From NCBI GenBank assembly GCA_020073705.1, contig JAIQES010000018.1:1-64000 (forward strand): a DNA stretch of 64,000 nucleotides, written 5' to 3'. This document shows positions 1 to 64,000 of the stretch, in pieces. Position 1 is the first letter of the stretch, and each line of letters begins with the position of its first letter. The position numbers and the translations under genes are program-made. Source of the DNA: Terriglobia bacterium (GTDB taxonomy: Bacteria > Acidobacteriota > Terriglobia > Acidiferrales > UBA7541). Under the pieces are notes generated by a model. It worked only from the letters and a program-made list of their open reading frames with translations, had not been told where the DNA came from and did no database searches.

Positions 1-1
1 G

Positions 2-517
2 CGGGCACAGGATATCGCCTCGTGGTTTCTGCCCCACAACATTCCGGTCCTCATCGGCGGATTTCACGTCAGCGGCATGCTTGCCATGATCGGTGTAACC
101 GCCGACCTGAGAGCCGCATTATGCCGGGGGATCATCCTAGTGGCCGGAGAGGTGGAGAAACCGATCGACTTTGAAGCGCTGCGAGCCGGCCTTGCAAACG
201 TGCTGCACGCGGTTCTACCTGAGCGGAGAAGTGAGGTGCGTGTTCGCCTGCGAGTCATGCTGATGCTGCGAGGAGCCGATATCAATGAAAAACCATTCGA
301 AGAATTGAGCCCTACGGAGAACGTCAGTCAAAGCGGGTTCCTGTGTGGCTGCACTGCCCTACTGAAGAAGGATGCCGTGGTCGAGGTGTATCTGGTTAGT
401 GGAGGGACGAAATTCGTTGGCAAGGCACGTGTAGTCAGGTCCGAGGTCTGCGACACGCCTTACCCACGGTATGCGTTCCGATTCGTACAGAAAGCAGGCG
501 ATTGGATTCTGCAGTAG
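2..517 (+). CDS. PilZ-domain protein, N-terminus cut by window edge
   Basis: The reading frame is open from the first bases of the window, so the true start lies outside; an internal ATG exists at 77. The C-terminal ~95 residues (from about PERRSEVRVRLRV) look like a PilZ domain of the type common in Acidobacteriota, which often binds cyclic di-GMP. The part before it (NIPVLIGGFHVSG, then LRAAL..GI.LVAGEVE) resembles the cobalamin-binding domain of B12-dependent radical SAM proteins, while the joining stretch EKPIDFEALRAGL resembles the end of a response-regulator receiver domain. The domain order is therefore uncertain and may be a chimera. PilZ call fairly sure; the upstream part is inference. 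Confidence 0.6.
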   Translation, partial: RAQDIASWFLPHNIPVLIGGFHVSGMLAMIGVTADLRAALCRGIILVAGEVEKPIDFEALRAGLANVLHAVLPERRSEVRVRLRVMLMLRGADINEKPFEELSPTENVSQSGFLCGCTALLKKDAVVEVYLVSGGTKFVGKARVVRSEVCDTPYPRYAFRFVQKAGDWILQ

Positions 518-684
518 TGCCCTCTTGCAGTGGGCGTCTCCACTGCCGCCAGGGAAGGGCGCTGGCGTACCACACAGAAAGCTCCGCCACATCCATCGGT
601 ATGCTGACATCGACCTGCTTTCCACCCTGAAGCTTCGACACCTAACATCATCGACTAACCACAAGAAGCCGTGTCCTGCGCGTC

Positions 685-1377
685 CTACTCTTGCGAGTTC
701 CGATCGACGTACTGGAGACCCAGGGCTTTGAGTTTGGCGCGAAGTCCATATATATCCAATCCTAGTTCGCCGGCGCGAAGCCGCTTTCTGTTCTTGGCTT
801 CCTTGGTGAGGCGCTCCTCGCACAGGCGGACCACTTCCGCCACCTCATGGCGCTGGACCACGACGACTCCATCGAGATCGGCTACGATGGCGTCGCCTGG
901 ATGAACCAAAGCTCCGGCACAGACCACATCTATATTCACGGACCCGGCAGTCTCCTTCACGGTTCCCTGCGCAGAGATCGCCTTGGAAAATACGGGAAAT
1001 TGCATGGCGGTCAGATCGGCGACGTCGCGTACGCCGGCATCGATTATCAGGCCTGCAATACCATGCGCCCGGAACGAAGTTGCCAGCAACTCGCCGAACA
1101 TACCATCCGTGGATTCCGATTGCGTGGTCACCACCACGACGTCACCGGGGCGGGACACCTCAATGGCCGCATGAATCATCAGATTATCGCCAGCATGGCA
1201 GAAGACCGTGACCGCCGGACCGGCAATCCGTGCCGCCGGATAAATCGGCCGCATGTAGGGCAACATCAGGCCCGTGCGGCCCTGCGCTTCGTGCACGGTG
1301 GCGACGCCATATTCGCCTAATTTTTGAACCAGACCCGCGTCCGGCCGCTCGATATTGCGGACAATGATCGGTTTCAT
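685..1377 (-). CDS. ligK: 4-carboxy-4-hydroxy-2-oxoadipate aldolase / oxaloacetate decarboxylase (RraA fold, LigK type)
   Basis: 230 residues, the usual length for the family. It should cleave 4-carboxy-4-hydroxy-2-oxoadipate to pyruvate and oxaloacetate, the last step of gallate and protocatechuate 4,5-cleavage, with a divalent metal. The RraA-type signature is visible: GELLAT near residues 95-100 and D113...R117-D118 (IIDAGVRDVADL), matching the D-x20-R-D metal and substrate site. The ATG is preceded by GGGAGG at good spacing. It is the last gene of a leftward set with the DUF6282 and MFS genes, and LigJ is divergent from them, which supports the pathway call. An RraA-like regulator is less likely because of length and context. 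Confidence 0.85.
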   Translation of the reverse strand: MKPIIVRNIERPDAGLVQKLGEYGVATVHEAQGRTGLMLPYMRPIYPAARIAGPAVTVFCHAGDNLMIHAAIEVSRPGDVVVVTTQSESTDGMFGELLATSFRAHGIAGLIIDAGVRDVADLTAMQFPVFSKAISAQGTVKETAGSVNIDVVCAGALVHPGDAIVADLDGVVVVQRHEVAEVVRLCEERLTKEAKNRKRLRAGELGLDIYGLRAKLKALGLQYVDRNSQE

Positions 1378-1478
1378 GAGCTACCTCCCCTCATAAATAC
1401 ATGCGATATGAAGACCCTGCGCGTCTAGTTCTGACCTTACCTGGATTCAAAACCGGCCGCTATTCAAATGCAGATAGA

Positions 1479-2438
1479 TTATTGAATGAGCAAATCAGGA
1501 TTCGTCACGGTCATGCGGCGAATTTGGGCAACGGTGAAGCCGCCATCCAGCAATCGCTGGGCGAACATAGCGAACCCTTCCGCGACCGGAGGGTTGATGG
1601 CCTGGCCCAAGTCGGTGGAAAGAATGCAGCGCTCAGGGCCGACCTTGCGAATGGATCTGAGCGCACTTTCCCAGGGGGCCTTTCCGGTGTGCATGGTCGT
1701 GAAACAGTGTTCGATGTATGCGCCCATGTTGGCAAGTTCGATTTGCTCGTCAAGCGATAAGTTCTGCGAAGGAAATTCCGCGTGAGTAACCACAACTCTT
1801 TGCGCTCCCATTTCACGCGCGGCTCTTGCCAATGAAAAGATTTCTACGCGGCCCAGGTGTCCCGTCGCAAGAATCATGTTGTACTTGGCGATGAGCTCGA
1901 TGCAGCGTCGCGTTGGCTCATTGATTTTTCCTGCGGAATCGATCACGGTGAGGGGAGGCGGGCTTATTCCGGTGGCCGCTAGTTCACGCTGAATTTTGGC
2001 CCAGAATGGAAGATGCACATTCGGACCGTTCAGCCGCCCGGCAGTTTCGTTGGCCGCGTCCACGGTGGGCATCCACACGATCTTGCAACCGGAACGACCT
2101 GCCAGCTCGATCGCGACCGGGTTGAGCCCGCCCACGGCGTGGTTCAGGGTGATCGCTCCATAGGCTGAAATGCCTGGCACCGCGCGAGTGACGACCTGCG
2201 CACGCTCCGCCGTCGGGAAATAATGAGATTTGAGAACGAATCCGCGCAAACCGTGAGACAGGAATTCCTTTGCAAGATCCAAATCATCGATTCGCCGTCC
2301 GATTACATCCGGCGCCACGTGCACCTGCATATCGTAAGCGCCCTGCAGAGACTCCCAAGCCGCATCCGAAACCTGCGTCGCCGTTGCTTCAGACGCGTTT
2401 GCCCTGCTGCCGGGGACGGCCAACGACTCTGAATTCAT
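1479..2438 (-). CDS. DUF6282 family metal-dependent hydrolase (amidohydrolase superfamily)
   Basis: 319 residues. A DMQVHVAPD motif near residues 36-44, a later ATGHLG stretch and a STDLG near the C-terminus fit the metal-binding strands of an amidohydrolase TIM barrel. I recognise the family (DUF6282) but not its substrate. The gene lies between the aldolase and the MFS carrier on the same strand (101 bp and 54 bp gaps), so it probably acts on an intermediate of the same aromatic-acid route, for example as a lactonase- or hydratase-like step. The first ~25 residues are Ala/Ser-rich and may be disordered. AAGGAG lies upstream of the ATG. Confidence 0.75.
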   Translation of the reverse strand: MNSESLAVPGSRANASEATATQVSDAAWESLQGAYDMQVHVAPDVIGRRIDDLDLAKEFLSHGLRGFVLKSHYFPTAERAQVVTRAVPGISAYGAITLNHAVGGLNPVAIELAGRSGCKIVWMPTVDAANETAGRLNGPNVHLPFWAKIQRELAATGISPPPLTVIDSAGKINEPTRRCIELIAKYNMILATGHLGRVEIFSLARAAREMGAQRVVVTHAEFPSQNLSLDEQIELANMGAYIEHCFTTMHTGKAPWESALRSIRKVGPERCILSTDLGQAINPPVAEGFAMFAQRLLDGGFTVAQIRRMTVTNPDLLIQ

Positions 2439-2492
2439 TTCGCTTGATTCTCCTTATTCCAAGCATCGGAAAACATTAATATTAACATTTCA

Positions 2493-3824
2493 TCATCGAA
2501 CAGGAATCGCATCGGCTGTCACAGCGTCTCTGTTTGCTTGGCTGCGGGCAATCCACAAGATCATGAGAGCCCCTGCCATTGATAAAGCGGCCAGCGGGAG
2601 CACCGCCAGGGGGTAGCTTCCGGTTCTATCTTTGATAAAGCCCAAGATATAGGTGGTGCCGAATCCGGCGAGGTTGCTGATCGCGTTGATCTGCGCTAAA
2701 CCCGCGGCCGCAGTGCCAAGGGAAAGCCACTCGGCCGATAACGCCCAGACTGGCCCCTTGCCCGCATAGATACCGATGACCGCCAGGCACAGGATAACAA
2801 TAATCGAGAACAGCGAGTGAAACAACAGCGCTGATGCCAGGCTGACCGCAGTAAGCATGAGAGGCAAGGAAGTATGCCAGATTCGCTCACCTGTTTGGTC
2901 CGATCGTTTTCCCCACAAGATCATAATGATCGAGGCCAGGGCAAATGGGATGGAATTGAGGAGCCCGGTTTGCATGTTCGTGAGGCCGTAGGACTTGATA
3001 ATCTGAGGCTGCCAGATCTGTAGGCCACTGCTCACTGCGGTGCTCCCTGCCAAAACGACGCTGAGCGCCAGAACATGCTTATTGCAAAGCACTTTCCAGA
3101 CACTGATTTGCCCCACTGGTCGGGGTCGCTTGCTTTCCGCACTCAGCCTGCTCATTAGCCATTCGCGCTGATCTGCGCGCAGCCACTTCGCGTCGGAGGG
3201 TCGATCGGTCAGGAGTACAAGGCAGGCCAATCCCAATAGGACAGCAGGAAAGCCCTCCATGATGAACATCCATTGCCAACCGCGGAGTCCGAACCATCCG
3301 TCCATTCCCAGAAGAGCCGCCGAGATCGGTGATCCGAGGAAGCTCGAAACTGGAATAGCGACGGTGAACAACCCCACGATGCGAGCGCGATATTCGGACG
3401 GGAACCAGTACGTGAGATACAGAATCACGCCGGGGAAAAATCCTGCCTCGGCTGTACCCAGCAGCAGCCGCATCACATAGAAAGAATGCGGGCCAGTCAC
3501 GAAGACCATGCCGGCGGCCAGTACTCCCCACGTCAACATGATGCGTGCAATCCAACGGCGCGCGCCAATCTTCTGTAGAAACAAATTGCTGGGCACTTCA
3601 AATATGAAATAGGTGACGAAAAAAATCCCACTGCCAAATCCGAACACCGTAGGCGACAGGTGAAGATCCTTGACCATCTGGAGAGCGGCGAAACCCACGT
3701 TTACTCTGTCGAGAAAGGAAACGAAATAGCAAACCATCATGAACGGTACGATTCGCAAGGCAACTCGCCGCATCGTCTTAGCTTCAAGGACGCTTGGGCT
3801 GGGTATGCCGGAATTTGAGGTCAT
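2493..3824 (-). CDS. MFS transporter, anion:cation symporter type (aromatic or organic acid uptake)
   Basis: 443 residues with about twelve hydrophobic segments. The first helix region (MMVCYFVSFLDRVNVGFAAL) carries the SFLDRVNVG pattern typical of the anion:cation symporter (ACS) group, which includes phthalate, tartrate and hexuronate carriers. It should sit in the inner membrane and import a carboxylated substrate by proton symport. It is the promoter-proximal gene of the leftward aromatic-acid set, and its start faces the LigJ start across 227 bp, so both directions may share control. No regulator gene is adjacent. The exact substrate cannot be read from sequence; gallate, protocatechuate or a related acid is inferred from the neighbours. 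Confidence 0.85.
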   Translation of the reverse strand: MTSNSGIPSPSVLEAKTMRRVALRIVPFMMVCYFVSFLDRVNVGFAALQMVKDLHLSPTVFGFGSGIFFVTYFIFEVPSNLFLQKIGARRWIARIMLTWGVLAAGMVFVTGPHSFYVMRLLLGTAEAGFFPGVILYLTYWFPSEYRARIVGLFTVAIPVSSFLGSPISAALLGMDGWFGLRGWQWMFIMEGFPAVLLGLACLVLLTDRPSDAKWLRADQREWLMSRLSAESKRPRPVGQISVWKVLCNKHVLALSVVLAGSTAVSSGLQIWQPQIIKSYGLTNMQTGLLNSIPFALASIIMILWGKRSDQTGERIWHTSLPLMLTAVSLASALLFHSLFSIIVILCLAVIGIYAGKGPVWALSAEWLSLGTAAAGLAQINAISNLAGFGTTYILGFIKDRTGSYPLAVLPLAALSMAGALMILWIARSQANRDAVTADAIPVR

Positions 3825-4051
3825 GCAGTTATATTCCTTCCATCGCGTTTCTCTCAGCTACGCCATGGCCTCTTCTTCAATTGCTCGAACCGTTTTCCAA
3901 AGCTAGGACGGCAATGTCGATGCATGCCGCCAAGCCGATAGCGCGCTAAATTGTGTGCTAAAATTCACGAATTCGCCAGCTCTCTCATTTGCCGGTTTGG
4001 AATGGGGCCGTCTGCCGGCGGGTCGAACCTAGTCCTTAACTTGGGATTGAG

Positions 4052-5086
4052 ATGATCATTGATTGTCACGGGCATTACACATCTGAGCCGTCGGCGTTGA
4101 TCGAGTATCGCAAACAACAAGTGGCCTCACTGGATGCCCCTTCAAGAACTCCAAGTCCCCTGCGCATCAGCGACGATGAGATTCGCGAAAGATTAGAGCC
4201 GGCACAACTGAAGTTTCAACGGGAGCGCGGGACCGATATTACGGTTTTCTCGCCGCGTGCATCGGCCATGGGCCATCACGTCGGAGACGTGGCGACCAGT
4301 CTTGCCTGGACACAAATCTGTAACGACATGATTCACCGCGTCGTTACTCTCTACCCCAAAAATTTCATCGGGGCCTGCCAGTTGCCCCAATCTCCGGGCA
4401 CGCCTCCTGGCAATTGCATCCCCGAGCTGGAGCGTTGCGTAAATGAACTAGGTTTTGTGGCCTGCAATCTGAACCCTGATCCTTCCGGAGGCTACTGGAG
4501 GGAGCCTCCGCTCAGCGACCAGTGGTGGTATCCACTTTACGAAAAGATGGTGGAACTCGCAGTGCCTGCGATGGTGCACGTAACGGCCACGTGCAACCCC
4601 GCTTTCCACACCACAGGCTCGCACTACATCAATGCCGACACGGCTGCATTTGTGCAGTTCCTAACTTCCGACCTGTTCAAGGATTTCCCCACGCTGAAAT
4701 TCATCATTCCCCATGGCGGAGGAGCAGTGCCCTATCATTGGGGCCGCTACCGCGGGTTGGCACAGGACCTAAAACGTCCGCCACTCAAGGAACTGCTGCT
4801 CAACAACGTATATTTCGATACCTGCGTGTACCACCAGGCGGGGATCGATTTGCTGACGAAAGTAATTCCCGCAGACAACATTCTCTTCGCGTCGGAAATG
4901 GTAGGCGCCGTCAAAGGCATCGATCCGGAAACGGGACACTATTTCGACGACACGCGGCGTTACGTTGACAGGGCCCCAGGACTCAGTGCCGAGGATAAGT
5001 TGAAAATTTTTGAGGGTAATGCGCTGAAGGTCTACCCACGACTCGGCAAGCAAATTTCCAGCCAGTCCATCACAGCGCGAGCTTGA
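4052..5086 (+). CDS. ligJ: 4-oxalomesaconate hydratase (amidohydrolase superfamily, LigJ type)
   Basis: 344 residues, matching the LigJ family length. It should hydrate 4-oxalomesaconate (or its enol tautomer) to 4-carboxy-4-hydroxy-2-oxoadipate, the substrate of the LigK-type aldolase encoded at 685-1377. The N-terminal DCHGHYT (residues 4-10) supplies the two metal histidines; FIIPHGGGAVPYHWGR and ILFASEMVGAV (a Glu ligand region) are family landmarks. ATG is chosen at 4052 with a weak GGGATTGAG upstream. It is transcribed divergently from the MFS-DUF6282-aldolase set. A generic 2-amino-3-carboxymuconate decarboxylase-like protein is the alternative, less likely given the neighbours. Confidence 0.85.
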   Translation: MIIDCHGHYTSEPSALIEYRKQQVASLDAPSRTPSPLRISDDEIRERLEPAQLKFQRERGTDITVFSPRASAMGHHVGDVATSLAWTQICNDMIHRVVTLYPKNFIGACQLPQSPGTPPGNCIPELERCVNELGFVACNLNPDPSGGYWREPPLSDQWWYPLYEKMVELAVPAMVHVTATCNPAFHTTGSHYINADTAAFVQFLTSDLFKDFPTLKFIIPHGGGAVPYHWGRYRGLAQDLKRPPLKELLLNNVYFDTCVYHQAGIDLLTKVIPADNILFASEMVGAVKGIDPETGHYFDDTRRYVDRAPGLSAEDKLKIFEGNALKVYPRLGKQISSQSITARA

Positions 5087-5180
5087 AGCGATTCTCAGGG
5101 GCTCTTTGCCAGCCAATGCAGTTCTGAGCCATGCTATATACGAATCGGGCGTCCGGCATTTCTGGAAGGTATTTTCGGCT

Positions 5181-5261
5181 ATGAAAGAAAAATTGCCCAC
5201 ACGAGAACAAATCGCTCGGCGTGCCTATGATATCTATGTTGAAAGGGCTACTCGGAACTAG
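5181..5261 (+). pseudogene. Truncated DUF2934 protein (26 codons)
   Basis: An ATG-started frame encodes MKEKLPTREQIARRAYDIY followed by VERATRN and a stop. The PTREQIARRAYDIYVER part matches the first half of the short DUF2934 domain (usually about 40 residues with a C-terminal D-x-W-x-x-A-E motif), which is missing here. The stop overlaps the stop of the convergent metallo-hydrolase gene. It is probably a decayed or deletion-truncated copy. DUF2934 also appears fused to small heat-shock domains at 46 and 47.7 kb. Confidence 0.5.
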
Positions 5262-6409
5262 CTTTTCTTGCTGGCCTTGATCGAGTTGTACTCCAAAATC
5301 GCTTGCTTCGTGCCTTCCATATCGATGTCTGGTGTGAGCGTGCTCTTGAATTCGTCGTACAAGCGGACAGTGTTCATCACTATCCGCTCGGGCCCCATCC
5401 AGTTGTCGAACTTGCCCATTTTTATGTCCGCGGCGGCCGCGCCGGCGCTCATCTTGGCGTCATAGCACTTCTTGGCTTCGGTCTTCAGAAAGCGGAAGTA
5501 CTCTGCCGACTCTGCCAGATCCTTCTTTCCGCCGACCGGTCCGTGGCCCGGGACGATGACGTCCACGTCCATCTTCATAACTTTGTCGATGGACTCCATC
5601 CACTTGGACACATAGGCGTTGTGGCAGTAGGGTACGAGGTGAAAAAAGGCCAGGTCGGCCGCAAAAAGAATTTTATGCTGAGGCAAGTAAGCCACTATGT
5701 CGCCCCACGTATGTGCCGGCCCGACGAAACGGAACTCCACGACGTTGCCGCCGATGCTGTAGATCAAGTTGTCTTCAAACGTTACGGTCGGCGGCGCTAG
5801 CTTGCGTATCTCGGTGCCGTCCGCGAGGCCTTCTTGTTTCGGCCATGACGCCGGCGTATTGGGCACGGCCTTCAACACCTCTTGCCGGCAATAAGGATGG
5901 CTCGCAATCTGCGCCGGGAGGAAGAATTGATTGCCGGCCACATGATCGCCGTGATGGTGGCTGTTAATCAGATGGGTGATCGGCTTGCCGCCGGTGGTCT
6001 GCTTGGCTGCGGCGATGAAGGCTTTGCTTTGCAGCGGAAATCCCAGAGCATCGAAAACCAATAGCGAGTCCTCTCCCACGAAGAGTCCAGCGTTGGAGAT
6101 CCCTGCATTGAGGTGCCCGGTGCCGCCCTGCTGCTGGTAAGCGTAGACGTTTGGCGCCAGTTGCCGCAGTTCGGTATTCCAGCTGGGCATGACCGGGTAG
6201 TGATCGTCAATTGGAGGAAGCGGCGTGACGGACGGCCATCCGATGCGAGGCGAGGATTCATCCACGCGTGGCTGCATTTGTCCCAAAAGTCTTTCCAGCC
6301 CGCCAACTCCGATCAACCCGGCAGTCACTCCGAGCCCCGCCCACGCGGTGCGTGCCATTACATCGCGCCGGCTCAATCCATCACCCGCAAACTTTTTTTC
6401 TTCTGTCAT
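5258..6409 (-). CDS. Tat-exported metallo-beta-lactamase-fold hydrolase
   Basis: 383 residues. A twin-arginine leader (SRRDVMARTAWAGLGVTAGL, residues 13-32) predicts export of a folded, metallated protein. The zinc motif NSHHHGDHVAG (149-159, H-x-H-x-D-H), a downstream GPAHTWGD histidine, LFAADLAF aspartate and VPGHGP histidine complete the MBL metal site. Function beyond hydrolysis is not clear; the closest type I recall is the periplasmic SoxH or quinoprotein-relay MBL group. GAGGAGG precedes the ATG. It is monocistronic on this strand and convergent with LigJ. Confidence 0.85.
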   Translation of the reverse strand: MTEEKKFAGDGLSRRDVMARTAWAGLGVTAGLIGVGGLERLLGQMQPRVDESSPRIGWPSVTPLPPIDDHYPVMPSWNTELRQLAPNVYAYQQQGGTGHLNAGISNAGLFVGEDSLLVFDALGFPLQSKAFIAAAKQTTGGKPITHLINSHHHGDHVAGNQFFLPAQIASHPYCRQEVLKAVPNTPASWPKQEGLADGTEIRKLAPPTVTFEDNLIYSIGGNVVEFRFVGPAHTWGDIVAYLPQHKILFAADLAFFHLVPYCHNAYVSKWMESIDKVMKMDVDVIVPGHGPVGGKKDLAESAEYFRFLKTEAKKCYDAKMSAGAAAADIKMGKFDNWMGPERIVMNTVRLYDEFKSTLTPDIDMEGTKQAILEYNSIKASKKS

Positions 6410-6843
6410 GAATCCTCCTCGAATTTCCGCGTCTCAAACGAGCGATTTCGTTTCGAGTTCCCGATTGCAAACAGGAATTCCCACCTTGCGCCCAAGAATT
6501 GTGGTGATTGTACATTTGTTCAGCAACGGTGGCAGCCATCATTTTCAGGTGGCCGCGCCAGGCGATCGAGCGCCCGCGAACTATAGCCAGCGAGCAATCG
6601 AAAATCGGCAGGGGCTCCGGTTTAGCGGTCCGGACACTCTTTCGGCTGGCGGCTAGGTCATCGGTCTGACGAAATTATCTTGAAGGTGGAAATGTCTATC
6701 AATGCCCGCGCGGCATGAGGCCACACAGGAGGAGTGAGGCTGTCGTAGCCTGTCCCGGTCAGACTGGGACGAGCTACAATAAATCGTGCCCGGCAAGTAC
6801 GGATGTAATAGAATGCGCGGATGGTCGCATTTCAGGAGGAAGT
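6410..6843. other. 434-bp gap between divergent MBL and NTF2-like genes
   Basis: No convincing gene. Near 6752-6770 there is a GTCCC...GGGAC inverted repeat without a T-run. The AGGAGGA at 6834-6840 is the ribosome site of the next gene. Promoters in both directions are expected here, but I see no clear consensus. Confidence 0.4.
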
Positions 6844-7743
6844 ATGAATTGTTTAGTCAGAAATCTAGTTGCTACGGGGATAGCGTGTGCTGGTCTGATG
6901 TCCACGTTGGCTAGCTTGCCAGCAACCGCTGCTGACGATGCTGTCGTAACCGCGGACAAGGCCGTAGTGGCGGCGCTCGCGAAAGGCGATAAAGCCGCCG
7001 CGAACAAGTGGCTCGACCCAGATTTCAGTTGGATCGACTCCGAAGGAATTATGTGGGCCAAAGAAGATGCTTTCCGGGGTGGCTTGAAGCCTCTCGTTGT
7101 GGCGGGAGACGACATCAAGATCATCGAGCACAAATATGGCAAGAGCGTCGTGTGGATCCAATGGAATCAGGGCAATAAGTATTCGGCGAGATTCTGGGTG
7201 AAGCGCCCGACCGGTTGGAAACTCCTGCACACAACCGAAATTGCATCGATTCCCAAGCGGGATTTCCAGACCGTCGAGCCGACTTATGACATCCCCTGCA
7301 ATAATCCTTGTAAGGCCGTTCCATACAAACCGCTGACGCCGGGTGAAAAGGCTTCCCTTGACGAATGGCAAGAGCAGGAATCCAGCCAGCAAAACTGGGA
7401 AAAGCACGTCGCTGATAATATGGATCAGCGCGTCGTAAGCACGTACGGCGGGGCGTCCCCTTCCAAGGCCGACCGCATTGCTGGAATGAACAAACGCAAA
7501 GCGGCAAACCCCAACGCTCCCAAGGTTGGAGCGGCTCCGGCATTGTGGATTCGCACGTGGGATTTCGGAGATGCGGTCGTGATGGTCTCGGTCCAACCGA
7601 CCTATGGCGACAAAGCGTATTGGTCCAGCCGCATCCTCGCTCCGAACGAGTCCGGCCTATGGCAGATGATGGAGAGCTATCACAATTATATTCTGGCTTC
7701 GCCGGTGATGACGGCCACGCCGAATCAACCTGACCTGAAGTAG
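6844..7743 (+). CDS. Secreted NTF2-like (DUF4440/SnoaL-type) protein
   Basis: 299 residues from the ATG that follows AGGAGGA by three bases; the longer upstream frame is unlikely. A signal peptide spans about residues 1-29 (hydrophobic core IACAGLMSTLASLPATA, then A-A-D). Residues ~32-140 read like a DUF4440/SnoaL-like nuclear-transport-factor fold (ADKAVVAALAKGDKAAANKWLDPDFSWID, later FWVKRPTGWKLLHTTEIAS). The remainder repeats a related pattern (WIRTWDFGDAVVMVSVQP) and may be a second such fold. Ligand or partner unknown. It stands alone, convergent with the PEBP gene. Confidence 0.65.
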   Translation: MNCLVRNLVATGIACAGLMSTLASLPATAADDAVVTADKAVVAALAKGDKAAANKWLDPDFSWIDSEGIMWAKEDAFRGGLKPLVVAGDDIKIIEHKYGKSVVWIQWNQGNKYSARFWVKRPTGWKLLHTTEIASIPKRDFQTVEPTYDIPCNNPCKAVPYKPLTPGEKASLDEWQEQESSQQNWEKHVADNMDQRVVSTYGGASPSKADRIAGMNKRKAANPNAPKVGAAPALWIRTWDFGDAVVMVSVQPTYGDKAYWSSRILAPNESGLWQMMESYHNYILASPVMTATPNQPDLK

Positions 7744-7775
7744 CACGAAGACGGATCACAATTCCGTGTTGAAAG

Positions 7776-7817
7776 AGAACGGCTCAGGGAGACTAAAGTG
7801 CTTCCTTCAGCCGTTCT
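7776..7817. terminator. Hairpin between convergent genes, likely bidirectional terminator
   Basis: AGAACGGCT at 7776-7784 pairs perfectly with AGCCGTTCT at 7809-7817, and inside the loop GGGAG can pair with CTTCC. It sits between the stops of the NTF2-like and PEBP genes. There is no strong T-run, so termination strength is uncertain. Confidence 0.55.
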
Positions 7818-7854
7818 GATTCGGAAGACGCGAATTCAGTTTGGAGAAATAAGG

Positions 7855-8439
7855 CTATTTGTGAAACCGGCCCACCAGCACACCCTTTCCTAAAATATGG
7901 CCGTCGATTGCAGCCAGGACGTCCGCGCGCGTTGCGTCCGCACCCAGGCTGAGTTTTGTATCTAAAGCAAAGAGTTCAAACGTATAGTGATGATATGGGC
8001 CTACAGCAGGGGCGCCCGGTCCAAGATAACCGATAGCTCCGCGGCGATTTTTGGCCTGTATGGTTCCGTCGGCCAACTGCGCATTGGCGGGCACGCCTTC
8101 GGGAAGCCCGCTAGCGGTCCCGGGGATGTTGAAGGCCATCCAGTGGAGAACGTCGCCTATTTTCTTGTCCAACGCGACATCAGGATCATGGACGATCAAA
8201 ACGAAGCTGACTGTATTCGGAGGAACGTTAATCCATTGAAGCTTGGGTGAAACAAAATCGGTGACCGACTGGGTGAACTTCGGCGGAATAAGGGACCCGT
8301 CCTCAAATGCCGGCGAGGTCAGTGTCAAACCGGGTACTGCCGGGGCGGCTGCTTGCGGCGCCTGCGCTCTTGCCGGCGCCGGGACAGCTATGGAAATTGC
8401 CAGAATCGCGCAGATCGTGAGTAATTGCTTCAATCTCAT
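7855..8439 (-). CDS. YbhB/YbcL family PEBP protein, exported
   Basis: 194 residues. A signal peptide (LLTICAILAISIAVPAPARA) is followed by a phosphatidylethanolamine-binding-protein fold: SFVLIVHDPDVA (conserved DPD of the anion pocket), KIGDVLHWMAFNIPG, GYLGPGAP and PYHHYTFELFALD (the HHY/HRY element). Bacterial members are periplasmic or cytosolic ligand-binding proteins of unknown role, related to Raf kinase inhibitor protein. AAGGAG lies upstream of the ATG. It ends convergently with the NTF2-like gene and starts facing a recombinase remnant. Confidence 0.88.
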   Translation of the reverse strand: MRLKQLLTICAILAISIAVPAPARAQAPQAAAPAVPGLTLTSPAFEDGSLIPPKFTQSVTDFVSPKLQWINVPPNTVSFVLIVHDPDVALDKKIGDVLHWMAFNIPGTASGLPEGVPANAQLADGTIQAKNRRGAIGYLGPGAPAVGPYHHYTFELFALDTKLSLGADATRADVLAAIDGHILGKGVLVGRFHK

Positions 8440-8628
8440 TTTGATTTTCTCTCCTTTTGAATTCGCCGGGAGTTCAATTCTAATTACAGGGCAACCGGTA
8501 ATGTACGCCTGACCGCCTCTTCAAGCAATCCTGCTGTAAGCGATACTGCTGCGATCGGCAACGGATAATGAGCCGTCCACTCCACCTGCGCAACCACGGT
8601 GCACAGTCTGGAAAAAGACGCGATGGCT

Positions 8629-8775
8629 GCAAAGGGGCTGCTACGCCACTCCAGCGTGATTACAACGCAGAAGTACCACATCAAAGAAGTGCCTGAAACA
8701 ACGCTAAATGCAATGAGGAAGGTCGAAGCTGTGTGCAAGGATCGTGCAAAAAATCCGCATGCCAGATCTAGGTAA
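8629..8775 (+). pseudogene. C-terminal stub of a tyrosine recombinase (integrase)
   Basis: The frame reads KGLLRHSSVITTQKYHIKEV then PETTLNAMRKVEAVC and stops at 8773-8775. LLRHSSV.TTQ.Y.IK is the box of tyrosine recombinases that ends at the catalytic tyrosine; K-Y-H-I-K fits the nucleophile region. No N-terminal part is recognisable upstream in the 8440-8628 gap. It ends 17 bp from the 3-prime end of the CAT-anticodon tRNA, the usual place for an integrase of a tRNA-targeting element, so it is probably the remnant of such an element. Confidence 0.65.
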
Positions 8776-8792
8776 CCGATGCAAAAACTTGG

Positions 8793-8864
8793 TGCCGGCG
8801 GTGGGACTCGAACCCACGACCTAGGGATTATGAGACCCTCGCTCTACCCCTGAGCTACACCGGC
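8793..8864 (-). tRNA. tRNA with CAT anticodon, probably elongator Met
   Basis: A full cloverleaf can be drawn: 7-bp acceptor GCCGGTG/CGCCGGC with one G-T pair, D arm with GCTC/GAGC, anticodon stem AGGGT/TCCCT-type with loop CTCATAA, T arm GTGGG-TTCGAGT-CCCAC, and discriminator A. CCA is not encoded. CAT can be elongator Met or Ile2 (lysidine-modified); the sequence alone does not settle it. Confidence 0.92.
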
Positions 8865-9174
8865 AAAAAGAAACGTTCCCATGTTAAGGAGCCGCTCCAA
8901 GTACTGTCAAGCAAGGAAAGGTAATGGGAGAGCCTGCTCACATTGGCATCCCCGGCGTCACAGGACCAATTTGTTTGGACCGGAAACGCGGCGGGAGAGG
9001 GCCACGCAGTTGGGAGACAGTCCCAGCGGCGGCAGTGTTGCGGCACATCGGGGCGGCTGATAGAATCGCTGTGCGGAACGTCAGCGCAGGCCGTGTGAAT
9101 GGGCGGTCGCCGGCCGTTTTTCCACCTAATCTTTGCTTCAGGAGCGGCACTCCCGCCTGCCGCGGAGGACGCGC

Positions 9175-10572
9175 TTGGCCAAATACGATCTCGCTATCAT
9201 CGGCAGTGGTCCCGGGGGTTACGTCACGGCGATCCGGGCCGCGCAGTGGGGACTGAAGACTTTGGTAATTGAAAAAGACGGCTTCCTGGGAGGCGCGTGC
9301 CTGCACGTTGGCTGCATTCCCACGAAGGTTCTGCTCCACCACGCTGAAATCTACGACACGTTCAAGAACGCCAAGGAATTCGGCATCGACGTAAGAGAAT
9401 TCACGCTCAATTGGCAGGCGGTGCTGTCGCGCAAGGAAAAAATCGTCAACAAACACGCCAAGGGCATCGAATTTCTGTTCCGCAAGAACAAAGTCGAAAC
9501 GATGCAGGGTTGGGGCCGCTGGGCGGGACCTGGCCGCGTGAACGTGGAGAACGGCGGCAAGACCACCGAGGTCGAGGCGACGCACATCCTTTTTGCCACG
9601 GGCTCGGCCGCGCGGTCGCTGCCGGGCATCGAGATCGACGGCAAGACCGTGCTCAGCAACATCGAGATTCTACAGTTGCCGGCGGTGCCGAAGTCGCTGG
9701 TGATTGCCGGCGGCGGGGCGGTGGGCGTGGAGTTTGCTTCCATATTTAACACATTCGGCACGCAGGTCACTCTGCTCGAAATGCTGCCACGCATTACGCC
9801 CGTTGAGGACGACGACATCTCGGTTGAACTCGAGAAGGCGCTGCGAAAAAAAGGCATCCAGATTTTCACCGAGGCGAAAGTGGAATCGGTGAAAAAAGAC
9901 GCGAAGGGCGCGACCGTCTCATTCAAGGACAAGGCCGGGAAGGCGCAAACTCTGGCCGCCGAGCGAGTGCTGATGGCCGTGGGCCGCATGCCGAAGACGG
10001 AAAATCTGGGCCTCGAAAAATCACAAGCGAAGCTCGAGCGCGGCTTCCTTCACGCGGGCCCGTATATGGAAACAGCGGAGCCGCGCCTCTACGCGATCGG
10101 CGACATCGTCGCCGGGATGCCGCAACTGGCGCACGCCGCCTCGATGGAAGGCATCTCGTGCGTGGCAAAAATCACCGGCAAGCAAATGCCTCCGGTTGAG
10201 AAAACGCGCATCCCCAATGCGACCTACTGCGAGCCGCAAGTTGCTTCTATTGGCTTGACGGAGCGTGCGGCGCGCGAGGCGGGCCATGCGGTGAAAATCG
10301 GAAAGTTCCCGTTCGCGGGGAACAGCAAGGCGACGATTCTGGGGCATCACGAGGGCTTCATCAAGGTCGTCACCGACGAAAAATTCGGCGAAATTCTCGG
10401 CGTACACATCATCGGGCCCCTGGCGACCGAAATTATTTCAGAATCCGCCGCGGCACTGCAGCTCGAGGCCACGGTGGATGATTTGATGTCTACCGTGCAC
10501 GCGCATCCGACGGTCTGGGAAGCGATGTCCGACGCGGTGGCTGCGGTTCGCGGGCTGTCGATCAATGCCTAG
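9175..10572 (+). CDS. lpdA: Dihydrolipoyl dehydrogenase (E3)
   Basis: 465 residues from a TTG start that has GGAGG six bases upstream; an earlier TTG at 9133 lacks this. E3 reoxidises dihydrolipoamide of 2-oxoacid dehydrogenase complexes with FAD and NAD. Visible are the FAD dinucleotide motif IIGSGPGGY (8-16), the redox disulphide GGACLHVGCIPTK (C42, C47), the NAD motif VIAGGGAVGVEFA, and the C-terminal VHAHPTVWE carrying the catalytic His-Glu pair. It opens a five-gene rightward cluster with lipB, E1 alpha, E1 beta and E2, separated by short gaps. Confidence 0.95.
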   Translation: MAKYDLAIIGSGPGGYVTAIRAAQWGLKTLVIEKDGFLGGACLHVGCIPTKVLLHHAEIYDTFKNAKEFGIDVREFTLNWQAVLSRKEKIVNKHAKGIEFLFRKNKVETMQGWGRWAGPGRVNVENGGKTTEVEATHILFATGSAARSLPGIEIDGKTVLSNIEILQLPAVPKSLVIAGGGAVGVEFASIFNTFGTQVTLLEMLPRITPVEDDDISVELEKALRKKGIQIFTEAKVESVKKDAKGATVSFKDKAGKAQTLAAERVLMAVGRMPKTENLGLEKSQAKLERGFLHAGPYMETAEPRLYAIGDIVAGMPQLAHAASMEGISCVAKITGKQMPPVEKTRIPNATYCEPQVASIGLTERAAREAGHAVKIGKFPFAGNSKATILGHHEGFIKVVTDEKFGEILGVHIIGPLATEIISESAAALQLEATVDDLMSTVHAHPTVWEAMSDAVAAVRGLSINA

Positions 10573-10640
10573 AAGAAGATGAGGGTCAAAAGTTAACCGT
10601 TCGCAGCGCAAGACGGAAGCACGGGACAGAAGCGCGAAAC

Positions 10641-11405
10641 ATGATGAAGAGTGGGCTGATTGTCGATCTCGGACTGGTGGAATACGGCGCGGCATGGGAG
10701 TTGCAGCGGCGTCTGGTGGACGCGCGGAAGGCCGGCGCGGTTCCTGACGTGCTGTTGCTCTGCGAGCACCCGCACGTGATCACGCTCGGCCGCAATGGGA
10801 AGCTCGCCCATCTCCGCGTTTCCAGTCACGTGCTGCGCCAGATGGGCGTTTCGTTTTTTGAAACCGACCGCGGCGGCGACATCACCTACCACGGGCCGGG
10901 ACAACTGGTCGGCTATCCAATCCTGAATCTTGCCGATATCCGGCGCGACGTCGTTTGGTATGTGCGCAGTCTCGAGGAAGCCATGATCCGTGCCACAGCC
11001 GGGTTCGGCGTTGCGTCGCGGCGCGTTCCCGGACGAACGGGCGTGTGGGTAGATGTGCCCCCGAGACCGCACGGCGCGCCGGCCCAGGACGCGCCAGCCG
11101 AAGAAGAAAAGCTCGCCGCCATCGGCGTACATCTGAGCCGATGGGTCACTTCGCACGGGTTCGCGTACAATGTTTCGACCGACCTGCGCTATTTCGATTT
11201 GATCGTGCCCTGTGGGATTGCCGGGAAGCGGGCGGCTTCCCTCGAACAATTGCTGGGCCGGCGCGCCGAAATGAAGGAAGTCGCGCCGCGAATCGTGGCG
11301 CGCCTGGGAGAGCTGCTCGGTCTTGACCTGCGCGCTGCGGATCGCGAGGCACTGGATGAGCTGCTGCAAGCGCACGAAGAACACCCGGCGGTGGCAACGG
11401 CTTAG
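10641..11405 (+). CDS. lipB: Lipoyl(octanoyl) transferase LipB
   Basis: 254 residues. LipB moves octanoyl from acyl carrier protein to lipoyl domains, the first step of lipoate assembly. The signature DRGGDITYHGPGQLVGYPI (about 77-95) and the catalytic cysteine in DLIVPCGIAGKR are present. An extra proline/alanine-rich loop (PPRPHGAPAQDAPAEEEK) interrupts the region before AIGVHLSRWVT; such loops vary in the family. Lying between E3 and E1 genes fits co-expression of the cofactor step with its client complex. No lipA is seen in the window. Confidence 0.93.
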   Translation: MMKSGLIVDLGLVEYGAAWELQRRLVDARKAGAVPDVLLLCEHPHVITLGRNGKLAHLRVSSHVLRQMGVSFFETDRGGDITYHGPGQLVGYPILNLADIRRDVVWYVRSLEEAMIRATAGFGVASRRVPGRTGVWVDVPPRPHGAPAQDAPAEEEKLAAIGVHLSRWVTSHGFAYNVSTDLRYFDLIVPCGIAGKRAASLEQLLGRRAEMKEVAPRIVARLGELLGLDLRAADREALDELLQAHEEHPAVATA

Positions 11406-11467
11406 GCCTGAAGATTTCTGATTGCGGTCGCAGGCGAATCGCGCCCCCTGGTTGGTTTGGAGAAGGA

Positions 11468-12694
11468 ATGACCTCCGCTCTCACGCGAGAACAGCACCTC
11501 GATCTGTACTACTTCATGCGGCTCAACCGGGAGCTCGAGGAACAGATGGTGCGGCTGTTCCGGCAGAACAAGATCGTCGGCGGACTCTATTCCAGTCTCG
11601 GCCAGGAAGCAATCTCGGTGGGCACGGCTTATGCCCTGAGTCCGGGGGACTGGATCGCGCCGATGATCCGCAATATTGGCGCGCTTCTGGTGCGAGGCTT
11701 TAAGCCGCGCGACATTCTGACGCAGCACATGGCGCGGCACACGTCGCCGACGCTCGGCAAGGACGGCACCAGCCATTTTGGCGACCTGAAATCGCGGCAC
11801 GTGGTTTCTCCGATCTCCATGCTGGGCGACCTGATCCCGGTCATGACCGGCATCGCCATGGCGGGACGGTATCTCGGCCAGAAGATTGTGACGATGACGT
11901 GGATCGGCGACGGCGGGACCTCCACCGGGGCATTCCACGAGGGATTGAACCTCGCAGCGGTGCAGAAAGCCGCGTTCGTGCTGATCGTGGAAAATAACCA
12001 GTGGGCGTACTCGACGCCGGTGAAGCGCCAGATGCCGCTGCGGGACCTGGCCGATCGCGCCAGAGCGTATGGCATGAAGAGCGCCATCGTTGATGGCAAC
12101 GACGTCGTTGCGGTCGAGCGCACGGCGCGGGAAGCGGTCGCGCACGCCCGCGCAGGCCACGGTCCGGTGCTGATCGAAGCCAAGACGATGCGAATGCGCG
12201 GCCACGCGCAACACGATTCGGCGGAATACGTCCCCAAGGAGATGTTGGAATCCTGGAAGAAGCGCGACCCCCTCGACTGCTACGAACAATTTCTCCACCA
12301 GAACAAGCTCTGGGACGCGAAGACAAAGAAAGAAATCGACGCGCGCATCGCGCGTGAGATCCAGGCGGATGTGGAGTTTGCCGAAAATTCGCCGTTTCCT
12401 CCGCCGGAACTGGCCGAGCAAGGAGTTTATTGCGCGGGCTGCCACACGGTGGAGGCGGATTGGAAGCGGCCGAAGGAAGAAGTAATGCCGCCACGGTCCA
12501 GCGTGAAGCCGGAATGGCCGATCCAAGATTATGGGGACCTCGAAGCGGCTCCGAAACGAACGGCGAAAAGCTTCGTCCACGGACGGCAAGCGGGGAACGG
12601 CACCCGGCCCACTGCGGCAAGCAAGGCGACAGCCAAGTCGAAACTCCTGAAGAAACCGGCACGGGCGCCTTCTCCGGCGAAGGCGGGGCGTTAG
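11468..12694 (+). CDS. 2-oxoacid dehydrogenase E1 component, alpha subunit
   Basis: 408 residues. With the beta subunit it decarboxylates a 2-oxoacid and acylates E2, using thiamine diphosphate. The ThDP motif runs from IGDGGTSTGAF to VENNQWAYSTP (GDG-x~27-NN). The last ~60 residues are a basic, Ala/Lys/Pro-rich tail not typical of the family and probably flexible. The protein could belong to a pyruvate, branched-chain or acetoin-type complex; I cannot separate these by eye, so no symbol is given. AGAAGGA precedes the ATG, and only 2 bp separate it from the beta gene. Confidence 0.9.
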   Translation: MTSALTREQHLDLYYFMRLNRELEEQMVRLFRQNKIVGGLYSSLGQEAISVGTAYALSPGDWIAPMIRNIGALLVRGFKPRDILTQHMARHTSPTLGKDGTSHFGDLKSRHVVSPISMLGDLIPVMTGIAMAGRYLGQKIVTMTWIGDGGTSTGAFHEGLNLAAVQKAAFVLIVENNQWAYSTPVKRQMPLRDLADRARAYGMKSAIVDGNDVVAVERTAREAVAHARAGHGPVLIEAKTMRMRGHAQHDSAEYVPKEMLESWKKRDPLDCYEQFLHQNKLWDAKTKKEIDARIAREIQADVEFAENSPFPPPELAEQGVYCAGCHTVEADWKRPKEEVMPPRSSVKPEWPIQDYGDLEAAPKRTAKSFVHGRQAGNGTRPTAASKATAKSKLLKKPARAPSPAKAGR

Positions 12695-12696
12695 TC

Positions 12697-13671
12697 ATGG
12701 CCGAGACGACCTACCTGGAAGCCATCCGGCAGGCTCTGTTCGAGGAAATGGACCGCGACCCGGCCGTCGTGCTGATCGGCGAGGATGTCGGCGTGTATGG
12801 CGGAGCGTTTAGAGTTTCGGCGGGGCTGCTCGAACGATTTGGCTGGGAGCGCGTGATCGATACGCCGGTCAGCGAGACGGCGATTGTGGGAGCAGCGATA
12901 GGCATGGGCTACGCGGGGCTCCGGCCGGTGGCGGAAATGCAATTCATCGATTTCATCGCCTGCTGCTTCAACCAGATCACGAATTTCGCGGCGAAATCGC
13001 ACTACCGCTGGGGCGCGCCGGTGCCCCTGGTGCTGCGCGGGCCGTGCGGCGGCGGCGTGCACGGCGGGCCGTTCCATTCGGCGAATCCCGAGATGTACTT
13101 CGTGCACACGCCCGGCCTCAAGGTGGTCTGCCCGGCAACGCCCTACGACGCCAAGGGCCTGTTGAAGTCGGCCATCCGCGACAATAATCCGGTGCTGTTT
13201 TTCGAGCATAAGTTCCTGTACCGGCGCATCAAGGAGGATTTGCCGGAGGGCGACTATACGGTGCCGATCGGAAAAGCCGTGGTGCGGCGCGAAGGGCGCG
13301 ACCTCACGATCCTGAGCTATGCGGCGATGCTGCATACGTCGCTTGAAGCCGCCGCGGAACTCGAGAAGGAAGGCATCGAGGCCGAGGTGATCGATCTGCG
13401 CACGCTGCTGCCGCTCGATCGCGGCGCGATTCTTACGTCGGTCGCAAAAACGAACAAGCTGCTCGTCGTGCACGAAGACACGCGCACCGGCGGCATTGCC
13501 GGCGAGATTGCGGCCCTGGTCACCGAGAGCGCCTTCGAAGACCTCGACGGACCGATCCGGCGCGTGACGTCGCTCGATACGCCGGTGCCGTATGCGCCGC
13601 CCCTTGAAGATTATTTTTTGCCCAACGCCGCAAAGGTGGTCGCCGTAGCCCGGGAACTGGCACACTATTAG
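12697..13671 (+). CDS. 2-oxoacid dehydrogenase E1 component, beta subunit
   Basis: 324 residues starting at ATG 12697, two bases after the alpha stop; a longer frame open upstream is rejected because it overlaps alpha. Motifs: LIGEDVGVYGGAFRVS, DTPVSE.AIVG, AEMQFIDFIACCFNQI, GGVHGGPFHSANPE and the C-terminal transketolase-like DRGAILTSVAKTNKLLVVHED. It completes the alpha2-beta2 E1 with the preceding gene. 28 bp then separate it from E2, so translation of the set is probably coupled. Confidence 0.93.
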   Translation: MAETTYLEAIRQALFEEMDRDPAVVLIGEDVGVYGGAFRVSAGLLERFGWERVIDTPVSETAIVGAAIGMGYAGLRPVAEMQFIDFIACCFNQITNFAAKSHYRWGAPVPLVLRGPCGGGVHGGPFHSANPEMYFVHTPGLKVVCPATPYDAKGLLKSAIRDNNPVLFFEHKFLYRRIKEDLPEGDYTVPIGKAVVRREGRDLTILSYAAMLHTSLEAAAELEKEGIEAEVIDLRTLLPLDRGAILTSVAKTNKLLVVHEDTRTGGIAGEIAALVTESAFEDLDGPIRRVTSLDTPVPYAPPLEDYFLPNAAKVVAVARELAHY

Positions 13672-13699
13672 TAACTGAAGTTGCGGAAAGAGGAGAACC

Positions 13700-15070
13700 A
13701 TGGCCGTCGACGTCATCATGCCCCAGATGGGCGAAAGCATCTTTGAAGGCACCATCACCAAGTGGTTCAAGAAACCGGGCGACCGCATCGAACGCGATGA
13801 GCCGCTGTTCGAAATCTCCACCGACAAAGTGGACGCGGAGATCCCGGCCCCATCGGCCGGCGTGCTGAAGGAGATCAAGGTTTCCGAAGGGAAGACGGTG
13901 CCGATCCAAACGGTAGTCGCCGTGATTGAGACGGTTGGCGCATCGGCGGCCGCACCTGCCGCCGAGCCCGCTCCAACCCCTGTCGCAGCCCCGGCGCCAA
14001 GAAAAGCGGAGGCGCCCAAGGCCGCGGCTGCGCCGCGTGCCCCCGCCGTCGCGCCAGCCGCTGCGGCTGCGCCGCCCGTGACAACGGCCCCGCCGACAGT
14101 GCGCGGCAACGGCCAGAAGATTCGCAGCTCTCCGCTGGTCCGCCGTCTGGCGAAAGAGCACCATGTAGATCTCGCAGGCATCGAAGGCAGCGGCGCCGGC
14201 GGGCGCATCAGCAAGAGAGATATTCTTGCCGCGCTGCAGCCGGGCGGCGCGCGGCCTTCGGCGCCCGCGGCAGGGGCGAAAACTCCGTCCGTGGCTCCTG
14301 CGCCGCCCCCGGCCGGGGGTGGCGCGATGGTACACCCGGCTCTTGAAAACGCCGTTCCGCGTGAGCGGATTTATTTCGGCAATTACGAAGTCCGGCCGAT
14401 GAGCGTGATGCGCCAGCGCATTGCTGAGCACATGGTGGCCTCGGTGCGCGTCTCGCCGCACGTCTATTCGATCGACGAGGCCGACATGACGCGCATCGCG
14501 AAAATCCGCGAGGGTTCGAAGGCCGCGTTCGAAACCAAGTACGGCACCAAGCTGACCTACATGCCGTTCTTCGTGCGCGCTTGCGTCGAAGGGCTGCGCG
14601 CGTTTCCGACCGTCAACGCATCGGCGGATGGAACGACGATCGTGCTGCACCCCGAGATCAACGTCGGCATCGCCGTGGCGCTTGATTGGGGGCTGATCGT
14701 GCCCGTGCTCAAGAACGCCGAGGAGAAAAATTTCCTGGGCCTGGCGCGCGGCATCAATGACCTCGCCGAGCGCGCCCGCGCGAAGAAGCTCACGCCCGAG
14801 GAGGTGCAGGAAGGAACGTTCTCGATCACGAATCCGGGGATTTATGGAGGACTGATGGGACTTCCCGTGATCAACCAGCCGAACGTCGCGATCCTCGGCA
14901 TCGGCGCGATCGGGAAGCGCCCGGTGGTGATCGACGATGCGATTGCGATCCGTTCCATGGTTTATCTGACGCTGTCCTACGACCACCGCGTCGTGGACGG
15001 CGCGACCGCGCACCAGTTTGTGGGCAGAGTGAAGTCGTACCTGGAAGAGTGGAGTGAAGAAATTCTGTAG
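13700..15070 (+). CDS. 2-oxoacid dehydrogenase E2 (dihydrolipoamide acyltransferase)
   Basis: 456 residues. One N-terminal lipoyl domain (about 1-80; lipoyl-lysine K43 in TDKVDAE), an Ala/Pro-rich linker (about 85-135), a peripheral-subunit-binding domain (about 137-172, SPLVRRLAKEHHVDL) and a catalytic domain ending with SYDHRVVDGA (catalytic His and Asp). A second Pro/Ala linker separates the last two. E2 forms the core and passes the acyl group to CoA. AGAGGAG lies before the ATG. The acyl specificity follows that of E1 and remains open. Confidence 0.93.
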   Translation: MAVDVIMPQMGESIFEGTITKWFKKPGDRIERDEPLFEISTDKVDAEIPAPSAGVLKEIKVSEGKTVPIQTVVAVIETVGASAAAPAAEPAPTPVAAPAPRKAEAPKAAAAPRAPAVAPAAAAAPPVTTAPPTVRGNGQKIRSSPLVRRLAKEHHVDLAGIEGSGAGGRISKRDILAALQPGGARPSAPAAGAKTPSVAPAPPPAGGGAMVHPALENAVPRERIYFGNYEVRPMSVMRQRIAEHMVASVRVSPHVYSIDEADMTRIAKIREGSKAAFETKYGTKLTYMPFFVRACVEGLRAFPTVNASADGTTIVLHPEINVGIAVALDWGLIVPVLKNAEEKNFLGLARGINDLAERARAKKLTPEEVQEGTFSITNPGIYGGLMGLPVINQPNVAILGIGAIGKRPVVIDDAIAIRSMVYLTLSYDHRVVDGATAHQFVGRVKSYLEEWSEEIL

Positions 15071-15226
15071 GGCTGGATTCGGAAAGTGACTGGTGAGGGG
15101 TCGAGATTTTAGGTGTGGAGAAATCGCGCGCCGGGGCGAATCCTGACCCTCAACTCTTAACGGTAAACTCTCAACTTTGCTTGGTCTCCGTAACCTGCTC
15201 TCCTTACATGAATTACAAGTCACCCG

Positions 15227-16045
15227 TCACACTGCTTCCCGCAGGGCCGGCGCGACATCGTGGGCCCACTTCCGCAGTCCGGCGAGCGGCAGCACGCGAA
15301 TTTCGTTGTCCCGGAGCACGCCGGTGATGAACTGGTCGCGCACGTTGCCGCGCGCGGGTTCACGTTCGGTGACGGCGAGAAATTCCGCGTGCTCGATCCG
15401 GCCGCGAATCGCATCGGCGGTGAACGCCAGCAGTTTCGCCTGGCCCGGATCGCGCCCGAGCGCCACCGACTGCACGAAGCCGCGCGTGCCGTTCCGGCGG
15501 TACGAAAAGTCGATGCGCATCGGATCGCCGGGATAGGTGAACTCTGACACGCGCACGCCCCGGTCCATCAGCCGCAGGATCTTTTCGCTCCGGAAGTAGT
15601 CCGCGGCCTGGGCGCGCAGATCGCTCCGCGTGCGGATCTCCGCCGGGCCGCGCCGGGCCTCGCGCAGCGGCTCGACCTGCTCGCGGAAAATCCGCTCGAT
15701 CTCGGCGTCGAGATCGCGGGCCAGCAGCCCCTTGCGGGGAGAGAGCTGCACGGCGTTCGAAAGTGTCTGGTCGAATTTTTCGAGAACCGCCCCGGCATCG
15801 GTCCCAGGTCCGGCCAACTCGCGGTCGAATTCCGCGGGCAGGCGCAGCAACAGTTCCTCGTCGGCCGCAGGATGCAGGCGCCGCAGCCGCGCAAAATCGG
15901 CAGCCTCTTCGAGCCACCTCTGGCGCACGCGCCCCGAGGAAGGATCGAACAGCAGGACGCCGATGTTCACCCACTCATCGCGGATGAGATTGGGCTGGTA
16001 ACGCACCACGTGATAGGCGCAGGGTTGCAGGGCTTCTTCAGGCAT
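15227..16045 (-). CDS. DUF3037 domain protein
   Basis: 272 residues. YHVVRYQPNLIRDEWVNIGVLLFDP near residues 12-36 is the DUF3037 signature. Function is unknown; the family is regularly found next to a HipA-like kinase gene, as here. The start overlaps the end of that upstream gene by 8 bases, so the two are surely co-translated. Very GC-rich, like its partner. Convergent with the E2 gene across 156 bp in which I see no clear terminator. Confidence 0.88.
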   Translation of the reverse strand: MPEEALQPCAYHVVRYQPNLIRDEWVNIGVLLFDPSSGRVRQRWLEEAADFARLRRLHPAADEELLLRLPAEFDRELAGPGTDAGAVLEKFDQTLSNAVQLSPRKGLLARDLDAEIERIFREQVEPLREARRGPAEIRTRSDLRAQAADYFRSEKILRLMDRGVRVSEFTYPGDPMRIDFSYRRNGTRGFVQSVALGRDPGQAKLLAFTADAIRGRIEHAEFLAVTEREPARGNVRDQFITGVLRDNEIRVLPLAGLRKWAHDVAPALREAV

Positions 16046-16883
16046 GTCGCACCTTCCAATTTGGGAACGGATCGCGGCCTGAATTGCGGGCCGCCAAAAT
16101 CAATTCACGCACGCGTTTACGGCGCGCGTAGAGGCGTTCGAGCAGGCGCTCGAGTGCGTCCCAGTTGTCTTCGTACCACTCGGGCGGGATGTGCCCGGCC
16201 TCTTCACCGAGCACCGCCTCCGTGATGCGTTTCTCCAGGCGATCGAGCCACGGCTCGAAAGCATCCATGCCCGTGACGCTCTGGTACACGCGGTGGCGCG
16301 CGTAGAGGCTGCGGAGCGGAGCGTCCGGGAAATCCCACTCGCCGGCGTTGAAGCAAAATCCGTGGTCGATCATCATCGCCATATACGGGGCCACATACCG
16401 GGTTTGATCGGGGGCTGGGCCGGTGAGGTCTTCCGGTTCGCGGAAGAAAATAGCCTGGCGGCCATTCGTGTTGCACGTCCATTTGTCGAACACGAAAATG
16501 CCCAGGAAGTCCGAGAGATTCCGGACACCGCCAAGCTGCTCGTCGGGTAGAAAGTCGTGAACCGTCATCCGAGCCGGATTGCCAGGGAACTGCGATCCAA
16601 ACTGTTTGCCTGCGGAACATGGCGTTCGGCCCACGCCAAGCTGGATCACCAGTTCCGAGGTGTATGCAATCAATTCCGGGCGGACTTCGACCACCTCCAC
16701 CTGCGGCACGCAGAGTCCCAGCCGCGCCGCCAGGCGTGTAGCAAGCATTTCATTCGCCAGAACCCTCAAATGTTGCGGATTATTCCGGAATTTGACGATG
16801 TAATACCCGCCGTCGTCACACCGCATCAGATGGGCCTGCGCGCCGCCTCTCATCCGCCGCACGTGCTCGGTCGCCAGCCTCAT
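16038..16883 (-). CDS. HipA-like kinase-fold protein (DUF3037 partner)
   Basis: 281 residues from ATG 16883; an earlier in-frame start would add a Cys-rich stretch unlike the family. VKFRNNPQHLRVLANEMLATRLAARLGL fits the N-lobe of HipA-like proteins, NLSDFLGIFVFDKWTCNTNGRQ resembles the catalytic loop (D-x-W-x-x-N), and MMIDHGFCFNAGEW the metal-binding D motif. HipA kinases phosphorylate GltX in toxin-antitoxin pairs, but this branch is paired with DUF3037, not HipB, so toxin action is only a guess. No HipB-type DNA-binding gene is adjacent. Confidence 0.75.
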   Translation of the reverse strand: MRLATEHVRRMRGGAQAHLMRCDDGGYYIVKFRNNPQHLRVLANEMLATRLAARLGLCVPQVEVVEVRPELIAYTSELVIQLGVGRTPCSAGKQFGSQFPGNPARMTVHDFLPDEQLGGVRNLSDFLGIFVFDKWTCNTNGRQAIFFREPEDLTGPAPDQTRYVAPYMAMMIDHGFCFNAGEWDFPDAPLRSLYARHRVYQSVTGMDAFEPWLDRLEKRITEAVLGEEAGHIPPEWYEDNWDALERLLERLYARRKRVRELILAARNSGRDPFPNWKVRHA

Positions 16884-17017
16884 GGGCGCCCATGCTAGCC
16901 AGCCGAAGCCCGCACAGCAAGCAGATTGTTCCGCTTCGGGAAGCCCGCGCCGCCCGATTGGAAACGAACAAGAACTGCCGCACCGCACAAATCTTCCGTC
17001 TGGGCGCAAGGGAAATC

Positions 17018-17047
17018 GAAGGCCCGGGAGGCATTCCCCGGGCCTTC
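17018..17047 (-). terminator. Strong hairpin downstream of the basic-tail gene
   Basis: GAAGGCCCGGG (17018-17028) pairs perfectly over 11 bp with CCCGGGCCTTC (17037-17047) across an 8-base loop. It lies 32 bp past the stop of the leftward gene at 17080 and is followed on that strand by GATTTCCC, a weak T-run. Likely an intrinsic terminator. Confidence 0.7.
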
Positions 17048-17079
17048 GGCTCTTCTGCTTCCGCGCCGATTCGTGAGGG

Positions 17080-17418
17080 TCAGCGTTTTCTTCCGCGCTT
17101 GCCGCTCTTCTTTCCGGCTTTTTTCTTTGCTTTCATCGGCTTTGCTTTGGGGCGAGCGGCCTTGGTTTTCTTTCTTGCCCGCGATTTCTTTGCTGCGGAC
17201 CTTCTTGCCCGCTTCACCGGCGCCTTCTTTGCCTTTGCCGGTTTCTGCGCTACTGGAGGAGGTTGCGGGACCGCCGCGACACCCGGACGCTCGGAGATGA
17301 CCAACTCCTCTTCGGTTTCCTCTTCGAGGATTTCATCCGAGTCGCCACGGAGTTCTTCCTCTTCCTCAAAATGCACAAACTCGTCGCCGTGTTCTTCTTT
17401 GTCTTTGTCGTGGGTCAT
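17080..17418 (-). CDS. Small acidic/basic bipartite protein, histone H1-like tail
   Basis: 112 residues from ATG 17418 with GGGAG upstream. The N-terminal ~45 residues are strongly acidic (EEEEELRGDSDEILEEETEEE), the C-terminal ~55 are Lys/Ala/Arg repeats (KRARRSAAKKSRARKKTKA) like histone H1 or AlgP tails. It probably binds nucleic acid or acts as a polyelectrolyte; no enzyme motif. Low-complexity composition means homology calls would be unreliable. Ends at a strong terminator. Confidence 0.7.
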   Translation of the reverse strand: MTHDKDKEEHGDEFVHFEEEEELRGDSDEILEEETEEELVISERPGVAAVPQPPPVAQKPAKAKKAPVKRARRSAAKKSRARKKTKAARPKAKPMKAKKKAGKKSGKRGRKR

Positions 17419-17647
17419 CTTAAGTTCTCCCTTCGGTCTGTCGCCCTTTCCGCGGACGCTATGGCTGTTGTGGCCACGGCGGGCATATAATCGGAATCTC
17501 ACACCTTTGTCAAGCGTTACCGCAGCCGGGTGTCGTTACGTTAGCACATGATATGTCCGGTTGGATTAACATAGCGTGGCTCTGCTGTGGACCTGTCGTG
17601 CGCAGGCGTTCGAATGGTTGCGGGTTTGAACTCACAGGAGGATTTAC

Positions 17648-18619
17648 ATGGTATCGCGACGCAACTTTCTGTTGAATGCGGCAGTTGCCGGAGCCGGCGC
17701 ACTTATTCGGGGCGGGAACGCTGTATTGGCCAGCGCTTCGCAGCCATCCACGCCGGTAAATTTCCAGGTGCCGGCGGGCGCGTGCGACTGCCACACGCAC
17801 ATTTTCGGAGATTCGCGGCGCTTCCCGTTTGCAATCCCGCGCGTCTACACGCCCGAGCCGGCCTCGGTTGCCGAGATGCGCGCCCTGCACCGGGCGCTGC
17901 ACACCGAGCGCGTCGTGATCGTGCAACCCAGCGTTTACGGCACCGATAACGCCTGCACGCTCGATGCGATAAAGCAGCTCGGCTCCATGGCCCGAGGCAT
18001 CGCCGTGATCGATGACAAGACGCCTGACGCGGCGCTTGACCAGATGCAGCGCGCCGGCATTCGAGGCATCAGGGTCAACCTGGAAACCGCGGGGCAAAGC
18101 GATCCCGCCATTAGCCGCAAGCTCTTTCAGGCCGCGGTGGACCGGATCAAAAACCGTCCCAACTGGCATATACAGGTCTATACGCGACTGTCCGTGATCG
18201 AGGGCATCAAGGACCAGGTGATGGCGGCGCCCATGCCGGTTGTGTTCGACCACTTCGGCGGAGCGCAGGCGCGGCTCGGCGTCGGACAGCCCGGCTTCGA
18301 TACTCTGTTGAACCTGACGCGGACGGGTAAAGCCTACGTCAAGATTTCCGGGGCTTATCGCAGCTCCACGCAATCGCCGGACTATGCGGACGTCGTCCCG
18401 CTTGCTAAAGCCCTGATCGCCGCGAACCCGCAACGCATGTTGTGGGGCACTGACTGGCCGCATCCAGCGCAAATCCCTGGCCGAAAATTTGACGAAATCA
18501 CTCCGCTATTCCAAATCGACGACGGCCGCCTATTCAACCAGCTCCCCGTGTGGGCCCCGGATGCCGCCGTGCGCAAGACAATCTTGGTGGAGAATCCTGC
18601 AAGGCTCTACGGATTTTGA
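17648..18619 (+). CDS. Exported amidohydrolase, 2-pyrone-4,6-dicarboxylate lactonase-like (LigI type)
   Basis: 323 residues. N-terminal SRRNFLLNAAVAGAGALI is a Tat-like leader. The mature part has CDCHTHIFG (about 46-54), the two metal-region histidines of amidohydrolases, VIVQPSVYGTDN, VFDHFGGAQ and LWGTDWPHP (the terminal Asp). This set is that of LigI-like lactonases, which open 2-pyrone-4,6-dicarboxylate in the gallate/protocatechuate route. Classical LigI is cytosolic, so export argues for a different lactone. It stands 12.5 kb from the ligJ/ligK block. GGAGG precedes the ATG. Confidence 0.8.
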   Translation: MVSRRNFLLNAAVAGAGALIRGGNAVLASASQPSTPVNFQVPAGACDCHTHIFGDSRRFPFAIPRVYTPEPASVAEMRALHRALHTERVVIVQPSVYGTDNACTLDAIKQLGSMARGIAVIDDKTPDAALDQMQRAGIRGIRVNLETAGQSDPAISRKLFQAAVDRIKNRPNWHIQVYTRLSVIEGIKDQVMAAPMPVVFDHFGGAQARLGVGQPGFDTLLNLTRTGKAYVKISGAYRSSTQSPDYADVVPLAKALIAANPQRMLWGTDWPHPAQIPGRKFDEITPLFQIDDGRLFNQLPVWAPDAAVRKTILVENPARLYGF

Positions 18620-18770
18620 AGGTAAATTCCGAATTTTGAGTTGCACCGCTAGCAACACAAGAAGACCAGTGCAACCCAGAGTTTCCATGAGTCGCCAATC
18701 GCCCTTCGCTTCCACTCAGGGCAAGCCCGTCACCCTTCGGCTCCGCTCCGGGCAAGCGAATCGCCGGTCA

Positions 18771-19094
18771 CTAATTCTGCGAATTTGTGATGGCCTGGCC
18801 GATGCGGAACACCACGGCCAGCAATTCCACGATGATTCGGCAATAGACGATCCAGAGCCCCATTCCTGCGGCGCAGAGGATCAGCGCCAGCAGCCCGTTC
18901 GCTGTGGAGCTCTGGAACCCGTTAAAGACAAACCAAACGGCGGCGATCAAACCGATCAGCAAATGCAGGCCGTAGAGCATCTTCAACATGCGCGGCGTCA
19001 TCATGCGGTCGAAGGAAAAATCCATCAGGTTTTCGATCAGGCTCTTTTCCCGGGGGAGTGCTTGCTGCTCGACATAAGACGGTGCAGTTGCCAT
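18771..19094 (-). CDS. DUF4282 small membrane protein
   Basis: 107 residues from ATG 19094 with AGGAGG nine bases upstream. ENLMDFSFDRMMTPRMLKMLYGL followed by two hydrophobic segments (about 45-62 and 68-95) is the DUF4282 pattern. Role unknown; family members are inner-membrane proteins. Stands alone on the minus strand, convergent with the LigI-like gene. Confidence 0.8.
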   Translation of the reverse strand: MATAPSYVEQQALPREKSLIENLMDFSFDRMMTPRMLKMLYGLHLLIGLIAAVWFVFNGFQSSTANGLLALILCAAGMGLWIVYCRIIVELLAVVFRIGQAITNSQN

Positions 19095-19462
19095 GGCGTA
19101 GTTCCTCCTAGCTGAATTTCGTGGGCCGGAGTCCAATCGTACACAAACCCGCCGCAATGCATGAGGCCGCGCGGTACAGGGGCGCGAAAGAAATAGCTGG
19201 CCGAGTGTTCAGGTGGCCATGTGGCGCGGCGGGCGTCCCGTGATGGCAGAGATTTGCCCAACCACCGATTGCCGGGCGTGCGGCGTCGTGCTAGCATCCG
19301 CATTTCGGAGGGCGCTGTCAGGCTCCTCTGACCGCGCGCCTCCGTCCTTCCGTTCACGTGAATCGTTCACGGTGAACCAAAAACTTGCGCCACGACCCTG
19401 TCATGGGTGAGGCCGCGGTTCATCGCGAGCGCTCACCGCGAGCGGCGCTCAGGGGGTAGTAA
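19095..19462. other. 368-bp gap between divergent DUF4282 and EF-G-like genes
   Basis: No gene supported. CGTGAA-TCG-TTCACG forms a short inverted repeat around 19358-19372. Promoters for both flanking genes must lie here, but no clear -35/-10 pair stands out. Confidence 0.4.
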
Positions 19463-21604
19463 ATGAAAGCCTATGCAACGCAATTCATAAGAAATGTTGG
19501 CATTGCCGGCCACGGCGACACCGGGAAAACCCAGCTCGTGTCGTCGTTGCTGTTCACCGCGGGGATGACCACCCGGCTGGGCAAGGTCGCCGAAGGGAAC
19601 ACCGTCACCGACTGGGACGAAGAGGAAATCGCGCGCAAGATCACGATTCAAACGGGTTTGGCCTACGCCGAATGGGCGCCCTCGGGCCAGGCCGGGCAAT
19701 CTGCTGAAAAAGTAAAAATAAATTTTCTGGACACGCCAGGCTACAGCACGTTCATCAACGATACGCGCGCGTCGCTGGTGGCGGCCGACGCAGTGCTGAT
19801 TCTGGTGGACGCGCTGGCTGGCGTGCAGGTGATGACCGAAAAAGTCTGGGACTACGCGACCGAGTACGATCTGCCGCGCGCGTTCGCGATCAACTGGATG
19901 GACCGCGAACTGGCGAGCTTTGACCATGCGATGGAATCGATCACGCGCGTGTTCGGCCGCAACGTCGTCCCGGTGCAATTGCCGATCGGCGCGGAGAAGA
20001 ATTTCCGCGGCGTGATCGACCTGCTCACGATGAAGGCGCACGTGTACACGCCGGACGGCGATGGCAAACCCAAAATCGAGGAAATTCCCGCCGATCTGGC
20101 CGGCGCCGCAAAGACCGCGCACGAGGCGCTGGTCGAGATGGTCGCCGAGGGCGACGACGCGCTGATGGAGGAATTTTTCGAGAAAGGCACGCTGCCGATC
20201 GAAGATCTGATGAAAGGGCTTCGCGACGCGTTTCAAGCGCACCGCATCTATCCGGTGGTGCTGACCTCGGCGCTGCACAACATCGGCAGCGGCACCCTGC
20301 TCGATTTCCTGGCCGATGTGTTTCCGGACCCGGCGAAGCGCGGCGTGGCCTTCGGCCATAGCGAAACCGCCAGCAAGGGTAATGAGATTCAGAGAAAAAT
20401 CAGCGACGCCGAGCCGGTATCCATCTTCGTGTACAAGACCCTGGCCGATCCCTTTGCCGGGCGCATCACCTATTTCAAGGTGATGTCCGGGGTGCTGAAG
20501 AACGACGCGACGCTGCAGAATTTCACGCGCAGCACGAGCGAACGCTTGCAGCACGTGCAGGTGATGCAAGGCAAGACCGCGACCGCGGTGGCCGAGCTGC
20601 ACGCCGGGGATCTGGGCGCCATCCCGAAGCTGAAGGACACGCTCACCGGCGACACCCTCGGCGACAAGGCGGCGCCGATCCATTACCCGCTGCCGCACAT
20701 CCCCGAGCCTTCGATCACGTTCGCGGTCGAGCCCAAGACGCGCGCCGACGAGGATCGCATCGGCACGGGGATTCACAGGATTCTCGAAGAGGATCCCTCG
20801 CTGCGGTTCGCGCGCGACCCGCAGACGAAGGAATTTCTGCTGTCCGGCTCCGGGCAACAGCACATCGAGGTGGTCGTCGCGAAGCTTCACAAGCGCTACC
20901 ACGTGGACCTAACGCTCAGGCCGCCCAAGGTGCCCTATCGCGAGACGATCCGCGGCAAGGCCGACGCCGAGGGCAAGCACAAGAAGCAGACTGGCGGGCA
21001 CGGGCAGTTCGGTGTCTGCCGCATCCGCATGGAGCCGGTGGCGCGCGGCGCGGGTGTAGAGTTCGTGGACGACATCTTCGGCGGCGCGATTCCGAAGAAC
21101 TGGATTCCGTCGGTGGAGAAGGGCATTCGCGCCTCGGCCGAACGCGGGTACCTTGCCGGTTTCCCGGTCGTGGATTTCCGCGCCACGCTCTATGACGGCA
21201 AGTATCACGACGTGGATAGTTCGGACATGGCGTTCAAGATTGCGGGGTCTCTGGCGTTCAAGGAAGCCATGAAACAGGCCAAGCCCGCGCTGCTTGAACC
21301 GGTGATGCACGTCGAGGTGTACGCGCCCGATCAGTATTCCGGCGACATCATGGGCGACCTGAGCTCGCGGCGCGGGAGAATCAGCGGGAGCGAGACGCGC
21401 GGCGCGAGCGTGGTGATCAAGGCGCAGGTGCCGCTGGCCGAAATGCTCAACTATGCGACCGGATTGACCTCCATGACACAGGGCCGTGCCAGCTACTCCA
21501 TGGAGTTGTCGCACTACGACTACGTGCCCAGCGAAATCGCGGAAAAGGTGATCGCCGCGGCGAAGGCGGCAAGAGGAGCCGTAGCGGAGGAGGAGGAAGG
21601 CTAG
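19463..21604 (+). CDS. Elongation factor G-like GTPase (EF-G-2 group)
   Basis: 713 residues with the EF-G domain layout: G domain (GHGDTGKT near residues 17-24, DTPGY at about 91-95), domain II, then domains III-V ending in RGRASYSMELSHYDYVP. The P-loop differs from canonical EF-G (A-H-I-D-A-G-K-T), and the stretch GKVAEGNTVTDWDEEE is typical of the EF-G-2 paralogue, whose role is less clear (alternative translocase or ribosome recycling or rescue). It is monocistronic and not in a str operon, which supports a secondary role. Confidence 0.88.
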   Translation: MKAYATQFIRNVGIAGHGDTGKTQLVSSLLFTAGMTTRLGKVAEGNTVTDWDEEEIARKITIQTGLAYAEWAPSGQAGQSAEKVKINFLDTPGYSTFINDTRASLVAADAVLILVDALAGVQVMTEKVWDYATEYDLPRAFAINWMDRELASFDHAMESITRVFGRNVVPVQLPIGAEKNFRGVIDLLTMKAHVYTPDGDGKPKIEEIPADLAGAAKTAHEALVEMVAEGDDALMEEFFEKGTLPIEDLMKGLRDAFQAHRIYPVVLTSALHNIGSGTLLDFLADVFPDPAKRGVAFGHSETASKGNEIQRKISDAEPVSIFVYKTLADPFAGRITYFKVMSGVLKNDATLQNFTRSTSERLQHVQVMQGKTATAVAELHAGDLGAIPKLKDTLTGDTLGDKAAPIHYPLPHIPEPSITFAVEPKTRADEDRIGTGIHRILEEDPSLRFARDPQTKEFLLSGSGQQHIEVVVAKLHKRYHVDLTLRPPKVPYRETIRGKADAEGKHKKQTGGHGQFGVCRIRMEPVARGAGVEFVDDIFGGAIPKNWIPSVEKGIRASAERGYLAGFPVVDFRATLYDGKYHDVDSSDMAFKIAGSLAFKEAMKQAKPALLEPVMHVEVYAPDQYSGDIMGDLSSRRGRISGSETRGASVVIKAQVPLAEMLNYATGLTSMTQGRASYSMELSHYDYVPSEIAEKVIAAAKAARGAVAEEEEG

Positions 21605-22112
21605 GAAGCTGCGAGATCATCACCTGGAGTGCCACAGATGCGCGGTTCTGAGGCGATGTCGGCCTTCTTTGACCTGAAGGGTGGAGTGTCCGTTGCACGG
21701 CGGATCTGTGACAGGACCAGGGGTTATCTGCTGGGGGCGACCCTGGGGGGAAGTCGAAACGCTCATTGTGCTCCCTATTTACACATCCCACGGCCGTATG
21801 AGCACGGAAAACTGGTTCTGGCAGGGATTTAACCTGGAACGGTACGGGTTTCCCTAGGCCTTGAAGACGCAGAAGACCCAGCCGGTCTGATTACTGATTT
21901 GAAGAAGGCACTCTTCTAATTTCTTTTATTTTCATAGTGTTAATAGAGATTCAACAGATCTCAAAATTGCCTATTGACCCCCGGGGGGGCTTCTGGATTA
22001 GAATCTGGTGAGCGATCTCGCATAGTGCGGGATCTTGCCTCCATTTTGGCACGAGCCTTGCTCCATAAGGCTCCAGAGGATCGCGTTTGCGCAGCGTCCC
22101 ATTCTGATACCA
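21605..22112. other. 508-bp gap with a possible promoter for the transglycosylase
   Basis: No gene supported. TTGACC near 21975 and TAGAAT near 22000 could be a sigma-70 promoter with a long spacer. A GATCTCGCA/TGCGGGATC hairpin (about 22013-22033) lies in the presumed 5-prime leader of the next gene. The first 230 bp show nothing recognisable. Confidence 0.4.
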
Positions 22113-24044
22113 ATGAGCCACTCTGGTCAAAAACCGTCCGTTTGGCTATTGCTTTTAGCGGGTGCGCTGGTCGGTCTGGTTGGGTGCGAGGATGCGGTCC
22201 GCAATCCCGTTCAAATCCACCCCATCCAGGTCGCGCCGCCAGTCGAGCCTGAACCCTTGCCGACACTGCCGCTCAATGCACACCGTGGACCGACCACGCC
22301 ACTGATTTCTGCCGCGCCGGATGGAATTGAGTGGCTGGTGACCCACAGCCAGGCTGCTTTTGAAGCTGGCGAACAGGACTTCCACACCGGCCATTTAGGG
22401 AAGGCCAGGGAGGAATTCGATCAGGCGCTCGACCAGTTGCTGGCTAGTGGCTTCGATATCGACACAAATCCCAGCCTCGCCAACTTGTATAATCACATTG
22501 TAGAAACCGTGAACGCGGATGAACTTGAAGCGTTCCGTGACGGGGACGGCTTCCGTGAACAGGAGGTCACGCCAGCTCCCATCGATGAAATCGCGGAAGG
22601 CACGATTCCAGAGCCGGAAAAGTTCGATCCGAGTCTGCGCGGCGGCGCGGAAGGTGAACTCAGCTCCATCGCGCACGATCTGCCGCTGACCGTCAACGAT
22701 CCCGTCCTGGCCTACGTGAATTATTTCAAGACTCCGCGCGGAAGCGCGATTGTGGTAACCGGCCTGCGCCGCGCGGGGCGTTATCGTGAAATGGTGGAGC
22801 GAGTCCTGCGCGAGGAAGGCCTGCCACAGGATCTGATTTACCTGGCGCAGGCGGAGAGCGCATTCCAGCCGCAAGCGGTGTCGAAAGCGGGCGCGCGCGG
22901 GATGTGGCAGTTCATGTCCTTTGCCGGGCAGAAGTACGGCCTGGCGAAGAGCTGGTGGGTGGACGAACGCCAGGATCCGGAAAAGGCCACGCACGCTGCA
23001 GCGCGTGATCTGCGCGATTTGTACGAGCAGTTCGGCGACTGGTACCTGGCGATGGCCGCTTACAATTCGGGCGCGGGCACCGTGCAACATGCGATCGAGC
23101 GAACCGGCTATGCGGACTTCTGGGAGCTCTACCGGCGGAATGTTCTGCCGAAGGAAACGCGAAATTACGTGCCTATCATTCTGGCGCTGACGCTGATCTC
23201 GAAGGATCCGGCGCGGTACGGCATCGAATTCCAACCCGAAGCTCCATTGAAAACCGACACGATCAAGCCGGGACAACCGATTGATTTGCGCTTGGCCGCC
23301 GAAACGATTGACACCGACCTGGAAACCCTGCGCTCGCTCAATCCGCAACTGCTGCGGCTGGTGACTCCGGCCGATCCTGAGTTCGTTCTGCGGCTTCCGG
23401 AGGGAAGCGCGGAGCGTTTCTTCGCGGAGATCGCTGCGATTCCTCCCGAAAAGTGGGTAAGCTGGCGCCGCCACAAGGTTGAACAGGGCGAGACCCTTTC
23501 CAGCGTTGCCAAGCAGTATCACGTTCGCCCTGCGGAAATTGCCGATGCGAATGAACTGGCGTTGGGCGCGTCTCTCGAAGAGGGGCAAAAGTTGATCATT
23601 CCGGCGGTTGCGCACTCGGAGGCCGCCGCGGGCAAGTTGATTCGATACCGGGTGCGCCGCAGTGACACGGTTGGATCGGTTGCCAACGAGTTCGATGTGA
23701 GCGCCACGGAACTGCGCAACTGGAATCACCTGAAGTCGAATCACATTGCCCGGGGCATGCGGCTGAAAATCTATCCGGGCGGAATGACCCCGTTACCGCA
23801 AGCGAAGCCCCGTGAGACCTCCCCCAGCACCGTCGTAGCCCGGCGCGCCGGTTCGAGCGGTCATCCGACGATTATGGAGGCGCGCTCCAGCACGGTTGTC
23901 CATCGCGTCAAGTCGGGCGAAACCCTGTGGTCGATCGCCCGGGCGTACCGGACCACAGTGGAGGCGATTCAATCCGGGAACCGCTATCTGTTCAGTCGGC
24001 CGCTGCAGGTGGGCGATACACTGACGATCCTGCCCTCGCGCTAG
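22113..24044 (+). CDS. Lytic transglycosylase lipoprotein with three LysM domains (MltD-like)
   Basis: 643 residues from ATG 22113; a longer frame starting at 22035 would bury the signal. VWLLLLAGALVGLVGCED is a lipoprotein signal with cysteine at about residue 24. The SLT domain (about 230-350) has LIYLAQAESAFQPQA with the catalytic Glu, ARGMWQFM and AAYNSGAG. Three LysM repeats follow (HKVEQGETL, YRVRRSDTV, HRVKSGETL), each binding peptidoglycan. It should cleave glycan strands from the outer-membrane side, as E. coli MltD does. Confidence 0.92.
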   Translation: MSHSGQKPSVWLLLLAGALVGLVGCEDAVRNPVQIHPIQVAPPVEPEPLPTLPLNAHRGPTTPLISAAPDGIEWLVTHSQAAFEAGEQDFHTGHLGKAREEFDQALDQLLASGFDIDTNPSLANLYNHIVETVNADELEAFRDGDGFREQEVTPAPIDEIAEGTIPEPEKFDPSLRGGAEGELSSIAHDLPLTVNDPVLAYVNYFKTPRGSAIVVTGLRRAGRYREMVERVLREEGLPQDLIYLAQAESAFQPQAVSKAGARGMWQFMSFAGQKYGLAKSWWVDERQDPEKATHAAARDLRDLYEQFGDWYLAMAAYNSGAGTVQHAIERTGYADFWELYRRNVLPKETRNYVPIILALTLISKDPARYGIEFQPEAPLKTDTIKPGQPIDLRLAAETIDTDLETLRSLNPQLLRLVTPADPEFVLRLPEGSAERFFAEIAAIPPEKWVSWRRHKVEQGETLSSVAKQYHVRPAEIADANELALGASLEEGQKLIIPAVAHSEAAAGKLIRYRVRRSDTVGSVANEFDVSATELRNWNHLKSNHIARGMRLKIYPGGMTPLPQAKPRETSPSTVVARRAGSSGHPTIMEARSSTVVHRVKSGETLWSIARAYRTTVEAIQSGNRYLFSRPLQVGDTLTILPSR

Positions 24045-24296
24045 ACTGTCCCAATAGGCTCTTATTTCTATTCCCTCTATTATCGATATGATGGATCGTA
24101 TTCGGGCGGCAGGACGATTGGCGGGACGCACCGTGGAAGTGGAGAATGAATCGGGTAGCTGTGGGTACTGTCCTAATTCGAAGGGCCGTCTAGTTTGCTG
24201 GAGTGTTTTTCCCTGATCTCTGCCCGCCACCTGAACCGACAGCCAGCTATATCTTTTGCGCTCCTGGATCGAAAGCTCGAGCCGTACGCAGAATCC

Positions 24297-24776
24297 CTAC
24301 TGGTCTTCGTGGATGGTCTTCAGCCGGACGACTTCGAATTCCTTGATCCCGGCGGGCGTTTGCACCTGCACTTCGTCGCCGACGTACCTGCCGAGCAGCG
24401 CCTTCCCGATCGGCGAGGTCGTCGAGATCAGGCCCTGCTCCACGTCAGCCTCCTCGGAAGTCACCAGCTTGTACTCCACTTCGACCGACTTCTTGATATC
24501 CAGCAGCCAGACGCGTGAGCCATAACCGGCACGGTCGGCGGGAATATTACTCAGATTCAGCATGCCAATGTCGCCCAGTCGTTTTTTCAATTGCCCTAGA
24601 CGCGCGGAAACGTAACCCTGGCGCTCCTTCGCGTACTTGTATTCGGCGTTTTCGGAAAGGTCCCCGTGCGCGCGGGCCTTCATCAGCTCTTTCGGCAGCT
24701 CGATATTCATTTCGCGCTCGAGGGCCGTGATCTCGTCCTGCAATTTCTTTTTAACGTTTGTGAGTGCGTCCGTCAT
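24297..24776 (-). CDS. greA: Transcription elongation factor GreA
   Basis: 159 residues from ATG 24776. The N-terminal coiled coil holds the acidic tip region GDLSENAEYKYAKERQ (D and E residues that reach the RNA polymerase active site), and the C-terminal FKBP-like domain reads SPIGKALLGRYVGDEVQVQTPAG. It rescues backtracked polymerase by stimulating transcript cleavage. Monocistronic; downstream of the convergent transglycosylase by 252 bp with nothing recognisable between. Confidence 0.95.
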   Translation of the reverse strand: MTDALTNVKKKLQDEITALEREMNIELPKELMKARAHGDLSENAEYKYAKERQGYVSARLGQLKKRLGDIGMLNLSNIPADRAGYGSRVWLLDIKKSVEVEYKLVTSEEADVEQGLISTTSPIGKALLGRYVGDEVQVQTPAGIKEFEVVRLKTIHEDQ

Positions 24777-24894
24777 GGTTTGTTTTCGACTGCATCCATG
24801 TGATAGAAGTGAAATATACACGCATCGTCCCGATGAATCGGGCCCGACATAAAATCTCCCGGTGTAACCGCGTGTCTACACCAGAACCAAAATC

Positions 24895-24917
24895 TGGCGG
24901 AGAGGGGGGATTCGAAC
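24895..24917 (-). repeat. tRNA-Ser 3-prime-end fragment, possible attachment-site relic
   Basis: These 23 bases match the 3-prime end of the intact tRNA-Ser(GCT) at 32754-32777 (CCA, discriminator, acceptor strand and part of the T loop) except for one missing G in a G-run, in the same orientation. The match stops inside the T arm. Such duplicated tRNA ends mark the far border of integrated elements; a decayed independent tRNA gene is the alternative. Confidence 0.55.
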
Positions 24918-24931
24918 TGCAACCTGCCCTT

Positions 24932-24956
24932 TGTTTTCTGCAATTTACAGAAAACA
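24932..24956. terminator. 9-bp hairpin near tRNA fragment
   Basis: TGTTTTCTG pairs with CAGAAAACA around a 7-base loop. Symmetrical and A/T-rich; could end transcription from either side, but no long T-run follows. Confidence 0.35.
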
Positions 24957-25184
24957 CCCACCGCACAATAAGCTCAACACTCGGAAATTGCGATTTTCTG
25001 GTACGTAATAGGTACACGCCTTCCTTGAAAAATTGAACTGCTTTTCTTTAATTAAGGTACCACAGCGAACAACCGACTGCATAAAAAAAGGATATTTGGG
25101 TCGGAATTGGCAATCATCACACCTTCCTTGAAAAGTCCTTTGGCGGTGGCTGTAGTCCCCGCGTTCTGCCAAACTTCTTCAAAC

Positions 25185-25901
25185 TCACTTGCCAAAAACA
25201 TCTTTCAGCAAACTCGTCGTTCGCGCCACAGGGTCTTTCCGAATCTTCTTTTCTTCCTGGCCTAGGGTGTAGAACAGCCCATCGAGCGCTTTCGAAACCA
25301 CATATTGCGTTATGTTCAGGCTTTGACTCTTCATGAATGGAATACTTTGAGCTTGACCGAGAAGATCATTGTACTGCTGCGTCACGCTATTCTCGCTCAT
25401 GGTCTTCTCCACCACCGGTCGAAATGCCGCCGTCAGCTGTGTGCTAGTCTTGCTCTTGAAATAGTCGGTTGCCGCTGTATCTCCTCCTGAGAGGATTTTT
25501 CGAGCATCATCAAAACTCATCGACAAAATAGCATCACCGAAAATCTTCTTGGCGGCTGGTGCGGCAGCCTCAGCCGCTCGGTTCATGCTGAGAACAAACC
25601 CATCCACTTTAGGTCCATAGCCTACGGCACGGAGGCCTTTCTCAACTGGACGGAGGCTATTTGGCATGAGAATCTTGATGGCTGCGTTGCCGAAGTAGCC
25701 GTCACGCTGGCCAGTGAGTTTGACAGTATTTTCCGCACCGACTCTCAGAGCCTCTTTCAATCCTGATGCTACTTTCGAATCGCTCAATCCACTCACATTT
25801 CCTACTCCCAAACGTCTGGAGATTTCATCGGCTTGTGAAAACGAGAGCGTTGTAAGAACCAGCAGAATAAAGCCAAGCATGAATCCGCGTGCGACCAACA
25901 T
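25185..25901 (-). CDS. DUF4197 family exported protein
   Basis: 238 residues from ATG 25901, which has GGAG seven bases upstream and opens a good signal peptide ([18 protein letters not shown]). The body ([42 protein letters not shown]-type [17 protein letters not shown], and terminal [22 protein letters not shown]) is DUF4197. Role unknown; probably periplasmic. An alternative start at 25967 with AGAGGA upstream would add 22 residues including another hydrophobic stretch. Visibly less GC-rich than the genes before greA. Confidence 0.85.
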
Positions 25902-26015
25902 AAGACCACTCCTTCTGTTGGTAGCCAGCAGGGCAATGGCCGCAATAGCTAAGGTCAGGCTTTTCATGTTGTCCTCTTTTCGCCTCATCGAATCTAAGTG
26001 CTATTTAATCGACCA

Positions 26016-28226
26016 CTATTTGGAGGGTGCCTGTTGCTCTTGCTTCTTCTTGTTGCCGAAAATGTCGATCAGCTGTTGAACTGGATTTGGCTGTTGTTGC
26101 TCTTTCTGTGGCTGCGCTTGAGTCCCGCTTTTTTGGCCCAGCAGACCTCCTAGAATTCCAGCCACGCCCGCCGAGGGATTATTGAGATTCGGCAGTAACC
26201 CCTTCAGTTTCATCTGGGCCACCTTTTGCAGATCGGGTGTGAATCTCGGACTCTCAAAAGTTCCAGTAACGATCGCGGGAATCACCAATTCACCTTGACT
26301 GTTGGCCAACGCGGTACTCATATACCCGCCGATTCCTGTTCCGCCAGCCCGCTGGCTGAAATCCTTGGAGAGCACCGCAGTAACGCGCAGGTCCAATGCC
26401 TCGTTTACCAAATTCGTGGTTCCAGCCACCGCAATGTTTCCGATATCTAGCGTCGCCAGTAGATTGTTGGTCTGAGCAAAGCCGTTTTTCACAACAATAT
26501 CGCCGGTCATACGCGAGATATTGGTGAATCCCTGATCCTTTTCGCTTGGCTTGAGGAACCCTCCAATCGAAGCCAACTGGTGCGCGATGTCGCTTCCGGC
26601 ATAGCGCACATTGTTGAAATCTAGCCCTAGCGTGCCATTCAGAGCTTTCAGGACTTCAGCGGAAGTCAATGCCTGAACCGGGCCTGCCGCATGCAGGTTC
26701 ATGCTGAGCGTTCCTGCTCCGCTAATTTTGTTCAGTCCGGTGACGCCGTACGCTTTGGCCATCGACAGCACCTCGGGAAGTGCTGCGTTGGGGGCCCGGA
26801 GTGTCGCGTCCACCAGCGGCGACTTCGATAGATATTGCCGCAGGGAGAATTGTGCAGCGACGGTGGTGCCGCCAGAGGTCACATTGAAATTGTCGGAATG
26901 GATCTCGGTTGGCGTGAAGGCTAGGTTAATGGATTTCATGTAGACCGGCTGAGGGATGCTTTTCCCGCTGATCTGGACGTCGCGGCCGGAAACCGTTCCA
27001 TTCAGCGCTGGCTTGTCGGCTGCTCCTCGCGCCTGTATGTCGGCGTTCATATTTCCGATAATCGTGGTTCCTGGTGCGAAAGCTATGCCCGAGGCTGCGG
27101 CCAACTTGCCTGCTTCTGCGATCGAAACATTGGCAGCCTTTATGCCAAGATCCACTTGGGCAGGACTCGGTTTGGTATTGACTGTGCCGCTCACGAGAAT
27201 CGGCATTGTTCCGAGTTTTATGGTCGTCTTGCGGATCGTGATCATATCGGCTGGAAGATCATCGGTGATGTCGTACTGCGCCGAAATCGGGTAACCCAGG
27301 TCGAGACCGCGCACCTTCGCGTTCTGTAGGTTCATCTGGCCGCTGGCTGCCAGTTTTCCCGATTCGCTGCTAATCTTGGTTTGCCCCGACAGTACGCCAT
27401 CCGTATTGACCAGCGCGGGTGAAGCAAGAAACTTCTGCAGACCGGCGATTCCTACTTGCTGGACCTCTAAAGTTCCGTGGAAAGACGTCGAGGCGGGCTG
27501 ACCTTGCACGATTGGCCCGACTTGTCCCTGCAGTCGGACCTGCTGCGTCCCGGGGCCCGGTAGATGAGCCGCCACATTGATGGAAAAGGGCACGTTGGGA
27601 GCAAAATTAAGTACGATCAAATCAATATGGTCATACAGAGCCCTGGGCGTTTTACTCTGTAGATCGGTGACGGCTACCTGCCCATCCGTAATGGCCAGCT
27701 TGGCCAGCGAAAACTGATGGCCGCCCCCATCAGTCGATTCCGAAGGCCCACCCGGTGAAGGTTGAGGACTACTCGGATTACTCGATCCCGAAAAGCCCGG
27801 CGGAGATTGCTGGCCACCCGGAGTATTGGATACCGTAGACCCTCCCAGCGAGGAGAAATTCCATACGCCTTGCTGGTTCTTAATGAGTTCAACGCTCGGA
27901 CGCTGTAAGTCCAGGGAATTGATTTCGACCCGGCCTTTGAAGAGTGGGAACAGCCTGACCGACACGTTCAACTGTTGTGTCTGCACGAACGGCTTTTCTG
28001 TGCCGAAAGTGGAATCATCCGCGATAGTCAAATTCTGCACGCTGAATCGCGGCGGGAATAGATTCAGGTGCATGTCACCCAGCGTGACTTTCCGAACCAA
28101 TCGTTGTTCCAGCTCCGATTGAATGGCACCGTGGTACCGGTTCACGTTGAAGGTCGCCATAAACACCACCGCGCCCGCAATGGTGACCGCGACGATAATT
28201 CCAATCACAATTAAAAGACGGCGCAT
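26016..28226 (-). CDS. AsmA family envelope protein
   Basis: 736 residues from ATG 28226 with GGAGG six bases upstream. One N-terminal membrane anchor (LLIVIGIIVAVTIAGAVVFM), then the AsmA start NVNRYHGAIQSELEQRLVRKVTLGDMHLNLFP and the late AsmA-like block (LNKISGAGTLSMNLHAAGP, FNNVRYAGSDIAHQLASIGG). A Gly/Ser/Pro-rich insert lies around residues 150-180, and the C-terminus is Gln-rich. AsmA-like proteins are thought to bridge inner and outer membrane and move phospholipid. A CRP-like tandem operator lies 79 bp upstream of the start. Confidence 0.88.
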   Translation of the reverse strand: MRRLLIVIGIIVAVTIAGAVVFMATFNVNRYHGAIQSELEQRLVRKVTLGDMHLNLFPPRFSVQNLTIADDSTFGTEKPFVQTQQLNVSVRLFPLFKGRVEINSLDLQRPSVELIKNQQGVWNFSSLGGSTVSNTPGGQQSPPGFSGSSNPSSPQPSPGGPSESTDGGGHQFSLAKLAITDGQVAVTDLQSKTPRALYDHIDLIVLNFAPNVPFSINVAAHLPGPGTQQVRLQGQVGPIVQGQPASTSFHGTLEVQQVGIAGLQKFLASPALVNTDGVLSGQTKISSESGKLAASGQMNLQNAKVRGLDLGYPISAQYDITDDLPADMITIRKTTIKLGTMPILVSGTVNTKPSPAQVDLGIKAANVSIAEAGKLAAASGIAFAPGTTIIGNMNADIQARGAADKPALNGTVSGRDVQISGKSIPQPVYMKSINLAFTPTEIHSDNFNVTSGGTTVAAQFSLRQYLSKSPLVDATLRAPNAALPEVLSMAKAYGVTGLNKISGAGTLSMNLHAAGPVQALTSAEVLKALNGTLGLDFNNVRYAGSDIAHQLASIGGFLKPSEKDQGFTNISRMTGDIVVKNGFAQTNNLLATLDIGNIAVAGTTNLVNEALDLRVTAVLSKDFSQRAGGTGIGGYMSTALANSQGELVIPAIVTGTFESPRFTPDLQKVAQMKLKGLLPNLNNPSAGVAGILGGLLGQKSGTQAQPQKEQQQPNPVQQLIDIFGNKKKQEQQAPSK

Positions 28227-28305
28227 ATTGAACCTCCAAGTCGATTCGGTCCGGCATCGATTCACGAGACCTGCGCCATGTTTATAACAGTTCTAAAACT
28301 AGGAC

Positions 28306-28343
28306 AGTGATTGACATCACACCTTAGCGTGGGTCCAAACACT
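28306..28343. promoter_or_regulatory. CRP-like operator array A (upstream of AsmA)
   Basis: Half-sites AGTGA (28306) and TCACA (28317) form a strong dyad with a 6-bp centre; CGTGG (28328) and ACACT (28339) form a weaker second dyad at the same 11-bp step, keeping the GTG/CAC cores. It is 79 bp upstream of the AsmA ATG on the minus strand. Confidence 0.6.
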
Positions 28344-28374
28344 CGCCGCAGAGATATGCGCAGACGTTCTGAAC

Positions 28375-28902
28375 TCACACTGTTGTCAATGTAGAAGTAC
28401 AGTGCGGACACCGGGTCGCTTTGATCGGGATGGCTGAGAAGCAAGAGGGGCAGTTTTTGGTCGTTACGGCAGACGGCTTCTCTTCAGTCTTCAGCCGGTT
28501 CACTTGGCGAATGAGCATAAATACTGCAAATGCTACTATCAGAAAATCGAACGCAGCGTTGAGGAAAACACCATAGTTGATTGTGGCCGCCCCAGCGGCC
28601 TTTGCATCTGCAAGAGTCGCATAGGCCTTCCCGGACAAATTTATGAACTTGCTGGAAAAATCTGATTTGCCAGTCAACAGACCAATTGGCGGCATCAAGA
28701 TGTCCGTTACAAAAGAACTGACAACTCTTCCGAACGCGGCGCCAATGATAATGCCCACCGCCATATCCAACATGTTCCCGCGCAGGGCAAAATCTGTAAA
28801 TTCCTTGAGCATGGGACCGCCCCTTTTTCCAAGCAACGCCTTTGGACTTCCGAGGTGGGCCAACCCGGCGCTTTCAAGAATTGGGTCTTTAGTTGTTTCC
28901 AT
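28375..28902 (-). CDS. mscL: Large-conductance mechanosensitive channel MscL with zinc ribbon
   Basis: 175 residues, longer than the ~135 of E. coli MscL. TM1 is in [37 protein letters not shown] (GNxxDLAVGxxxGAAF type) and TM2 in [21 protein letters not shown]. The extra C-terminus ends in [18 protein letters not shown], a four-cysteine zinc ribbon seen in some MscL branches. It releases solutes on osmotic downshock. ATG 28902 has AGAGG upstream; an internal ATG at 28812 ([12 protein letters not shown]) would give the classical N-terminus, so the true start is uncertain. Confidence 0.93.
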
Positions 28903-29239
28903 CGCATACCTCTCAGATTACATACGCGGCGTTCTCACTCCTGTTAACACCGTTTCGTATCGAAAACCTACAGGGTCATCGCAGTGACGAGGCGCGCAGT
29001 TCGAATCAATTAATGGCCCGGTCTGCGCAAAGATCCAAACGTGGCAGGTGGAGGCTAGTTTGCTGATGCTGCAGCATTCGAAGCAAGTGATCGGAAATGT
29101 GAGTCAAACTTGGCGGCTCTCTGACATTTCGCGGTCGTGTCCTCAACCAAGATTCTCCACGTTCCCTGCTCCGGGTGTCCACCCGCCGTCAGCCGCTCGG
29201 CCGATTTGCTTCCTCCGGCCTTGTAGCGTCAATGACCTT
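28903..29239. other. 337-bp gap, nothing recognisable
   Basis: Between the MscL start and the stop of the glycine-zipper gene. I find no gene, no hairpin of note, and only one weak AGTGA half-site near 28983 that lacks a good partner. Confidence 0.4.
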
Positions 29240-30088
29240 CTATCGTCCCTTGATTGAAACGGGCTCGCTCAGGGTGAAGCTAACTCTAGTTTCGGCGGGA
29301 ACCGTGATGTCCCGTTCCCCCGTCAGCACCGCACCGGCCGTGCCAGCACCCGCGCCCGTACCGGCGCCAATGGCCGCGCCCTTGCCGCCTCCGGCTATCG
29401 CACCTATCACGGCTCCCGCGGCTGCCCCGACACCTGCACCGATACCCGTTCTCTTGCCGCGGCCGGCGCCGGTCTCCTCAAAAACCGCTGTCCGGATCTT
29501 GTATGTCACCCCTTGGACCGTGAAAGAATCAAGCCTCATTTTGAGCGCCGCGCTCCCTTGAACTCTCCCGGCCGATTTAGTTTCGGTGATGGTTCCAGAC
29601 GCTTTCGTGCCAGCAGGAACGACCACTATGTCGTCGACCGTCACCGGAGAGACTACCGAAGCATCGAAGTGATCACCAGGGTTGTTTGTCTTTGAGCTGA
29701 GCGACTGATCGATCGTTACCTCAATGACCGTCCCGGTACCCACGATGATCGGCTGCGGCCCGGGCGTTTTTGCTGGCTCTTTCTTCGAAGGTGTGGGCTT
29801 TGGTGCAACAGGCCGTGGGGTAGGCACCTGCTGAACCGTGTTCTGCGGAGACGGGCTTGGGGTTGGGGTCGTTTCCGTTGTGCTTTGCGGAGCCCCTGGC
29901 GTGGTGGGTTCAGAAGTTGATGTCGTGCCTCCGCCCCCACACCCGTATAGCGTGAGCAGCGCGAGTATCGCGAGGGAGCCTATCAACGCAAAGTGCCGCT
30001 GAGCTACTCTTTGCTCCTGCCCAATACGGGCTCTTGCAATTGGTTTCGGATAAGAATATTCATTTTCGTGCTTTGTCTGGTCGTACAT
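29240..30088 (-). CDS. Glycine-zipper envelope protein with possible lipobox
   Basis: 282 residues from ATG 30088 with GGAG eight bases upstream. A ~42-residue N-tail precedes a hydrophobic segment ending in LTLYGCGGGG, which could be a lipobox; a Thr/Pro/Ser-rich linker (about 60-120) follows. The middle domain (GTVIEVTIDQSLSSKTNNPGD...VVVPAGTKASGTI) resembles periplasmic beta-domains, and the C-terminal GAAAGAVIGAIAGGGKGAA is a YMGG-type glycine zipper, suited to packing in membranes. Role unknown. A tandem CRP-like operator lies about 170 bp upstream. Confidence 0.75.
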   Translation of the reverse strand: MYDQTKHENEYSYPKPIARARIGQEQRVAQRHFALIGSLAILALLTLYGCGGGGTTSTSEPTTPGAPQSTTETTPTPSPSPQNTVQQVPTPRPVAPKPTPSKKEPAKTPGPQPIIVGTGTVIEVTIDQSLSSKTNNPGDHFDASVVSPVTVDDIVVVPAGTKASGTITETKSAGRVQGSAALKMRLDSFTVQGVTYKIRTAVFEETGAGRGKRTGIGAGVGAAAGAVIGAIAGGGKGAAIGAGTGAGAGTAGAVLTGERDITVPAETRVSFTLSEPVSIKGR

Positions 30089-30651
30089 GTTGTTTTCTCC
30101 ATTGAGACACGGCGCAGCCAGCCGTTCGATGTCAAGGTAGCAAGGTGGAACAGAACCGTTACCGGTAGCAAGTTTTTTAGTCCGCCCCGTCTCCTGAACT
30201 GCTGTAACAATCATCGTTCTTCCTTATGCTCAAATTTTACCAGCCTGTTTAAGAAGAACACTATGATCTACGTCACGCATAGCTGTGACCGTCGATACGC
30301 GCGAGTGCACTAGAATCTGTTCTCTTTTTGACTTTTCCAACGCACGTAATGCAACACATTCGATTCTCCTTTTGCGCGGCATTGTGCGAAGCAATTCTCG
30401 TTCACATCGTTCGCCAAAACCCCAAACGAAACTATTCGATCCTTTTGCCGAAACGGCCAAAAGGTTGCGGCATAATAGAAATCCAGCGACAACAGCCAAT
30501 ACCGTCACCCCTCTCATTCCGCGCGCCATTCCCCGCAGCAAATCGCTAATCCGTTCCGCTCCTGCAAACCGTCAGATCACAGGGGTGCACGACAACGCAG
30601 CAGAAAACATGACATGCCCGGAGGTAATGGAACGTACGGCGCGCACCCTAT
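30089..30651. other. 563-bp gap holding CRP-like array B
   Basis: Between the glycine-zipper gene and the M48 peptidase stop. Short frames exist on both strands but overlap the operator and lack clear ribosome sites or family resemblance, so none is called. Confidence 0.4.
30262..30299. promoter_or_regulatory. CRP-like operator array B (upstream of glycine-zipper protein)
   Basis: Half-sites TATGA (30262) and TCACG (30273), then TGTGA (30284) and a poor ATACG (30295), again in 11-bp steps. About 173 bp upstream of the gene at 29240-30088. Two halves are good, two weaker. Confidence 0.45.
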
Positions 30652-32151
30652 CTAGAACTGCACGCTCCGAAGCATCTTCTCGAACGTCGGCCTCATTTGC
30701 TCAAAGTACCTCTGCGTCGCCACGAACACAATCATGATTGCGTTTCCGTCACCTCGCGGCACGGCCACCAGCCAGTCGCGCTCGGGTTGCGCCTTCCCCT
30801 CCTCATCGGCCAGCGGTGACACCGTCTGCAACTCCACCGATCCTCCGGCCACGCCGTTCACCGTGATCGCCTGAATCTCACCACTCTGCTTCATTCTGCT
30901 GTCGCTGCTTTCGAGGCTCCTCACGATCGCCGCCGTGATTTGCTGCACGCTCATGTTCGCGCTCGGCGGCTGCACCACTTGGATCACCACGCCGTACGCC
31001 ACGGCGCTGCCGGACACGCCCGGGCGCGGCGCAATCGTCACTGAGCCCTGCTGCTGCCCCTGCATTACATCCCAGTTCTCCGGGCGCACGATCTTCATCG
31101 TACTTAGATCGGTCTGCTGGAAAATCGAGCTCGGCTGCACGTCCGTGACCGGCACAGTCGGCACGCTTCCAACATTCGTCTGGCTCGCCGTGCCCACGGT
31201 TGCGGAGCCGCCGCTGGTAGCTTCCGAAAACACGGCCCCATTCTTTGGGTTCTCTGCGGCCCACCGTCCGCTCTTGGCCCCGTCCGCAATCTCCTGCGCG
31301 GTGTAGGCACGCACGCTCGCGGCGTCCTTGCGCACGGCAGCAAACTCCGGGCTTTCGTGCCCGTATTTCCGCACCGGCCACTCCGCAATCTCCCGTTCGA
31401 TCGCGGCCCTGCGGTTCCCGGGATTCGGGTGGTCGCTCAAGAACTGCGGTCCCGAACTCCCCTGCTTCTCGATCTTCTCGAAGAAATCCGCCAGCGCCAC
31501 GGGGTTGTAGCTCGCCTTCGACAGGATGATGGCGCCCACCTCGTCCGCCTGCGCCTCGTCGCTCCGTGAGTATTTCAATATTAGCGTGCCCGCGCCAAAT
31601 TGGATTCCGCTCTGCGCCAGCGTTCCCCACACTCCGCCCATCCTTCCCGCAATCCCTCCGACGATCCCCGCGAGCCCTCCGAGCAGCGATGCCTTCTCCT
31701 GCTGCTTAGCCGAGTGCTGCATGTACACGTGCGCCATCTCGTGCGCCATCACCCCCGCCAACTCCGCTTCGTTATCGGCCGCCTGGATGGTCCCAATGTT
31801 TATGAACATCGGTCCGCCCGGTAGCGCAAACGCGTTGATTTCCTTCTGTGCGATCACGTGAAATTGGAACGGCCACGACCGCTCCGGTGGGATCGTCGCT
31901 GCCAGCCGCTTGCCCAGCTTCTGGATGTACTGCGTCTCCCGGCTCGAGTCCGGCAGGACCGGCATCTGTTTGTACACCTCGCCCGCCGCTTGCAAGCCAA
32001 GCTGCTTCTGTTGGTCGCGACTCATCGGGGGGTTGCCCGGATCGGGCAGCTCCGGCGCGGTTCTCACTGCGAGCCCTTGCCCCGCCACCAGACAAAACGC
32101 CAAGCAAACCGCCAGCCAGCGCCCGCGCCTAACTCGCTCAAGTCTCGCCAT
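30652..32151 (-). CDS. M48 family metallopeptidase, exported
   Basis: 499 residues. Signal peptide WLAVCLAFCLVAGQGLAV. The zinc motif HEMAHVYMQHS (H-E-x-x-H) and the downstream SDEAQADEVGAIIL (third ligand Glu) mark an M48 peptidase, followed by HPNPGNRRAAIEREI typical of periplasmic BepA/LoiP-like proteins that handle misfolded outer-membrane proteins. The C-terminal ~180 residues form an extra domain of unknown role. GC-rich, unlike its downstream neighbours. Its start overlaps an IS1380-type remnant by 14 bp, so its native promoter may have been altered. Confidence 0.9.
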   Translation of the reverse strand: MARLERVRRGRWLAVCLAFCLVAGQGLAVRTAPELPDPGNPPMSRDQQKQLGLQAAGEVYKQMPVLPDSSRETQYIQKLGKRLAATIPPERSWPFQFHVIAQKEINAFALPGGPMFINIGTIQAADNEAELAGVMAHEMAHVYMQHSAKQQEKASLLGGLAGIVGGIAGRMGGVWGTLAQSGIQFGAGTLILKYSRSDEAQADEVGAIILSKASYNPVALADFFEKIEKQGSSGPQFLSDHPNPGNRRAAIEREIAEWPVRKYGHESPEFAAVRKDAASVRAYTAQEIADGAKSGRWAAENPKNGAVFSEATSGGSATVGTASQTNVGSVPTVPVTDVQPSSIFQQTDLSTMKIVRPENWDVMQGQQQGSVTIAPRPGVSGSAVAYGVVIQVVQPPSANMSVQQITAAIVRSLESSDSRMKQSGEIQAITVNGVAGGSVELQTVSPLADEEGKAQPERDWLVAVPRGDGNAIMIVFVATQRYFEQMRPTFEKMLRSVQF

Positions 32152-32464
32152 GATCCACCAGTTTTAGCCTCGCTGCCATTAGCTGGAACATCGGATCCCT
32201 TGATACCCTTGTGGCATAGTTCAGGTCTTCGTAATCAGCCAACTGGCAGTGGGCGGACTGCCGGAACAAGTCCGCCAAGAGAAACCGTGTATTCCGCCCG
32301 GTGCGCGTATCCACCACGAAGTTCTGAATAAGATTTGTCAGGCCGAGGCTTTCATCGCGGACGAGCAGCAGATTGCCATCGGAAGTCACCCGTGATTTTC
32401 TGAAACCGATGTGCAAAAATCTGTTGAAGGAGAATTGAAAGAGCTGATTTTGGGTCTCGCCCAC
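32138..32464 (-). pseudogene. N-terminal fragment of an IS1380-type transposase
   Basis: About 108 codons from a GTG: FSFNRFLHIGF, VTSDGNLLLVRDESLGLTN, LLADLFRQSAHCQLADYEDL and ATRVSRDPMFQLM match the start of IS1380-family DDE transposases (GLLLLRE...LGL, LLRQRVF.LALGYEDLNDHD.LR.DP). The catalytic domain is missing and the frame stops within the M48 gene start. A dead insertion-sequence remnant. Confidence 0.75.
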
Positions 32465-32569
32465 TGAGTGTCAACCTCCGAAAGGCCACTGTGTGCTCGG
32501 TTCACATACGAGCACAGGCGATATACAAGCGCTCGACTTGCTAAGTTAATGACCATGTCGAAGTGTTGC

Positions 32570-32585
32570 AGTGACCTGCGTCACA
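32570..32585. promoter_or_regulatory. Single CRP-like dyad C beside IS remnant
   Basis: AGTGA (32570), six bases CCTGCG, TCACA (32581). The dyad is as strong as those elsewhere, but no partner half-sites lie at 11-bp steps on either side. No intact gene starts next to it; the IS1380 remnant may have replaced or separated the former target. Confidence 0.5.
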
Positions 32586-32753
32586 CACAAGGAAACTAGG
32601 TCTCAGGGATGGCCCGCTGATCAATACCTCGGCGTCTGATACGCAAGTAGCTAAAGGGAGAATCCTGTAGGGGGCAGCGGTGTGAATACTCAGGGAAGCA
32701 CCGTGACGCGAGAAACGCACGAATTGTCTTGTTTCTGAGTGAAAAGCTCGAAG

Positions 32754-32844
32754 TGGCGGAGAGGGGGGGATTCGAACCCCCGTCACCCTTTTGGGGTGAA
32801 ACTGCTTAGCAGGCAGCCCTGTTCGGCCACTCCAGCACCTCTCC
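32754..32844 (-). tRNA. tRNA-Ser(GCT), CCA encoded
   Basis: 91 bases including CCA. Acceptor GGAGAGG/CCTCTCC, discriminator G, long variable arm (CACCC...GGGTG) as in class II tRNAs, anticodon loop CTGCTAA giving GCT (reads AGC/AGT), T arm with GGTTCGAATCC. Its 3-prime end is repeated in part at 24895-24917. Confidence 0.97.
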
Positions 32845-33071
32845 GCTGTCGCTACGCGCTTCAGTGTACTGTAGTTGTGAGCAATTTTCCATTGCTTGCC
32901 AGATGAACGAAGGAGCAGAGCATGCAACCAAGCTGTGTTCAGCAACGTCTCTCATGGTGTAAGGTTATATCAAGTCCGTTATATAATCTGGATCTAGAAA
33001 GTTTGGGTAATTGTGGAAATGGTCCAGGCGGCTGCAGAGTGTAATTGGCAGCAATTACTGCGAGGTTCAAG

Positions 33072-33785
33072 ATGCCCTCACCCTATGGTCTCGACCTTAT
33101 CGAGAGCTGCCTAACGTGTCCGCATCACCGCGACCGCTTATTTTGTGACTTGTCTCCTGAAGCGTTGAAACATCTGGCAGAGATTACTTCGGCATCTTCT
33201 TATCCAAAGGGAGCATTTTTGTTCATGGAAGGGCAGGATCCACGGGGGATTTTCATCATCTGTTCTGGCCGAGTTAAACTCTCTGGCGCTTCAAGTGCTG
33301 GCAAGACCATGATTTCCAGATTCGCCGAGCCAGGAGAAGTTCTGGGAGTTGCGAGTGTAATATCGGGCAGACCCTATGTGTTGACAGCGGAAGTTTTCGA
33401 ACCGACTCAAGCCAATTTTGTTTCCAGCGCTCACTTTATGGATTTCCTGCGGAAGCACGGTGAAGCTGCCCTTCGGGCTGCACAACAGTTGGCCGAAAAT
33501 TATGACGCTGCGCTATTAGAACTGCGGAACGTCGGCATGTCTCATTCCGCCGAAGAAAAGCTGGCACGATTCCTTTTGGACTGGAGTGCCAAGCATCCAG
33601 GTCCAAAAAGCCAGAACCACTTCAAACTTTCACTCACTCACGAAGAAATCGCTAGCGCAATCGGGGCCTCGCGCGAAACTGTGACACGAGTCCTTTCTGA
33701 GTTTAAGAGAAAAGGGCTTCTGCAAATAAACGGCTCAACGTTTGCAATCCTCGACCGGTCAGAATTCAAACGAATGGCCGGCTAA
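33072..33785 (+). CDS. CRP/FNR family regulator with four-cysteine set (paralogue 1)
   Basis: 237 residues from ATG 33072 with GAGG upstream; an earlier TTG at 33045 is less likely. Cysteines C13, C16 and C25 form C-x2-C-x8-C at the N-terminus, plus C64 in the beta-roll (GIFIICSG). The cNMP-fold covers about 30-150, and the C-terminal winged helix has LTHEEIASAIGASRETVTRV, where R-E-T-V..R matches the CRP recognition helix that reads TGTGA. The Cys set suggests an Fe-S or thiol sensor rather than cAMP (inference). Monocistronic, close to tRNA-Ser. The same four positions are kept in the paralogue at 43076-43798. Confidence 0.88.
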   Translation: MPSPYGLDLIESCLTCPHHRDRLFCDLSPEALKHLAEITSASSYPKGAFLFMEGQDPRGIFIICSGRVKLSGASSAGKTMISRFAEPGEVLGVASVISGRPYVLTAEVFEPTQANFVSSAHFMDFLRKHGEAALRAAQQLAENYDAALLELRNVGMSHSAEEKLARFLLDWSAKHPGPKSQNHFKLSLTHEEIASAIGASRETVTRVLSEFKRKGLLQINGSTFAILDRSEFKRMAG

Positions 33786-33899
33786 AGTTATTTCCTTGAG
33801 CTCGCCATCCGGGAATTCAGACCCTTCCTCTGGCTGCGCTGATATCTGTACTTCCTTCAACAATGAAATCCGATCGTAGTGGGAACCGCCTTGCGTTCG

Positions 33900-33978
33900 T
33901 GGGGGTGTCCGCCAGAGCGAAGCCCTGCGCCGCGATTTGTGCGGCGCGTTTAGGGCGCAGCGCAGGCGGGCACCCCCA
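33900..33978. repeat. 79-nt nested palindrome in a 360-bp gap
   Basis: Outer arms TGGGGGTGTCCGCC (33900-33913) and GGCGGGCACCCCCA (33965-33978) pair at 13 of 14 positions; inside, GCGCCGC (33927-33933) and GCGGCGC (33941-33947) form a perfect 7-bp stem. Could be a REP-like element, a structured RNA or a terminator. The rest of the 33786-34145 gap shows no gene. Confidence 0.55.
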
Positions 33979-34145
33979 ACGACACTACCCGATCAGAAAG
34001 AAGGGGACACTTCTAACGAGCTAAGAAAGAGGGCATTTCTGAAAACATGGCACCGGGCGGCTTTGGCTTCCGCGGATTTGGCTGGCGTGGTGGTCGCTTC
34101 GCCCTCTGATCTTCAACCAGGCAACACCGGCGCGGCCTTCCGTTT

Positions 34146-35246
34146 TTATTGAGTCACCGTCTTGGCCATGTCGCCGACCTTCATTCCGCCGCCTGAGACA
34201 ACATTGCAGACGGCGGAGATTTCATCCACATCGGTAACTTCGATCTCGCCGAGCTTCGACGTCATACGGCGAATAACAGCTCCGGTCGCCGGGTCCTTGA
34301 TCTCCTTCGTGACGCGCTCGACCGAGAGATGATCGCCAACCTTGATTCCGCTTTTCACCCCTAAGTTCAGTACGATCTGTCCACCGTCGACGGCGGCGAC
34401 CAGGCCCTCGACCTTAATCACTCGCGCCTGCAGCTTCCCTGCCGATCCGATCACGCCCGCCGTCATTTGATCGACCGCGGCCTTGACGGCTTCGCCTATG
34501 ATGGTCTGTTGAAAGTCGCTGGTGCCAAAATCTACATTGCCGCCGCCGAACCCGTGCCAGTTTCCTCCGCCGCCCAGCATAGAGGTGCTGCTGCGTTTCG
34601 ATTCGCCTTTGCCTTCGGCCACGCCAAGAATCTCCGCCGTGTCGATATCCACCAGCCGCGCGTCCAGCTGGACGATGGCCTTGGAGTCTTTCTTGCCGAA
34701 CCCGCCGATCCCGAAGCCGCCGAAGCCTCCTCCGGCGCCACCGATTTTCGTGTTCTTGGTTTCATTCCCAAACTGGGTGATGCTGCCCACGATGATGGCA
34801 TCTAAGCCGAGAAGCTTGCCGATCTTGGCAGCCGACGTCGGATTGGCGCGGTCACTGTTGGAGAAATTTTGCTCGGCAAGGATCTTGTCGAGCGCCTTCC
34901 GTTCGATCACGCTATAGGTTCCATCCGTCACCAGATTCTTTACGAGAAGGTCGGAGATTCCTTTCCCCACGTCAATGTCCGATCCGAACATGGCTGCAAT
35001 CCCGCTGCGAACGGTCGCGTAGTCAAAGTCGAAGATCGCAACACGCTTCTTTCGCGGCGCGGCCGCCTGGGCGGGCGCCGGACTGGCAGCGACCGTTGTG
35101 GCAGGAGCAGGATCCGGTGCGGGCTGCGCGACGGGGGCGCTGGCTGCCGGCTGCTTGGCAGGCGCGGAAGCCGCTTTTTTCTGTGCCCCGGCACCGGCTG
35201 GCAAGCAAAGAGCGATTAAGACGAAGAGAGCGGCTATTCGTTTCAT
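34146..35246 (-). CDS. CsgG-type envelope protein
   Basis: 366 residues. Signal peptide (ALFVLIALCLPAGAGA), then an Ala/Pro-rich linker to about residue 65. KKRVAIFDFDYATV, ISDLLVKNLVTDGTYSVIERKALDKIL and LLGLDAIIVGSITQFG are CsgG-domain landmarks; a Gly-rich insert (GGAGGGFGGFGIGGFG) follows. The C-terminal part (GLKVGDHLSVERV-like) resembles a secreted SH3-like fold. CsgG proteins form outer-membrane pores for curli, but many relatives are regulators or lipoproteins of unknown role; no lipobox is obvious here and no curli genes are adjacent. AGGAG precedes the ATG. Confidence 0.8.
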   Translation of the reverse strand: MKRIAALFVLIALCLPAGAGAQKKAASAPAKQPAASAPVAQPAPDPAPATTVAASPAPAQAAAPRKKRVAIFDFDYATVRSGIAAMFGSDIDVGKGISDLLVKNLVTDGTYSVIERKALDKILAEQNFSNSDRANPTSAAKIGKLLGLDAIIVGSITQFGNETKNTKIGGAGGGFGGFGIGGFGKKDSKAIVQLDARLVDIDTAEILGVAEGKGESKRSSTSMLGGGGNWHGFGGGNVDFGTSDFQQTIIGEAVKAAVDQMTAGVIGSAGKLQARVIKVEGLVAAVDGGQIVLNLGVKSGIKVGDHLSVERVTKEIKDPATGAVIRRMTSKLGEIEVTDVDEISAVCNVVSGGGMKVGDMAKTVTQ

Positions 35247-35422
35247 GGCATCTCCTATTCCGAAGTGATTCAGCGCAGAAAGATCAAAGACGCATCATCT
35301 GCTTCGCCTGATTCCTGATTCTAGTGAAGCACGAATTGCTATGTCAACTGCAGTGATGCGCTGGTGAAGGGCGAAAAAGCGCTTCCTGTTCGACATGCTG
35401 GTTTCCTTCGCTACCGAATCCG

Positions 35423-35878
35423 TCACGCGGGCCTCTGCTTCGCCCGCCAAATGCACCACGCCGCCAAACCGGCAGGCGCCACCGAGAACACGAGGAACAA
35501 GAATGTGGTCAGCAGCAAGTCTTTAAATCCGGGCGCGAAATCCCCGCCATGCCGAGTTGCGAGTACACGGATGTAGTACGCTGTTGGTGCAGCGAGCACG
35601 AGTTCGGAAATCAGATAGGTCTTCAGAAATCTTCCTCGGAAAAAGATCATCGCCCCCACGAGTACCAGCCAGGTGGCTGTAATCCATTCGACCGGATAGA
35701 TCACCTTGTTATCGAAGGCAAAATGATTGATGAGCAGGACGGGAATTCCAGCGCGAGGATCGAGAATGAACGGAGGACCGCCAGGCCAGCGGTAGATTCC
35801 GATTTGGTAGAGACACAGACCCAATAGGTATGCGCCCAGAAACCGCTGTCGTTTGGGTTCTGCTTTGCCCACGCCCAT
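35423..35878 (-). CDS. Hypothetical membrane protein, four helices
   Basis: 151 residues with about four hydrophobic stretches (FLGAYLLGLCLYQIGIY, VEWITATWLVLVGAMIFF, LISELVLAAPTAYYI, LLTTFLFLVFSVAPAGLAAW). I do not recognise the family. Composition and codon use look like a true gene. The ATG at 35878 has AAGG very close; a GTG two codons later is possible. Divergent from the biotin carboxylase gene by 99 bp. Confidence 0.6.
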   Translation of the reverse strand: MGVGKAEPKRQRFLGAYLLGLCLYQIGIYRWPGGPPFILDPRAGIPVLLINHFAFDNKVIYPVEWITATWLVLVGAMIFFRGRFLKTYLISELVLAAPTAYYIRVLATRHGGDFAPGFKDLLLTTFLFLVFSVAPAGLAAWCIWRAKQRPA

Positions 35879-35977
35879 CCTTGGATTATTGCCTGCCGCA
35901 TCTTGCCGTGTCCATGTTCATTGCAAATTCGACGGCAGAACGCATGCTAGAATGCATTTCGAGCCCTGTGGCGCGGC

Positions 35978-37501
35978 ATGTTCAAGAAGATCCTCATTGC
36001 CAATCGCGGTGAAATCGCGGTCCGGATTGCAAGAGCCTGCCGCGAGATGGGCATTGTGTCCGCCGCCGTGTATAGCGACGCCGACCGCGCCGCGCTGCAT
36101 GTCCGCCTGGCCGACGAAGCGCACGCGATTGGCCCCGCGCCCTCGCGCGAGAGCTATCTCCGCATCGACAAGCTGATGGACATCGCGCGCCGCGCCGGCT
36201 GCGACGCGATGCATCCCGGCTACGGTTTCCTCGCGGAGAATCCCGAGCTGGCGCGGGCCTGCGCCGCGAACCACATCACATATATCGGCCCTTCACCCGA
36301 AGCGATGGAGCGTCTGGGATCGAAAACCGCCGCGCGGCAGCTCGCCGCGCGCGCCGGGGTGCCGATGGTTCCCGGCGTCCAGGACCCGGTCGAGCACCTC
36401 CAAGACGCCGGTCGCATCGCGCGGGAACTCGGCTTCCCCGTGCTGCTCAAAGCTGTCGCAGGGGGCGGCGGAAAAGGCATGCGCCTGGTCACGGCAGCAG
36501 CGGAAATGCCTGCCGCGTGGCGCGACGCCTCTTCGGAAGCGCTCAACGCGTTCGGCGATGCCCGCGTCTATCTCGAACGGTATCTAGAGCGGCCACGCCA
36601 TATCGAGATCCAGATATTCGGCGATACACACGGTCACATCGTGTACCTCGGCGAGCGCGAATGCTCGGTCCAGCGCCGCCACCAGAAGGTCATCGAGGAA
36701 TCTCCATCCCCTGTCGTGACGCCCGAACTGCGCCGCGCCATGGGGGAAGCCGCCGTGAAACTGGCGCGCGAAGCGGGCTACACGAACGCCGGGACGGCCG
36801 AGTTTCTGGTGGATACTGCGCGCAATTTCTATTTTCTCGAAGCGAATACGCGCCTTCAGGTGGAGCATCCTGTCACCGAAATGGTCACCGGCTTCGATCT
36901 GGTAACGCTGCAGATTCGGGTTTCCGCGGGCGAGGCGCTCCCCTTCGTGCAGGGCGACGTCGCGGTTTCCGGCCACGCCATCGAATGCCGCCTGTACGCG
37001 GAAGATCCCGAAAATAATTTCTTCCCGTCGCCGGGAACAATTCTTTCGCTGCATACACCGTCAGGTCCGGGCATACGTCTGGACGATGGCGTCTACGAGG
37101 GTTTCAAGGTTCCGACCGAGTACGATCCTCTGCTCGGAAAACTCATCGCGTGGGGACGCGACCGCGCCGAGGCCATCGCGCGCCTGGAACGCGCACTCGG
37201 AGAATACGCTGTCACAGGCATCAAGACCAACGCAGCGCTTTTCCGCAGCATCCTGCGCGATCCGGAATTCATACGCGGGGAAATATCCACGCGCTGGCTT
37301 GACGAGCGGCTTCCGCATCTCCGCGCAAGCAGTAAGAACGCAGCCGGGCGGGATCCAGGCGCCGAAGATGCAGCCCTTCTTGCCGCTCTGCTTCATCACC
37401 TCGGCACGAATGGCGCATCACGCGCGCGTGCGGGTTCCGTTGAGCCGGAATCTCGATGGAAACGCGAAGCGCGCCGCGAGCAGGTGGACCGCAGCCAGTG
37501 A
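35978..37501 (+). CDS. Biotin carboxylase subunit of an acyl-CoA carboxylase
   Basis: 507 residues: the ~450-residue AccC fold plus a ~55-residue C-terminal tail. FKKILIANRGEIAVRIARACREMG opens the biotin-carboxylase N-domain; the ATP-grasp part has KAVAGGGGKGMRLV, and NTRLQVEHPVTEMVTGFDLV carries the catalytic E-x-x-R-x-E region. It carboxylates biotin with ATP and bicarbonate. The carrier protein follows 7 bp later; no carboxyltransferase is in the window, so acetyl-, propionyl- or methylcrotonyl-CoA use is open. Layout (tail plus separate carrier) fits an MccA/PccA-like subunit split in two. Confidence 0.92.
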   Translation: MFKKILIANRGEIAVRIARACREMGIVSAAVYSDADRAALHVRLADEAHAIGPAPSRESYLRIDKLMDIARRAGCDAMHPGYGFLAENPELARACAANHITYIGPSPEAMERLGSKTAARQLAARAGVPMVPGVQDPVEHLQDAGRIARELGFPVLLKAVAGGGGKGMRLVTAAAEMPAAWRDASSEALNAFGDARVYLERYLERPRHIEIQIFGDTHGHIVYLGERECSVQRRHQKVIEESPSPVVTPELRRAMGEAAVKLAREAGYTNAGTAEFLVDTARNFYFLEANTRLQVEHPVTEMVTGFDLVTLQIRVSAGEALPFVQGDVAVSGHAIECRLYAEDPENNFFPSPGTILSLHTPSGPGIRLDDGVYEGFKVPTEYDPLLGKLIAWGRDRAEAIARLERALGEYAVTGIKTNAALFRSILRDPEFIRGEISTRWLDERLPHLRASSKNAAGRDPGAEDAALLAALLHHLGTNGASRARAGSVEPESRWKREARREQVDRSQ

Positions 37502-37508
37502 CGGTGCA

Positions 37509-38015
37509 GTGAAATATGACGTTCTCATTGACGGCGCACGGCGCAGCGTCGAGCTTACTCGGCCGGCTGATGAACCTTCGCGGCTCACCACCATGATCGA
37601 CGGCCGGAGGGTCGAAGCCGACGCGGTTCAGATCTCACCGGGAGTGTATTCCATTCTTCTCGATGGGCGATCGTTCGAAGTTCATGTCGAAGCGGCGACT
37701 GACCATCTGCTGTTGCACACGGCCGGCCACGAGTTCCGCGTGGAAATCGTGGACCCGCGTTTCTGGCGGCGAGGGCGCGGCGGAAGAATCGGCCTCGAAG
37801 GCCGGCAGCAGGTCTCTGCGCCAATGGCCGGGAAAGTCGTGCGCGTACTGGTTGCGCCGGGCCAGCACGTTGAAGCGGGTCAGGGTCTGTTCGTCGTGGA
37901 AGCAATGAAAATGCAGAACGAAATCGGATCGCCCAAGACCGGGACGGTCGAACGGCTGCTCGCCGAGGAAGGCCAGCCTGTCGAAGCCGGTGAAGTTCTT
38001 GCGGTTGTTGCATAG
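37509..38015 (+). CDS. Biotin carboxyl carrier protein
   Basis: 168 residues from GTG 37509, seven bases after the carboxylase stop. The C-terminal biotinyl domain (about 95-168) has APMAGKVVRVLVAPGQ and VVEAMKMQNEI with the biotin-accepting lysine in E-A-M-K-M. The N-terminal part resembles the BT-like domain found between carboxylase and biotinyl domains of acyl-CoA carboxylase alpha chains, so this looks like a fused alpha subunit that has split. It shuttles CO2 from the carboxylase to a carboxyltransferase not present here. Confidence 0.9.
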   Translation: MKYDVLIDGARRSVELTRPADEPSRLTTMIDGRRVEADAVQISPGVYSILLDGRSFEVHVEAATDHLLLHTAGHEFRVEIVDPRFWRRGRGGRIGLEGRQQVSAPMAGKVVRVLVAPGQHVEAGQGLFVVEAMKMQNEIGSPKTGTVERLLAEEGQPVEAGEVLAVVA

Positions 38016-38041
38016 TCGAGAAAGATATAGGAATACTTGGA

Positions 38042-38902
38042 GTGACGCCGACCCACCGCAATCGTCGTGACCACTATATACCGCAGGGCTATCTGCGCGG
38101 TTTTATTGGTCCAGGCAATGAGCTGGCTCAGAAACCGCTATGGGTATTTGATATTCCTCAACAAGCGTGGTCACAGAAGAGCACAAGGGAGTTTGCGTAC
38201 AGATACGGCCTTTACGATTATTCCGAGGAAAGCCCTTCAGATACTATTGCTGCGGATGTATCTTTCGCCGGATTGGAGCAACATTTCCCCCAAGTCCGGG
38301 ATGAAATATCATCAGATGGGTTCATAAACTGGGCAATTCACAAGAATTTTCTATTCCGGTTTATGGACATGATGCGCGTCAGGTCCTTGCTCGCACTTGA
38401 CCAAATGCGCCAGATAGCTGGTGCCAAACGAATACTCGAAATAGAGAAGGTTCTCGAACCTTCTCCAGACTCTTCAAACCGGCACCGCAAACCTGATACG
38501 GTCAAATACAAAGAGAGAATCTTCAAGGACGAAAGTGAAAAGCAGCGGCTACTGAAGAATTTAACCCTCACTGAGATGAGACGTGCCCTTGAAAGGCCAG
38601 CACCTTGGTTGTCGTCCCTTAGCTGGGCACTCCGGTACACTACCGACAGCAGTCAACCTTTCGTTTGCTCTGAGCACCCTTTGCTCGTGTACGGAAATGA
38701 AACCGCGGTTTCATCAGCACTAGCAAGCCCGGACACTCTCATATTCTTTCCGGTCTCTTGGAGAGCCTGCCTAGTAGGCTGTCTCGCCCGATTCGAAAAG
38801 GAAACCTGTGAATTTCATCCCGAAGAGGTCGAACGTGTAAGGACAATTTATCGTGAGAGCGCGACGCTGTTCATCGCCTCGCCGTGCAAAACTGTATTTT
38901 GA
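38042..38902 (+). CDS. DUF4238 domain protein
   Basis: 286 residues from GTG 38042. RRDHYIPQGYLRGFIGPGN at residues 8-26 is the DUF4238 start (H-Y-I-P-Q-x-Y-L-x-x-F), and SEHPLLVYGNE the late conserved block. Function unknown; scattered in accessory DNA. It is clearly AT-richer than the carboxylase genes before it and the isomerase gene after it, which suggests later arrival. It ends 24 bp from the convergent isomerase stop. Confidence 0.8.
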   Translation: MTPTHRNRRDHYIPQGYLRGFIGPGNELAQKPLWVFDIPQQAWSQKSTREFAYRYGLYDYSEESPSDTIAADVSFAGLEQHFPQVRDEISSDGFINWAIHKNFLFRFMDMMRVRSLLALDQMRQIAGAKRILEIEKVLEPSPDSSNRHRKPDTVKYKERIFKDESEKQRLLKNLTLTEMRRALERPAPWLSSLSWALRYTTDSSQPFVCSEHPLLVYGNETAVSSALASPDTLIFFPVSWRACLVGCLARFEKETCEFHPEEVERVRTIYRESATLFIASPCKTVF

Positions 38903-38926
38903 TCAATGGCGTTAGGGTCTAGGAGG

Positions 38927-40015
38927 CTACTTCGCGGGCGGAGAGGGGAGAGACCCTGCCGGCTTCTGCGTCACGACTACCGGGAGCTTACCGGCTGATT
39001 CCACCACCTGCTGTGCGAGGTTGTTGGTGGTTTTCGCTTCGCTTCGCACAATGGCAAGATAAGCTGCGCGCAGCAACTGCTCCTTGCGATTGCGGATATT
39101 GTCCCGGATCGACTGCTGCACGGAGGGATCAGATAGTTCCCGCTGTCCTGGCGCTTCTTTCGCCACAAGCTTCAAGATGCGGTAGGAATCGCGCAAGACA
39201 ATGACGCCGCTGGTCTGGCCGGACTTCAAGGCCAGCACAGCCTTCTTTAGGGCAGGGTCGCTCTGCGACAGCGAAGATTCCGGGACGTAGCCCAGATCGC
39301 CTCCCGAAGCAGATGATGCCGGATCTTCCGAGTAATCCATTGCGATTTGTGCGAAGTCCGCGCCGGCACTGAGTTGCTGCGCGAGCGCCGCGATTTTGCG
39401 CTTTGCCTCGATATCGGTGGTCGCGTCGTCGTTCTTCCGGTTGCGTAATTGTGGATCCTTGCGCGGCGTCACGACGATCTGCGCAAGCCGGTACTGCGGC
39501 TCCGCGACGTTGAATTGCGCGCGGTTCTGATTGTAGAAATCCTGGACGTCCTGATCGGTGACCGTAATCTTTGCGACTACTTCGCGGTTGATCACCTTCT
39601 GAATCGAAATCTGTCGCCGGATATCGCTCCTCAAATCGTCGACCGTGTAGCCGCGCGCTTTCAATTGGCGCTGGAACTCATCCTCGGTGTAGGGGCTCTT
39701 GAATTCGGTAAACTTGTCCTCGACTTCGCCGTCGGCGGCCTCCAGGCCCAGTTTTTTTGCGCGTTGCAGCAGGATCTGATTGTTGACCAGCTCATCCAGG
39801 ATGTTCAGCATCAGCGAAAGCGCTTCGTCCTGGGAAGGTTCCGGCGCGGCGGGGTTCAATTGTGTGCGGTAGTACTTGTCCACCTCCGCGCGCGTGATGT
39901 TCTTGCCGTTCACCACAGCCCACACACCTTCCGCGGGTTGCGATTGCTTCTGGCATCCCGCCGCCATCGTCAAGATCGCGGCGAGCAGCAATGCTCCTTG
40001 CGCACGCTTCCTCAC
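38927..40015 (-). CDS. SurA-like peptidyl-prolyl isomerase lipoprotein
   Basis: 362 residues from GTG 40015 with AGGAG upstream. LLLAAILTMAAGCQKQ is a lipoprotein signal (Cys about 21). A SurA_N-like helical part (about 30-160) precedes a PpiC parvulin domain (YRLAQIVVTPRK ... DYSEDPASSASGGDLGYVPESSL ... GQTSGVIVLRDSYRILKLV). It should chaperone outer-membrane or periplasmic proteins. Downstream of rpmB on the same strand by 38 bp, though joint transcription would be functionally unrelated. Confidence 0.9.
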   Translation of the reverse strand: MRKRAQGALLLAAILTMAAGCQKQSQPAEGVWAVVNGKNITRAEVDKYYRTQLNPAAPEPSQDEALSLMLNILDELVNNQILLQRAKKLGLEAADGEVEDKFTEFKSPYTEDEFQRQLKARGYTVDDLRSDIRRQISIQKVINREVVAKITVTDQDVQDFYNQNRAQFNVAEPQYRLAQIVVTPRKDPQLRNRKNDDATTDIEAKRKIAALAQQLSAGADFAQIAMDYSEDPASSASGGDLGYVPESSLSQSDPALKKAVLALKSGQTSGVIVLRDSYRILKLVAKEAPGQRELSDPSVQQSIRDNIRNRKEQLLRAAYLAIVRSEAKTTNNLAQQVVESAGKLPVVVTQKPAGSLPSPPAK

Positions 40016-40053
40016 GCAGTCTCCTCTTGTGTACCCATGCAGAAAGATCCCAG

Positions 40054-40245
40054 CTAGGCTGCCTTCTTGACGCGGCCCGACCGGATGCAGGATGTGCAGA
40101 CACGAACATGCTTGCGTACTCCGTCAATCACCGCGCGGACACGCTGCAGGTTCGGGTTCCAGCGGCGGCGGCGCGTGTTATTCGCGTGGCTGATTACGTT
40201 GCCGAAGTGCGGCCCTTTGCCGCAAATTTTGCATTTCTGCGCCAT
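40054..40245 (-). CDS. rpmB: Ribosomal protein bL28, zinc-binding form
   Basis: 63 residues. AQKCKICGKGPHFGNVISHANN and KHVRVCTSCIRSGRV give the C-x2-C...C-x2-C zinc ribbon of the C+ form of bL28. GAGGAG precedes the ATG. Located alone rather than with rpmG. Confidence 0.96.
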   Translation of the reverse strand: MAQKCKICGKGPHFGNVISHANNTRRRRWNPNLQRVRAVIDGVRKHVRVCTSCIRSGRVKKAA

Positions 40246-40596
40246 GACGACTCCTCATCAAATCTTCTAAAGTTGCACAAGTATCAAACTTTAGCAGAGT
40301 TTTCCTGCTTCCGCACTCTATTTGTCTGTGTGGGTAATGGGCTACTTTCGAATTGAAAATCACCCTTCGAACATATTACCTGCGCCGGCGAAGCAGTTCG
40401 AATGATGTGGAAGGGCGCACTGGTGCAGCAGTTCAATGCCATTGAGTCGCTTGCTTCAGACAAGAGGCACTGGCCAATTTTGATCAGCTGGGCGCGGGAA
40501 ATCTGGTGTGTGAATTTCTGCGAACACGAACTAAATCGTGACTCACTTGTGTTTTGCCTAGAGTGCCGCGATCAGTTCTCTTATGCTCGGAAATTA
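40246..40596. other. 351-bp gap, nothing recognisable
   Basis: Between the rpmB start and the end of the HAD-ATPase gene. A plus-strand frame crosses into that gene, but it is a shadow: the minus-strand protein keeps family resemblance to its end. The rpmB promoter must lie here; no consensus is clear. Confidence 0.4.
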
Positions 40597-42414
40597 TCAC
40601 GGTTGCTTATCGCCAAGGTCGCGCTTCGAACTTGGCCCATGCTGAAGGACGGGGGGAACGGAGGGGATTTGAGAGTCACGGACCTGTCCGGGGGAAAATT
40701 CATAACGTTCCTGAATTGGTTTCGCCAACGAATCGGCGAGATTGTGGATGTGACCGAGCCGATAACGCTGTTCCACTTTTCGAATATCCGATGCGAGGAA
40801 ATGATCGCGGAATACATCCGCAATCCAACGCGAGAAATCTCCCCGATGGGCATGTCCTTCAATCACTTTGGAAGGGACATCTGCCAATAACGAGACGAAC
40901 TCCTTCAACGTCCGGGCAGGAGGGCTAACTGTCTTGCCATTTTCCGTGAACGCGAATCCCTGCTCCTTGAGCAACTGCACGTCGAGGTACTTGGCCTTGT
41001 GACGGACATGGGATGTTAATCGGGGGAACAGTTCAAATTTCAGTGGCTTTCCTCCCGCTTCTTGAATCCCAGGCAGAAGGATAGCTTGGCTTATGTCCAA
41101 CGACGCGAAAATGGCCTTCCATTCAGAACCGATTATTTTTGTGCCGGCCATTTCCAGCAATGTTTGGATTTCGTGCGGCTCGGTCGTGCGCTTGACGATG
41201 ACCCCTTCGATAGCCTCGCGAAGAGTCGGATGCAGGTCGGACATGCGGTACGTGACAAGTGTGTAGGCGCCCAAAGTCAGGTCCAGCAATTCATGGACGT
41301 TCGGTTCATGCAGGAAGTAGTGCGCTTCGTCTATAACGATGCGATGCGGAAAGCCCGTAGTTCGCCTGATCGCAGCCAACATCGGCAGGAGAGATTTCAG
41401 GTAACTCAGTTTCTCGTGATATGGCGAATGGGACAAATCGACAACTACGCTCAGATCGGGGTGCCTGAGCACGCGAGCCAAGTCGGGCAGTTCTGGCGGC
41501 GGGTCGTCGCCTCCAAACACAACCACGCCGGGTAGCGATTCCAGAGTGCGATAATCGCCCTCAGGATCGATCACGCAGACGGAGTAACCTTGAAGAATAA
41601 GTTGTTCGCAAGCAAGCCCAGTCACCCAGGACTTGCCGGATCGCGGATCTCCCGCAACCAGTGCGTTGCGGCCGCGGATGGCCAGCGCTAGAACGTGGCC
41701 ATCTTCTGCTGTACCAAGCAACAAGCGGTGCTGACCAATCCGTTCAGGAGGTAATCTCACTTTCTCCATCGCTTGCCGGATGTAAGTGGCGACCGCAGCC
41801 GGGCCGTCTCCTCGCAGGACTTCGTCCGCAACGTTTTGGAGGGCTTGACTTCCCCAACTTACTGCTACGCCAATCTCACACTCGGCAAGAAGATCATAGT
41901 CGTTTTCAGCGTCTCCAATTGCAATTGCATTGTGAACCGAAAGACGCAGAGTTGTAAGCATTTCGCGCAGGCCGACGCCCTTGCTGACACCCTGGGGGAG
42001 CACCATCAGGCGGCCAAGGTTGAACAACAATACGAGAGGCAATTCCTGCTCCCTGATTACGGTTAGAACCTGTGGAGCTGCTGCCGCATCGAGTTCCACG
42101 ACGCACTGGCCCGCCTTGAATTCAAGACCGCGCCGTCTAAGTTCATGGAGAAATGTCAGAGAAGGTAAATTTGCAAGCGGTCTTAAATGACCGCTCGGAT
42201 ACGCGAGGACAGCGCCATTTTCGGCGACCACCGCATCAACAAACTGGAGGTCTCCCGCAACTTGTTGCAGCTCAGATAAGATGCGGCCCGTCACGAGAAC
42301 GACAGCGATTCCCCGAGCGCGCGCTTCCGCGATGGCGGCCCTGACTTCAGAATCCAGGATGCCGTCGCGGGCGATGGTTCCATCGTAGTCAAGCGCCAGC
42401 ACGCCGAACTTCAT
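40597..42414 (-). CDS. HAD-IIB phosphatase fused to a HerA-like ATPase domain
   Basis: 605 residues. Residues 1-215 are a Cof-type HAD hydrolase: LDYDGT (8-13, nucleophile D9 and acid D11), VTGR, and GDAEND (167-172). From about 225 on comes a P-loop ATPase of the HerA/DUF87 kind: VAGDPRSGKS (Walker A, 253-262), VIDPEGDY, RIVIDEAHYFL (Walker B, 358-368), and a late ERYEF end. HerA-type motors pump DNA or protein; in this fusion the target is unknown. GGAGAGA precedes the ATG. It lies 210 bp downstream of the receiver gene on the same strand. Confidence 0.82.
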   Translation of the reverse strand: MKFGVLALDYDGTIARDGILDSEVRAAIAEARARGIAVVLVTGRILSELQQVAGDLQFVDAVVAENGAVLAYPSGHLRPLANLPSLTFLHELRRRGLEFKAGQCVVELDAAAAPQVLTVIREQELPLVLLFNLGRLMVLPQGVSKGVGLREMLTTLRLSVHNAIAIGDAENDYDLLAECEIGVAVSWGSQALQNVADEVLRGDGPAAVATYIRQAMEKVRLPPERIGQHRLLLGTAEDGHVLALAIRGRNALVAGDPRSGKSWVTGLACEQLILQGYSVCVIDPEGDYRTLESLPGVVVFGGDDPPPELPDLARVLRHPDLSVVVDLSHSPYHEKLSYLKSLLPMLAAIRRTTGFPHRIVIDEAHYFLHEPNVHELLDLTLGAYTLVTYRMSDLHPTLREAIEGVIVKRTTEPHEIQTLLEMAGTKIIGSEWKAIFASLDISQAILLPGIQEAGGKPLKFELFPRLTSHVRHKAKYLDVQLLKEQGFAFTENGKTVSPPARTLKEFVSLLADVPSKVIEGHAHRGDFSRWIADVFRDHFLASDIRKVEQRYRLGHIHNLADSLAKPIQERYEFSPGQVRDSQIPSVPPVLQHGPSSKRDLGDKQP

Positions 42415-42624
42415 GATCGTCTCTCCGTGCGGAGCCTAGTATTACGGAACCTGGCCCAATGCGAACCCCAATGCGAACATTGATCGCGGGCCACAATCTT
42501 CTTGTTGGATCAAGCAGAGTACCAGTCCAAGCAACAGATTCCTTGCAGGAACGGCCAATTTATTTTGAATGTCGAGAACCTGACTGGCTTCGTTTTACAG
42601 GTAGCCCGCTTCTTTGACGGCATT

Positions 42625-43029
42625 TCAAGCCACTGCATGAACTGGTTGCTGGGAGTGCAAAGTATCGGCAAGCGCCGACCAGAGGATTCGTTCTGCTTCG
42701 GCAGGCTTGGGTGGGCAGATGATGTAATCGAATGCGCCAACTCCAAGAGCCTTCAGGTAAGCGTCCCAGTCGGCCAAGTATGAAAGGACGATTACAGGGA
42801 TATTGGTGGTTGGTCTTCTCACCTCTTTCAAGACCGCATTGAAATCACCATCGGGCAAAGTATCGCTGCAGAGCACTACCCTGAAATCATTTTGAAGCAA
42901 TAGGATGCGGGCTTCTTCCATATTGGAGCAACAAATTGGACTTAGACCACACTTCAGGGCCGCCGCAACGACTTTCTGCCGATTCTCCCCTTTATCACAG
43001 ATGATTAACGCATGATCGGTATTCACCAT
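42625..43029 (-). CDS. Stand-alone receiver-like domain, degenerate
   Basis: 134 residues from ATG 43029 (GTG one codon on is possible). ALIICDKGENRQKVVAAALK, FRVVLCSDTLPDGDF, IPVIVLSYLADWDAYLKALG and AFDYIICPPK follow the receiver beta-alpha pattern. The usual phospho-acceptor Asp four residues before the Pro is Ser (S-D-T-L-P), and K-P is P-P-K-P. There is no output domain. It may be a phosphorylation-independent partner. Third gene of the STAS-CRP-receiver set, 46 bp after the CRP gene. Confidence 0.75.
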   Translation of the reverse strand: MVNTDHALIICDKGENRQKVVAAALKCGLSPICCSNMEEARILLLQNDFRVVLCSDTLPDGDFNAVLKEVRRPTTNIPVIVLSYLADWDAYLKALGVGAFDYIICPPKPAEAERILWSALADTLHSQQPVHAVA

Positions 43030-43075
43030 TCTCCCCCTGACCGGCAAGGTACGCCCCGATTTCGAACGGCTACTG

Positions 43076-43798
43076 CTATACATTTACATTGGCAAAATTC
43101 TCAAGAGCTGTCCGATTTGGGATCATGAGTGTCGAGCCTTGTATGGCAACCAGATGCCGGATTTTGAAATCACTCAACGTGCGCGTAACCGTCTCACGAG
43201 TTGTGCCAATGAATTCCGCGATTTCCTCGTGGGTCAGGGGCAATTTGATCCGTGTCCCCTCCTTCGTTTGCTGTATTCCGGCGGACCAAGTCAGCAGGAG
43301 CCTGGCGACTTTCTCCTGCGCGGAGGCGGAAAGACCAACCGTTCGCAGTTGTTCGCAGGCGCCTTGGTACTGCGAACTCATCTGTCTTACCACGCTTCCA
43401 AAGGCTTCGGGATGCTTCGCAATAAAGCGCAGGAAGTCCTGCCGGCGGACAAAAGCAACCTGGCAGGGGTGGAGTGTCTCGGCGGTCACTTCGTAGGGGC
43501 TTCCTGACAGGGCAGCCATCAGGCCCAGGATCTCGCCGGCCTTGGCAACTCTCATAATGAGCGTTTTTCCTTCGCTCGAACTGATCCAGAGCTTCACTTC
43601 GCCTTCGCACAGGACAAAAATTCCACGCGCGTCCTGCCTTTCAAGGAAAAGGAGTGCGCCCTTTGGATAGGTTGAGGTGGACTTGATCGCGTCAAAATCC
43701 TTCAATATGGCTGCTGGCAACTGACAAAAAGGCCCGTTCCCTTTAAGTTTGCAAGTCTTGCAGCCTTCATTCAATTCCAATCCGTACGGCCCTCTCAT
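43076..43798 (-). CDS. CRP/FNR family regulator with four-cysteine set (paralogue 2)
   Basis: 240 residues; GAGGAGG precedes the ATG. C13, C16, C25 (EGCKTCKLKGNGPFCQL) and C64 (GIFVLCEG) sit at the same positions as in the paralogue at 33072-33785. The cNMP-fold (about 30-150) has YPKGALLFLERQDARGIF and the winged helix LTHEEIAEFIGTTRETVTRT with a CRP-like R-E-T-V..R. It is the best local candidate to read the TGTGA-type arrays, perhaps through an Fe-S or thiol switch (inference). It follows the STAS gene by 10 bp, under a sigma-54-type promoter. Confidence 0.9.
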   Translation of the reverse strand: MRGPYGLELNEGCKTCKLKGNGPFCQLPAAILKDFDAIKSTSTYPKGALLFLERQDARGIFVLCEGEVKLWISSSEGKTLIMRVAKAGEILGLMAALSGSPYEVTAETLHPCQVAFVRRQDFLRFIAKHPEAFGSVVRQMSSQYQGACEQLRTVGLSASAQEKVARLLLTWSAGIQQTKEGTRIKLPLTHEEIAEFIGTTRETVTRTLSDFKIRHLVAIQGSTLMIPNRTALENFANVNV

Positions 43799-43808
43799 CG
43801 TATCCTCC

Positions 43809-44102
43809 TCATTCCCCGCTCGTTCGAATCGGCTGCTTTGCTTCCTCGGCGTAATGCTTAATCATCGGGGTATCGGCCAGAAACTCAGCGCCTGTCTTAT
43901 CGTGGATCTCGGCGAGCAGACGCCTTCCCGTTGTGTCGACGAAAGTCACACCGCGAAGATCAACCCAGAGTTTCCGTGACCCGAGAGTAGGAGCCAGATC
44001 CTGCCATGCTCGATCGAGCACACTAAGACTGGGTTCGGTAATCCTTCCCTCGATCTTTAGGGTCACGGCTTTGTTTTCTTCCTGTTGTATCGTGATTTTC
44101 AA
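43809..44102 (-). CDS. STAS-domain protein (anti-sigma antagonist-like)
   Basis: About 97 residues from TTG 44102 with AAGGA nine bases upstream; a start further up would fall inside the sigma-54 promoter. KAVTLKIEGRITEPSLSVLDRAW, SRKLWVDLRGVTFVDTTGRRLLAEI is the STAS fold; the T-T after VD marks the place where SpoIIAA-like proteins have the phosphorylated Ser. It may sense partner-kinase state. First gene of the set with the CRP-type regulator and receiver. Confidence 0.8.
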   Translation of the reverse strand: MKITIQQEENKAVTLKIEGRITEPSLSVLDRAWQDLAPTLGSRKLWVDLRGVTFVDTTGRRLLAEIHDKTGAEFLADTPMIKHYAEEAKQPIRTSGE

Positions 44103-44139
44103 TGCAATCCGTCCTTTCACTCCCCGACGATGTATTACC

Positions 44140-44156
44140 TGCAATGTGAGAGCCAA
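44140..44156 (-). promoter_or_regulatory. Sigma-54-type promoter of the STAS-CRP-receiver set
   Basis: On the minus strand TTGGCTCTCACATTGCA reads TGGC, seven bases, TTGCA, the consensus -24/-12 layout. Transcription would begin near 44130, about 28 bases before the TTG start of the STAS gene. The neighbouring gene upstream encodes a sigma-54 activator. Confidence 0.75.
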
Positions 44157-44248
44157 AGTTTTTCTTATTGATGGGAATAAGCTATCGCAAAAGGAGACAG
44201 TATCTTAGCGGGCTAGGTATAGCTTTTCCGGGCAAGAGGGGGAGAGAC

Positions 44249-44279
44249 AGTGACGATGAATAGTGACGATACATCGTCA
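44249..44279. promoter_or_regulatory. Putative activator-binding repeats
   Basis: AGTGACGAT at 44249-44257 is repeated at 44262-44270, and TGACGAT/ATCGTCA form a palindrome at 44264-44279 with a 2-bp centre. They lie about 95-140 bp upstream of the sigma-54 promoter, a normal distance for enhancer sites, and just past the activator gene stop. Confidence 0.55.
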
Positions 44280-44286
44280 GAGCTGA

Positions 44287-45684
44287 CTACATGTAGTCTT
44301 TTCGTTCGATTTTCAACTTCTTCAATTTGGAGTTCAAGGTGGTTCTTTTCAGTCCGAGCCGGGCTGCGGCACCATGCGGGCCTGCGATGGTGCCTTTGGT
44401 TTCGCGGAGTATACGAAGGATATGCTCTCTCTCGGTCGCTTCGAGCGAAGAATCTTCGTGAGAACTTGTTTCTTCGGGGGCTTCGAGTTCGGCCAGGGGG
44501 GCGCGCAACACCGACCCCTGTGTGAGGATTACAGCCCTTTCGATAAAATTCTCCAGTTCTCGGATGTTGCCGGGCCAGTCCCAGCGTGTCAGGGCCCGCA
44601 TTACGTCCGGTGGGATGGTTTCAATTTTCCTAAGTAGTTGCCGGGAGTACTTATCCACGAAGTATCGGACCAGTAGGGGGATGTCCTGCCGCCGCTCGCG
44701 CAGGGGGGGAATCGTGATCGGGAAAACGTGCAGGCGGTAGTACAGGTCACTGCGGAATTCCCGATCTGCCACCATTTTGGCGAGATCGCGATTCGTGGCT
44801 GTCACCAACCGCACATTGACTGGAATCGTCTGTGTGCTGCCAACCCTTTCAAATTCCTTCCACTGCAAGGCACGCAGAATCTTGGGTTGGAGCTCTAACG
44901 GGAGATCTCCGATTTCATCCAGGAACAATGTTCCCTCGTGCGCCATCTCCAGGCGGCCAATCCTCCGGGCGATTGCTCCGGTGAAGGCGCCTTTCTCATG
45001 CCCAAACAACTCGCTTTCGAGCAGTCCGGCAGGGATGGCCGCACAATTCATCTTGACAAGCGTTCGTTCCCGCCGTGAACTCAACCGATGGATCGCTCGG
45101 GCAACGAGGTCCTTTCCTGTGCCCGTCTCTCCCAGGATCATGACCGTCACGTCCGTCTCCGCTACGGTTTTGGCATTCTTCAGAACCCTCCTCAATCCCA
45201 GGCTCTCCCCGATGATGTCCTCGAAACCGGACTCAGTATTGATCTCCTCTTCGAGATAGCGGTTCTCATCTTCTTTTTGCTGTAAGGCTTCCTCGGCCTG
45301 CCTTTTTTCCGTAAGGTCTCGGATAACGCTCAAAACGACTCGGCCTTCTGTTGTCTCAACCGGACCAATCATGATATCGACGGGGAACTCACTACCATCT
45401 TTGCGTCTGCCATAGAGTTCCAGTCCAGCGCTACAGGGTTCGTGGCAATGCGCGCGACAGTGCTGGTGAACGTTATGGAATCGCTCGGGAATCAGGATCT
45501 CAACCGGCTGGCCTAGAAGTTCTTCGCGGGTGTAACCGAACGCCCGTTCAAGTTGCATATTCGTATTTGTGATTCGTCCGTCCTGATTGGTCACAACGAG
45601 GGCATCGGGCGAGAATTCGAACAGTTTCTCGAACAACGCCTGAGATTGAGAAGGCTTCAACTTTTGTGGCGATGCCCCGTTCAT
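44287..45684 (-). CDS. PAS-domain sigma-54 activator (AAA+, Fis-type HTH)
   Basis: 465 residues from ATG 45684 (AGG upstream; a GTG two codons earlier exists). PAS domain about 15-130 (FEFSPDALVVTNQDGRITNTN ...GRRKDGSEFPVDI); AAA+ core with GETGTGKD (Walker A), GAFTGA (sigma-54 contact) and LFLDEIGDL (Walker B); Fis-like HTH at the end (GAAARLGLKRTTLNSKLKKL). The PAS carries an unusual HQHCRAHCHEPC stretch. It should activate the sigma-54 promoter at 44140-44156. Its own start faces CRP-like array D. Confidence 0.93.
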   Translation of the reverse strand: MNGASPQKLKPSQSQALFEKLFEFSPDALVVTNQDGRITNTNMQLERAFGYTREELLGQPVEILIPERFHNVHQHCRAHCHEPCSAGLELYGRRKDGSEFPVDIMIGPVETTEGRVVLSVIRDLTEKRQAEEALQQKEDENRYLEEEINTESGFEDIIGESLGLRRVLKNAKTVAETDVTVMILGETGTGKDLVARAIHRLSSRRERTLVKMNCAAIPAGLLESELFGHEKGAFTGAIARRIGRLEMAHEGTLFLDEIGDLPLELQPKILRALQWKEFERVGSTQTIPVNVRLVTATNRDLAKMVADREFRSDLYYRLHVFPITIPPLRERRQDIPLLVRYFVDKYSRQLLRKIETIPPDVMRALTRWDWPGNIRELENFIERAVILTQGSVLRAPLAELEAPEETSSHEDSSLEATEREHILRILRETKGTIAGPHGAAARLGLKRTTLNSKLKKLKIERKDYM

Positions 45685-45836
45685 GTTCACCTACTGACAG
45701 GTGCAGTGAAGCCCGGCGCTGTCTGCCGACTCGAAATTCACAGGACGATACCGGGGGCCCGGATAGCCAACAAGTATGAGGAACTCGCAAACACGAGCGA
45801 GACTAATGCATCCCACTATATCACAGACGTTACAAG

Positions 45837-45874
45837 AGTGACGTAGGTTACATTCAACTGTGATCTCGCGCACA
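45837..45874. promoter_or_regulatory. CRP-like operator array D (sigma-54 activator / DUF2934-sHSP)
   Basis: AGTGA (45837), TTACA (45848), TGTGA (45859), GCACA (45870): two dyads with 6-bp centres, joined by 6 bp. It lies in the 337-bp gap between divergent genes, 152 bp from the activator start and 147 bp from the small heat-shock gene start. Confidence 0.65.
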
Positions 45875-46021
45875 GCGCCGCGCTGCGGGATCGAATAGAA
45901 AGAAACTGCCAACGATGCGTCAGCCCGGGGCCGCCGGCGATTTTTAAGGTCGAATCGAATTGTATCCCCAGCCCCGGGCCGGCACCGGCAGCAAGAGACA
46001 ATGAGATTAAGGAGAACACAA

Positions 46022-46549
46022 ATGACCCCGCAAGCCGCGACAGCAATGCAACCGGTCAAGACATCGGTGCCCGTCACACAGATACAGACGGAGAATGTCT
46101 TGGATCGGTTTCAGCAAGTCTATGACTCGATCGCTCGCCGAGCTTTCGATATTTTTGACGCGAATGGCAGGTGGTTCGGAAATGAATTGGGGGATTGGCT
46201 CATTGCCGAATCCGAAATGCTACACCCAGTGCACCTGGAAATGGCAGAATCCGATGACAACCTAACAGTTCGGGCGGAGGTGCCCGGATTCAGCACCAAG
46301 GAAGTCGAGATCAACGTCGAACCGCGCCGGTTGACAATCACCGGCAAACACGAAGCCAAGGAAGAGGGCAAGAAGGGTAAGACGATCTATTCCGAACGCT
46401 GTGCGAAGGAGGTTCTACGGTCCATCGACCTGCCGGCAGAAGTTGACAGCTCGAAGGTGACCGCGATCTTGAAAGACGGCATCCTGAGCATTGAACTGCC
46501 CAAGGCAGCTCATGCCAAGACGGTCCGTGTCGAACCTAAGGCAGCGTAA
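46022..46549 (+). CDS. Small heat-shock protein with N-terminal DUF2934 domain (copy 1)
   Basis: 175 residues from ATG 46022 with AAGGAG upstream. Residues ~36-70 (YDSIARRAFDIFDANGRWFG ...GDWLIAESEML) match DUF2934, and ~71-172 is an alpha-crystallin domain (LTVRAEVPGFSTKEVEINVE, DGILSIELPKA). It should hold unfolding proteins, with DUF2934 replacing the usual variable N-arm. A strong terminator follows. Likely regulated from array D. Confidence 0.9.
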   Translation: MTPQAATAMQPVKTSVPVTQIQTENVLDRFQQVYDSIARRAFDIFDANGRWFGNELGDWLIAESEMLHPVHLEMAESDDNLTVRAEVPGFSTKEVEINVEPRRLTITGKHEAKEEGKKGKTIYSERCAKEVLRSIDLPAEVDSSKVTAILKDGILSIELPKAAHAKTVRVEPKAA

Positions 46550-46564
46550 GTTAACAGAAGCGGC

Positions 46565-46607
46565 GGGGTGGGCATACAGGTTCGTTTATGCTCACCCCTT
46601 GCTTTTT
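46565..46607 (+). terminator. Intrinsic terminator of the small heat-shock gene
   Basis: GGGGTGGGCAT (46565-46575) pairs with ATGCTCACCCC (46588-46598) with one wobble, followed by TTGCTTTTT. Sits 16 bp past the stop codon. Confidence 0.85.
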
Positions 46608-46637
46608 CCAGACTCTCTTGGCCTCCAACAGCGGCTG

Positions 46638-47516
46638 CTAACCACGCACGGTCAGGACCGGGCATGCTGCCTGGGTGACAACTTTGTAAGCGATTGAGCG
46701 GCCAACCCGTGTTGCTGCGGTGAGGTGTCGTCCGGTACTGCGCACACCGAGAACGATCATATCAACGTTGTGCCTTGTCGCGATGCCTAGGATTGTATCT
46801 GCGGGCGCGCCCCGCTCTACAATGCATCTTGGATGCGATCCGGGCCCCGCACCAAGGGGAACCACATCCCGAAGAGTCTGGAATGCGGAGTTTACTTGTC
46901 CTGGCTCCGCATTCTGAATCGAGTGCATCAAGATGAGCTCGGCGTGATGTTCCTTTGCCAAAGAGATCGCGTAGGGAGCAGCCGTCAGAGATTCCGGACT
47001 GAAATCCGTCGCGTAAAGAATGCAATTCAGCTCTGCTGTGGCAGCGTGGCTTACTCTTGAAGAAACGGCCGGGCCCACAGTCAGAACAGGACATGCTGCC
47101 TGCCGGAAGATTTCCTCTGCAACAGAACCCACCAAGACCTTTTCCACTCCGGTCCGTCCGTGAGTGCCGAGAACAACCAGGTCGATGTTCTTGTCTTCTA
47201 TAACGCGTGCGAGGTTCTGCCAAACGTTGCCTCCCGGAAAGAGAAATTCGTGGGGCAAACCCTGCAACTCCTCTTCGATTTGGCGTTTGCTTTCCTGGCG
47301 GAATTCTTCTTCCTCTTGAGCCATTTTCGGCCACCTGGATGGCGGCACGAGGGGATAGATATCTGGTTGAACTACATGTACAACGTGCACCGTGGCAGCC
47401 GATCGACGAGCAATCTCCACGGCATAAGGCAATGCCAACTTTGTCGTGGAAGAAAAATCAGTTGCAAACAGTATGTTCTTGAAAGCGGCCTGAATGAATG
47501 TCTCTCCATCCTTCAC
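46638..47516 (-). CDS. Tandem UspA universal stress protein
   Basis: 292 residues from GTG 47516 with GGAGG six bases upstream. Two UspA folds: ILFATDFSSTTKLALPYAVEIA...VVLGTHGRTGVEKVLVGSVAEEIFRQAACPVLTV (about 12-148), then CILYATDFSPESLTAAPYAISLA...VDMIVLGVRSTG (about 162-290). The first has the G-x2-G-x9-G-S/T ATP motif; the second is degenerate. Usp proteins build up in growth arrest and hypoxia. Divergent from the second DUF2934-sHSP gene across array E. Confidence 0.93.
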   Translation of the reverse strand: MKDGETFIQAAFKNILFATDFSSTTKLALPYAVEIARRSAATVHVVHVVQPDIYPLVPPSRWPKMAQEEEEFRQESKRQIEEELQGLPHEFLFPGGNVWQNLARVIEDKNIDLVVLGTHGRTGVEKVLVGSVAEEIFRQAACPVLTVGPAVSSRVSHAATAELNCILYATDFSPESLTAAPYAISLAKEHHAELILMHSIQNAEPGQVNSAFQTLRDVVPLGAGPGSHPRCIVERGAPADTILGIATRHNVDMIVLGVRSTGRHLTAATRVGRSIAYKVVTQAACPVLTVRG

Positions 47517-47636
47517 CTCATGCCTCCACCGCGCAAGACCGGGAGATTGCCATTACCATTCGTATTCGCTCGAACGATTCATTCTCCCCGACCTCCTAGC
47601 GTCGCCTATTGTTGCCTTATTTGAGTCTTCCAGAGC

Positions 47637-47674
47637 TATGCGCCAGGTCACAATCCACTGTGATCTGCGTCATA
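47637..47674. promoter_or_regulatory. CRP-like operator array E (UspA / DUF2934-sHSP copy 2)
   Basis: TATGC (47637, weak), TCACA (47648), TGTGA (47659), TCATA (47670), all at 11-bp steps. It lies 120 bp upstream of the UspA start and 62 bp upstream of the plus-strand gene, so both could be controlled. Confidence 0.65.
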
Positions 47675-47736
47675 CCGGGGAAAGTACCGGCCCGTGTACA
47701 AAATATGCCGATCCTCGAGAATGTGGGGTTGAAGAT

Positions 47737-48273
47737 ATGCAAGAACCAACGCGGTCGAATCCGTCCTGGAACGGCAGAACTGTGAAGGTCATACCGATGA
47801 GTCCTGCCGGGTGCACCGGAAGGATTGCCAGCGCCGTTGCTTGGCGAGCGTTTCAGATCAGTCAAGACGGTGGTTTTGCACCCGGACATGTAGTTGAAAA
47901 CTGGAAGCGCGCGGAAGCCGAGGTTGTGAGTCCGCTTTGCGCTGGATTGATGATGGCGAGCGACAGGATTTTGGTGACCACTAGCGCAACCCGCTTCAAA
48001 GAAGGCGCCATTGAAATCTGCGCCGCGCCGCGCCGCCTCATTATTTTTGGAAGACCGCGAAAGTGTGCGGCGCGCCTGAGACAGCAAGAAGATCATTCCG
48101 ACCTACAGGGCCACGGGATCGTTGATATCCTTAACCTATCTGTTGAGATTGACCCGTCCAGAGTGACAGCGAGATTCAGCCAGCGCATGCTCGAAATTGA
48201 GTTGCCGAAAGTCCGCTCCACTCGCGCGTCGCTTGATCATGGCCGCGGGAGGAACCAGGAGGCAAGATTGTGA
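47737..48273 (+). CDS. DUF2934 plus divergent alpha-crystallin-like protein (copy 2)
   Basis: 178 residues from ATG 47737. Residues ~30-65 (IASAVAWRAFQISQDGGFAPG, VENWKRAEAEV) match DUF2934; the rest keeps the sHSP strand order (ILVTTSATRFKEGAIEICAA, VTARFSQRMLEIELPKV) but has lost the conserved A-x-x-x-G-V-L core. It aligns in layout with copy 1 at 46022. Possibly a specialised or decaying partner. The start is weakly supported (only GAAG upstream); the frame stays open well upstream through the operator. Confidence 0.7.
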   Translation: MQEPTRSNPSWNGRTVKVIPMSPAGCTGRIASAVAWRAFQISQDGGFAPGHVVENWKRAEAEVVSPLCAGLMMASDRILVTTSATRFKEGAIEICAAPRRLIIFGRPRKCAARLRQQEDHSDLQGHGIVDILNLSVEIDPSRVTARFSQRMLEIELPKVRSTRASLDHGRGRNQEARL

Positions 48274-48335
48274 GTGGGAGAATGATTGCTGCTTGAACGC
48301 TACGGCGAATGATAACAAACAGCCAATTTCGTCAG

Positions 48336-48373
48336 CGTGGCCCACGTCACACAAGAAAGTGATGAATATCACT
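48336..48373. promoter_or_regulatory. CRP-like operator array F (phosphoribosyltransferase-groEL)
   Basis: CGTGG (48336, weak), TCACA (48347), AGTGA (48358), TCACT (48369). The downstream dyad is strong. 47 bp upstream of the phosphoribosyltransferase ATG. Confidence 0.65.
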
Positions 48374-48420
48374 GTCCGCTCAGCCTTTCCGACCCAAAAT
48401 AAACAAGAAAGGAGTTGGCG

Positions 48421-49080
48421 ATGATTTTTCTGGATCGTGAGGAAGCCGGCCGCGAATTGGCCAAGAAACTCAAAGCGTACGAAAAGACGGTGCATGTGCT
48501 GGTTTTAGGCATCCCGCGCGGGGGTGTACCAGTCGCATTCCAGGTGGCCACAGAACTGCGGGCTCCTTTGGATGTGTTCGTTGTGCGCAAACTTGGAGTT
48601 CCAGGAAGGGAAGAACTCGCATTCGGGGCGATTGCGAGCGGCGGAATTCGCTTTCTCGACAGCGAAATTGTCGAAGCAGTGGGAATCTCCGACCTGGAGA
48701 TCGAACTGATCACGGCGAAAGAGAGGCAAGAGCTGGAACGCCGCGAAGTAGCCTACCGAGGCGGACGCCCCCCGCTCGCAGTCCAAGGCCAGACAGTTAT
48801 CCTTGTGGACGATGGCATCGCCACGGGATCCAGCATGCAGGTGGCGATCACTGCATTGCGCCAGATGAAGCCAGCTCGACTTGTGGTCGCAACGCCTGTG
48901 GCTCCCGTTTCCACGTGCAAGCGCCTCAGACGCGAGGTTGACGAACTCATTTGCGTACAAATGCCGGCATCCTTCTACGCGATCGGCGAGTTCTACGAAA
49001 ATTTTTCGCAGGTATCAGATGAGGAAGTGACGGACCTGCTTTGTCGGATTACGCGACAACCTACAACGAGTGTTGCATGA
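48421..49080 (+). CDS. Phosphoribosyltransferase-family protein
   Basis: 219 residues from ATG 48421 with AAAGGAG upstream. FLDREEAGRELAKKL, VLGIPRGGVPVAFQVA, FVVRKLGVPGREELAFGAIA and the PRPP loop VILVDDGIATGSSM (about 126-139) are typical of the group that is often co-regulated with Usp and sHSP genes in dormancy or hypoxia regulons. The reaction is not established for this group. Likely heads a transcript that includes the groEL-type gene 225 bp downstream. Confidence 0.88.
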   Translation: MIFLDREEAGRELAKKLKAYEKTVHVLVLGIPRGGVPVAFQVATELRAPLDVFVVRKLGVPGREELAFGAIASGGIRFLDSEIVEAVGISDLEIELITAKERQELERREVAYRGGRPPLAVQGQTVILVDDGIATGSSMQVAITALRQMKPARLVVATPVAPVSTCKRLRREVDELICVQMPASFYAIGEFYENFSQVSDEEVTDLLCRITRQPTTSVA

Positions 49081-49093
49081 ATGCGTTGGGGCA

Positions 49094-49115
49094 ATGGACG
49101 AAAAAGTTCGTCCAT
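49094..49115. promoter_or_regulatory. 9-bp hairpin between phosphoribosyltransferase and groEL-type gene
   Basis: ATGGACGAA (49094-49102) and TTCGTCCAT (49107-49115) form a perfect stem with a 4-base AAAG loop, 13 bp past the stop. No T-run follows, so it may be an RNA-processing or partial-termination site. It is not a CIRCE element. The remaining gap to 49305 has no supported gene. Confidence 0.45.
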
Positions 49116-49305
49116 GATTGCCGGCCAAATGAAGGAACGAAATGGCGTCGAACTCACTGACTCCAACGAGTTCGGGAACGTGACGCTGCGAGGGATTTTC
49201 CGTCTTCCAGAACGCAGGGCATTGTTCTCTTTGCTCACGAGAACGGCAGTAGCCGCCACCACCGGATGTCACAACTGCGCTTCAACTTAGATAAGGAGAT
49301 TTGTC

Positions 49306-50928
49306 ATGCCTTCTAAACGTTTGCTGTTTCGCTCTGCGGCGCGCGAAAAGATACTGACTGGTGCTGCTGCGCTAGCCGACGCTGTGCGCATCACACTCGG
49401 GCCAAAATCCAAATGCGTGCTCATCCAGAAAAAGTGGGGAAGGCCGATTGTCTGTAACGACGGGATCACCATCGCCAAGGAGATCGAGCTGGAGGACCCA
49501 GAAGCAAACCTCGGAGCACAGATGATCCGGGAGGCCGCGGAGCGCACCGGCGATGCCGTCGGCGATGGGACGAGCACATCGGCGATCCTTGCGCATGCAG
49601 TATTTGCCGAGGGCTTGCACAATGTCGCGGCCGGCGCCAGTGCCGTGGATCTCAAGCGGGGTCTGGATCGCGGCCTCCGCGTTGCCGTAAAAACCTTGAA
49701 GGGCCTTTCCCGGCCGGTCGCGAGCCGCCTGGAGAAGGCCCAAATTGCTGCCATCTCAGCCCACAACGATACGACGATCGGCGACTTGGTGGCTGATGCG
49801 TATGAGAAGGTTGGACCCGAGGGCGTTATCACGGTCGAGGAAGCCAAGACCACCGAATCAACCCTCGAGGTTGTCGAAGGGATGCAATTCGACCGGGGAT
49901 TCATCTCACCATACTTCATAACGGATCCGGAAAAGATGGAGGTGGTGCTCGACGATCCCTCAATCCTGCTCCACGAAAAGAGGCTTGCGAATATGAAAGA
50001 TATGCTCCCACTCCTGGAGCAAGTCGCGAAAGCCGGACGCCCTTTGTTGATCATTGCCGAGGATGTGGAGGGGGAGGCGCTAGCGACGCTGGTTGTGAAC
50101 AAAGTCCGCGGGACGTTGCTTTCCGTCGCGGTGAAGGCGCCCGGGTTCGGCGACCGGCGGAAGGACATGCTGCAGGACATCGCCATCCTCACGGGTGGTC
50201 AAGTGATCGCCGAAGAACTTGGACTGAAGATCGAAAATCTCACCCTTAGCGAACTGGGGAAGGCGAAGCGTGTGCTGATCGACAAAGATAAAACCACGAT
50301 CATCGAAGGCAGTGGCTCAAAAGCCGCCATCCAGGGCCGCTGCGCCGAACTTCGAAAGCAGATCGAGAAGACGACTTCCGACTACGATAAGGAGAAACTT
50401 GAGGAACGGTTGGCAAAGCTGTCGGGAGGAGTGGCCGTCATCCGCGTGGGAGCCCCTTCCGAAACGGAAATGAAAAATCGCAAAGAAGCGATCGAAGATG
50501 CCATCAACGCAACGAAAGCGGCTCTCGCAGAAGGAATTGTGCCGGGTGGCGGTCTCTCCCTCTTGCGGCTGATTGATGCGATTAATGTGGAGGAGGCGAA
50601 CTGCTCAGGAGATGAGCGCACCGGCATGCTGATTTTACGGCGCGCACTCGAGGCCCCCACGCGCCAGATTGCTGAGAACTCAACCGTGGACGGAGGAGTT
50701 GTTGTCGACCGTATGCGGTCAGGCAAAGGAAACTTCGGTTTCGATGCCGCCCGTTGCGAGTACGTGGATCTGGTGGAGGCTGGGATTATTGATCCGACAA
50801 AGGTGGTGCGTATTGCGCTTGAGAATGCGGTCTCTGTTGCCAGCGTTCTACTGTTGGCCGAGGCAACGCTTACTGAAAAGCCAGAAGAGAAAAAGGAGAG
50901 TGCGCCGCCGCGCGAATCTTTTGATTAG
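49306..50928 (+). CDS. Orphan GroEL-type chaperonin
   Basis: 540 residues; AAGGAG precedes the [36 protein letters not shown] (ATP site, D in GDGT) and the intermediate and apical domains are all present, ending [18 protein letters not shown]...VVRIALENA. The C-terminus is charged ([14 protein letters not shown]) rather than the Gly-Gly-Met tail, and no groES is adjacent, so it is a second, stress-linked chaperonin, not the housekeeping copy. Codon 33 onward ([13 protein letters not shown]) differs from the canonical P-K-G-R-N-V-V-L. Location after array F fits stress control. Confidence 0.93.
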
Positions 50929-51211
50929 CGGGGTTTGCCTGATCAGGGACGGTCTGTTTTTCGCGTTTGCGATTGCCACACGGGAGCCTGCATGGAGGGG
51001 ATCAAAACAGGTGCGTGATTCGTTCGCTCGCGCTAAGAGGACACCAGGGATGGCATGCTCCGTGTTCAGTGGAAATTGTCAGTAATGCAATCAATCGCTG
51101 ACGCATGGTCCCAAAACGTTTGAAGAAAGCATCCGATGACTGTGACGCAGGCATCGGAGAGCCCCTGGTCTCGCTAGCGGGTTTCTTTAACCGAGAGGAA
51201 TGTCAGTTCAG

Positions 51212-51907
51212 CTAGTCCACCGGTTCAGGAATCATGTGCGCACGGACGATCAGCCGCTTTGGCGCAGGACCTATATAGGAAGGGGGATAGCAGGTCACCA
51301 GCGTTAAGATTGCGATATCAGAAGCATTCAACACTTCGGTGTCGTTGGGCCCAACCACCTCAGAAAAATCGACAAGGTAGCGATAAGTATTGTCTAGGGT
51401 AGTTAGCGTGATCTCATCATTCTTTTCGAGATCCCGCAAATGTCTGAAGAACGTGTCGCGGTGACCTGCGATTGCGATATTACCCGGTTCCCCAGGCAGC
51501 GCGGTTTCTGGAATATGCCCGACCGCGCGCCGCAAGGTGCGATTGTCCGTGCCTTCAAGAATCATTACAGCAAGACCGATTTTTGGTATCTCGATTTGGC
51601 CAAGCGGAGAACCTGCCCGGCCTGTTATACCAAAGCTTGCAGCGCCCGGACTCGTCACCTGCACCGGCGATGGAACAGTAGCCGGTGGAATGACATTTGC
51701 ACCCATATGCGATGAGGACTTCGCTTCCTTCGCCGCCCGTTGAAACCGCTGAGTCTGATAGCCCTGATAAATTTTTGCGTCGAGCACCGCGTATCCGCAG
51801 TAGCCAAGCGCAAGAATGCCGATGACGAAGAAAACATTTCGGCTCCATCGCAGGAATCGACTGCTACGCGTCGAATGAGACATCTGCCATGCAATTCGGA
51901 GCTTCAT
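51212..51907 (-). CDS. Class D-type sortase
   Basis: 231 residues. One N-terminal membrane anchor (NVFFVIGILALGYCGYAVLD), then the sortase barrel: IEIPKIGLAVMILEGTD, IAIAGHRDTFFRHL (catalytic His), ILTLVTCYPPSYIGPA (T-L-V-T-C, catalytic Cys) and KRLIVRA (Arg). Sortases cut an L-P-x-T-x motif and join the protein to an amine; the LPHTA protein two genes upstream is the obvious substrate. The start ATG overlaps the VWA stop (ATGA), so they are co-translated. Unusual for a Gram-negative-type cell. Confidence 0.92.
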   Translation of the reverse strand: MKLRIAWQMSHSTRSSRFLRWSRNVFFVIGILALGYCGYAVLDAKIYQGYQTQRFQRAAKEAKSSSHMGANVIPPATVPSPVQVTSPGAASFGITGRAGSPLGQIEIPKIGLAVMILEGTDNRTLRRAVGHIPETALPGEPGNIAIAGHRDTFFRHLRDLEKNDEITLTTLDNTYRYLVDFSEVVGPNDTEVLNASDIAILTLVTCYPPSYIGPAPKRLIVRAHMIPEPVD

Positions 51908-52884
51908 GGCCGGTTGTCCTGACCGCTGTCAGACGAGTGAAGATTCAAAGGTGCGGAATAACCGGCGCGGGTGATAACAGACAATCGCCTCCCTCCCGGC
52001 GTCTCGCGCGCCTTCACGTTGATTGCCCGGTAGGCCCCGTCTTGCTTCTTGTTCGTCGGTACGTAGGTGATGGTGTATTGGCTGCGAATGTCATGAGCAA
52101 TTTGTTCACAAATCGGGAGAATGTCCTTCAGAGTCTGGGGAAAATATGCCTCTCCGCCGGAAGCTGCTGACAGTTGCTTGAGCACATGCGGGTTCCGATC
52201 CTCGTCGTTCTCGTCGAATATCCCCATTGTGTAAATGGCCACGTTCAACTGATTCACCATCGACATGACCTGGGCCAGGTTGTGCTTGCTGGCGTTGTCG
52301 CCACCATCGCTAATCACGATCAACACTTTCTTGTCCCATTTGCCCTTCTGCAGGTGTTCGAGGCCAACAAGAATCGCATCGTAGAGAGCCGTCATGCCGG
52401 TTACGACATTTCTGGATAGTGCTGTTTCCAATTGAGCCGCATTGCTCGTGAAAGGCGTGTTCTGTGGCAGGCTCAGCGAAACATGCTCGTTGAAATTGAC
52501 CACGAACATCTGATCCTCTGGATTGCTGGAGCGCGCAAAAGCCAGGGCGGCGGCAATCACATTGGAGCGCTTCGGACCCATGCTTCCGCTGTTGTCAATC
52601 ACCAAGCCAACTGTGACGGGGATATCTTCGTGGCTAAAAGATTCAATTTGTTGAAGGACCTTATCTTCGTAGACTTGGAAGTTTTCCTTGCTGAGTCCTG
52701 AGACCGGAGCGCCTTTATGGTCCCTCACAGTTGCCCGCAAGACAACCAAGTCCACATTTGTTCGAATCGCGTACGGGCCAACTTGGTTAGGCTGTGGGAC
52801 GCCCTGAGACAAGGCAACGCAGGGTAAAATGATCAGAAAGATGAACGAGAACAGACAGAGTTCTTGACCCGCACGTCGTTGCAT
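51904..52884 (-). CDS. Exported VWA-domain protein (VWFA-related, acidobacterial type)
   Basis: 326 residues from ATG 52884, which opens a signal peptide (LFSFIFLIILPCVALSQG); an earlier ATG at 52974 lies in a hairpin and is unlikely. IRTNVDLVVLRATVRDHKGAPVSGLSKENFQVYED is the usual start of this family; the VWA has VGLVIDNSGSMGPKRS (MIDAS D-x-S-x-S), GMTALYDAI and VIVISDGGDN. It likely binds protein or metal outside the inner membrane. Middle gene of the LPHTA protein-VWA-sortase operon. Confidence 0.88.
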   Translation of the reverse strand: MQRRAGQELCLFSFIFLIILPCVALSQGVPQPNQVGPYAIRTNVDLVVLRATVRDHKGAPVSGLSKENFQVYEDKVLQQIESFSHEDIPVTVGLVIDNSGSMGPKRSNVIAAALAFARSSNPEDQMFVVNFNEHVSLSLPQNTPFTSNAAQLETALSRNVVTGMTALYDAILVGLEHLQKGKWDKKVLIVISDGGDNASKHNLAQVMSMVNQLNVAIYTMGIFDENDEDRNPHVLKQLSAASGGEAYFPQTLKDILPICEQIAHDIRSQYTITYVPTNKKQDGAYRAINVKARETPGGRRLSVITRAGYSAPLNLHSSDSGQDNRP

Positions 52885-52974
52885 GAGCTTTTTCAATTTC
52901 GATTGCGCCTTGAATCTCCCGGCATTTTGTGGAATCTGAGCCGTAGTCCCGGATCTCGGATCCCTACCGCCCAT

Positions 52975-53001
52975 GAGGGCAGGTCAAACTCACCTGCCCT
53001 C
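52975..53001 (-). terminator. Perfect 10-bp hairpin inside the sortase operon
   Basis: GAGGGCAGGT (52975-52984) pairs with ACCTGCCCTC (52992-53001) across a 7-base loop. It follows the LPHTA gene stop by 26 bp. No T-run follows on the minus strand, so it may attenuate or mark RNA cleavage to set protein ratios rather than end transcription. Confidence 0.5.
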
Positions 53002-53026
53002 TCCGCAATACGTACATGCTCCTGAT

Positions 53027-53698
53027 TCAGGCAGATCGCTTCGTAATGATCAGGAGCGTAAAGCCTGCGCACAGTGACAGCAGGCCGATCAACGCAAACA
53101 GCGGCAATGAACTGGCCGTATGGGGTAAGGCCTGCGCCGTGACTGCGACCGGCGGGGCTTCAACTACTGTAGCGACTGGAACTTCTTCGCCAGTTGGTTT
53201 GACCGCCTCAATCAGCTCGCTTTTCAAAGTTTCAACAGTCTCCGGTTCTGTTGTTTTGACAGCAAGGACGGGTTCGTTTTCGATCTTTGCCAGTTCGATA
53301 GCCCTTCTCTTTGGGTAAACGAATTCCTGGCCGAAATTGTCTCCCGGATAAAACCAGGCCCTAATCGCTTGCGGTTGGTTCTCGCCTCGTTCCGCGAATG
53401 TCAATACCGTCTTGTCAGTCGGTGTCAAACGCATATTGGGAAGTGCGAGGATGGTTGTATAGAGATGTGTTCCGTCCGCGTTGAAGATTTGGACGATATG
53501 CCGATTAGCATCGCTGTCTAGAAGCTTGAACATATAGGTGCCAGCCGGCAGGACCTGGGGATTCACGCCCGGCACTTCGAAGGGCGTATTGAAGGTCAGT
53601 ATAGTTTTCTTGTTATATATTGTATCGGCCTTGACCGTAATTGCCAGGGCCACGAACACAAAACAGCAAATCATGCCCACCACTTTGAATAGCTTCAT
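53027..53698 (-). CDS. Sortase substrate: exported protein with C-terminal LPHTA sorting signal
   Basis: 223 residues from ATG 53698 with GGAGG eight bases upstream. Signal peptide KLFKVVGMICCFVFVALAITVKA. The mature part (LTFNTPFEVPGVNPQVLPAGTYMFKL...GTHLYTTILALPNMR) is a beta-rich domain common in Acidobacteriota. After an acidic/Val/Pro-rich linker comes LPHTA (191-195), a hydrophobic stretch (LFALIGLLSLCAGFTLLII) and the basic tail TKRSA: a complete sorting signal. Array G lies 117 bp upstream of the start. Confidence 0.88.
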   Translation of the reverse strand: MKLFKVVGMICCFVFVALAITVKADTIYNKKTILTFNTPFEVPGVNPQVLPAGTYMFKLLDSDANRHIVQIFNADGTHLYTTILALPNMRLTPTDKTVLTFAERGENQPQAIRAWFYPGDNFGQEFVYPKRRAIELAKIENEPVLAVKTTEPETVETLKSELIEAVKPTGEEVPVATVVEAPPVAVTAQALPHTASSLPLFALIGLLSLCAGFTLLIITKRSA

Positions 53699-53815
53699 TT
53701 TCTTTACCTCCATCTTTCCCGAATTTGTTACCTCCAGCGGATTCCGGGCGCTCTTTTCGCACCAGTTGTCCGCTCGTTTCATGTACTATGTATGAGCGCT
53801 TTGTTTGCTCTTGCC

Positions 53816-53853
53816 AGTGACCGGCGTCACGAAATGATGTGCGCTACAACACA
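53816..53853. promoter_or_regulatory. CRP-like operator array G (sortase operon / DUF882 peptidase)
   Basis: AGTGA (53816), TCACG (53827), TGTGC (53838), ACACA (53849). 117 bp from the LPHTA protein start and 55 bp from the DUF882 gene start, so divergent control is possible. Confidence 0.65.
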
Positions 53854-53908
53854 GTTGCGAAGAACGCCAGATGTCCCGATAGTATTGTAGAGAACTTGGT
53901 GGTAACCC

Positions 53909-54460
53909 TTGACTGTAAGAAGACTTGCATTACGCATGTTTCTTATACTCGTCTCGATGTTCGCAATCCTTTCCTCGCTGGTCCAGATTACGAAGGCCGC
54001 GGAAGCTCCAGCGCGGGAATACGAATTGCGACTCTTCCACACGCACACCGGCGAGCGGATCGACATTGTTTACCGGAGGGGCGATGTCTATTTTCCCGAT
54101 GCGATCAATCGTCTTGACCAATTCCTGCGCGATTCCCGCACCGGCGATGTACATCAATTTGACGCGCGCCTTTTCGACCTTCTTCATGATTTGACTGCGT
54201 CGCTCGGCCATGCAGGGACAGAAATCGACATTATTTGTGGATTTCGCACACCGTGGAGTAACGGCTTTCTGCGCCGCACGACCTCCGGCGTCGCCTCACA
54301 CAGCTTGCACATGGAAGGCGAGGCCATCGATATCCGCATACCCGGAATTTCCACGGCGGAATTACGCGATGCCGCCCTTGCACTTCACCGCGGCGGAGTC
54401 GGTTTTTACCCGAAGTCTGGGTTTGTTCATGTGGATGTCGGCCGAGTTCGCCGCTGGTAA
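53909..54460 (+). CDS. DUF882 / M15-type murein peptidase, exported (MepK-like)
   Basis: 183 residues from TTG 53909 with GGTGG upstream; ATG 53936 would drop the basic N-region (RRLALR) of the signal peptide. After cleavage near KAAEAP, the domain has YFPDAINRLDQFLRDSRTGD, IICGFRTPWSN, SHSLHMEGEAIDIRI (H...E/D zinc set) and SGFVHVDVG (last His). E. coli MepK cuts 3-3 crosslinks made by L,D-transpeptidases; here an L,D-transpeptidase gene is the convergent neighbour, which supports paired action. Confidence 0.88.
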   Translation: MTVRRLALRMFLILVSMFAILSSLVQITKAAEAPAREYELRLFHTHTGERIDIVYRRGDVYFPDAINRLDQFLRDSRTGDVHQFDARLFDLLHDLTASLGHAGTEIDIICGFRTPWSNGFLRRTTSGVASHSLHMEGEAIDIRIPGISTAELRDAALALHRGGVGFYPKSGFVHVDVGRVRRW

Positions 54461-54497
54461 CTGGAGATCGTTGAGTTCACGTTCTCAGGCTCCCTGG

Positions 54498-56234
54498 CTA
54501 GGGTTCCGAATAGTTTTTGGCTAACGCTCGTTCTAGCGCTGCATCGTACCCATAAATGTCGTCGAAGAACCGCGCCTCACCATTTTCCGTCACAATTGCA
54601 GTGCCGTAGAGAATCAGCACGGGTATGGGCTTTTCGAGTTTTGTCCGGACTGTCTCATCGCCATTCATGGCAGTGCGGATTTTTTCTACGGTCCATTCCG
54701 GTTCATCTCGCAGGACCCATGCTGCGAGCGACACCGGATCTTCCACGCGGATACATCCGTGACTGAAATCACGCCGAGATCTGGAAAACAGTTTCGTGGC
54801 GGGCGTACCGTGCATATAAATATCGAATTGATTTGGGAATTCAAACTTCACTAATCCGAGGGCATTCTCGGGTCCTGGACGTTGCCGGATGGCCAGCGTT
54901 CCAGAGCGAAGTCCCTCCATCATTTCGTCGTTAACCGCGCCTTCGGTGATGATCTTGTGGCTACTGTCCACGACTTCGTACGAGTTTTCTGAAAGGTACG
55001 ATGGATCTTTCTGGATATGAGGTAACAGCTCTTTCTGTTGAATCCCAAGCGGCACGTTCCAATAAGGCCTGAAAATCACAGACTTGATCTGGCTGGCAAA
55101 GACCGGAGTCTTGCGCCGGTAAGCCCTGCCGACCACTACCTTCATGGAGAGAGCCACTTCGTTCTCATTATTGACGGCATAAAGACGGAATTCGGGGATG
55201 TTGACGACAATCGGCGGCCGCTCAAACCCATGGGATAGCCACCGCCAGCGTTCCAGTGTGAGCCGGAGTTGCGTGACCCGGCGAGAGAGGGGGGTGTTGA
55301 GCTCCTTCAATGTTTGCGAGTCAATTCGGCCGTCCGGTGCCAGGCCATGGCGCTGCTGAAAATGTTTGACTGCATCGACCAGAATGCCGTCGTAAGTATT
55401 CGTTTCGAAAGTTCTGCCGCTTCCTCTCGGGAGATCTCCTACGAGTTCCAAGAGTCGTATCAATCGCGGCACACCCGGGTAATGATCGCCAGGCTTGACG
55501 GTCTTTTTCAAGTCAGGCAGCAGCGCGCCGTCATCCCGGCGGGCCAGGTCGAGATATGCATCCAGTGCAGCGATCGTGCGGCGGTACGCCGGGAATGGTG
55601 GCTCGACTTTATCCATCGTGGCACTGACATCTTGTACGTTGACGAGATTGTTTCGCAGGAATTCGGAGAGATCGAGCTTCTTGTGGTCAATATCTAGCCC
55701 GAAGTGGAATAGGCGTGGATTGACTCGTCCCATATGCAGATCTGAGGCATATCGCATGGCCGACACAGTGAGAGCGACGTCGAATCGGACAAGCTCGGAC
55801 TCTGATGGCGGGATCGGCTGGTCGAAACAAGCGAGATGCTCATTCCATTGCGGACCGTCGTAGTCCTCGGGCGCTAATCCCTTGAGATCTGCCTCTTTCA
55901 GCAGTTGAATCATTGTGCGGGCCTGGCGAGTGGGCTTAGAGCTATGGATCCAAGCTAGGGTGTCATCAAATCCATTGTAGAACTCTTTTACTTCGATTTG
56001 ATAATTCTTGAAGCTGGGCCAACGGAGGCCGGGCAATTCTGCGGCATTGAGAAGAGCACGCAATTCACCACGGCCTTCATTCGTAAGTAGTTGTTGTTCT
56101 ATATCCTGTGAGGTGGTCGAATCCAATCCGTTGGGAATCGCCCCTGTTTTGCCTTTCTCGCCGCGGCAGGCCAGTGTCAGGACAGTCAGCAACGCGGTGC
56201 ACAGCAGGCAACGGGAATCTCGTAGTTTAATCAT
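54498..56234 (-). CDS. L,D-transpeptidase (YcbB/LdtD-like)
   Basis: 578 residues from ATG 56234. LLCTALLTVLTLACRG is a signal with possible lipobox. A peptidoglycan-binding region (FQQRHGLAPDGRIDSQTLKELN) precedes the YkuD catalytic domain with MHGTPATKLFSR and HGCIRVEDP (H-G-C-I-R, catalytic Cys). It should form 3-3 peptide crosslinks, a mark of stationary or stressed cell walls. Array H lies 73 bp upstream of the ATG, in the 310-bp gap that holds no other feature. Confidence 0.92.
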   Translation of the reverse strand: MIKLRDSRCLLCTALLTVLTLACRGEKGKTGAIPNGLDSTTSQDIEQQLLTNEGRGELRALLNAAELPGLRWPSFKNYQIEVKEFYNGFDDTLAWIHSSKPTRQARTMIQLLKEADLKGLAPEDYDGPQWNEHLACFDQPIPPSESELVRFDVALTVSAMRYASDLHMGRVNPRLFHFGLDIDHKKLDLSEFLRNNLVNVQDVSATMDKVEPPFPAYRRTIAALDAYLDLARRDDGALLPDLKKTVKPGDHYPGVPRLIRLLELVGDLPRGSGRTFETNTYDGILVDAVKHFQQRHGLAPDGRIDSQTLKELNTPLSRRVTQLRLTLERWRWLSHGFERPPIVVNIPEFRLYAVNNENEVALSMKVVVGRAYRRKTPVFASQIKSVIFRPYWNVPLGIQQKELLPHIQKDPSYLSENSYEVVDSSHKIITEGAVNDEMMEGLRSGTLAIRQRPGPENALGLVKFEFPNQFDIYMHGTPATKLFSRSRRDFSHGCIRVEDPVSLAAWVLRDEPEWTVEKIRTAMNGDETVRTKLEKPIPVLILYGTAIVTENGEARFFDDIYGYDAALERALAKNYSEP

Positions 56235-56307
56235 AGTGGAGCGTGCTTCGGCTGGCGGAGCCAACCGCTACTACATCTCTATTTGCACCTATGGAGGGCA
56301 GCCCGTA

Positions 56308-56345
56308 TGTGACACACCTCACTTGGACGAGTGACATCGCTCACA
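56308..56345. promoter_or_regulatory. CRP-like operator array H (L,D-transpeptidase)
   Basis: The clearest example: TGTGA (56308), TCACT (56319), AGTGA (56330), TCACA (56341). All four half-sites match at four or five of five positions. 73 bp upstream of the L,D-transpeptidase ATG. Confidence 0.75.
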
Positions 56346-56544
56346 GATTGCCGCCTCGCAAGACGGCCAGCTTGAGTTTGAACGACCTCGGCTAGAGCAC
56401 CGGAAAATTCGAGATGACCCGGGACCGTAAGACTGAACCAAGTGTGAGCTGAGGAAATATGCCGAGCAGGGGGAAAGGCGCTGAGATCGTTAGAGCAAGC
56501 AGTTATGCTGACACCACCTGAGAAACAAGTGCACAGCAGTCTTA

Positions 56545-57660
56545 TTATGGGCGGATCTGAACGAGGTTGGCCTTGCTGGCCGGCTGCGCCGCGTGGGAAT
56601 GCCATCGCGAAAGTCCAATCGATTGCAATCGGAGGCGGCCCAACAACAGGCCGACAGCAATGGAATTCCCTATACAGTGATCGATCTTCAACGGACCTGC
56701 CAGTTTTATCGTTCGGATCCAATGCAAAGCGCTACTGATAGCACAGCCGCACTGGGAACAATCTGGTGAGCCTCCAAAGACGCACGGCTCGACACGGCTT
56801 TGCAGATCAGCCGAGTAGTTGGCAGACATCTTCGAGAAAAGACAATCATCCGGATTGTTTGGAGGACGAACGAAGGCCTGGGCAATGCCTTCATTAATGA
56901 GGATTTTCGGATATTTCTGATGCATAGGAGGCAGCTGTGCGGCCAGAGCTATGCGGTCATCAGGACTCAACACGTCCTGGCTCTGCTCCCCAACTTGGGG
57001 AGTATAAACACTCACCCAGATGCGATTGACCTCAGCCCGTCCACTCCAGAAAGACACATATTCTTCCAGGTAGCCGGGTCTCGCCAGCATCGGCCGGGTA
57101 ATGACCCAGTGAATGTTGACTTCGCGGCCTTCGATGTTCTTGAGGATGCGCTCGTAAGTCGCGGGCTTCCGTCGAATATCGTGGTGCTCCGGCAGTCCGT
57201 CCACAGATACAGCAACTCTGAGGCGCGGGATTTTCATCCACTCCGGTGGGATGGGGACGACTGCGCTCGTGGCGACTAGCGTGAATATCTTCATCTCACT
57301 CAGAACGGGAAGAATCCGGGTCAACTCGCGGTGTCGGATCAGCGGCTCGCCACCCACCAGGGAAACGTGGATCGGTTTGTGTTTCCGCACGAGTCCCAGC
57401 ACACCCTGTACCAGTGCGTCGCCGCGCAGATCGTGCAATTGGCGAAGCGTTGTCTTGCCTCCCAGGTGTGTTTCACCGTAGGCATAGCATCCGGGACATC
57501 TCAGCGGGCACTCGCGGGTGATCTCGATGGAAAGCATTGGTAGCTTTCCGCTCAGAATCTTCGCCCAGGCGACGAGCAGTTCCCGCGGGGTAAGACTGGG
57601 ATTAGGCCGAGCCAGTGTCATATCGCTTCGAGATGCAAAGCCCTTTAGCTGAGTGGCCAT
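56545..57660 (-). CDS. Radical SAM protein with C-terminal cysteine cluster
   Basis: 371 residues. ITRECPLRCPGCYAYG holds the C-x3-C-x2-C [4Fe-4S] site (C51, C55, C58), followed by VSLVGGEPLIR (SAM-binding G-G-E) and VAVSVDGLPEHHD. A late EPCVFGGSPDCSQCGC cluster suggests a second Fe-S site as in SPASM-like proteins. The product is unknown. The start is uncertain: ATG 57660, or ATG 57621. It lies just downstream of the Usp remnant, on the same strand, so it may be driven from array I. Confidence 0.85.
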   Translation of the reverse strand: MATQLKGFASRSDMTLARPNPSLTPRELLVAWAKILSGKLPMLSIEITRECPLRCPGCYAYGETHLGGKTTLRQLHDLRGDALVQGVLGLVRKHKPIHVSLVGGEPLIRHRELTRILPVLSEMKIFTLVATSAVVPIPPEWMKIPRLRVAVSVDGLPEHHDIRRKPATYERILKNIEGREVNIHWVITRPMLARPGYLEEYVSFWSGRAEVNRIWVSVYTPQVGEQSQDVLSPDDRIALAAQLPPMHQKYPKILINEGIAQAFVRPPNNPDDCLFSKMSANYSADLQSRVEPCVFGGSPDCSQCGCAISSALHWIRTIKLAGPLKIDHCIGNSIAVGLLLGRLRLQSIGLSRWHSHAAQPASKANLVQIRP

Positions 57661-57684
57661 TTCTCAAGGTTTCCTTAAGTGTTG

Positions 57685-57908
57685 TTACCGTTGGCCCGGG
57701 GCGGCAAGTATTGGGCAGATTGCCCCCGCAACGACCTTATAAGCTGTGGCCATTGCCAAATGGGATGCGCCGGGGAGCCTCGGCGTTGGCTTTACACCCA
57801 GAACGATTAAATCCACAGCGAGTTCCTCCGCTAGTTCCAAAATCTTCTGCGCTGGTTTGCAGCTGCCTGGGAGAACTTTGAATTGTCGATGGCTAGGAGG
57901 ATTCTCAT
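57685..57908 (-). pseudogene. UspA pseudogene with internal deletion
   Basis: MRILLAIDNSKFSQAA is a typical UspA start, but the frame runs into stop after N-Q-R-R-R-F-W-N. In another frame directly after this, KILELAEELAVDLIVLGVK and HLAMATAYKVVAGAICPILA form a UspA C-terminus ending at 57685. The middle (about half the domain) is gone. A deletion plus frameshift has killed a former array-I-controlled stress gene. Confidence 0.75.
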
Positions 57909-57955
57909 GTTTATTGACCTTCTTGTTGAAATTGAACCGCTTTTTCCGAACATGC

Positions 57956-57993
57956 TGTGAGCAGAATCACAACCGTGGGTGCGCCTTGTCACG
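57956..57993. promoter_or_regulatory. CRP-like operator array I (Dps / Usp remnant-radical SAM)
   Basis: TGTGA (57956) and TCACA (57967) form a perfect dyad; GGTGC (57978) and TCACG (57989) form the second. 51 bp upstream of the Dps ATG and 47 bp from the start of the Usp remnant. Confidence 0.7.
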
Positions 57994-58044
57994 TACAAGC
58001 CGCGCCCACAGAGCGCATGATCTCGTTGGAAGGAGGAATTTATC

Positions 58045-58515
58045 ATGGCAGCACCAGCGAAAGTTCTCGCGAAGGACATGACACAACAGACCGCCACCGA
58101 GCTTCAGACGGTTCTGGTGGATTTAATTGATCTCAGTTTGCAGGGCAAACAGGCACACTGGAACGTTGTAGGACCGCAGTTCCGCACGCTGCACCTCGAA
58201 CTCGACGAGGTGGTCGAGGACGCACGTAAGTGGGCGGACGATGTTGCCGAGCGGCTGCGGGCGCTGGGCGTCGCTGCCGATGGCCGTGCCAACGTAATCG
58301 CCAAGCGCACGGGGCTCGAATCACTGCCCGAAGGGACCATTGCAGACAATGAAGTGCTCCTCCGCGTCACCGACCAGCTGTCCACAGCCGCCGCGCGCGG
58401 CCGGACTAGCATTGGCCGTCTCGACAGCACCGACAAAATCAGTGAAGACATCCTGATCGAAATCGTCGAGGGGCTAGAGAAGCACCTCTGGATGTTCTGT
58501 TCCCAGCGGATGTAG
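58045..58515 (+). CDS. dps: Dps-type DNA-protection ferritin
   Basis: 156 residues; GGAGG precedes the ATG. LSLQGKQAHWNVVGPQFRTLHLELDEVVEDARKWADDVAERLRALG holds the inter-subunit ferroxidase ligands (H, D, E) in the standard Dps spacing. Dps oxidises and stores iron with peroxide and shields DNA in stationary phase. Array I sits 51 bp upstream. Confidence 0.94.
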   Translation: MAAPAKVLAKDMTQQTATELQTVLVDLIDLSLQGKQAHWNVVGPQFRTLHLELDEVVEDARKWADDVAERLRALGVAADGRANVIAKRTGLESLPEGTIADNEVLLRVTDQLSTAAARGRTSIGRLDSTDKISEDILIEIVEGLEKHLWMFCSQRM

Positions 58516-58559
58516 GTGTGTCCCATATCCTGTTGAAAAGTGAATAGCGCATTTTCCGT

Positions 58560-59086
58560 GTGAAGTCATGAAATACTTTTTTTGAGCAGCAGCTTTTTCT
58601 TTGCCTCTGACGTCGCGATAGCCTTTGATTCTCCGCATCTTCATCTGGCCACTGACCCACAGTCCGAAAAACACTCGTAGCACGACCCCTCGTTGGGCAG
58701 CGTGGCCTGGGTTGCATTCGGCGGCGGAACTCCAGTTGCATTCGCTCGATCGCGTTGGTGGTGCGCAGCGACGCCCACTGGCTTTCCGGAAACCGGCAGA
58801 ACGTCAGCAGGTTCTCACCCGATTTCTCCTGACTCGCCGCCACGACCGGACACTGCTTCTTCCACTTCCATAAAAACGCTTCGCGTGCTTTCCCCGCCGC
58901 ATCCAGCGTCTCGACGTAGACGATACGGTGGTAGCCCTCGCGCACCGCTTCGTGCACGTGCTTCGGCGCTTTCGCCATCAGGTTACGCAGCTTGTGCACC
59001 GTGCAGCGTTGGTGCAGCAAGCCGGGCCACAGCCGGTCCAGCGGCACGACGGGTGAGGATGTGATTCCCGGAATGGCAAACAGCAA
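58560..59086 (-). pseudogene. IS256-type transposase remnant
   Basis: RCTVHKLRNLMAKAPKHVHE, YVETLDAAGKAREAFLWKWK, ENLLTFCRFPESQWASLRTT and NAIERMQLEFRRR are the C-terminal half of IS256/mutator transposases. A frameshift near 58690 moves the remaining GLWVSGQMKMRRIKGYRD to another frame. The N-terminal half is absent. Borders are approximate. Confidence 0.8.
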
Positions 59087-59291
59087 TACACACGAGTCCC
59101 GAAAGGGGAGAAGTTCTTAGTGTCAAGCGTGGTATGTACCAGATTTCCCGACAGCTTCGAGGTAGCCGTGGCTTCTCCTGGCAGCTTGATAAGACGTTAG
59201 TTAGGGAAATTGTTTTGTTCACATAGTTCATCAATCCACAACGTAACCGATTCATTCTTTCGCTGGTCCTTAGCTTGCAAACACCGCGTCC

Positions 59292-59804
59292 GTGTGGTCT
59301 CTTCGCAAGCAAAAGATTCATGCGCCAAATTCCGCCAGAAAATGGCGAATACTCGTGTTCCTTACAGCAGTAGAGTTGGCATTAGTCTGCGCTGAAGGAT
59401 GCACGGGCTTGCTTACACCGATTTCGCTTACACCGGTTTCGCCAGATCCTCCGCTGACACATGCAACACCAGCGCAAATTGCGGAGTGGGAATCGACGGT
59501 CCTGGAGCGTTCCCAATTTGTGTGTAGCCGCGTAGTCTGGCAGATTGAAGGCGAAACTGTGCGCGACGCGATAGCGATTTACGAGCACGATTATGTTCCG
59601 GATGATTGTCTTACGCTCCTCCCCACGGGTGAAATTATTGAAGGGATTCCCTACGGCGGCCTGTACATTGGCTTCGGTGGAACGTTCGGGGGAGACAGTG
59701 ACACCCCGGATACGGCAGACGGACTCTTGGAAAACACTTGTGGCGTGAATTTCCCCGGCCACTGTTTAATCTACATCGCTGACACGCCGCGCCAGATGCT
59801 ATAA
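59292..59804 (+). CDS. Hypothetical exported protein
   Basis: 170 residues from GTG 59292; a later GTG giving VFLTAVELALVCAEGCTGLL is equally possible and would begin at the hydrophobic segment, perhaps a lipoprotein signal. The mature part (IAEWESTVLERSQFVCSRVV, IPYGGLYIGFGGTFGGDSD) is not a family I recognise. No ribosome site is clear. Real-gene status moderate; surroundings are scarred by IS remnants. Confidence 0.45.
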   Translation: MWSLRKQKIHAPNSARKWRILVFLTAVELALVCAEGCTGLLTPISLTPVSPDPPLTHATPAQIAEWESTVLERSQFVCSRVVWQIEGETVRDAIAIYEHDYVPDDCLTLLPTGEIIEGIPYGGLYIGFGGTFGGDSDTPDTADGLLENTCGVNFPGHCLIYIADTPRQML

Positions 59805-60122
59805 GCGGGCAGTCCGCATCCAGCGTCTCTCTCTGCCGGGTGCTGCCGCATCAAGGCTCGCATTTGACGACTCTGGCGAACGAAATGTTGGCGTCGGATT
59901 TCACCTTCCTTCGCAGATTCGAGAAGGAAAACCTGAAGTTGTACCCAGTTGTACCCAGAGTGAGTTGTTATCAAGCAATGCGTAACTTCTGGAGAACGAA
60001 AGGGAAAGTGGTGCGCCCAAGGGGACGATTTTAGAACTTTTCTTGGACAGTTTATGTCACTTTTGCCACACGTGGATTTTCCTGTCGGATTAAGCTTCTA
60101 GTGGTGGGGTTGAGAGTTAAGT
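59805..60122. other. 318-bp gap with two short repeats
   Basis: Holds the tandem repeat GTTGTACCCA (about 59938-59957) and, at 60005-60018, 14 bases identical to those spanning the 3-prime end of tRNA-Arg at 61884-61897. No gene supported. Confidence 0.45.
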
Positions 60123-61718
60123 TCAGAGGCCACTAGCGGAAGTCTTCCCCGGCCGCGCCCGTCGCGCTTTGCCCCCCAGCGCGAGGGCCACGCACGCAAA
60201 AAGGAATACAAGGAATTGCCAAGTCGGATTGTAAAACAGCAGCGGAAGCCCTCGCGGAGTTTCCATCCCTCGGGGGCTAAAAATTACGTCAAGAATCGGA
60301 GTGCTCACGTCGGTCTCCGATTGGTACTGAAGTATCCCCAAGTAGAGTAAAAAATTCCCCGCCAGATAGAGAAGAACATAACCCATCGAGACACGAATGG
60401 GCCTAATGAAACTGGAGATTCTAGAGAATAGTGGTCGTCTGGACATTTCCAACAAGCTATGACAGACACAGACGATCAAGAACAATACTCCGAAAGCTAC
60501 TTGAATTCTCATCTCACGAAAAACATAGGGGTCTATCGGAAAGAACACAATTCCACTATTTGTGCTTAACGGTTTCTGATTCAAGAGAAATCCCAAGCCG
60601 CGAAGTAAAAAGGGGGGCTGAGTCCAGCGGAAAAAGACGAGGATGAGGCCCGATCCGGCGAGCACGAAGCTGGCAACGTCATATCGGGGAAGTCGTGTAT
60701 TCAAAGCCGCCCGAATGGACTCGTTGATTTTCTTGCCGGTGGAAGCCACAAAGGAAAAACCACCGCTTGTGACTTTAGCCCCCATTGCGTCCATGAGTTC
60801 TCGCCGGTAATAGGCACGAGTGCCACAAATGAGGAAACCAGAGATAACCAAAACAATCCATACGACGGAGTAATAGCTAAAAAATATCGAATCTGTCCGG
60901 TGCACTAGCGTGGGATTGTAGGTGGCAAGAAGCTGAATAGACAGATAGAGAACTATAAGATACATGCATGCCATGATGAATGACTCGGGGTAGAAGGCCA
61001 GCCTCCTCTTGTATTGCCAAACATCTTCACCGTCATCCCTATGCTTGACCAAAGTTCCTCCAAAAAATTCCGCCAAAGCCAGCGACCGAGCCTTTTCGCG
61101 TTCAGTTCCCCACTTGGTTCTCTCAAAAGATAAAATGAGTTCGTAGTTTTTCTGCTGATAGCCCAACGTGATGATTACGAGAAGCATGGCGATTACGAAA
61201 AAAGGCCATGCATCAGACAAGGTCAAGGCGTTTACGGTCACACTCCTCTTGAGATAAGGCACACTCACTTCAATCTGAAACGCGTCTTGCTGGCGGCGGT
61301 CGTAATCGTCCAGCGCCTGCTGCCTTTCTTGCAAGACCTGGTGTGCTTTGGCCGATTGCTCATCGTTTCCGAGCGTCGGCAACACCATTCTTACAATCCT
61401 CTTCTCGGTTTCGATGAAAATCCCAGGAGAAATCGCCGCTTGCTGCTCCAAGTCTTGCATGGGTTTGAGCGCCGCATCTGGAATGGATTTGAGTGACGCA
61501 TCCCCTCCTGTGGCGAGTTTCTTTAGAAGTTTTACTTCTTGTTGGGCGAATTCCTTTTGAAAAAGTACGGACTGCTTTCGGCCTGTCTCAAGAGTAGTCC
61601 AAATTAGGAGGATCGCCGCTATCATTAGGAGGAACAACGTAAGGCGGATCTTGATTGTCCGCCAGATAAGTTCTGCGAGGCGGACTTCGGCTGTGGAGTC
61701 GTTCTTAGCTTCGCTCAT
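60123..61718 (-). CDS. Unknown multi-pass membrane protein
   Basis: 531 residues with about eight hydrophobic segments: one near 25-45, then a ~120-residue polar loop (about 46-165), then LSDAWPFFVIAMLLVIITLGY, FIMACMYLIVLYLSIQLL, VVWIVLVISGFLICGT, FVLAGSGLILVFF, VAFGVLFLIVCVCHSLL, VLLYLAGNFLLYLGIL and WQFLVFLFACVALAL. I do not recognise a family. AT-richer than neighbours and flanked by a 14-bp copy of the tRNA-Arg end, so possibly acquired. Monocistronic. Confidence 0.75.
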   Translation of the reverse strand: MSEAKNDSTAEVRLAELIWRTIKIRLTLFLLMIAAILLIWTTLETGRKQSVLFQKEFAQQEVKLLKKLATGGDASLKSIPDAALKPMQDLEQQAAISPGIFIETEKRIVRMVLPTLGNDEQSAKAHQVLQERQQALDDYDRRQQDAFQIEVSVPYLKRSVTVNALTLSDAWPFFVIAMLLVIITLGYQQKNYELILSFERTKWGTEREKARSLALAEFFGGTLVKHRDDGEDVWQYKRRLAFYPESFIMACMYLIVLYLSIQLLATYNPTLVHRTDSIFFSYYSVVWIVLVISGFLICGTRAYYRRELMDAMGAKVTSGGFSFVASTGKKINESIRAALNTRLPRYDVASFVLAGSGLILVFFRWTQPPFLLRGLGFLLNQKPLSTNSGIVFFPIDPYVFREMRIQVAFGVLFLIVCVCHSLLEMSRRPLFSRISSFIRPIRVSMGYVLLYLAGNFLLYLGILQYQSETDVSTPILDVIFSPRGMETPRGLPLLFYNPTWQFLVFLFACVALALGGKARRARPGKTSASGL

Positions 61719-61887
61719 ACCGTAAACTAAGACCTTGGGCGGGTGGCCCAGCCTTTCGCTTCACGGCCGGATGATAACACTCCTATTCGATCAACACGAA
61801 GTTACCGTCCCGGGTTTGCAATTGCCCCCTCTATCGCACGGGCGACAGGTGGGATTTCTTCTCTATATAGATTGTGATCAGAAAAAG

Positions 61888-61964
61888 TGGTGCGCCCGGA
61901 GAGATTCGAACTCCCGACCTACTGGTTCGTAGCCAGTCGCTCTATCCAGCTGAGCTACGGGCGC
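61888..61964 (-). tRNA. tRNA-Arg(ACG), CCA encoded
   Basis: 77 bases including CCA. Acceptor GCGCCCG/CGGGCGC, discriminator A, anticodon loop CTACGAA giving ACG (read as inosine, CGN codons), T arm GGGAGTTCGAATCTCTC-like. Confidence 0.97.
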
Positions 61965-62042
61965 ATTGTTGCGAACGAAATTCTACCATGTCATCCAGCA
62001 TGCGGCCAGACGCAGTGCGCGTCGGGAAGCCGCAAGTGACGT

Positions 62043-63062
62043 TTACCGTCCCGCCGCAGCCACCGCCATAGCACTCTGGAGTGTCTGCATCATCGCCGCG
62101 AACCCCGGCAAATCGAGCGACTGCGGGCCGTCCGACAACGCTCGCTCCGGACACGGATGGACCTCGATGATGAGGCCGTCCGCGCCAATCGCGACCGCTG
62201 CGCACGACGCGGCAGGAACCAGGCTTCGCCGGCCGGTTGCGTGTGATGGGTCCACAACGATGGGCAAATGGCAAAGCTCCTTCGCCAGCGCAACTCCCAC
62301 CAAATCCAGCGTGTTCCGCAATTCTGAGTCAAACGTCTTGATCCCTCGCTCGCACAAAACCACGTTGGGATTGCCGCCTGAAAGCAAATACTCGGCAGCC
62401 AGCAGCCATTCCTTAATCGTGGCCGAAGGGCCGCGCTTGAGAAGAACCGGCCGGGGGACAGTGGCCAGCCGGCGAAGAAGCGGGTAGTTCTGCATGTTGC
62501 GAGCCCCAACTTGCATCATGTCCGCATATTCCACCACCGCATCGAGGTCTTCGATGCCCATGACTTCCGTCACGATGGGAAGCCCGGTTTCTTCGCTCGC
62601 TTCTTTCAGGATCTTGAGTCCCTCGAGGCCAAGGCCCTGGAAGTCATAGGGCGAGGTCCGCGGCTTGTATGCGCCGCCTCGAAGAATCGTGGCTCCCGCT
62701 GCTTTGACCGCGCGCGCTGTCTCCATCAATTGTTCTCGCGACTCGACCGAACACGGCCCGGCCATCACGACCAATTCCGGCCCGCCGATCCGCACGTCCT
62801 TCACGTTTACTATCGTGCGCTGCGTCTGTAACTGCAGGCTAACCAAGGTAAAGGGTTGTGAGATCGAAATAAGATCCTCTACACCTGGCGCCACCCGCAG
62901 GGCTTCCAGTTCGTTCCGGCGCCCGCGGTTTTTGCCCACTACGCCGATCACGGTACGCTCCGCGCCTTTTATCAGATGGGGCAGAAAACCGCATTCCTTG
63001 ATACGCTCCATGACATGGTCGATCTGCTCTTGAGTCGCCGTCGACGACATATTGACGATCAT
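62043..63062 (-). CDS. aroF: 3-deoxy-7-phosphoheptulonate synthase (DAHP synthase, type I-beta)
   Basis: 339 residues; AAAGGAG precedes the ATG. An N-terminal ferredoxin-like regulatory part (about 1-85, [20 protein letters not shown]) precedes the barrel: [67 protein letters not shown] and [13 protein letters not shown] (metal and PEP/E4P residues). It makes the first shikimate-pathway step. Regulated at two levels: the N-domain suggests allostery, and the leader (63099-63328) shows attenuation by aromatic amino acids. Confidence 0.94.
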
Positions 63063-63098
63063 TGTTAAATCTCCTTTTGCAATCTTTCCACAAGGGCG

Positions 63099-63133
63099 AA
63101 AAAAAAGCCGCGAACCCTGTGGGAACTCGCGGC
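63099..63133 (-). terminator. Attenuator terminator in the aroF leader
   Basis: On the minus strand GCCGCGA and TCGCGGC form a 7-bp stem followed by eight T. It ends about 25 bases before the aroF ribosome site, so it would stop transcription before the gene unless prevented. Confidence 0.9.
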
Positions 63134-63172
63134 CAGTATCGGGAATCTTTTCGCGCTATTTAGCTTTTCGCC

Positions 63173-63265
63173 CTACCTCGAATCACGCGCGATCCGCCCC
63201 TGGCCGCTTCCCACCCATGGGAAGCGGTACGTAAAAGCGAACCAATAATAGTAGCGCGTTTGCAT
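63173..63265 (-). CDS. aroF leader peptide (30 residues, aromatic-rich)
   Basis: ATG 63265 to TAG 63173-63175. Residues 4-17 read RYYYWFAFTYRFPW: four Tyr, three Phe and two Trp among 14. The rest (VGSGQGRIARDSR) is Gly/Arg-rich. Start is 28 bases after the predicted transcription start. A strong hairpin (63204-63227) overlaps codons 13-21, and the terminator follows 40 bases after the stop. Ribosome stalling at the aromatic codons would free the leader RNA to avoid the terminator. Ribosome site weak. Confidence 0.85.
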   Translation of the reverse strand: MQTRYYYWFAFTYRFPWVGSGQGRIARDSR

Positions 63266-63299
63266 AATCGAGCTAATGATCTTCCAGCTAACTTTACCT

Positions 63300-63328
63300 A
63301 AAATACGCAAGAAATGCCCTGATGTCAA
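63300..63328 (-). promoter_or_regulatory. Sigma-70 promoter of the aroF leader
   Basis: On the minus strand TTGACA (63328-63323), a 17-bp spacer and TATTTT (63305-63300). Transcription should begin near 63293, just ahead of the leader peptide. Confidence 0.8.
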
Positions 63329-63510
63329 GGGCTGCCTTCGCTTTCAGGCGAGAACCAATTTTGCTGGGAGGGCTCGGTTGAAAGTAAAGGGATGTATACT
63401 ATTGTCGAAAGGCCAAAAAATTAATTCCGGAGTAAAAGGAAATCTTGGCTTATTCCGGGTCTGGCCGTGGTGAATCTTGCTTGCCCTCTCAAAAGAACGG
63501 AAGGGGTCTG

Positions 63511-64000
63511 ATGGTTTCGACGGGTGCGTTATTTCGAAAGGTCTGGATCTCCATCGCCGATCGGGGCTTGGACCTGCTGCGAAGAGCATCCGGCAACGCG
63601 TCGTTGGAATCGCGATGCCGCGAATTACTCTCCGAGCGCGGTGAAGCTTCTGGAATCGCTTTAGCACGGGAAATTTCCGAGCGCTATCAGGGACTACCTG
63701 GTCCGGCGAAGGAGGCGTTCTTTTTGGCGCTTTTGAACCCCGCGTTTCTCCCTGATCCCAAGTCTGTGTTTGCCGCGGCCGAAAAGTACCGCTCGAAGCC
63801 GGATTCGCAAACACTCGCCTCGTTGTTCATCGCGGTCGAGCCACCGCGCCAGGAACTGTTCCGGCGCATTAATCTTGCCCCCGGCGGAACGGCGGTGCTG
63901 GTGCAGATGCGCGAGGACCTGCTGCGTCTTCTGCCCACTCGGCCTAAACTCAGGCCGGTGGATATGGATATGCGGCACTTACTGGCGTCGTGGTTTAACC
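63511..64000 (+). CDS. Malonyl-CoA decarboxylase, N-terminal part (cut by window edge)
   Basis: 163 codons are visible and the frame runs off the window. GGAAGGGG precedes the ATG by about five bases. CRELLSERGEASGIALAREI, FFLALLNPAFLPDP, AVEPPRQELFRRINLAPGGT and MRHLLASWF match the helical N-terminal domain of malonyl-CoA decarboxylase, which turns malonyl-CoA into acetyl-CoA. The catalytic GNAT-like part lies beyond the window. Divergent from the aroF leader. Confidence 0.85.
   Translation, partial: MVSTGALFRKVWISIADRGLDLLRRASGNASLESRCRELLSERGEASGIALAREISERYQGLPGPAKEAFFLALLNPAFLPDPKSVFAAAEKYRSKPDSQTLASLFIAVEPPRQELFRRINLAPGGTAVLVQMREDLLRLLPTRPKLRPVDMDMRHLLASWFN

Follow-up and report, generated by a model that had tools for sequence, protein, structure and literature searches.

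A putative ribosome-mediated attenuator with an aromatic leader peptide before aroF, and related elements before other aromatic-synthesis genes, in Acidobacteriota

The pheL-pheA and trpL-trp leaders of Escherichia coli are the classical attenuators of aromatic amino acid synthesis (described in part in PMC11802643). For DAHP synthase, the closest described system is aroR-aroF of Corynebacterium glutamicum with its Phe-Tyr-Phe leader (Neshat et al. 2014, via PMC11802643; PMC4046766), in which limitation of Phe and not of Tyr is reported to lead to ribosome stalling and to more aroF transcription. Attenuation of a DAHP synthase gene outside Enterobacteria, which the preliminary description of the present locus had pointed out, is thus not new, being preceded by the C. 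glutamicum system (PMC4046766, PMC11802643). In Acidobacteriota, a dominant soil phylum, amino acid control is almost undescribed, and a 2010 survey held almost no predicted attenuator of the phylum with an associated function (PMC2965389). We found no report of such attenuators in Acidobacteriota in a search that covered few subscription papers; an earlier mention may stand in the wide-ranging survey by Lopatovskaya et al. (2010).

Here we analyze the region upstream of aroF in a 64,000-nt stretch of a Terriglobia genome (the window), whose closest relative with a name is Candidatus Acidiferrum typicum (Acidobacteriota). We assign a probability of about 0.9 to the reading that a trp/pheA-type, ribosome-mediated transcription attenuator controls this aroF gene. 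The leader, the terminator, the mutually exclusive pairings, their conservation and the target genes are seen in the sequence itself.

The aroF leader and its conservation

The promoter, the 30-codon leader, the hairpin, the terminator and the aroF ribosome site were all found where the preliminary description had put them (Table 1). Its nine aromatic residues also stand (Y5, Y6, Y7, W8, F9, F11, Y13, F15 and W17), in a span of 13 residues instead of the 14 given there. When the 300 nt ahead of aroF were dinucleotide-shuffled 5000 times, an ORF with an equally dense aromatic cluster appeared twice, and the fold of the 199-nt aroF leader has a z-score of -2.5. The start site probably lies near 63293, downstream of the promoter, which is kept as TTGACA-17-TATTCT in one relative (L005). 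The aroF product scores 477 bits against PRK08673 (cut-off 335) and 384 bits against TIGR01361. A tRNA gene (61891-61964) adjoins aroF downstream on the same strand; farther along, a minus-strand ORF (58439-59086) resembles, by eye, a transposase fragment (TNAIERMQLEFRRR), and a Dps-like ORF (58045-58515) adjoins it.

Table 1 Features of the aroF leader region in the window.
Feature	Position	Strand	Details	Basis
Sigma-70-like promoter	63300..63328	minus	TTGACA (63328-63323), 17-nt spacer, TATTTT (63305-63300)	consensus scan, 10/12 matches
Leader peptide ORF	63173..63265	minus	MQTRYYYWFAFTYRFPWVGSGQGRIARDSR + stop, 30 codons, ATG at 63265	translation
Predicted control codons 11-15	63221..63235	minus	Phe Thr Tyr Arg Phe	fold model; function inferred
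Protector hairpin (1:2)	63204..63227	minus	10 bp, CCGCTTCCCA-TGGG-TGGGAAGCGG	fold, -17.7 kcal/mol
Region 2, antiterminator arm	63200..63214	minus	GTGGGAAGCGGCCAG, protector 3' arm extended	complementary to 63136-63119
Region 3, second antiterminator arm	63119..63136	minus	includes terminator 5' arm	complementarity to region 2, duplex test
Intrinsic terminator (3:4) and T run	63099..63134	minus	stem 63134-63106	12 pairs, -17.4 kcal/mol, conserved
aroF ribosome-binding site	63071..63075	minus	AGGAG	sequence
aroF	62043..63062	minus	type I-beta DAHP synthase, 339 aa, ATG at 63062	NCBIfam PRK08673, TIGR01361

The 3' half of the aromatic codon run is also the start of the protector hairpin. In the predicted folds, the pairings 1:2, 2:3 and 3:4 are mutually exclusive, as in a classical attenuator. 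The duplex between the window leader and region 3 has a z-score of -3.2, and none of 100 shuffles was as stable. This specific duplex test replaced a cruder measure of antitermination, which took the pairing of the terminator 5' arm with upstream RNA, before transcription of the 3' arm, and was dropped because shuffled leaders score equally well on it. The consensus terminator scan by itself is not above chance (4 found against 2.7 expected), and the case therefore rests on the arrangement of the elements and its conservation.

The preliminary description had proposed a check of related aroF leaders for conserved aromatic codons, and aromatic runs followed by a terminator indeed stand before aroF at about 70 other Terriglobia loci, which are most of the aroF loci examined. 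The loci taken from the contig set and from the genome collection partly overlap; identical upstream sequences were counted once in the density-shuffle test and in the survey of the relatives' leaders and terminators. Across 71 aroF leaders (the window and 70 relatives), aromatic codons make up 36% of the leader reading frame over codons 2-19, against 6-10% in the two remaining sense frames and 3-4% in antisense. In every one of the 71, the duplex of leader and region 3 exceeds the shuffled mean in stability (median z of -2.5), and in 52 at most 5 of 100 shuffles are as stable.

Two terminator types were identified, class A (GCCGCGA/TCGCGGC, the window type) and class B (CCCACTC/GAGTGGG), and region 2 is complementary to the terminator in both. 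The protector helix is paired in 96.7% of cells across nine relatives, with changes on both sides in two pairs; both-sided changes are also found in helices 2:3 and 3:4 of class B, the covariation counts being small throughout (2-3 pairs per helix). The class B protector can extend from a Tyr codon into the stop codon (TACCGCTTCTGGGGC...GCCCCGAAGCGGTAG). A strong Shine-Dalgarno sequence is absent from the window leader ORF, and an SD-like 4-mer occurs in 7 of 61 class A leaders. At most class B loci (L099, L101-L105, L109 and L112), a -10 box resembling TATACT/TATAGT is found 14-15 nt ahead of the leader ATG, a distance at which the leader mRNAs may be leaderless.

Target genes of the attenuator family

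Covariance models for class A (R1) and class B (R2) were run on 299 Terriglobia genomes. Among the matches listed, full-length ones were found in 87 genomes for R1 and 91 for R2, four of them shared, or about 174 of the 299. Within Terriglobia, 67 class A matches have readable downstream sequence, and the next recognized gene is aroF in 10, a chorismate mutase gene (often followed by pheA) in 21, a shikimate kinase gene in 13 and trpB in 23, with no other target (0 of 67). These genes were named by NCBIfam, the shikimate kinase and chorismate mutase assignments being clear best matches below the strict equivalog cut-offs. Since R1 was trained solely on aroF leaders, the other three targets are independent finds. 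The window locus is thus one of a larger family: as predicted from sequence, related attenuators in Acidobacteriota, chiefly in the class Terriglobia, precede aroF, chorismate mutase/pheA, shikimate kinase and trpB.

In the window genome, R1 has a single match, the window aroF site, and the regions ahead of trpE, pheA and a second DAHP synthase gene showed no further aromatic attenuator. This second gene (L002, G000:C44:17402-18388) lies between trpA-like and tyrA-like ORFs, with no aromatic leader or terminator upstream. Outside Terriglobia, a few model matches stand before pheA or chorismate mutase. It would be unsafe to call the element absent in other classes: L021/L229, where aroF has no leader directly before it, carries one elsewhere on that contig, ahead of chorismate mutase and pheA, and two loci of another lineage (L228 and L230) carry MFVDDRSRFYFYFYFPPS before pheA. 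At these two loci, from another class of the phylum, the leader reads MFVDDRSRFYFYFYFPPSRGRGSMRAD, the terminator is a different one (AGCCCCGAA..TTCGGGGCT), and a distant aroF relative lies downstream.

The codon content of the leaders differs with the target. At least one Trp codon is present in all 23 trpB leaders, all 12 shikimate kinase leaders and 57 of 70 aroF leaders, against 4 of 23 leaders of chorismate mutase/pheA; the difference between trpB and chorismate mutase leaders has p = 4e-9 with relatedness ignored. Trp codons are also missing in four chorismate mutase leaders (L120, L121, L141 and L143) of f11, a genome family that also supplies trpB and shikimate kinase leaders. As far as leader sequences indicate, Trp codons are kept where the target gene serves Trp, and this change between targets amounts to a natural experiment in which the effect of leader codons on specificity can be followed. 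We lean slightly towards the view that one ancestral attenuator cassette was duplicated within Acidobacteriota to all four kinds of target, which would have produced a whole-pathway regulon without a regulatory protein, its codon mix retuned in each branch. In over half of the Terriglobia genomes sampled, one recognizable element ties four steps of aromatic synthesis together, and the two covariance models could serve to annotate many missed small ORFs.

Proposed control and alternative explanations

The attenuator reading extends to the start site, leader translation, stalling, termination and the amino acids sensed, all of which we infer. Transcription would begin near 63293, and a ribosome would translate the leader peptide. 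Under a shortage of charged Phe or Tyr tRNA, it would stall at codons 11-15 and disrupt the protector, leaving region 2 free to pair with region 3, so that no terminator forms and aroF is transcribed. When aromatic amino acids are plentiful, the ribosome would pass, the protector would re-form or region 2 would be covered, and the terminator would then end transcription near 63099. The classical pheA/trp leader logic that had been proposed for aroF is supported by the conserved aromatic runs and terminators and by the alternative pairings.

The codons involved were predicted with an equilibrium stall model, in which the ribosome was set at every codon and the free RNA was folded. For the window, the terminator forms without a ribosome (P of 0.94) and is lost solely for stalls at about codons 11-15, whichever front-edge distance between 11 and 17 nt is chosen. 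The six closest sequences share these five codons without change; codons 5-7 vary, partly synonymously (TAT/TAC). A response of the window copy to Phe/Tyr is a supported prediction, as the model gives antitermination only for stalls at codons 11-15, with Phe11, Tyr13 and Phe15. Trp8 and Trp17 fall outside this stretch, and the joint response to Tyr, Phe and Trp that was first suggested is not supported by the model for the window copy. Among 73 relatives, the equilibrium model gives a clear antitermination stretch of this kind in only 33.

The conserved core also invites another explanation, in which the peptide acts as a nascent-chain sensor: F-x-Y-R-[F/Y]-W would arrest the ribosome on a free aromatic amino acid or another ligand, as in TnaC, and this arrest, not tRNA shortage, would set the hairpins. 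The core F-[TSG]-Y-R-[FY], followed by a Trp, is found repeatedly at distant loci and targets, in an order beyond what tRNA sensing needs. We consider this unlikely, as the core codons also form the protector arm, a second role that accounts for their conservation. Phe and Tyr are swapped within the core and the other arm matches the swap (CGCTTC/GAAGCG in L001, CGCTAC/GTAGCG in L056), and the presence of Trp tracks the target gene. L004 furthermore has a changed C-terminal frame with the hairpin kept, although many loci are metagenome-assembled, so that single frame differences such as this one may be errors.

Control at another level is still less probable. Leader peptides can act by other routes, and termination is here predicted from sequence, so the leader might control aroF translation or mRNA stability, or work via Rho in place of intrinsic termination. 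Against this, about 70 loci have kept a strong terminator followed by a T run, and region 2 matches the terminator in each of the two sequence types. In the window, 24 nt separate the terminator end from AGGAG, so the terminator leaves the aroF ribosome site uncovered. Finally, a third alternative can be set aside in both its forms. T-boxes, among other leaders, control aromatic genes in other phyla, but against a T-box or a metabolite riboswitch, Rfam covariance models, including amino acid leaders, T-box and riboswitches, matched only a tRNA with its antisense look-alike within the window and nothing at six other loci. An ORF that arose by chance next to an ordinary terminator would fit a single terminator-like site, which is within chance, but is excluded by the frame-specific aromatic conservation.

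Compared with known systems, the window element on the attenuator reading follows the logic of E. coli pheL-pheA and trpL-trp, with which it shares the scheme of leader codons, protector, antiterminator and terminator. The E. coli leaders serve one amino acid and one operon each, whereas the Acidobacteriota element has mixed aromatic codons and four kinds of target. The trp attenuators of Corynebacterium and Streptomyces likewise have a control-codon leader and complementary triples common to antiterminator and terminator, but their leaders are UGG-specific and no aro target is described for them (PMC1262725). C. glutamicum aroR-aroF, compared by its description, also has a leader peptide with aromatic codons immediately ahead of its DAHP synthase gene; it belongs to another phylum and has three aromatic codons against nine in the window, and the consulted sections describe no common element ahead of shikimate kinase, chorismate mutase or trpB (PMC11802643, PMC4046766). 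In conclusion, the proposed mechanism is known from trp/pheA attenuators, of which the Acidobacteriota members would form a new family.
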